Notes under the pieces: model-generated | Told to the model about the DNA's origin: nothing | What the model saw: only the letters and a program-made list of their open reading frames with translations | The model's database searches: none | NCBI RefSeq assembly: GCF_019649055.1 | Contig: NW_026570612.1 | Coordinates: 1-29,109, forward strand | DNA: 29,109 nt | Reading direction: 5' to 3' | Origin: Paramacrobiotus metropolitanus | Taxonomy: Eukaryota; Tardigrada; Eutardigrada; Parachela; Macrobiotidae | Made by a program: the position numbers and the translations under genes | Shown: positions 1 through 29,109 of the stretch, piece by piece | Layout of the letters: every line of letters starts with the position of its first letter | Numbering within the stretch: the first letter of the stretch is position 1

Positions 1-99
1 TAATACGCTTTTATTAATAATCATCGCATAGTTATGGTAATAATAGTTATGGTAAAGAAATAAACACGCTATATTAATCACAACAGCAAAACTTCATTT

Positions 100-715
100 A
101 AACTATCCACTCCGTCCATCGTGCCAAGGACAGATGCTGCATTACCGCGCAGAATCTCCAACGATAGTCGTTGACGCAAAACTCATGTGATCGACGCTCT
201 CCTGTGTGCTCCTGAAGTCTTTTGCCCAACTCCTTCACAATGGCGATAGCCGACGGGCCCCAAGGACCCATCGTCTCGAAGGCGATCGGAGAAAAAATGT
301 AGCGCCCTTGCAGATAGGCATACAACCGGGACTTCTTTTCTTCTGCTCGTACAGCAGCAGCACCTGCCGTAATCGACGTAAACGGAAGATGGGAAAGGGC
401 CTTTGTGTCGACGCACGTCACATCCCAGGCCAGACACATTCCTCTTTTCCAGGCGAAAGTTGTACAGCCGTCAGGGCGTTGATCTGTTGTGGAGGACGTG
501 CCGCGTGGTTCGAGCTTAGCAGGGACACCAGCTGAAACACAAGCGCGGCACACAATACTGTTAAGCCCTCCATGGCGCGCATGCCTACCGGCCGAGTAGG
601 TGCATGTTAAACCGTGGTGGCCCAACTTGTCAACATGTTTGTGACATTTGGTGCAGTTATGTGGCTCGCAGATATCCGCTCCGAGACGCAGGCCAATCGA
701 AATTCTACATTTAAT
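100..715 (-). pseudogene. 3' fragment of RLE-type non-LTR retrotransposon ORF
   Basis: The reading frame runs without a stop from about 715 down to about 100. It matches, block by block, the end of the larger element at 11411-12394. First comes a Cys/His zinc motif (C-x3-H-x2-C-x2-C, then HHGLTC), next an RHARHGGLN block, then a restriction-endonuclease-like core (QRPDG followed by AWDVTCVDT), and last the tail with ETMGPWGPSA. Everything upstream (reverse transcriptase and N-terminal finger) is missing, so this is a 5'-truncated copy, as expected for target-primed reverse transcription. Apparent ATG starts are irrelevant because the fragment begins inside the ORF. The tail is interrupted only by its natural end near 100. 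Sequence divergence from the 11.4 kb copy is large, so it belongs to a different subfamily. Family assignment is by motif order from knowledge of R2/NeSL-like RLE elements; the exact clade is not resolved. Confidence 0.75.
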
Positions 716-1390
716 TAAACTTCTGTTGATCTGTTTTGTTGATTTGATAGTATTTTTATAGAATGGATCTCTTTACTCACATCGTGTCCATGAAATTGTA
801 CTTAACGGATTTGATGTGATAAAATGGAATAAGAGATTCGATGTTTTTATTAGCATTCGAGCACACACAGACAGCGGCGACTCGTCTTCTTGGTGGATTC
901 CGGAGGATGTTGAGCCTCAACGGAGCTCGGCATCCCCCCAGAGGCATGTGAGCGGGGGTTCACTAGCGTTCACACTCGTGGCGCTACTCTCCACTGGATT
1001 ACGTGTCTGTGTTGTGTTTCGCTCTGATTGGCTGACGGCTACAGCCGTCCATTGTGTTGTGCCTTGTGGGCAGGACTTAGCCCACGTGCGGAGCAGCATG
1101 GATTTGGCTCTCCGATCGATGTTCGCGCTGTGTGGCGCAGTGTTGATTTTCGCTTGTCGAAACTTTCAATATTCATTAAAAGTTAGCAATTAGCTGTGCG
1201 GCTTCGCGTGTTATTCGCTGCTCGCAATACTTTACAGCATTGCTCACTACGCGGAATCAGTTCAGTTCTGGTTGCCGTATATAGATCTTTCTGATCTATC
1301 ATAATACAACGGATAAAGCCTACGGTAAAGGTTATTCTAAACGGCTTTTGGGGAAGGTCAATTAGGACGGTGAAGTTTTCGCGGCGGCAA
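716..1390. other. no gene recognised
   Basis: A moderately GC-rich stretch with a 125-codon plus-strand frame at 816-1193 that shows no recognisable motif. The composition and the TATA-like string near 1278 would also fit a solo LTR, but no second copy exists in the window to test this. Confidence 0.4.
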
Positions 1391-1462
1391 AGGCAAAGGT
1401 AAAGGCAATGTTGAAAAAGGCAAAGTGAAAAGGCAAAGGCAAAGGAAAGGCAAAGGTAAACG
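1391..1462 (+). repeat. degenerate AAAGGC simple repeat
   Basis: A run of imperfect AAAGGC/AAGGCA hexamers. It would translate into Lys/Gly-rich peptide in several frames, which makes it superficially histone-like, but no conserved domain follows. Confidence 0.7.
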
Positions 1463-1617
1463 TGGCCGACCCCACAATTCCCGCTAGCGGTCTAACATGT
1501 CGGACAGAGACCGCGTCGCGCTTTAGTTTTCTCGGTTTCTTGCCTACATAAAGAGTGCACTTATTGGCCGAGCGAAGCGAGGCCTTCTATACTCAGCTGG
1601 CCAAAAAGTCGAGTGTT

Positions 1618-1634
1618 TGTGTGTGTGTGTGTGT
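1618..1634. repeat. (GT)n microsatellite
   Basis: Eight to nine GT dinucleotides. They lie just downstream of a G/C-rich block at 1565-1584 containing GCGAAGCGAGG. Confidence 0.8.
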
Positions 1635-1639
1635 ACACG

Positions 1640-3040
1640 ATAACTTTCGAAGGATTTCCGCTATCCTTCTCAAATTTTGCACGATGATAGAATGATCCAA
1701 AACTGAGGTCGAGTTCGTTAATGAGCCTGATCTGACCGGAAATAGGGAAGATCTGGGACTCTGATTAACATAGCGGTCTACGGAGAATGCACTGTCACAT
1801 TTGGCTTACCACAAGCTTATGGTTACCTGACTGGGCCAACTTATAAAGTCATACATTTACAGTCGCCAGGCAGCGCCCTTCTTTTAGCGCTTGAGTGTAG
1901 AATTCCGAAAGGCAACTTAGAACTGATTTAGACAATTGCCCCTTCAGCAGCTCGCGCGAACTGGGACAAATGTTCCTATGATTTGTTTTATTGACGCTGT
2001 CATTTGGACCGTGGTGAATAAACGCGAAACAGGCTATTAAGTTTCTTATAATTATTAAAACACCACCGTCCACCGAAGGCGGAGCCGCAGGCGACGCCGA
2101 AGCTGCGGCGCGGGCGGAGCCCATAGACAACAAGTGAAACTTTCTGCATAAAAGTTATTAATTTTCAAACAGAAAAAACAAAATTCGTAAAACTAAATGC
2201 AACGAAAACCATTATGCGGAATGCAAAAAAAGAGCCTTAATTTGTGCCGTGATATTTAGAATTCTACCAGGCTTTACTTGATATGTAAATATAATGTAAT
2301 GCATGCGGTAAAGAGAGAAAGAAGCACAACTAGCGGACTGTGCACAAGGACCGGGAAAGATACCGATACATGTTTTATCGGCTACCAACTGAGTAAAGCG
2401 TTGCGAGACTATGTTTTTCAAAGTACTGTACAAAGTACTGTACAGTACTTTGAATTCAGTAGATTAGGTGTATAGTTATCTCGTACGAGATATAATTTTC
2501 GGTTACTCTATGTATGCGTTCATGAAATTGGTTTAATTGGATACTTTCGCACCTTACTGCTTAAATTTAGCATTAATACAACAAACTTTTTACTTTTCGT
2601 AATCTTCCAAAATTAAAGTTTGTTTGAAGTGTTACTTACACTTATATGCTGGGTAACTGCGGGAAGTTTTCAATTGATCGTATTTCGCTTTTGCAGGCTT
2701 TTAAACGCGGCCACAAATGCCATAAAAATAAAATGCCATAAAAAAACTCTAAAATTTAGACACTGGACAACTGCAATCGGTACATTAAACACCGAATGCG
2801 CTAAAAACTACTGGGTAGCCGCTATGCTTCTGTAGAATACATAGGCGGTTCTGTAACTTAGTTAGTCCTTAGTTTTAAGTTTAAGACAGTTCGTAGTTAC
2901 AGTTAAACGATAAACTTTCTACAGTGCGAACCCATGCGAGGCCTGCTTTGCGCGACAGAGAGAGCGTACACCTAGTATATTGTTAAACAGAGCGTTGCGG
3001 ACTGATTTTGTCTTAATTAAGTGGACTGAATAGCATTTTA
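1640..3040. other. no gene recognised; one short palindrome
   Basis: AT-rich DNA with only short frames lacking motifs on both strands. A 22-bp perfect palindrome lies at 2431-2452, next to a direct repeat of its left half. Confidence 0.5.
2419..2452. repeat. 22-bp perfect palindrome with a duplicated half
   Basis: CAAAGTACTGT followed directly by its reverse complement ACAGTACTTTG occupies 2431-2452. The 12 bases CAAAGTACTGTA also occur immediately before, at 2419-2430. Confidence 0.85.
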
Positions 3041-3041
3041 G

Positions 3042-3320
3042 TTGCTTCTTGATAGCAAAGAACGGACTCTGCAGGCTCATCGGTTGAAGGTTAAAAATTC
3101 GAAAGCTTCAGTTGATTGTGACTATAAATGTGCGGATTGCAAGCGAGCGTGCGTGCGGCACAGTTTAACGTGGATTAATGCAGAACCGACTGGCGATGTC
3201 GCTATTGCTTCTTGTGAATTATGTAGTAATAAAATTCATTACTACCGAATTCCCAATGGACTAATAGCGATTCATAAATTAGATTCATTAGGCGGATCTT
3301 ACGATCCAGCTGCTGCATAA
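3042..3320 (+). CDS. possible exon of a small Cys4-type protein (unknown)
   Basis: A 92-codon open frame with no internal ATG. It begins right after a TTTTAG that could be a splice acceptor, so it is better read as an exon than as a complete gene. The peptide has two CxxC pairs about 35 residues apart (CADC and CELC), with Cys and His between them, which is the spacing of a small zinc-binding unit. I do not recognise the family. The stop at 3318-3320 follows a Gly/Ala-rich tail. No second exon could be placed with confidence. It may equally be a chance frame or a transposon remnant. Confidence 0.22.
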   Translation: MLLDSKERTLQAHRLKVKNSKASVDCDYKCADCKRACVRHSLTWINAEPTGDVAIASCELCSNKIHYYRIPNGLIAIHKLDSLGGSYDPAAA

Positions 3321-3875
3321 TCCTGAATTTCTGTACGAAGGCACACCGTCTAAATGCTGGGATTCCACTCGCCAGCTGGAAATTTAGACTTTGCGGCGCG
3401 CTACATACGTGTACCTGCAAATCCAGTTTCGTTTGTTGAATGACCAAAGAGCAGAACTGTAAAGGCAATGGTAAACTGCAACACTAACTGCAACCCGTAA
3501 ATGCATCGTTCCGGATTAAGGTAGAACAGAAAACAGCAAAGACAAGAACAATAATACACCGCACAAAACTGTAACACAAGCAAACGAACTACCGAGTAGG
3601 AAATTTGTTCTATAACCGCTGTAGGCAGTTGTGATTCATGCAAGCGATACGCACGAAGGCAGTTTTTAAAGCTTATGTGCCACGATGGCAAATACCATCA
3701 GAGCGATCCTAATACTGTAGTTACGGAAGCGCATTAATTTCTTGGTTTAGAGAGGCTCTGAGAAGTTCGAAGGCCTGTCTGCTGCAATTCTTTTGGCGAT
3801 CATCAGGAACACGGCATTCTCTAGGCCATATTGACAATTCAAGTTTCTTAACCAATTGCCGTTAGTATTGAGATA
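3321..3875. other. 5' flank of the F-box-like gene; no gene seen
   Basis: No supported gene was found. The minus-strand frames here have no domain and overlap each other, as expected of chance ORFs. Confidence 0.4.
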
Positions 3876-3877
3876 CA

Positions 3878-5687
3878 ATGCATCTGTACGAAAACTATAA
3901 CCGGTATGTGTACACATGGAATGCCGTAGACGTAGAAGTCGACGGACTGCTGCAGCACGGGCACGTTATCGGACTGGAAGCTATTGATGAAACTGCGGAA
4001 CGTCTGATCGTAGATTTTGGTTGTCCGGAGCAGCGCGCGGTGCCAGTTGAATACGGGAAAATCTTCCACTGCGCTGATAATGAAAACATCAGAAAATATT
4101 CTGTCGATTTCCAATACAACGGGCCCGGCGATATATTATCCGACGCCAACGCGGATGGGATTGACACTGGCGTGGAAGTGTTGCTTCGCGATCCTTCAGA
4201 CCGTCCCTGGAAATGGTATCCAGCCAAATTTCTCATGTCCCGACTCGAGTTCGTTCTGGTCGAGGTTACGCTGGGCGCTCAGGTGTGCCGCGAACTGCTT
4301 CCCAATACACAAGTGCGCCGACCGCCATCAGAAGAAGAAATTCAGCGCAGAAAACTGCAACCGGGTGTTTTCGTGGTTCTCTCCGGCTGTAGCAGTAGAA
4401 AGTATTGGACACCGTTGGACCCGCGGTAGCGTTGCAGTTAGAACCAGAGCGTGTCCAGAGTTCGACGGTTTCACGCTGCGGCTGTGAGAGCCAAGCTCTG
4501 TTGCCAACGGAAGTTCATGAGGCGAAGGAAATGCCGGTCGAGAATCTCCGAAATGCATTTGAGCAATATCGCGTCCGTACAAATAATTCAAAAAAGTGGA
4601 TGGAAATGCAACAGCAAAAAGTGGAAGGATATGTTCTAGAAAGAAACACTGTTGACAGCTTGGACAATGCCGCTCTGGTACTTCTGCCGGAGATTTTGCA
4701 GGAGGTCTTCCTCTCGCTGAACACCATCAACCGGCAGCGCTGCTGACGCGCCTGCCGTTTATGGGAAGAGATTCTGACATCACTGGAGCTCTGTCGCGAC
4801 GTCCGTTTGAAATTTGTGAGCAGAAACGACTTTCCAAATGTACCGAAATACCGAACATACGCATGCATCATTAAGCACATAACACCGGCCACGCGTACTA
4901 TCTGCATGAGGGGAACCGGCTTCTCTCCTTTGCTTTGCCACAGCCTAACACCGGATTCCTGCGCGGTCGAGCAGCGGAATGTATTGGTGAGGTCGTCCAA
5001 ACCTTGGGCATACGGCTGGACCACTTGGTTGTGGCCAGGAACTGGACCAGCTTCTGGTGGGGTTGCACAGCGAATGGATCAGCCAGCTCTTTGCTTGCGG
5101 CGTTGCTCAGAACAGGTTGGACTCTGCAAGAATTCTTAGACCATATTGCAGAGACGTATGCCAGCATGTCGTCCTGGTTTGATCGGATAATCTGGAAGAA
5201 CTATGTGGTGCGGCTGAATTGCCGAACGAAAGGCGACATGTGTATCTCTATTCCGCACGCGGTGCTGCACCTGCGCAGCATTACCACGGAACACCTTTGG
5301 GACGTTTTTGAGAGGCATGTGCTGGACGATGAGCCGCTGGACGTGGAGCGTACCGTCCAGTGGACGACGCAGCAGATTCAGTCAAAGTCTCGCCAGAACT
5401 GTCTTCTAATCATGCAGGTCAGGTTCGGGTGGTCCGCATAAGTTCGTGCAAACTGAAATGATAATCTCTTACAGATTCTAATGACACACCAGGTCGGCGA
5501 TCCGCGCCCTTCCATGGATCTTTCCGCGTGGAATCAGGAGCTAGAAACTCTGGACCGTGTGGATATTCGGAAATTAAACCGAATCACTTTAACTGCTCTG
5601 TCCGGATGTGTGACGGAGCCTGATGACGCGTCGTTATCGCCCAGCGAGAACTCAGAGCCTCTGACGAAGAAGAAAAAAACGACATGA
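3878..5687 (+). pseudogene. Tudor/Agenet-like plus F-box protein gene, broken
   Basis: It starts at an ATG (3878). The first 183 residues contain two segments resembling a tandem Agenet/Tudor pair of the FMRP type: VDVEVDGLLQHGHV...LIVDFGCP, then GVEVLLRD...WKWYPAKF. A second frame (from about 4405) leads to an F-box (LVLLPEILQEVFLSL, then RACRLWEEIL at about 4690-4790). The C-terminal part, from about 4935, is a Trp-rich region of unknown fold, then a Lys/Ser-rich tail. F-box proteins normally tether substrates to SCF ubiquitin ligases; the Tudor-like part would be the reader. Defects: a one-base frameshift near 4405, an in-frame TGA at 4744-4746 inside the F-box (consistent with CGA to TGA), and another one-base shift around 4905-4960. 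The 57-bp intron at 5418-5474 joins phase 0. Either a pseudogene or a gene with assembly indels; the TGA argues for decay. Confidence 0.6.
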
Positions 5688-5797
5688 CGAATTTGACTTT
5701 GTCATTGGCCACCGCAAAGCATGCAGTTAAGACCCCTTTATCAGAAAATAAATAGAGATTTGCAGCGGTAAGAAGAAGGCGAATTAGTTGAACTTGG
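5018..5797. repeat. inverted duplication, left copy
   Basis: This is nearly identical to the reverse complement of 9696-10487. It covers the 3' half of the F-box gene, its intron, stop codon and about 110 bp of 3' flank. The two copies point outward from a 3.9-kb spacer that contains the GPCR and a fold-back element. Confidence 0.9.
5418..5474 (+). other. 57-bp GT-AG intron
   Basis: Donor ATGCAG|GTCAGG and acceptor TCTTACAG|ATTC join two frames in phase 0, replacing an ORF that otherwise ends after RFGWSA. The same intron with identical length occurs in the inverted copy at 10031-10087, which supports it as a genuine gene feature. Confidence 0.75.
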
Positions 5798-6069
5798 ATA
5801 TTGTCCAGTTGAACGTTTTTAATTGTTAATAATGTGGCGTACGAGTATTGTGCGATCTGTTCCGTGCCGCCCACTTAGGGTTACATAGCGCCAGCCGCTC
5901 AGACAGGGTTGAAAAACAGCAGTGTAACAACAACATCGAAACATAACACGAAATAAATAAAAAATGTGCAAAGTTCCAAAAAAGCAGTTAATTTGTAACC
6001 CTTAATGGTTGTGTTGTATTCCGAAAGAAGAGTGAGCTATCCGATGCAAAATCATATGCGGCAAGGGCT

Positions 6070-7224
6070 TTAAAGTGGATGGGAAGTTATCACCGCACTG
6101 GAATTAACCCCTGTCACCTTGCTGGATTGAGCCACCGTCGACATGACTTTTGATGAGGTTACCCAGGGTAATTTGCTTCTCACGTCCCGCATGACATCTT
6201 TGTTCATGAGTAACAGGAAAACCTGGGAAATACATTTTATTGTAAAGCTATTCAATTAATGCGATTCAAAATATTTTTGTATTAAAGTAAAAGCATGCTT
6301 ATGATACAGTAATAAGAACTACAATAATAATACATAATTCATGATTAGTAATTAATAATACAATACTTACAGGGCTTCCAGCATAAGCCACTTCCTGCAG
6401 CAGCTGCAGCCATCCAGATCGCACTTTAATTCGAAGAAGAATTTTGGGAATCCAAACACAGTAATTGGTTGCGGAAGGTAGCATACCGTGAACCAGATAT
6501 ATGAGCCGAAAAGGAGTCGAAAGGTGACGAAACGCTTTCGCTGTACCGGAGACAATGTTTCTGTCTTGACCTTTTTGTGTTTAACGATAAGAACGGCTAG
6601 ATAGCATACTCCTTGGACAAACAGGGGGAAATAAATTCCCAGCGCGCCAACGGTATTGGCAATCAGTGGCCCTGTTGAACCAATGTATCCGCAGTCGAAC
6701 TGGCGCTTTCCGAAGAAATTCCCAAAACCGTAAATTCCCGGTGCGACCAATGTGGCACTTAATGCTGTACCAATAAACCATGGGAAAATGATCAGAAAAA
6801 TCGTAGCGCGTCTGGTAGTGATTGTGCTATATATTTATGGGGAAAAATCAGAGCCATGAAGCGGTTCACGGCTAAAAACAAGGACGCCCACATTTCAGCG
6901 AAGGTCGTCAGTTTGCCGAAGAAATGCGCCATCGTGCAGTTGAAGGCGGCCATGTTCATCCCCCAGATCACCCAGCCGGTGGCCATCGAGATCGGATTGG
7001 AGATGCCGGTTTCGAGAACGTGGAGGAATTGGCTGTGGGCGATCAATATCCCGGATCCGGTGTGTAATCTCGATTGCGTGGCGATTATTGCAATTAGTTG
7101 TAAAGGACAAACATGTTCCCGTGATGAACACAATCGTGTAGATGGACACAATGATTTTCAGTTCGGTTTGACCTTTGGCGAAAGTGTCCGAGATGTTCGC
7201 TTGGACGTCCGATGCGTTAATCAT
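6070..7224 (-). pseudogene. rhodopsin-like GPCR with three frameshifts
   Basis: The ATG at 7222-7224 opens an extracellular N-terminus with two N-glycosylation sequons (NAS, NIS). TM1 follows (IIVSIYTIVFITGT), TM2, then TM3 ending in NRFMALIFPHKY, which stands where DRY normally is. TM4 (TIFLIIFPWFIGTAL), TM5 (ALGIYFPLFVQGVCYLAVLIV), TM6 (LLFGSYIWFTVCYLP) and TM7 follow. TM7 is split by an intron at 6223-6370, with SP|VFL occupying the NPxxY position, and MNKDVMRDV starts the cytoplasmic tail. The frame changes near 7115 (net +1 base), near 6830 (net -1) and near 6440 (net -1). Seven helices in correct order make the identification strong; the ligand is unknown. Family members with NRF-type motifs are typically invertebrate chemo- or peptide-receptors (inference). 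The shifts could be decay or sequencing indels, because no in-frame nonsense codon was found. Confidence 0.7.
6223..6370 (-). other. 148-bp GT-AG intron in the GPCR
   Basis: Donor CCCT|GTAAGT (read on the minus strand) and acceptor TTTCCCAG|GTTTTC connect two TM7 halves in phase 0. Confidence 0.65.
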
Positions 7225-7560
7225 GACTTCTAATGGAAGAAAACGCTGGTTTATATTAGACTTTCATACAAAATCGTAAATGAGTGTGGCTGGCAATGAG
7301 ACGGATTGGGAACAGCGTCAGTAGATACCGATGAACGCATACGTGTATCGTGGATCTTTTAGAGAGGGATATAATTGTTTATGCCTGGGGAAGAGGATCC
7401 GTTTGTGTCACATCCGCGGGTGGCCTCTAATTATCGCATCTGTTTCAGCTCATAATCCACCAGATGATGCTCGATAAAACTTAGCAACTCGGATACCACT
7501 CATCGCATTCGCCGCTAGTATGGTAAATTGCCATTTTCGCATCAGGTGGAATGCAGTCTC
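7225..7560. other. GPCR 5' flank; no gene seen
   Basis: Upstream sequence of the minus-strand GPCR. No coding motif or clear core promoter was seen. Confidence 0.35.
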
Positions 7561-8392
7561 TGAAATTTGGGCACCGCGACATTTCGCCGCGGACAACTAG
7601 TCGCAGGACTTTTGGTCGAAGACATTTCACCGCAAGGCAATCTCGCCGCGCGACGTTTCGTCGCATGACATTTCGTCGGTAGGACTTCAAGCCGCGAGAC
7701 TTTCCGCCGCACAGCCGTTTCGACGCAAGGACATCTCGACAAAGCGACATTTCAAATTTCAGATAAATGATTTACTAAGCTAACTAAAAGATTCAGAAAA
7801 GTTAAAACTGGAAAACAAAACAAACCGAACAATCTAAGAAAACCTAAGAACCTAAAAACCTAAGAAAACCTAAGAAACCTAGGAAATCTAAGAAACCTAG
7901 GAAATCTAAGAAACCTGAGAAACCTAAGAAACCTAAGAAATCAAACAAACATAAGAAACATAAGAAACCTAAGAAACCTGAGAAACCTGAAAAACCTCAG
8001 AAACCTAAGAAGCCTAAAAAACCTAAGAAACCTAAGAAAACCTAGGAAAAAATAAGACAACCTAAAAAAGTTTAAGAAGGACTAAGAAGCCTAAGAGAAA
8101 CTAAGAACAAGCCTAAAAAAGCTGGAAAAACTAGTGAACATTAAGCGCGGCTAATTAAGTTTCGGTGATTAGACGCATCGTTCGAAAAGTCCCAAGGCGA
8201 ATTGTCCGCGGCCAGACGTCTGGCGTCGAAATGTCGCAAAGTTAAAATGTCTTAAAACATAAAGTCCCAAACCGAAGTGTCCCAGCGTCCGATTGTCCGG
8301 CGACGAAATGTCTTCGCGGCGAAAAGTCGCGCGTCGAGTTTAAGTGCGGCGAAATGTCACGCTCCCTATTGTCCGGGTGCGGAAATTTGGCG
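7561..8392. mobile_element. fold-back element A with CCTAAGAAA core
   Basis: The left arm (7561-7755) is a string of about 12 degenerate 15-16-bp units with consensus GACATTTCGCCGC. The right arm (about 8165-8392) is built of the same units inverted (GCGGCGAAATGTC). The outer ends are also inverted: GAAATTTGGGCACC on the left and, in reverse complement, CAAATTTCCGCACC on the right. The core (about 7780-8120) is an imperfect array of CCTAAGAAA-type nonamers on the plus strand only. There is no transposase, so the element is non-autonomous. Structure resembles fold-back elements whose terminal repeats are made of sub-repeats. Confidence 0.75.
7780..8120 (+). repeat. (CCTAAGAAA)n-like array
   Basis: A purine-rich array of imperfect AAACCTAAG/CCTAAGAAA units with frequent single-base variants, forming the core of element A. 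Shorter traces of the same motif occur at 16745-16772, 20480-20540, 9515-9545 (inverted) and 27950-27972 (inverted). Confidence 0.85.
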
Positions 8393-8564
8393 GTTACGTT
8401 CAGTGTCTCAGTTATTAACTGAACAATTGACCACGGATAAATAAGACGTCTGAATCTATACGCTTGCTCAGATTTACACCAATCAAATCGATTAAATTTT
8501 AGGCGGGGAAAAAGCATAAAAAATCGTTATTCGTTATATGGATCATAGATCAGGGTTCCCCGGG

Positions 8565-9060
8565 TGAATTCAAGGATTTCCGATGAAGCCGATCAACTCG
8601 GCAGAAAATGTCCCAGATATCCTGAGCATCGTGAGCAGGTAGAAGAGATATCGCAGATCCTAGACGAAAGCCTCCTTCCGGCGCTTACTGCCTGCAGCCA
8701 ACTGCGCTATACTTCCGGCTTGAATCGAGCGGGTCTGCACGTGAATCACGGCCACAGTGCCCCAGCATGGTGCATCCCACACACCGCCCTTACCATTACA
8801 CACATGATTTATTGCCACACCATCCGGTTGTTTGCCGTCACTACTCGAAAGTCCAGGCCGCTTGGTTTGGCATGGATACGCAGCCAATATTTATTATTTA
8901 TGCAAATCCGCACTTAATCGATTATATGCTCTTGTTTTCGGGTCGTTGCCTTCCCCCGCACCATTGTTGCGAGCACCTAGGTGGGATACAGCGCAGTGAG
9001 TGCAAATTAAATGGATGCGAATTGCAGTCACACAAATAGCGGGACATGGGACAGGTTTAA
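8565..9060 (-). pseudogene. degenerate relic of RLE-type retrotransposon ORF end
   Basis: Between 8887 and 8660 the minus strand reads GLSSSDGKQPDG, then GGVWDAPCWGT, aligning with DGKRPDG...IWDVTVCDT of the copy at 11411. After an in-frame TAG at 8660-8662 the same frame continues with SGTFSAELIGFIG, the equivalent of the ETTGTCGAST block. Upstream, about 9060-8890, a poorly preserved ICTHC...TRAYNRLSADLHK stretch corresponds to the zinc motif and RH..LN region. The match is scattered, so this is an old, decayed copy. Confidence 0.5.
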
Positions 9061-9545
9061 TCAACGAGAGCTGCTCACCTGTGTCGCGCAAATGTAACGC
9101 AAGTGTTTTTGGTGGATCATGCTGCAGTATGCGTCATAAATCACGTACATATTTATAATCCTGACGGGCGTGTTCAGTATGGATACGGTCGAATGCACAA
9201 TATATCTTGTTGTGGTAAGGAAGCCAATGGCCGTGCCTTGAACGATAACTAGCAAATGTTGGAGCGTGAAGAAAGGAATGTATTATAGTGCATGTTCTCC
9301 CCTGCACAAAACATGCGCGCTGCTGTTTGCCACAGCGGTAACTTTACCCGGACGCTGGCCGATGCTGGCATCATTGCCAAATCTCACAACATCCGGTTTC
9401 CCTTCAAACAAAGCCCGAATAGGGAAAAAAACTATAACGGAAGTAACGGCATTGTTGCTTGAATTTTATCATGTTAACTTGTTGGATTTCGTTTAGTTTG
9501 ATTTTCTGGGCTTTGTTAAGTATCTTAGGTTCTTTTAAGTTCTTA
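9061..9545 (-). other. hydrophobic coding relic with splice donor, unidentified
   Basis: The minus-strand frame 9255-9061 contains a hydrophobic run (GTAIGFLTTTRYIV, later IINMYVIYDAYC) and ends at CACAG|GTGAGC, a good donor. It looks like a membrane-protein exon, but upstream it meets stops near 9283, and I cannot name the family. The remaining sequence to 9545 shows no gene. A short inverted TTAGGTTCTT-like string is at 9525. Confidence 0.2.
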
Positions 9546-9693
9546 GAATCGACGTGCTACTGAACAAGGGGTTCCATACATGCAGTCTTTTAAAGCTTGT
9601 ATTAAAGCTTGCATAATTTGTGACATAATTATAAGCCGACACAGTTTATGTATCAGCACGATTGCATCGAAGATACAGATATGAATTATTTTA
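9546..9693 (+). repeat. repeat R, intact copy (empty insertion site)
   Basis: About 148 bp starting GAATCGACGTGCTACTGAAC and ending near CAGATATGAATTATTTT. The same sequence occurs split in two at 11296-11318 and 14847-14980, interrupted by the large retrotransposon. This copy therefore shows the uninterrupted target. Confidence 0.85.
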
Positions 9694-9695
9694 CT

Positions 9696-10487
9696 CAAGT
9701 TCAACTAATTCGCCTTCTTCCGAAAATGGTTTACCGCTGCAAAATCTTTATTTAATTTTCTAATAAAGGGGTCATGAGCTGCATGCTTTGCGGTGGCCAA
9801 TGACAAAGTCAAATTCGTCATGTCGTTTTTTTCTTCTTCGTCAGAGGCTCTGAGTTCTCGCTGGGCGATAACGACGCGTCATCAGGCTCTGCCACACATC
9901 GGGACAGAGCAGTTAAAGTGATTCGGTTTAATTTCCGAATATCCACACGGTCCAGAGTTTCTAGCTCCTGATTCCACGCGGAAATATCCATGGAAGGGCG
10001 CGGATCGCCGACCTGGTGTGTCATTAGAATCTGTAAGAGATTATCATTTCAGTTTGCACGAACTTATGCGGACCACCCGAACCTGACCTGCATGATTAGA
10101 AGACAGTTCTGGCGAGACTTTGACTGAATCTGCTGCGTCGCTCACTGGACGGTACGTTCCACGTCCAGCGGCTCATCGTCTGGCAAATGCCTCTCAAAAA
10201 CGTCCCAAAGATGTTCCGTGGTAATGCTGCGCAGGTGCAGCACCGCATGCGGAATAGAGATACACATGTCGCCTTTCGTTGGGCAATTCAGCCGCACAAC
10301 ATAGTTCTTCCAGATTATCCGATCAAACCAGGACGACATGCTTTCACACGTTTCTGCAATATGGTCTAAGAATTCTTGCAGAGTCCAACCAGTTCTAAGC
10401 AACGCCGCAAGCAAAGAGCTGGCTGATCCATTCGCTGTGCATCCCCACCAGAAGCTGGTCCAGTTCCTGGCCACAATCAAGTGGTCC
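9696..10487 (-). pseudogene. inverted partial copy of F-box-like gene
   Basis: This is the reverse-complement duplicate of 5018-5797, beginning mid-gene at the codons for DHLIVARNW and carrying the same C-terminal exon ending in TKKKKTT. It keeps the 57-bp intron at 10031-10087. Relative to the other copy it has a TGG to TGA nonsense change in the TVQW codon at about 10142-10144, a C-to-P substitution (NCPTK against NCRTK) and small indels in the 3' flank. The N-terminal Tudor-like and F-box parts were not included in the duplication. The sequence joined upstream (10488-10585) is unrelated to the F-box gene, so the breakpoint lies at about 10487. The copy is non-functional. Confidence 0.8.
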
Positions 10488-11295
10488 GCCGTGTACCCGG
10501 TATGTATGCTGCTTTCGTTCTGAGCAACCTTAATGAGACGGAGATTAGGGTCTTTTTGAGAGGCATCTCGATTATGGCGGGCCAATCAATGTTGAAGGGA
10601 ATGCGCAGTGGACGGCGTCTGTGATTGCCGACAGGTCGAAGATAACCTGTGAAAAGCTAATCCAGGCAAAAAAATTGTGAATGCGAAACGGCCACCGAAG
10701 TCTGAAAACGGTCTGTAACCCGTGCAATAAGCTGAATAATAACCGCAATGTTTTGCAGGTTCTCTGTGAGTTAGCGAGTATCAGATGATGGATCCGCCCC
10801 TAAAAAGCCGCGAGTGGATGCCGGCAGCGGCATCAGGCGATGGAATGTCCAGATGACACTTCTGACATTGGGCGACGTTTTTTTGGAACGATTTAGTTGG
10901 CCACGTACTGGTCTGGCTCCTCGATTGCAGAGCTCAGATAAACATTAGTTTTTTGCCGTTCAGCAAAAGTTCATCAGAAGGTAGAAGCTCTGCAAGAAAG
11001 CGGTCAGCAAATTGTCGGTGTGTCGAGTTTTTCACCACATTAGTCGGTTCTAACCGAACTCAAACAAAGTATTGCTACCATTAATCAGACACTCGCTGTT
11101 AAAACATATTGTATGTATGTGATCGATTTTGATGTAATCAGCCCAAACAGACAAACAAATTTTGTTCAATTTCGCACATTCAGACTGTCCAGATGAGGCA
11201 GAAGAAATAGAGAAAAGCGATTTGTGAGTCAGCAATTTGTGTTAATCAGCAATAAGCTTGTCAACAAATTGTCGGAAAGCAAAATGGGGGTCAGG
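10488..11295. other. unresolved flank of the inverted copy
   Basis: Mixed-composition sequence with short minus-strand open stretches and a possible acceptor (TTTTCACAG) near 10640-10650. No family could be recognised and no frame is longer than about 60 codons. Confidence 0.35.
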
Positions 11296-11318
11296 GAATC
11301 GACGTGCTACTGAACAAG
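11296..11318 (+). repeat. repeat R, left part of the interrupted copy
   Basis: Identical to the first 23 bp of repeat R at 9546. It ends in ACAAG, the presumed target duplication, directly before the retrotransposon's 3' end. Confidence 0.85.
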
Positions 11319-11410
11319 CTAAAGTTTTTAATTTCAACTTTGTACAAGCAAATGCCATTTACAATTTAAAACTCAAATACCGAACAACTAGAACAAATAA
11401 AACAGCTCAT

Positions 11411-12394
11411 CTAGCTCTTTTGCACAACCAACAGTTCCCAGAACAGAAGCGCAATTCCGCGCTGAATTTCAACACTTATACGCTGCCACAAAAATTCGGT
11501 AGCGCGCGCTTCTCCGGTTTGATCTTTTATGCGTCGACCAACTTCATTGATGAACTGACGGGTACTGGCGCCACAAGTTCCCGTAGTCTCCAAGGCCACA
11601 GGTTGGAAAAAATGACGATCAGTCAGTTCCCTGTAATTGCTCCTCTTTCGTTCTTCCGCGCTCTCTGCTGCCGATCCCGCTACCTCTGATGAGCCAGCAA
11701 TGTACGATAAAGCGAATGTGTCGCACACTGTTACATCCCAAATCAAAGGAAGGCCGTTCTTCCAAGGGAAAAGAGATAAACCGTCCGGCCGCTTCCCATC
11801 TAACCTGCTTAAGGCCGGCGGCTCCAGAATAGTAGGGACTTTTGCTGATCCCAGGCTGCGCTGAACAAGGCTATTCAGGCTTGCGTGGCGCCTGAATCTC
11901 CCTTGACTTTTCAAGCATGACAGACCGTGCAAACCTTGGGCGTCAACTTCTTCGCCGCATCGGCATTTGTGCTGCTTGCAGATCGGAGCTCCCATCCGTA
12001 ACGCAACAGCGATTCGTAACGCAGCATCGTCTAAAAGTGTTCCAAGGCTAGCAACCGGTAAGGCGAACAACCAGGCACTGGCATCCCTAGTAGAGGCGGC
12101 CAACAGGCGAGCAGAGGCGATAACGTCGGCATCCTCCCTTAAGGCTTCCAGCTTCCTGATAGTCAACATTTCCGACCACAGGCGTTGTTTGCTTCGGTCC
12201 TCTATAGCTGGAGCTGATTTTCCAGTCAATTCTTCCCAGCACAACTCGACATCCAGTCGTTCATCAGGGCTGTCCTCGGGCACAATACTATTGACCAGCT
12301 CGTCGGTGGAATTAAGTGAAGAAATATATGCTGGTGCTGCAATTTCTTCCGCTTTCGGCAGACCCAGCCCACCTGATTTAACCGGCAGAGAAGC
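11411..12394 (-). CDS. retrotransposon zinc motif and restriction-like endonuclease part
   Basis: It continues in the same frame after the TAA at 12395. A start at GTG 12283 would be an artefact of ORF calling. A Cys/His cluster (ICKQHKCRCGEE then HGLSC) lies around residues 100-125 of the 290-codon segment, followed by RFRRHASLN. The PD-type nuclease core is DGKRPDG, about 12 residues later LIWDVTVCDT, then ETTGTCGAST. This arrangement (zinc motif immediately before PD...D) is the hallmark of the restriction-like endonuclease of RLE non-LTR elements, which nicks the target to prime reverse transcription. The C-terminal ~12 residues (LLFWELLVVQKS) differ from the tail of the nested copy (SVLGTFNEMRDN), suggesting a terminal frameshift. 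Confidence 0.8.
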   Translation of the reverse strand, partial: ASLPVKSGGLGLPKAEEIAAPAYISSLNSTDELVNSIVPEDSPDERLDVELCWEELTGKSAPAIEDRSKQRLWSEMLTIRKLEALREDADVIASARLLAASTRDASAWLFALPVASLGTLLDDAALRIAVALRMGAPICKQHKCRCGEEVDAQGLHGLSCLKSQGRFRRHASLNSLVQRSLGSAKVPTILEPPALSRLDGKRPDGLSLFPWKNGLPLIWDVTVCDTFALSYIAGSSEVAGSAAESAEERKRSNYRELTDRHFFQPVALETTGTCGASTRQFINEVGRRIKDQTGEARATEFLWQRISVEIQRGIALLFWELLVVQKS

Positions 12395-13942
12395 TTACCC
12401 GTATGTAACATCGCCTATCTTGACATTTGTGATTTCTTCGGCCTTTGACTTAATCGCAACATCAAATTCTCTGAGCTTCTCCGGGTATTTGTAGCAAGGC
12501 GCTGCTCTGAGAATGTACATGAGTCGCGGCAGGGACATGCTGTTTCTGAGTAAAAACAACGACTGATGCGCAGGCAGAACTCCCAGTGATTCAGTCAGCT
12601 TCTTTACTTGACTGATTTTACTGTCCAAAACACGTTCAATAGACCAATCAGTGAGAGGAGCACCAAGCAGTTCAAGTGTCTCTGGGGCAACCAGTTGAAT
12701 TCCAGGTGCAAGAGCATTAAAGCGATTGCAGACGCTCAGTCGTTCTTCTTCGGACCCGCCGTACACATACAGCTCGCACTTGGCAAAATTGAGTTCCAGG
12801 CCGAGTTTGGAGGCTTCATTTTGTACAGTGATTAAATCTTCTAAAACAACTTCTGGGTCACCTCCTTCCGTCCCGTCGTCCAAGTACCAAACATTCAGAT
12901 CAGCGCGGAGGCTTCTGGTCAATTTATTAGATCCCAGGCAGAATAGCAGTGGACCGAGGGGATCGCCCTGTTGCACACCATTGGCGGATAATAACGTCGT
13001 GTCTCCACAAAACATCGTCGAAGCCTCTTTATAGCACTGTGAAACAAAATGATAATATTGTGGAATTCTTTCAGCTGCTTCCTTCAAAACAACATCCCGA
13101 CGTATAGTATTAAAAGCGTTGCGGAAGTCCAGCTTTAAAATCACATTTGGGCTGGCAGGGTGTGCTCTAAGAAATTTCCGAGTGGCATGCACAGCAGCTT
13201 CCGCTCCACCCCGTGTTCCGTACCCTAGCTGAACTGGGCGAAAAAACCCACCCAACTCAGACTGAACGCGTTTACTTATCACCTTCCCACATAAGCGACG
13301 TATGGTAAACCCGATTGCTATGGGCCGTATCCCACCCAACTTCTTGTTCAAAGGAATAAGCGTGGCGCCAAAAAGCACGGTTCGTGCACTATCGGGGATA
13401 GAGTTATAGATAACATGGTTCACCAGTTTTGTGAGGGCAGCTAGCAACAGTTCGCCGCACTCTCTCGGTACCTTAACCAGCTCCCTCAAGTGCTGGGCTC
13501 TTAGTCCGTCTGGTCCAGCAGCAGAGCAAGCGGGGAAGGATTTCAATGCAGCACATACTTCCTCCGGTGTAAACTCTTGAGGGTTGCCAGCGGGAGGTGG
13601 TGCAGGAAAATTTAGATCTGCAGGAGCTGTCGGATGTTTGTCCTTCAATATTTGCAGGACTTCGTTCGATATGGCTGCAACAGACTCATCAGAAGTCAAC
13701 AATTTTACAGCACCACTGATATCACCGTCCTGCAACTTCGCGTTGACCACTTTTCTCAAGGCTTCGTCCCCGGATCGTTTCTTCCTCGATTTCCTCGCTT
13801 TTGTAGGCAGAGTAGTACCTTGTAAATAGAAGTTCTTTTGTTCAACTTTTACGAACCTCAAGTAAACGTCCGTTTCGCTACACAATCTGCGTAACAACAA
13901 AATCACAGCGGAGCTGCTAAGAAATACAACATCGGGCTCCAA
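12395..13942 (-). CDS. retrotransposon reverse transcriptase part
   Basis: A 515-codon frame. The first ~42 codons (13942-13818) come from the 3' end of the nested copy and are not native. The native part begins TTLPTKARKSRKKR (basic), then SAAGPDGLRAQHL (RT block 0/1), LIPLNKKLGGIRPIAIG (block 2), LKLDFRNAFNTIRR (block A, catalytic Asp), GVQQGDPLGPLLF (block B) and WYLDDGTEGG (block C, YLDD with both catalytic Asp). Thumb-like sequence follows to an in-frame TAA at 12395-12397. The catalytic residues are all intact. The TAA sits before ASLPVKSGGLGLP, which continues in the same frame, so it is an internal nonsense codon (consistent with CAA to TAA), not the natural end. Confidence 0.85.
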   Translation of the reverse strand: MEPDVVFLSSSAVILLLRRLCSETDVYLRFVKVEQKNFYLQGTTLPTKARKSRKKRSGDEALRKVVNAKLQDGDISGAVKLLTSDESVAAISNEVLQILKDKHPTAPADLNFPAPPPAGNPQEFTPEEVCAALKSFPACSAAGPDGLRAQHLRELVKVPRECGELLLAALTKLVNHVIYNSIPDSARTVLFGATLIPLNKKLGGIRPIAIGFTIRRLCGKVISKRVQSELGGFFRPVQLGYGTRGGAEAAVHATRKFLRAHPASPNVILKLDFRNAFNTIRRDVVLKEAAERIPQYYHFVSQCYKEASTMFCGDTTLLSANGVQQGDPLGPLLFCLGSNKLTRSLRADLNVWYLDDGTEGGDPEVVLEDLITVQNEASKLGLELNFAKCELYVYGGSEEERLSVCNRFNALAPGIQLVAPETLELLGAPLTDWSIERVLDSKISQVKKLTESLGVLPAHQSLFLLRNSMSLPRLMYILRAAPCYKYPEKLREFDVAIKSKAEEITNVKIGDVTYG

Positions 13943-14150
13943 TCATTCCCGATTAGCCAATCTAAACGCTAAAAAAACGTCTTCGTTGTCTCGCATCTCA
14001 TTAAATGTTCCGAGGACAGACACAGCACTTCCGCGTTGTATTTCAATGCTGATTCTCTGACGCAAAAACTCTCCCGACCGAGGGTTACCACTACATTCGC
14101 AAATCTTTCTTGACAGATCTTTGAAAAATTTCTTTCAAAGATCTGTCTTT
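13828..14150 (-). mobile_element. nested 5'-truncated copy of the same retrotransposon family
   Basis: A 323-bp insert flanked by the 10-bp direct repeat CCTTGTAAAT (13818-13827 and 14151-14160), which is the target duplication. On the minus strand it encodes only the last ~50 residues of the ORF (FFKDLSRKICEC..., EFLRQRISIEIQRG...) up to a TGA at about 13957, then a 3' UTR. Insert plus duplication is 333 bp, so the host ORF frame is preserved on both sides, although stop codons lie inside. A 15-bp inverted repeat sits at its 5' end (14112-14147). Confidence 0.85.
14112..14147. repeat. 15-bp perfect inverted repeat at the nested 5' junction
   Basis: GACAGATCTTTGAAA at 14112-14126 and its exact reverse complement at 14133-14147, separated by 6 bp. 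It begins 3 bp inside the target duplication. The arm nearer the body is part of the element's coding sequence (FFKDLS); the outer arm is an inverted extra copy. Confidence 0.9.
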
Positions 14151-14158
14151 CCTTGTAA

Positions 14159-14548
14159 ATTAGCCTTTACGGATGCTGCTAAAGTGGGGCCTCGACCAGA
14201 TCTGGACGAAGGAGCGTGTAGGTAGTCCAAGGCAAAAAGCATCAATGCGGCCCATGCATCGTCATCGTTCTTTTCCACACAGTCCGTGAAAACCTTGCGC
14301 AAAGCATCGGCACATGCGCGTCTTGCTCCTGTAGGCACATGGCGAAGAGCAGCGTGGACTTTTCGGGACTCAATTATACGATCGCGAACGCTTTGATTGT
14401 TTGCGGTCTGAGCTGGGTTGGAGTCCGCCGTGGGTCCCTGACGTAGAGCTTGTGCCTAGGCCTTCTTGCAAACCCGTGAGTCGCGATGCGCTGTGAGGCC
14501 GTGCGCTGTTTTCAGGATCTTATTGCACAGGTCACACTGGAAGCTCAT
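14159..14548 (-). pseudogene. retrotransposon ORF, N-terminal zinc-finger part
   Basis: The ATG at 14546-14548 opens MSFQCDLCNKI followed by HGLTAHRDSRVC, a single C2H2/CCHC-like finger that would bind DNA or RNA at the target. Codon 31 is TAG (14456-14458). The same frame continues through a Gln/Asn-rich linker to a helical segment with DDDAWAALMLFALDYLHAP, then ASVKANLQG, where the nested insertion interrupts it. Because the frame before and after the insertion is identical, this block and the reverse transcriptase at 13817-12395 were one ORF before the insertion. The TAG is probably a later nonsense change. Confidence 0.7.
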
Positions 14549-14794
14549 GGTGAACAGCAATCCTAAAAACAACTTCCAAAGCCAGAAAGAGAACTGACAA
14601 ACCCGAGTGAGAACGCAATAGCAGGCAACGACATACCTAGTTTACCGAGAGCCATCGTAATGGACTCTACGGTAACTATCAGACAAAGCACGCGTTCTCC
14701 CCGATAATTTCCAGAGATCAGAATCAGAATCAACATACATTCAGAATCATGTACAAGTAAGCCTCTTGTACAACTGAAAGGATCAAGCAGACTA

Positions 14795-14838
14795 CCTAGG
14801 AATAACCTAGGAATTCCTATTCCTAGGTTATTCCTAGG
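14795..14838. repeat. 20-bp perfect inverted repeat at the host element 5' end
   Basis: CCTAGGAATAACCTAGGAAT at 14795-14814 and its exact reverse complement at 14819-14838, with a 4-nt spacer TCCT. It lies 8 bp from the ACAAG target duplication. Internal near-repeats (CCTAGGAAT twice per arm) make it a very stable hairpin in DNA or transcript. Confidence 0.95.
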
Positions 14839-14846
14839 AATTCCAT

Positions 14847-14980
14847 ACAAGGGGTTCCATACATGCAGTCTTTTAAAGCTTGTATTAAAGCTTGAATAAT
14901 TTATGACATAATTATAAGCCGACACAGTTTACATATCAGCACGACTGCATGATTGCATCCAATATGCAGATATGAATTAT
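14847..14980 (+). repeat. repeat R, right part of the interrupted copy
   Basis: It continues repeat R after the retrotransposon, matching 9564-9693 with a handful of substitutions and one short insertion near 14950. Confidence 0.85.
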
Positions 14981-15308
14981 TTTTTAATGTTCATGCAACA
15001 AGTACCTTTCGTCGGAAAGGAGAGTGTCGTGTGGGCATGTGGAAGTTCTCGGCCAGGGAGGAGTGTCGGCTGCGCACCTGTGTGTGCGCGCTTGCAGGTT
15101 TCCAGCCCCTGCACCCACAACCTCAAATAGCCCAAACAGGCGGAAGTTTGCTGGAATGGCGGTACTTGGCGCGGTCGTCACGATGCCGTTTGGATTTCGT
15201 TCATCTTTGGAGGTGGTTCAACGTGGGGTAGGGCTGCGTTTGTGTCCATATTGCGGCAGGAAGTCTTCCGGTGGGGTATCGCAAGAGGGACGTGAACGAG
15301 GTGGCTGG
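14981..15308. other. no gene recognised
   Basis: G-rich DNA with a long plus-strand frame (15024-15395) that has no motif and runs into the tandem repeat. I see nothing convincing here. Confidence 0.4.
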
Positions 15309-15614
15309 CTGGTGTATCGCCTGCTGACGGGTGTACAGTCGGAAATGGGCGCTGACAGGCTGGTGTGCCTTCGGAAATGGGCGCTACAAGGCTAGTGGCC
15401 GGCGTACCGTCGAAGAAAGGCGCTGCCGGTGGTGGTCACTGGCTTTCCGTCGAAAATGGGCGCTGCCAGGCTAGTGTGCCTTCTGAATTGGGCGCTACCA
15501 GGCTTGTGGCCGGCGTATCGTCGGGGATAGGCACTGCCGAAGGTGGTGACTGTCGGTTCCGTCGGAGAGGGGGCGCTGCCGGAGGTGGTCACTGGCCTGC
15601 CGTCGAAAATAGGC
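15309..15614 (+). repeat. 111-bp higher-order tandem repeat (A-B-C monomers)
   Basis: Monomers A (about 32 bp, CTAGTGTGCCTTC...GGGCGCTACCAGG), B (about 38 bp, GTGGCCGGCGTATCGTC...) and C (about 41 bp, GGTGGTCACTGG...) repeat in order at 15360-15470 and 15471-15580. A partial earlier unit starts at 15309 and an extra C-like monomer at about 15581. All monomers share a GTCG...GGGCGCTGCC core. The period is 111 bp, i.e. 37 codons, so one frame stays open through both copies. Confidence 0.8.
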
Positions 15615-15639
15615 GCGCCTGACCTGTTTTTGCTGTAAT

Positions 15640-16138
15640 CCTTTACGCAGTCGGAGTAGCTAGACTGATGGCTTTGTTTGTCGTCGGACTCCGCAGCTGT
15701 AGTCGGGAATCGGGTTACACTTATCTGAGTAAGGTGGTTCCCCGGAGGAAGGGATGACGCTGTTGCTGGGATCCCTTCCTACGTGTACCGGTTGATGCCG
15801 ACTAGAGCTGTGTCGCGTGCCGTGTGCGGAAACGGGAAGCTCTTGCAGAGATTATGCTCGGTCAATGGCTGAAACAGTCATGACCTAGATCCGGCTTGAG
15901 AGACAGTAGAGCAAGGCTAACAGCGATAAGCTAGCCGCGATAAGAGAAAAGTCTGCTTGAGACTGCTAGCATTGCAAAACAGAAATGAGCTGCGATGTAA
16001 GCAGCAAGTGATCTCGAAATCATCGACGCCGTGCTGTGCTGCTCCGCGAGCTCCGATCGCCGCACCTGGGCGTCGCCTGCTTATCCGCCTTCGGTTAATA
16101 GTCCAGAAATACATTCTTTGTTACTAAAATTAAATAGA
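15640..16138. other. no gene recognised
   Basis: Mixed sequence with no coding motif. It borders the left end of fold-back element D. Confidence 0.4.
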
Positions 16139-16992
16139 TATGGCACGTTTCGTACCACTCCATAAAACCGACCATATCATTTCTTCGCAGTAGTCTACGT
16201 ATTCCTACGTATTCTCCCTGTATTCGTACTGTATTCGCCTCGTATTCCTCCCTGTGCCGACCGTATGATTTCTCTATTCGCTAATTGGGCTCCCGTATTC
16301 CGCCTGTATTCTTCCCAAATTCAAGGCGTATTCTTAGTTTTCTAATTCGGAAACCAAAGAATACATGAGAAATACAGGCGGAATACGGGAGAATACGGGG
16401 GCGCACTAAAGAAAACAGCAGTCAGTCATGTCTAAATTAAAGCTATATAAAGGAAAATCCCTCGCGATTACAGTAGTAGTACAGGCAGAATACGGATGAA
16501 ATATGTGTGAATACAGCTAAAGAGTAAAGGTACGAGTAAAGGTACGGTATCTTGATTATAATGGCGAGATTAATATGTCTGTTTAGTGTGCCCGTATTCC
16601 CACGTATGCTACCTGTATTCTGCCTGTATCTCTAAAGTATTCCATAACTGGCTTATCTAACCTCTGTGACTACTGTCTATTTGCAGCATATTAGCGCATT
16701 CCCAAGTATTCAGTCAGTATTCACCACGTATTCCCTACTGTTCTAGTTAAAAACCTAAGGAACCTAAGAAGCCGAAGAATACATTGTCAACACGGACAGC
16801 ATACGGGTAGAATACGTGGGAATACGGTATTATACAGCTGCGGAAAACGTAGTCAGACGTACTTGCAAAAGCAAAATAGTGGAGAACATAACGTGAATAC
16901 AGACAGAATACGTGTGGGATACATAGGAATACGTGGAACACAATCAACAAAAAAAGGGGCCGATTTCATAGAGTGGTACGACAATGGGCCAT
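16139..16992. mobile_element. fold-back element D built of GTATTC units
   Basis: The outer ends are inverted: TATGGCACGTTTCGTACCACTC on the left and, reverse complement on the right, TATGGCCCATTGTCGTACCACTC. Inside, the hexamer GTATTC recurs every 10-16 bp at 16190-16330 and 16585-16735, and its complement GAATAC at 16358-16515 and 16776-16940. A 21-bp perfect inverted pair lies at about 16291-16311 and 16371-16391. A short CCTAAGGAACCTAAG core (about 16745-16772) lies at the symmetry centre of the right half. A direct repeat AAATTAAAT lies a few bases outside each end and may be a 9-bp target duplication. There is no transposase. Confidence 0.7.
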
Positions 16993-17377
16993 AGGTGAAA
17001 TTAAATGAAGTCAATGAATTTTCACGTAGGAAAACAATGCGAGTGGGAGAGGTTGAACTTTATTCACGCTCAGGGCACTGACAGCCGCTTTCTGATGTAG
17101 CAGCCTGCCAGCCAGTACAGTATTTGCTGTGCAACAGTAAATATTGTCCTCCCCCATGGACGGGCTAACACGTTAAAATCAAGCATACCGCTCATGAAGG
17201 CAGTTACTAACCACCAACTTGCTTCTCAGGAATTTCTGATTTTTCTGATTGGCTGCTGCATTGTTCCGTAGACTTTGTATAGTATGGTTTCCCAGAGTTT
17301 TCTTTAAAACGTATTCGTTTTCTCAAATCAAACTGAATTTGTAAAAACCTACCAAATTATGGCTATCGAATAATATA
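16993..17377. other. no gene recognised
   Basis: No coding or structural signal was seen between fold-back element D and the 61-bp inverted repeat. Confidence 0.4.
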
Positions 17378-17560
17378 TACGAGGACATTTGGGTGCTGTG
17401 AACATACCCTGCACGATTAGGCTGCGATGAACAGCTGGTTAGCCGTAGCTCGCAACGCTACTGATATCACAGTCTGAATGGAAACGGCTATAAATTTAGC
17501 CGGCTGTTCATCGCAGTCTAATCGTGCAGGGTATGTTCACTGCACCCAAATGTCCTCGTA
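17378..17560. repeat. 61-bp inverted repeat pair at the gene 3' end
   Basis: Arms 17378-17438 and 17500-17560 are reverse complements with 3 mismatches in 61. The spacer is 61 bp. The right arm includes the last codons (YEDIWVQ, stop) of the minus-strand frame below, and the left arm read on the plus strand encodes the same end (YEDIWVL, stop). No target duplication is obvious. Confidence 0.9.
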
Positions 17561-18011
17561 GAGCTTAAAGACTGATCCAGTGTCTCGTTCGGGATGGATG
17601 CGCAGACACGCTGACCACAACTCCTCTATTCTTTTATTATAAACCATAGAGATAACCCCAGCATTTGCGACCATCTCTTGTAATCCGTCACAGGTAGCAA
17701 TAAATCTTGTGTGGCACAAAACCACATCGATATGACTTCTATCCAAGCGCTTCGTACAGGATCATTATACGCCACATCACGTTTCGCATTGTCCAGTGCT
17801 TCTTTCAAAGATGTTTTCGCTTTCTGCTTTTTCTCTTCATCGAATGCTCCATAACCTAAAGACGCCAAGTTTGTCGGATTGCGCTGTCGGTGTAAGCTGC
17901 GAAATTCTCTGCACTCTTGCGCAGCTGCAATGGTCAGTACGTGTCCAGGGGAGATATAGAATTTCACATTCACAAGAAGAGGGCCGTCCGGGGCCAATCG
18001 TCTACCGAAAA
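17537..18011 (-). pseudogene. 3' exon of an unidentified gene, frameshifted
   Basis: A likely splice acceptor (TTGTGCTTACAG, read on the minus strand) ends at about 18012. The frame GRRLAPDGPLLVNVKFYISPG... then runs to about 17745, where it must shift by one base (net -1) to enter SHIDVVLCHTRFIATC... and ends at the TGA in the 61-bp inverted repeat. The peptide has a charged, helical middle (EEKKQKAKTSLKEALDNAKRD) and no motif I recognise. There is no ATG at the start, consistent with an internal or last exon. It could be a decayed gene or one carrying an assembly indel. The 3' end coincides with the inverted repeat, so the terminal codons may have been duplicated with it. Confidence 0.4.
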
Positions 18012-18012
18012 A

Positions 18013-18612
18013 CCTGTAAGCACAAGTAAATGTTTTGACACAAAGAACTTTTACAGAGACTTCATGGTCAGCGAAGCGTTGATTGCCGGCCAGCGCTCAA
18101 GCTGTGATTCTGGTTCTGAACGCTAAAACTTTGACAATGATTTCTAAAACTTTGACTCCTAATGCTAAAATTTGACCCTTCGAACTCTGACCCAGCATAG
18201 AAAAACGCACTCTGGCAAAACCATTCTGTCAGTTTTCATATGTATCCCTTCTTTTGTGTTATACATAAGCCAATCTTAAGTTATTTTTGCCCTATGTTCC
18301 TTATATTGTTCTTATGCTGTTGTCTTATGCTTTTCATATTACTCGTATGTTATGCTTGCGTCATTTCTTATGTTATCCCTATATTATTGTTTGGTTAGTC
18401 TTATTTTGTCATCATTTAAGTCCAACGCAGGTTTTAATGTTATTCTTATCTTTGTTATTTCATTACAAATCATAAATCTGCCTTAGTGCCATTACCCAAA
18501 CTGGGATGTGCACTGTAATGACAAAAGTATTTTGTCGTGAACTGTAGTGGCATTACCCCAAAACTTTATTATTTCAGGTGGCCCACTCCAACAGCCACCG
18601 CTCATTCAATTA
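18013..18612. other. no gene recognised
   Basis: AT-rich sequence, pyrimidine-rich at 18235-18480. A candidate upstream exon for the minus-strand gene could not be placed. Confidence 0.35.
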
Positions 18613-19238
18613 AGGAAAATGGCCCGGTACATAGCGTCCAAAATGGTATACATACACTAAAACTTTCGCTTGCGCGCACTCCGAAACACTTTTTTGCAAT
18701 ACTTTATGTCATTCTAAAGCTAAATGATTTGTTTACATTGTTCTGAAAACCGTTTGCGCGCGCAACATCCGGTTGCCGACATATGGTGAAACAAAACGGT
18801 CAAAAAGTTTAAATGCATTGTAGTGTACCAAAAGTCTGGTTATTACCCGATCTTTTCGAAACTTTGCTGTAAAAGCCACATGACCATAAGGTCGAAAGTG
18901 AACCAATTTCAGGTTCATAGCACTTTTCCATAATTTTAAAATGAATTTTAAAATTTTTCAAAATCATTTTAAAATCGGAAAAAAATGCTGTAAATCAGAT
19001 ATTAGTTCACTTTCGACCTTATGGTCATGTGTCTTTAATTTTGGTACACGACAAAGCTTTTGCCCATTTTGTTTCACCATATCTCGGCAACCGGATGTTG
19101 CGCGCGCAAACGGTTGTCTGAACAATGTATACAATCATTTAGCTTTAGAATGACATAAAATATGCAAAAAAGTTTTCGAGGCGCGCAAGCGAAAGCATTG
19201 TGTATGTACCATTTGGACGATATGTACCGGGCCATTTT
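18613..19238. mobile_element. long-inverted-repeat MITE, copy 1
   Basis: Two arms of about 300 bp in opposite orientation around an AT-rich centre (TTTTAAAAT motifs, 18930-18975). The left end reads TTAAGGAAAATGGCCCGGTAC and the right end GTACCGGGCCATTTT. Internal landmarks shared by both arms include CACTTTCGACCTTATGG and GTTGCGCGCGCAAACGG. Frames of 60-70 codons inside are by-products of the repeat. No transposase. Confidence 0.8.
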
Positions 19239-19239
19239 A

Positions 19240-20120
19240 ACATGGTGACCGAATCAAACGACCATACGTGTAGAAAACACCAAGTTTGTTGATCGTGTGC
19301 GTTTTGTTGGGCTGAGTCAAAGATTAGGCAGTTTAATAGAGTTTGAGTGGTTTCTAGTCAGAATCTGAGACGTTAGTCTTGGTGACTTGGTCAGAGTCAG
19401 AGCTTAAGCGCGGGCCCTAATTGTTGACGAACGTGGTATGGGCCATTTCTTTTGTGAATGTTTTCACAATTTTATGGAACATGGTGGGGCAGTGACCAGC
19501 GTGGCCGGACCGTCGGTTACTTGATCTCAAAGGGGCCGACAACCCGTGCGCGCGGCCGGCCCCCGGAGCGTTCTTTAAACTTGGGAAAATACAGTACAAG
19601 TTTACATTAGCAATTTCCTTAGTATCGGGTGGTTGGTTTTCTGTGGTTTTGCCTCAATAGTTGCTTTCCGATGAAACGCGCGTAGCCGCCGGTGACACTG
19701 TTTTCAAAAGGAGGCTTTTGAACGACTAGCCGAGGCTCTTATGGCGATAAACAGCCGCAAGCTGAGACGCAGTATAGCAAATTGAAAACCAAACCATTGA
19801 AGCGCAAAGAAGCAATGCAGGATCTGCTGAAACCCTGTAAAATCTCGCCGCAACGTGATGGGGCTTGTCAAAGTGTGCTTCTCTTATTGTGATTTCGAGC
19901 GCGTTTTGTTCATTTAGACCGCGGTACATTTCGGTCAGATCAAGAACACTTCTGCCAATGTTCATTTCTTCTCATGCTTAATTCGGCTGCCACTTCTAGA
20001 ATTGTGTGACAGAATTCCTGTTTTTTTATTTCTTAGATCTTTAAAATATAAACGGCGAACGTGATCGGTAGCTCTAAGGCCTTTGGGTCACGTCGGTTAA
20101 ATATGACTGCTTTCGATCAT
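19240..20120. other. no clear gene; a possible coding exon at 19850-19965
   Basis: Most of this is anonymous. On the minus strand an ATG at 19965 opens MNIGRSVLDLTEMYRGL...FYR and ends near an AGG|GT-like donor at about 19837. It reads like real protein but has no recognisable family. I list it only as a possibility. Confidence 0.2.
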
Positions 20121-20124
20121 CGAT

Positions 20125-20660
20125 CACCATGCGCGTTTTCATTTCGGCGTTGCTCAATTCGGCCGAAACGTTTTTGCCATTCACTTCTGGCGCGTTACTT
20201 TGGCAGACTCACTTCCGTTTACACCCACTTGCCCACAAAACACAATCCCACCGGAGTTGTCTTTTAGTTCGAAATTTGCTGATAATCACGTTTTAAGACC
20301 ACCACATCCTTCGACGCATTAGCTTACTTTACAATTTATACTTTATGCATCGAGTTTTTCTCACACCGAATATAATAATGTTTCCAATTGCTTTGCAAAT
20401 GACCGAAGCATGCGATTGTACCAGCCCTATACAGCAGAAAAAAAGAAACAGAAGAAACAAAGGAAAACTTGAGAAGACATAAGAGGACATAAGAAAGCAT
20501 AAGAAAACATAAGAAATATGAAAAACCTAGAAATCCTAATGGTAAGAGCCGTACAAACGTAGCAGCCGAAAGGAGCGGTGGTCGAAATGAATGCTGGCCG
20601 AATTGAGAACAAGCCGAAATAAGCGCTGCCTGAAATGATAGGAAATACCTGAGATGTAAC
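20125..20660. mobile_element. fold-back element C (CATTTCGGCC units, CATAAGAAA core)
   Basis: The left arm (about 20128-20210) has ATTTCGGCG, ATTCGGCC and TTCTGGCG units. The right arm (about 20555-20660) has the inverse (GCCGAAAG, GTCGAAATG, GGCCGAATTG, GCCGAAATA, CTGAAATG). Between them is a CATAAGAAA-type purine array (about 20480-20540), matching the plan of element A. Boundaries are approximate. Confidence 0.5.
20339..20426 (-). CDS. candidate last exon of the kinase-Hsp70 gene
   Basis: On the minus strand a long pyrimidine tract ends in CTGCTGTATAG. The following frame codes AGTIACFGHLQSN... for about 29 residues to a TAA, and is in phase with the AC|GTGAGT donor at 20762. Splicing would remove about 335 bp that includes the right arm and core of fold-back element C. 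The tract derives from the repeat core itself, so the acceptor may be a coincidence. Confidence 0.25.
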
Positions 20661-20756
20661 GCGGCCGAACTGATCAGACGCGATTGTTTCCTGAGCAAGG
20701 CATTATCAAGCTATCAGATTCATAACATTTCTTTAATAAATAGAATTTAGCAATAC

Positions 20757-22160
20757 TCACGTAGCTTGCGCCCTAAACTGGCATTCGAACCACTCTTTTA
20801 TTTCGATGCTTGTCTCATTTCCACTCAACAAATTTGATGCCATCAGCGCAGCTCCTTCCGCAACGGCGATCCTTGGATCAATGGTCGCATGTATATGGGC
20901 CGGTGGTAGGACCTCCATTAAGACATCGGTGAGCTGTGGAACGAACCGCCCGCATCCTATTATGATGACATCCGCAACATCAAGTGCAGTCAAACCGGCA
21001 TCTTCTAGTACTTCCTCGATTGGTACAATGATTCTGCGAAACAAATCCGAGCACAGCGTTGCCAGCCTAGACGGGGTTATTGTTATTGCAATACATTTTC
21101 CTTCTACGAGGCACGGTGGGATTTCAATGGTCTCACTACCATGCCCAGTGATCTGTTTGCAGGCGTGCAGCAAGTGTTGTACGATCGCTATGGAGGCAGG
21201 CTCACTGAATGTGTCAATCTTCTTGAATTTGTCGATCACATGTCCAGAAATCCGATTTTCAATGTCTTTTATTCGTAGAAATTTTGAGTAATGAGACGAT
21301 AACAGCGTAACATGTACCGGCTTAGCTTCGGACTTATCGACACTCATAATATATGCAGCAGTGTACAGTTGACTGGAATCTAGTATAAATACCTTTCTTT
21401 CTTGATAGGGAAAATCCTCGATGTATGGCAAGACAGCAGCAAGCGAGTCATCAAGGATCTTCACTCTCTCCATCCCCGCCATAGCTGCAGATAATTCTGT
21501 GGCCCGCCGCTCCACGGAAGTAAAGTATGGCGGAACGGTTATCACAACGGTGTTGACTTTCACTGGGCACCCGTTCGAAGTTTGTAGGCGTTCGACAAGA
21601 CGCCGAAAATGCAACAAAAACATTGAAGTTATCTCTTCAGCTGAATAACATACAGTTTCTCCGCGTTCCTTTATCCTAATCCTTAGACTTCCGTCTTCGT
21701 TGATTTCATAAGGCAGGTCGTCTCTGAGGCTAATAGCTTCTATATCCCCAATTTGTAGCCCGAGGAGAGAATTTAGGTTATATACGCAGTTTTCTGGATC
21801 AGCTTCCTGGTAAGCCTTTGCTTCTTGACCGCATAATATTTTTGTTTCCTGGTTACCGGTCTGGTCGAAGGCAACATATGCCGGAATTAGCGGATCATTG
21901 CTGTGTGGCTCAGTAACCGTTTCTGTTCGGCCATTCCGGTGCACTACCACACTACTGTTCCCCAGTCCAAGACGAATCCCGACGGCAGCGTTTTCTATAG
22001 CCTCGTTTCGCCGTTCATTAAAAGTGCATAATTTTACTAAGCTTTGCAGAAGTTCATTGGAAGTGGTTCTGCGGGAAGTCGTAGCGCTTAAACACTGAGA
22101 AATACACTCCGCCAGCTGCACAGGCACGGAAAGCGCTATAAATGGTGCATAACCATCCAC
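20757..22160 (-). CDS. kinase C-lobe end fused to Hsp70-type nucleotide-binding domain
   Basis: A 467-codon frame. Residues 1-45 are the last helices of a protein kinase C-lobe (GYAPFIALSVP, CISQCLSATTSRRTTSNELL, with the conserved Arg of subdomain XI). From residue 60 an Hsp70/Hsp110-like ATPase fold begins: VGIRLGLGNSSVVV (phosphate-1), IPAYVAFD, VITVPPYFTSVERRAT, ILDDSLAAVLPYI, KVFILDSSQLYTA (phosphate-2), then DVIIIGCGRFVP (adenosine motif) and IAVAEGAALMA. Key Hsp70 residues are altered: the phosphate-1 Asp is Arg, the Gly-rich phosphate-2 loop is absent, and GGSTRIP reads GCGRFVP. ATP hydrolysis is therefore doubtful. The substrate-binding domain is missing unless further exons exist. 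The final TGA lies within a strong donor (AC|GTGAGT), so this may not be the true C-terminus. The product is probably cytosolic. Confidence 0.85.
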   Translation of the reverse strand: MDGYAPFIALSVPVQLAECISQCLSATTSRRTTSNELLQSLVKLCTFNERRNEAIENAAVGIRLGLGNSSVVVHRNGRTETVTEPHSNDPLIPAYVAFDQTGNQETKILCGQEAKAYQEADPENCVYNLNSLLGLQIGDIEAISLRDDLPYEINEDGSLRIRIKERGETVCYSAEEITSMFLLHFRRLVERLQTSNGCPVKVNTVVITVPPYFTSVERRATELSAAMAGMERVKILDDSLAAVLPYIEDFPYQERKVFILDSSQLYTAAYIMSVDKSEAKPVHVTLLSSHYSKFLRIKDIENRISGHVIDKFKKIDTFSEPASIAIVQHLLHACKQITGHGSETIEIPPCLVEGKCIAITITPSRLATLCSDLFRRIIVPIEEVLEDAGLTALDVADVIIIGCGRFVPQLTDVLMEVLPPAHIHATIDPRIAVAEGAALMASNLLSGNETSIEIKEWFECQFRAQAT

Positions 22161-22162
22161 AA

Positions 22163-23054
22163 TTAAAGAAGCGTACCGATTTTTTTAATCGTGTCAGCAT
22201 TTAGTGCTCCGTCTGGAGTTCGGTACAGTCTCTTATTTATATTGCCAACAGCGCTGTCTATCATCTCTAGTATAACACATCCCACGCTCCATATATCACT
22301 CTTTCGGCCTACTTTCTCATGCTCAAGATTAAGATATTTCTTCAGCATTTCAGGCGACATATATCGAAGAGTTCCGCGAATATGGGAAAGGTCACCCGAA
22401 CACGTCATACTTTGCTGCATCTGCACCAGGTCATCTAAATCCCCAAGTAACAATTTGTTATTGGTGCCTAGCCGGTGGATAAGAATATTTCCTGGCTTTA
22501 TGTCGCCATGCACAATATTCTTCAAGTGGAGATGGTTAACTGCATCCGCTATTTCAGAAGCGTAGCGAATGGCTGTTTGTAGATCCTCAACAGCTTTAGT
22601 TTTGATGAGACTCGCTAGGTCTCCATCTACAGTATACACGGTAATTATGAAGAGCAACATTTTGGGCACCGCTATTTCACAACACACACATACCTTCATA
22701 ATAATCCATGAGGAGTTTGACAGAAACCCCGCCAAAAGTTGATGATCTAGCAACACTGACTTGGTGGTAGCAAATAAGATGATCGCACTGTAAAGTCAAT
22801 AGTAACTCCATTCGACTTCTCCAGCTGTTCCAGCTTTCAACATTGGCCAGTACTTCCGAATCTTTGTGTAGCGGGACGACTTTGACTGCCACGGGTGCGG
22901 GTCCATGGACGGTTAAATCTCCGGGATCTGTAATTGCCGCTTTGTAAACAATACCATAGGTACCCCGGCCAATGTAGTCCTCGTCCTCATAAGTGTACCG
23001 ACAACGCTTTCCGAAAGTGTGAGATTTGACATCCATTTCGACGTACAACTGCAT
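22163..23054 (-). CDS. protein kinase domain, N-terminal part of the kinase-Hsp70 fusion
   Basis: Two exons, 23054-22694 and 22626 to about 22180, continue into the Hsp70 frame. The ATG at 23054 is the first, and M7 at 23036 is an alternative. Motifs in order: GRGTYGIV (Gly loop, residues 29-36), VAVKVV (Lys58), an MELLL helix Glu, LLMDYYEDGDLASLI (hinge, formed across the intron), VHGDIKPGNIL (catalytic loop, HGD for HRD), LLLGDLDD (DLD for DFG), GTLRYMSPEML (SPE for APE) and KSDIWSVGCVILEM. The catalytic Lys, Asp, Asn and metal-binding Asp are present, so activity is possible. It is most like STE/MAP3K-type or NEK-type Ser/Thr kinases. The frame changes by one base at the A7 run (22180-22186) before the last C-lobe helices, which are in the next ORF. 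Confidence 0.85.
22627..22693 (-). other. 67-bp GT-AG intron in the kinase
   Basis: Donor GAAG|GTATGT and acceptor TACTGTAG|ATGGAG (minus strand). Phase 1 joining creates a GAT codon and gives DYYED-GDLASLI, the expected kinase hinge. Confidence 0.85.
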
Positions 23055-23577
23055 ATGTGTTCATTAAGCAAATTAAACTGAGCGTAGTACCAAAGTTAAT
23101 AGTTTTGGTGCTAAATTAACCACTTATGTAGCAAGACTATACTTTAAAGCGACCATCGCTGCGTGGTTTTCAATATTAATAATATGAAGAATTTATAACA
23201 GATAATCTTCTAGATAACAGATAACAGATAACAGATAACAGATAGGTAAGTCTTTTGTAAACAGATAATATTCACCATGTAGACCGACAAAATTCACCAA
23301 AACGTTTCCACTCGGACTGACACACCGATAGGCTGCTCTGCAGATCAGACTGAGCAAAACTAATATCAGTATCACTACCCAACATTATCTATGAAGTACA
23401 AAAGGAAAATACAATATATTATATAGGTATCTTAATCGTACGGCTTACGATTATCTTCCTTCACATGTTTAATCCATCTATCCCTTTGTGGCATATTATA
23501 TGCCGTGTACAATATACTCAATACTGTATTCTTGTATCCTCAGTTTTGTTCCATTGAGTTTGTTCGCATTCCTCTGC
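23055..23577. other. 5' flank of the kinase-Hsp70 gene; microsatellite
   Basis: No other gene was recognised. A short (AGATAAC)n tandem of about five units lies at 23210-23245. I could not identify a promoter motif with confidence. Confidence 0.4.
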
Positions 23578-23585
23578 TTATTGAC

Positions 23586-24036
23586 TAGTGTTGGGTCGGC
23601 CCGGCCCGGCCCGGCCCGGCCCGAGCAAGAGGGCCGGGCCGTCGTTTACACGGCCCGGGCCGCGGGCCGATCCGGTCTGCGGCCCGACATGTCCACGGGC
23701 CGCGGCCCGGGCCGTCTTGCAGCACAGTAATATTTCATTCCCGGATGGCATAATGCAAGCGGCTACAGCGGGTATGTCAACGAAAAAATGAACGGATTTT
23801 CGCCTAGAAACGTTTAATGCTATGAAAATCAAGAAAAACTCATCGAAAACAACTAAATTTCAGTAAATCTAAATGAAATTTTTGGTTTTTCTACGTTATT
23901 TAACGTCCACAACGGGCCACGGCCCGGGCCATGGCCCTTCTCCCCGGGCCGAGGGCCGCGGCCCTCCCAAAAGGGCCGGGCTGACCTCGGCCCGGGCCGT
24001 TCGGGCCGCGGCCCTGGGCCGGGATGGCCAACACTA
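23586..24036. mobile_element. hAT-like MITE with GC-rich arms
   Basis: The 451-bp element starts TAGTGTTGG and ends CCAACACTA. It is flanked by a perfect 8-bp target duplication TTATTGAC (23578-23585 and 24037-24044), as typical for the hAT superfamily. Subterminal arms (about 23598-23720 and 23910-24025) are packed with GGCCCGGGCC-type palindromes, while the centre is AT-rich. There is no transposase. Confidence 0.85.
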
Positions 24037-24044
24037 TTATTGAC

Positions 24045-25260
24045 CTGTACACCAGCGTACGCTTGAACATGAACATTGTACAAAATACACGTAACTATGA
24101 ATTTGGGCAAGCGCCAGCATTGGCCATAGCCATAGCAATAGCAGTGCGTCAGGGCTATTGCCAAACGCACGGCTGTCCGGTTACTTGGCTGCCCAACTCC
24201 AGTCTCCATTCTTGGAGTTAGCAATAGCAATACCGTATCGAAATGCAGAGTTAAAAACTGCCCACGGTCTACTTCAGCACAAAAGTACGAAGGGACGAAT
24301 TTACTACTTCCTTGATTCCGAATCGTGGAAACAAATAATTATTTTAGTTTTGAATCTTTCATTTGAGCCATGAATTCTTTTTCGTTTCCGCTGGAAACTG
24401 AATAAAAACACATCAGTTCCATAAGCCACCTGTTCACCAATTTTCCTCGTAGCGAGACCCCCCTAAAATTTTCAAAAATTCAGTCCTCCTACAATTGTCA
24501 TCCGATAATTTTTGGAAGTGTCTCGGGGCAACGGTTTTCATTGGAACTGCAATACTTTTAACTGGAATTGTTGCTTGGAAATGGAATTTCATCAGTAAAA
24601 CGAAATATTGTGAAAATCCTAGTTAAGTAATTTATTGTATAAGATGTGTTTTTTTTTTACCTTTCCTGGAATGTGAATGGCCCCTTGGGGGCCGCTGGTT
24701 TCTTCGAAACAAACTTTCTTCAGTTTCTAAAGTTAAATAACTAAAAAATAGTATTTCAATTGGAATACTGTTTTAAAACAACAGTTATCAGTGATGCGCA
24801 TTCACCTATGCGCCGTTTCACGTTCTGTACTAACGCAGCTTAATACGGAGCGAATTTAATTTGTACGAATACTGTAAAAAACTACCCTGGAGATCAGCTG
24901 CACCTCATTTATTCAAGAATTAGGTGCAGGATTTGCATAAGCATCATAAGATTATTCCACTAGCTCGTACTATCCTAAATTAGCAAGTTTAATACGTAAT
25001 GAATTCATATTTTTCAACTGTGCTGTCAAGTGTTGGTTTCTCGATTCGGGCTCGACATCAATGAAGGTGCGCGACATCGGCAGTGCCCGCCACCCGCAGA
25101 CATATTGTTATGGCATACAGTGCAATAATAACTGCATCGCAATAACACGCACTATGTACATTGGAGTCGTTGGCTGATCATTAACGTAATGCCTGTCGGA
25201 TGACGCGTCCACTGCCTGACTGACATCCCGCTAGTCCAGTTCCACAGAACAATTTTTATA
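24045..25260. other. no gene recognised
   Basis: AT-rich, no open frame with motifs. A small hairpin GGCCCC-TT-GGGGGCC is at 24679-24693. Confidence 0.45.
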
Positions 25261-25261
25261 G

Positions 25262-25425
25262 ATTGTAACACACCAAATTTAATTTAAACCGATTTTAAAC
25301 AAAGGGTTGTTTTTTCGTAAATTGTTTTGACGAACCTTTTACAAACTAGAGCATACCGAACTAATTTAAACCGATCCTAAACAAGGGTTCTTTTTTTGCA
25401 AATTGGTTTGACAAAATGGGTGAAG
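25262..25425 (+). repeat. tandem pair of ~82-bp repeats
   Basis: TAATTTAAACCGAT...AAACAA(A)GGGTT...TTTGAC occurs at about 25280-25331 and again at 25362-25411, with a period of 82 bp and about 85% similarity by eye. Confidence 0.7.
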
Positions 25426-25698
25426 TTTGAAAATTTTTCAGAAACCAAATTTCGAATTTTCCTATGTTTTCTCATCTGAAAATTGCTGTTCAGTCAGCCA
25501 AACAGCTTTTTGTGTACCAAATTTCAGTTTTAATAAATTTTTGCATAATTTCTTTAACACCATAGTTAAGGAGCACGGCCAATTTTTTTTAGTAGTCAGT
25601 AAAATTGTTTAGCGAAAGCTAAATCGCTTACGGTACGATAGGTAGTGCAGGAGAAAAAAACCATTAAGCAAGCGGCGGTTTTGTGCAGCCACTTGCGC

Positions 25699-26200
25699 TA
25701 AGGGAAGTGACCAGGTACATGGTACCAAATTAGTGCACATGCACGTAAACTTTCACTTTTGCGTACTCCCTGACACATTTTTGTTTCGGTTGATGACATT
25801 CTGTTAGCCAGGCGATTTGTATATACCAGACCTCCATGATTCTTTTAAAATGTATTTTAAAATTAAAATAAATTTTAAAATTTGAAAAAACGTGCTAGAA
25901 GAGTGGATTGGTGTCAAAACGTTCTTCGGGGTTATGTGCATTTACTTGCAAAATCTGGAAGAGATCAGTCCATAATGAGCCTTTTGGCACACCTGAATGC
26001 ATTTAAACTTTTTGGAAATTTCCAACAGCCACAGCTCCCGAACCAGATGTTGCGCGCATAAACGTTTTTCACGCCCGTGTACACAAATCATCTGCTACAG
26101 AATGTCATAAAACAAGATGAAAAAGTGCGTGGGAGTGCGCGAAAGGGAAGAATTTCGTGTATGTATACAATTTTGGTATCATGCACCGGCCACTTCCCTA
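25699..26200. mobile_element. long-inverted-repeat MITE, copy 2 (diverged)
   Basis: The left end CTAAGGGAAGTGACCAGGTAC and right end CACCGGCCACTTCCCTA are inverted and align with the TTAAGGAAAATGGCCCGG end of copy 1. The inner arms pair (GATGACATTCTGTTAGC with its inverse near 26090-26110). The centre is again TTTTAAAAT-rich (25842-25888). Confidence 0.75.
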
Positions 26201-26226
26201 GTTCCCTTAACACTGTGTACTGCATG

Positions 26227-26365
26227 CATAGGCGGCTGGAACCCCTAGGCCAGGGGCCGTGGCCCCCTCCAAAATTTTTTTTTAACATAGTAGTCTATGG
26301 GCCTGGCCCACCCCAAAGCCAATACTGGTAGCCCACCCCAAACCGGGAAACTCCAACCGCCCCTG
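26227..26365. mobile_element. 139-bp hAT-like MITE
   Basis: Perfect 8-bp target duplication ACTGCATG at 26219-26226 and 26366-26373. The ends are CATAGGCGGCTGGA and (reverse complement) CAGGGGCGGTTGGA, typical hAT-like terminal repeats. Confidence 0.8.
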
Positions 26366-26407
26366 ACTGCATGTATAGTACGTACTAATTTTTGTCTGAA
26401 ATTTGCG

Positions 26408-26521
26408 TGTCCATTCTGCCCATTTCGGCCACCATTCATTTCGGCCACCATTCATTTCGGCCATTTTCATTTCGGCCATTTTCATTTAATGATGGCCGAA
26501 ATGATAGGGTGCCGAAATTTG
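26408..26521. mobile_element. mini fold-back element B (CATTTCGGCC units)
   Basis: Four to five tandem copies of (C)ATTTCGGCCACCATT / ATTTCGGCCATTTTC are followed by the inverse ATGATGGCCGAAATGAT and GCCGAAATTTGTC. The ends (AAATTTGCGTGTCC; reverse complement AAATTTCGGCACCC) resemble those of element A (AAATTTGGGCACC). There is no purine core. Confidence 0.65.
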
Positions 26522-27199
26522 TCTGTATTCATTTCTGTTTGGGCACCGGGCACGCTCTTTTGACCTTTGCAGATCAAATATAAAGCATATCACGGTAGTA
26601 AGCTTTTCATTTTGAAATAAATGAAATTTGTCTGAATCTGCAGGATGAAAAGTGCCTTGGTGAGCATTATTATGATTTGGAAATTTAATAGATAGACAAG
26701 TAAAGGGCGCATTCAATAAGTACTCAGCACACACTTTAGTACGACCTAAGTCTTTAAAGCTTACGCTCAAGTCGTCTCAGCGGAGGCAGAACTGCCTCTG
26801 CTCCTTCAACTAGGCTCCTAGCAAAGAAAGCCATAAAAACATGTAGCAAGCCCGGGCCTGCATAATGTGTGCCTCTCGAACACAAAGGCGCGCCTTACAA
26901 AAGAGCATTGTTTGGTCGTTTAGTTGAAACAAAACAGCCAGATTCCAACTAAGTTCTGCAACGAGCGCAGCAGAATTGTGTGGCGACTTCATTATTTCTG
27001 CATGAGCACTTACTCGCCTGATACACTGCTATCTCTCAGAAAGTGAAAGTTTACCTTCGAGAATAACATTGGATTTCTTTCAGCTACGCCGAATGAATAA
27101 TTTTAAATACGAGTAGCAATTATTTATTAAAACATGTGACCTCCGTTTTCATCAAGCTGCAAGCGGTTATTGTGTAAATACACAATAAGTTTTGTTAAA
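26522..27199. other. no gene recognised; 5' flank of the small Cys/His gene
   Basis: I see no coding motif. An AT-rich TATTTATTAAAA string about 75 bp before the ATG at 27200 could be a core promoter element. Confidence 0.35.
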
Positions 27200-27350
27200 A
27201 TGGATCGGCGCATTATTAAAGATCGTGATACCGGTCGACGAAAAATCTTTAATGGGAAGCGTTGGTGTTTAGTTTGCTCTGTAGAATCGTGTTCGAATAT
27301 TGCGACACTACGAGGTTTTTGTGGATCCCATGCAAAGAATAATGGAGTTG
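27200..27350 (+). CDS. first exon of a small Cys/His motif protein
   Basis: The ATG at 27200 has a good context (AAAATGG). About 50 residues are basic at first (MDRRIIKDRDTGRRKIFNGKRW) and then contain C-x2-C-x4-C-x8-C-x2-H, which looks like a compact zinc-binding knuckle. The exon ends at a strong donor (TTG|GTAAGTT). If unspliced, the frame would end at 27403. An acceptor (CTTACAG) at 27473 would give only five more codons before TAG, so the rest of the protein is either very short or lies elsewhere. I have a vague memory of similar KIFNGKxW small proteins in invertebrates but cannot name the family. Confidence 0.45.
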
Positions 27351-27403
27351 GTAAGTTACTGCCGATTGAGAGTATGATTAATTTTCTTTCAGCAAAAATT
27401 TAA

Positions 27404-28654
27404 AAATTAACTGCTAATCGGTGAAAGTAAAAGCTAATTGCTTCTAATCTATAAAAGTAAAAACTACTTACAGGCCACAAAGTCTGCTAGAACAGAGGCC
27501 AACATCGGTATGATGTGCTGCAGTTCACACATCTGCGTTTCGGGCAATCTGTATTATGCAAGGATGCCGGGGCTTGCTACACTTTTGTTTACACAGTGAA
27601 ACAGCATAGTAAGCCTTTGCGAAAAGTGGCCAGGCCCTGGTACGACGTTCCCGCTAGGACCTGTTGGATAATCGTACTTTACGTCAGATGCGATTTGAAG
27701 CCATGCATCGTTTACCCCTCATCGAAGGTTGTGCACTGCGCACGGTTGTCATGACGATGGATGTATTGTATTGAAACCGGCAACTTGTGTAGTCGTTATA
27801 ATTATAGTAAACTCCGTTTACAATGAAAACGTACGAAACTCCCATAAGAAGCCCATTGTGCAACCACAACTCGCTGTCTTTGCGAATTATTTATATCTAG
27901 GCCGTTTCCATTCATTCTGGCCACCCAAAATGATGGGTGGCCAAAATTAGGTTTCTTAGTTTTCTTAGGTTGACACATGCATTGAAGTACAGGATTTTTG
28001 TGTTTCACTTAATATTTTCAAACTTGCGATAGGATAGATCTGGTATAAAAATATAAAGAAAAAATCGACGACAAAGCAGTGGTCAGATTTTTCGCGGGGG
28101 ATAAGATGTGATGAAACGGGATGTCGCGCGGTTTTTTGTATGAACGGAAAGCTGGAGTTGTTGTTCAGTGTTTAGCGAACGAGCATTTTGTAAACTTTGT
28201 AATAGACAGATCCGACTTTCCGAGATTCCTGTGCGAGCTCGCATTGGGCACGCCTCTCCATTTCTGACAGTGTCTCCGGTAATATTGCAAAGGTCACGTA
28301 GCCTTCAGTGAAACAGAACGGAGTCCGGCGAATTTAGCACGGGCTTTGAGTGGAAAATCGCCCAGCGTGAACTGTTTTGGACAGTAGCATCAGTGGAATT
28401 TTTTGACAAATTTTAAATTGGAAGGAGACAAGGATGATTTTTGAGTCAAACCGCATTTTTATTCTGGTCTGCTTTAATTTAAACCTCGCTGTATTGCAAG
28501 CCACGCTTTGAGCCTTTACGTACTGACACTGTAAGTACTGGTTTTTAATTCAGTCCGTCTGCAATACTTTGAAGTAAAACCTATTAGAGCCAGCGGTGAA
28601 TGTCGGACGGCTGACCTTTTCTAAAACTTCAGTTTCTTTAGCCCAGTGGTCACA
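27404..28654. other. no gene recognised
   Basis: Only short frames without motifs. A fragment of the fold-back type (TTCTGGCCACCC...GGGTGGCCAAAA followed by TTAGGTTTCTTAG) lies at 27905-27972. Confidence 0.4.
27905..27972. repeat. fold-back fragment E
   Basis: The short hairpin CTGGCCACCC / GGGTGGCCAA is followed by GGTTTCTTAGTTTTCTTAGG, the reverse complement of the CCTAAGAAA core of element A. Confidence 0.55.
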
Positions 28655-29047
28655 CAAAAGCTTGCTATCCGATTGCCGAGATATCGTGAAACAAAATGGG
28701 CGAAAAGTTTAAATGCATTGTCGCGCACCCAAAGTCGGGCTAAAATTGGTTCACTTTCGACCTTATGGCCATGTGTATTTTACAGCAAAGTTTCAAGAAG
28801 ATCGGGTAATAACCAGACTTTTGGTGCACGACAATTCATTTAAACTTTTTGCCCATTTTGTTTCACCATATCTCGGCAACTGGAAGTTGCGCGCGCAGAC
28901 GGTTTTCAGAACAATGTAAACAAATCATTTAGCTTCAAAATGACATAAAGCATTACAAAAAAGTGATTTGGAGTGCGCACAAGCGAAAGTTTTAGTGTAT
29001 GTATATTGTATACCATTTTTGACGCTAGGTACCGGGCCATTTTCCTT
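28655..29047. mobile_element. long-inverted-repeat MITE, copy 3 (left arm shortened)
   Basis: The right arm is complete, ending GGTACCGGGCCATTTTCCTTAA. The left side retains only the inner part (GCCGAGATATCGTGAAACAAAATGGG). Between them, CACTTTCGACCTTATGG matches copy 1, but the AT-rich centre has been lost. Confidence 0.75.
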
Positions 29048-29109
29048 AAAACACGATAATCTTAAGCGGAGTTACTACTGTTTGCACCCTTTTACTAGAA
29101 AAAAAGCCA

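Follow-up and report, generated by a model that had tools for sequence, protein, structure and literature searches.

Genes joining a protein kinase to an Hsp70 domain in the tardigrade Paramacrobiotus metropolitanus

The stretch of DNA analysed here (the window) is 29,109 nucleotides long and corresponds to contig C392:1-29109 of the Paramacrobiotus metropolitanus genome, which we searched as 169.8 Mb in 533 contigs. SAHS, a protein family of tardigrades, is represented in this genome by 14 matches, of which 13 cluster on contig C3, and an ORF at that place matches SAHS1 in the PDB (E=1.4e-20). On its reverse strand lies a gene in which two exons encoding most of a protein kinase are followed by an open reading frame (ORF) that holds the end of the kinase and the nucleotide-binding domain (NBD) of an Hsp70 (Table 1). 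The initial annotation had described a single ORF with the terminal kinase helices and their Arg ahead of a full NBD, and this description is borne out: the ORF at 22184-20757 runs for 475 codons in one frame free of stops, with the kinase C-terminal helices and the Arg, IALSVPVQLAECISQCLSATTSRRTTSNELLQSL, upstream of an HSP70 match (PF00012, E=3.4e-50) that covers profile positions 1-380 of 599 at 21986-20811. Hsp70 similarity is thus present in the interval 22000-20760, on which that description depended, and the best PDB match of the NBD is that of HSPA1A (E 4.9e-43). The rest of the kinase is, as had also been proposed, supplied by the preceding exons at 23054-22694 and 22626-22177; the ORF 22795-22163 alone matches PF00069 with E 6.9e-26. 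The domain search of the spliced protein that had been suggested as a check recovers both domains: exons 1 and 2 joined in silico to the fusion ORF, with a 41-nt intron removed, give a protein of 729 residues with a Pkinase match (PF00069, E=9.7e-34, profile 1-260 of 263) and an HSP70 match (E=1.2e-49), and 18 residues separate the two. Structure prediction of the 475-residue ORF without an alignment gave a mean pLDDT of 37.5, unusable for a fold search.

Table 1. Features of the kinase-Hsp70 gene in the window (positions on the forward strand)
Feature	Position	Strand	Remark
Exon 1, encoding the kinase N-lobe with the GRGTYG loop and the lysine of VAVK	22694..23054	-	
Intron 1, a GT-AG intron of 67 nt in phase 1 (phase assigned by hand)	22627..22693	-	Position common to L001 and L006
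Exon 2, kinase C-lobe (HGDIKPGN, GDLDD, MSPE, KSDIWS)	22177..22626	-	PF00069
A-run; four paralogues have one base more in the stretch holding it, and the frame breaks here from exon 2 to the fusion ORF	22180..22186	-	
Candidate 41-nt GT-AG intron; restores the frame, deletes conserved kinase sequence	22136..22176	-	
Fusion ORF, encoding the last helices of the kinase, a short linker and the full NBD of the Hsp70	20757..22184	-	
Hsp70 nucleotide-binding domain, probable pseudo-ATPase by motif	20811..21986	-	PF00012
Inverted-repeat (fold-back) element separating the NBD from its detached tail	18616..19238	.	
C-terminal part of the Hsp70, detached, with the substrate-binding beta portion and a short helical tail	17626..18096	-	Via paralogues L001, L004 and Hsp70 L008

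Exon 2 and the fusion ORF are not in the same frame. An alignment of paralogues shows the window with one base fewer than four of them, in the stretch that holds the A-run. Removal of the candidate intron at 22176-22136 would restore the frame at the cost of YASLIVDGYAPFI, which the paralogues keep and which the gene on contig C85 (discussed below) resembles, and for this reason a 41-nt intron is less likely than a frameshift or a sequencing error. The spliced model with this intron, which had served as our search query, was demoted for the same missing base. Because of the frame break, the window copy may not be translated as one protein.

Fusion genes of this type continue past the position equivalent to 20757, and in the window the C-terminal Hsp70 part is found about 2.66 kb beyond the NBD ORF, with the inverted-repeat element inside the gap. 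By itself this tail is not recognized by Pfam, and the approximately 25 codons preceding it gave no match. In the paralogue L001 a single ORF (2311-1247) runs from the second half of the NBD straight into the substrate-binding tail. The C-terminal EEVD of cytosolic Hsp70s is absent from both genes, the tail of the window copy ending FIIKE and that of L001 QALLV. For an in-frame splice from the NBD exon to the detached tail, worked out by hand, we found no simple solution: two bases are left over at the donor GTGAGT after 20762, and the acceptors inspected near 18100 call for one.

Searching the genome with the spliced window protein gave at least 82 matching places. Both domains were found in the window (C392), at one locus on C150 (L001), at three on C132 (L002, L004 and L005) and at one on C85 (L006); a further locus on C132, L003, has a piece of NBD and no kinase match. 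In L001 the kinase continues into the NBD in one 450-codon frame with no stop, 57% identical to the query over residues 121-525, a span that includes the junction. The presence of both domains in the same order at four other loci of the window type, of which L001, L002 and L005 cross the junction in one frame, means that the fusion is more than chance: the kinase-Hsp70 fusion is real and has relatives of the same architecture. The C85 gene is of a second type. It has a Met preceded by an in-frame stop, a first exon at L006 4609-4276, a 403-nt intron and a second exon that runs to a stop codon, and it encodes 761 residues with no internal stop and, by inspection, no visible defect. Pfam finds both Pkinase and HSP70 in this one chain, with a longer linker between kinase and NBD and no substrate-binding part. 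A GT-AG intron interrupts the kinase at the same position in the window, L001 and the C85 gene.

The window kinase keeps the glycine loop GRGTYG, the Lys of VAVK, the Asp and Asn of HGDIKPGN, the Asp of DLD and the Glu of SPE. Its best relatives of solved structure in the PDB are MAP3K2 and MAP3K5 (E 7e-15 to 4e-14), from which it differs in lacking the alpha-C Glu and in having HGD and DLD instead of HRD and DFG. In place of the alpha-C Glu the window kinase has Arg, 19 of the 21 sibling kinases with a letter there have a basic residue, and the C85 row of the alignment has Gln; with this Glu replaced, kinase activity is not assured.

The siblings are 23 kinase loci of the same genome (L012-L034), taken from among the better hits of the genome search; identity of the window kinase to its siblings is 36-55% in that search and 31-47% in a second comparison. 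They appear as a large tardigrade kinase family, mostly with HGDxKPxN and GDLDD motifs and mostly with Kelch-like tails. In a tree of 29 kinases that contains no outside kinases, the window clade is recovered with support of 95.3/99, and the C85 kinase is left unplaced with respect to the window type (sister or not, AU p about 0.5). It is possible, then, that there was one fusion followed by exchange of its Hsp70. Similarity, motifs and the shared intron position suggest that the C85 kinase belongs to the sibling family as well.

What follows the kinase in the siblings bears on how the fusions are read. By eye, 18 of the 23 sibling loci have a similar tail after the kinase; the exceptions are L013 and L015, which are short, L031, which is truncated, and L024 and L030, in which a second kinase comes next. 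When a profile built from 17 of the tails was searched against the PDB, it matched the Kelch domain of LZTR1 with E=1e-4, other Kelch structures at 0.009 or weaker, and two unrelated chains at 0.6 and 0.96. Among ten sibling ORFs submitted to Pfam, two matched a propeller family, with E values (0.02-0.03) that fail the curated cut-offs. The usual plan of the family looks to be a kinase with a Kelch-like adaptor, and the fusions look to carry an Hsp70 at that place.

To place the NBDs we used Hsp70 relatives from the same genome. A genome-wide Hsp70 search gave 88 matches, many of them separate exons of one gene, and the NBDs fetched are a subset; the tree contains 25 of the 26 alignable NBDs from the fetched loci (L003 was too short) and no bacterial sequences. 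Both trees rest on alignments in which each row was anchored to a single query and damaged copies were read through their breaks. Among the NBDs, the window clade falls with Hsp70s of C86 and C49 (aLRT/UFBoot 99.6/100), its nearest relative being the C86 NBD (91.4/89), and the C85 NBD groups with Hsp70s of C72 (99.9/99). A single origin of the fused NBDs is rejected (delta logL 67, AU p=0.0004), and the fused Hsp70 domains apparently come from two different Hsp70 sources. Two other loci, L009 (C49) and L010 (C72), have NBD-only Hsp70-like ORFs with degraded ATP motifs and long C-terminal parts that have no Pfam match.

The initial annotation had called the Hsp70 part an ATPase domain, a label that does not suit the window copy. 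In Hsc70 numbering, the residues of the ATP site D10, T13, T14, K71, E175, D199, T204 and D206 correspond in the window to R, L, G, N, D, D, Y and A, and G201-T204 to S, Q, L and Y. D199 is kept, while D10, T13, T14, K71, G201-T204 and D206 are lost. With most nucleotide contacts gone, ATPase function is doubtful, and by its motifs the window NBD is probably a pseudo-ATPase. ATP motifs are degraded also in the close window-type paralogues, to differing extents (some alignment cells being gaps). The C85 NBD keeps K71, E175, D199, G201, T204, D206 and G338-G339, and differs at D10, T13, G202, G203, E268, R342 and D366, where again some alignment cells are gaps.

Each of the five window-type copies has at least one defect. 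The window copy has the missing base and the severed tail, L001 a frame change, L002 a stop and frame changes, L004 frame changes, and L005 has frame changes, some 0.86 kb of inserted sequence and a tail exon (3730-3281, reverse strand) that lies inverted with respect to its own kinase and NBD. Thus the window copy and its nearest relatives might be decaying pseudogenes of a once-working fusion, with the C85 gene alone alive, a reading that we consider possible if rather doubtful. The soundness of the fetched siblings speaks in its favor, as the exon-2 region is in one frame in 22 of 23 (L031 ends early) and the aligned part has no stop in any of the 23; these siblings were, however, drawn from the best hits and are hence skewed towards sound genes. 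Against it, the three window exons contain no stop. In 300 runs of a neutral simulation there were 4.3 stops on average (minimum 0) at 0.05 changes per site and 8.4 (minimum 2) at 0.1 changes per site. Moreover, dN/dS among the window-type copies is about 0.1-0.3 for the kinase and 0.2-0.4 for the NBD, these being pairwise and not branch-specific values from pairs with finite dS, which is mostly above 1. The window tail has a higher dN/dS, about 0.33-0.65, and this does not speak for a living gene. The kinase and the NBD have been under purifying selection in the past, and the lack of stops together with pairwise dN/dS well below 1 suggests that the frame break is recent or is a sequencing error. 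A frame change of single-base type is seen also in the C49 Hsp70 L008, near L008:6535-6573, in a gene that keeps most canonical Hsp70 motifs; such breaks are therefore not confined to the fusions, which somewhat favors assembly errors. The assembly of Paramacrobiotus sp. TYO, if that is the present genome, is described in PMC8277472 as built from nanopore reads with Illumina polishing, which would also count against decay. By its sequence, the window copy codes for a kinase bearing a pseudo-Hsp70 arm, a gene that may be dying or may contain an assembly error.

Chaperones and kinases meet constantly, as in the Hsp90-Cdc37 clients or DNAJ-PKA, usually as separate proteins. The initial annotation knew of no established family in which the two are fused. 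This holds to the extent that no kinase-Hsp70 fusion is named in the titles or abstract starts listed by our searches of open-licence PMC papers, a scope within which reports elsewhere could be missed; it does not hold for single proteins, for a Streptomyces anulatus plasmid encodes one (WP_228183974.1, 'Hsp70 family protein', 807 aa) in which Pkinase (19-261) is followed by HSP70 in one chain, as in the fusions described here. Unlike the window gene, that protein is bacterial, and it matches HSP70 far better (E 2e-145, profile to 492). A search of 72,556 plasmid records found no place that covers 80% of it outside its own record, and by identity, relatives from the tardigrade genome are closer to the fusions than it is. 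We therefore read the fusion as a kinase with an exchangeable C-terminal arm, which here is an Hsp70.

Other systems resemble the fusions in part. The DNAJB1-PRKACA fusion of fibrolamellar carcinoma, which arises in tumours, also joins a kinase to a piece of the Hsp70 machinery; it differs in having a J-domain, not an Hsp70, and in not being a germline gene family. It is said to recruit Hsp70 (PMC6533061). In bacterial conflict systems, Hsp70, also without the peptide-binding part, occurs in signalling gene neighbourhoods, but the examples consulted in PMC7159879 are neighbouring genes and no kinase-Hsp70 fusions. Phage records matching the fusion ORF number 32, and the best five of these are DnaK/Hsp70-like or unannotated. 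A scan of prokaryotes with the C85 protein, using six peptide patterns, found one Planctomycete kinase match and no fusion, by a method that does not show absence.

The explanation that we favor, with moderate confidence, is that in a kinase family whose members usually carry a Kelch-like tail, an Hsp70 stands in place of this tail in two cases, from two sources, and serves as a docking or regulatory arm. In the window type, a whole Hsp70, both NBD and substrate-binding part, would have been joined some 18 residues after the kinase, and its ATP site would then have decayed, so that the kinase is left with a pseudo-Hsp70 arm. The arm of the C85 gene would be an NBD whose ATP site is better preserved, on a longer linker and with no substrate-binding part. 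From the architecture we infer that the arm takes the role of the siblings' Kelch-like tail, and that it might dock clients, J-proteins or exchange factors and so aim or restrain the kinase, in the window type without ATP turnover. A germline kinase family whose adaptor tail gave way to Hsp70s of two sources would let one see, as in a natural experiment, whether a chaperone fold can regulate when ATP is bound and when it is not, in an animal known for surviving protein-damaging stress, and the C85 gene offers a clean, testable protein.

It is also conceivable, if unlikely, that the kinase is gated by the chaperone, much as the initial annotation proposed, with the Hsp70 arm binding unfolded clients, or ADP and ATP, and switching the kinase. 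The architecture of kinase and Hsp70 and the ATP-site residues kept in the C85 NBD are in keeping with this; the loss of most ATP residues from the window-type NBDs, the seven positions at which C85 also differs, and the lack of a substrate-binding part in C85 are not. Coupling of client sensing to phosphorylation might be possible for the C85 type.

Two further alternatives to a docking or regulatory arm fare much worse. That two neighbouring genes or an assembly chimera have been mistaken for a fusion is very improbable, since despite the frame break between exon 2 and the ORF, the kinase end and the NBD share one frame within the ORF, and L001 and the C85 gene, on other contigs, pass from kinase into NBD without a stop. 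Transfer of a bacterial kinase-Hsp70 gene is more improbable still: the Streptomyces protein has the same domain order, but the window, L001 and C85 share a GT-AG intron at one kinase position, the NBDs nest among Hsp70s of their own genome (in a tree without bacterial sequences), the window kinase is nearer to its own siblings than the 25% identity of the Streptomyces protein to C85 over kinase and NBD together, and no plasmid record has one place covering 80% of the window protein.

Genes on C86 and C49 of the same genome resemble the window gene in joining an Hsp70 NBD to a signalling domain, and differ from it in that the domain is a RhoGEF, placed after the NBD, and that no kinase was found. 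On C86, L007 1067-2914 is one ORF of 616 residues with both domains (PF00012 E 2.5e-94, PF00621 E 2.8e-17). On C49, L008 901-4317 has an NBD ORF and then ORFs that match parts of RhoGEF (E about 3e-4) and of PH (E 1.9e-12 and 3e-5); all of these may belong to one gene. One might speculate, at long range, that tardigrades repeatedly recruited Hsp70 as a signalling module, from two Hsp70 sources for kinases and also for RhoGEF, yielding enzymes aimed or gated by chaperones in stress such as desiccation; we think this unlikely, and any link of the fusions to stress is conjectural.

The C49 Hsp70 at L008 6313-8138 was considered as a further kinase fusion and rejected, because a Met of its own precedes the NBD and the fetched stretch has no kinase match upstream. 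On C63, in L011 1113-4626, an Hsp70 ORF lies close ahead of one that encodes a ubiquitin domain (PF00240 E 3.9e-15), and the two are possibly one gene. Elsewhere in the window, no tRNA was found, and the reverse strand has a reverse transcriptase ORF at 12395-13942 (PF00078 E 1e-19). The ORF at 11411-12394, which has no Pfam match, may continue it, and our guess is an element of LINE type. At 6367-7157, also on the reverse strand, parts of a rhodopsin-like 7TM receptor are spread over two ORFs that differ in frame (PF00001 E 1.3e-5 and 2e-4, neither reaching the cut-off).
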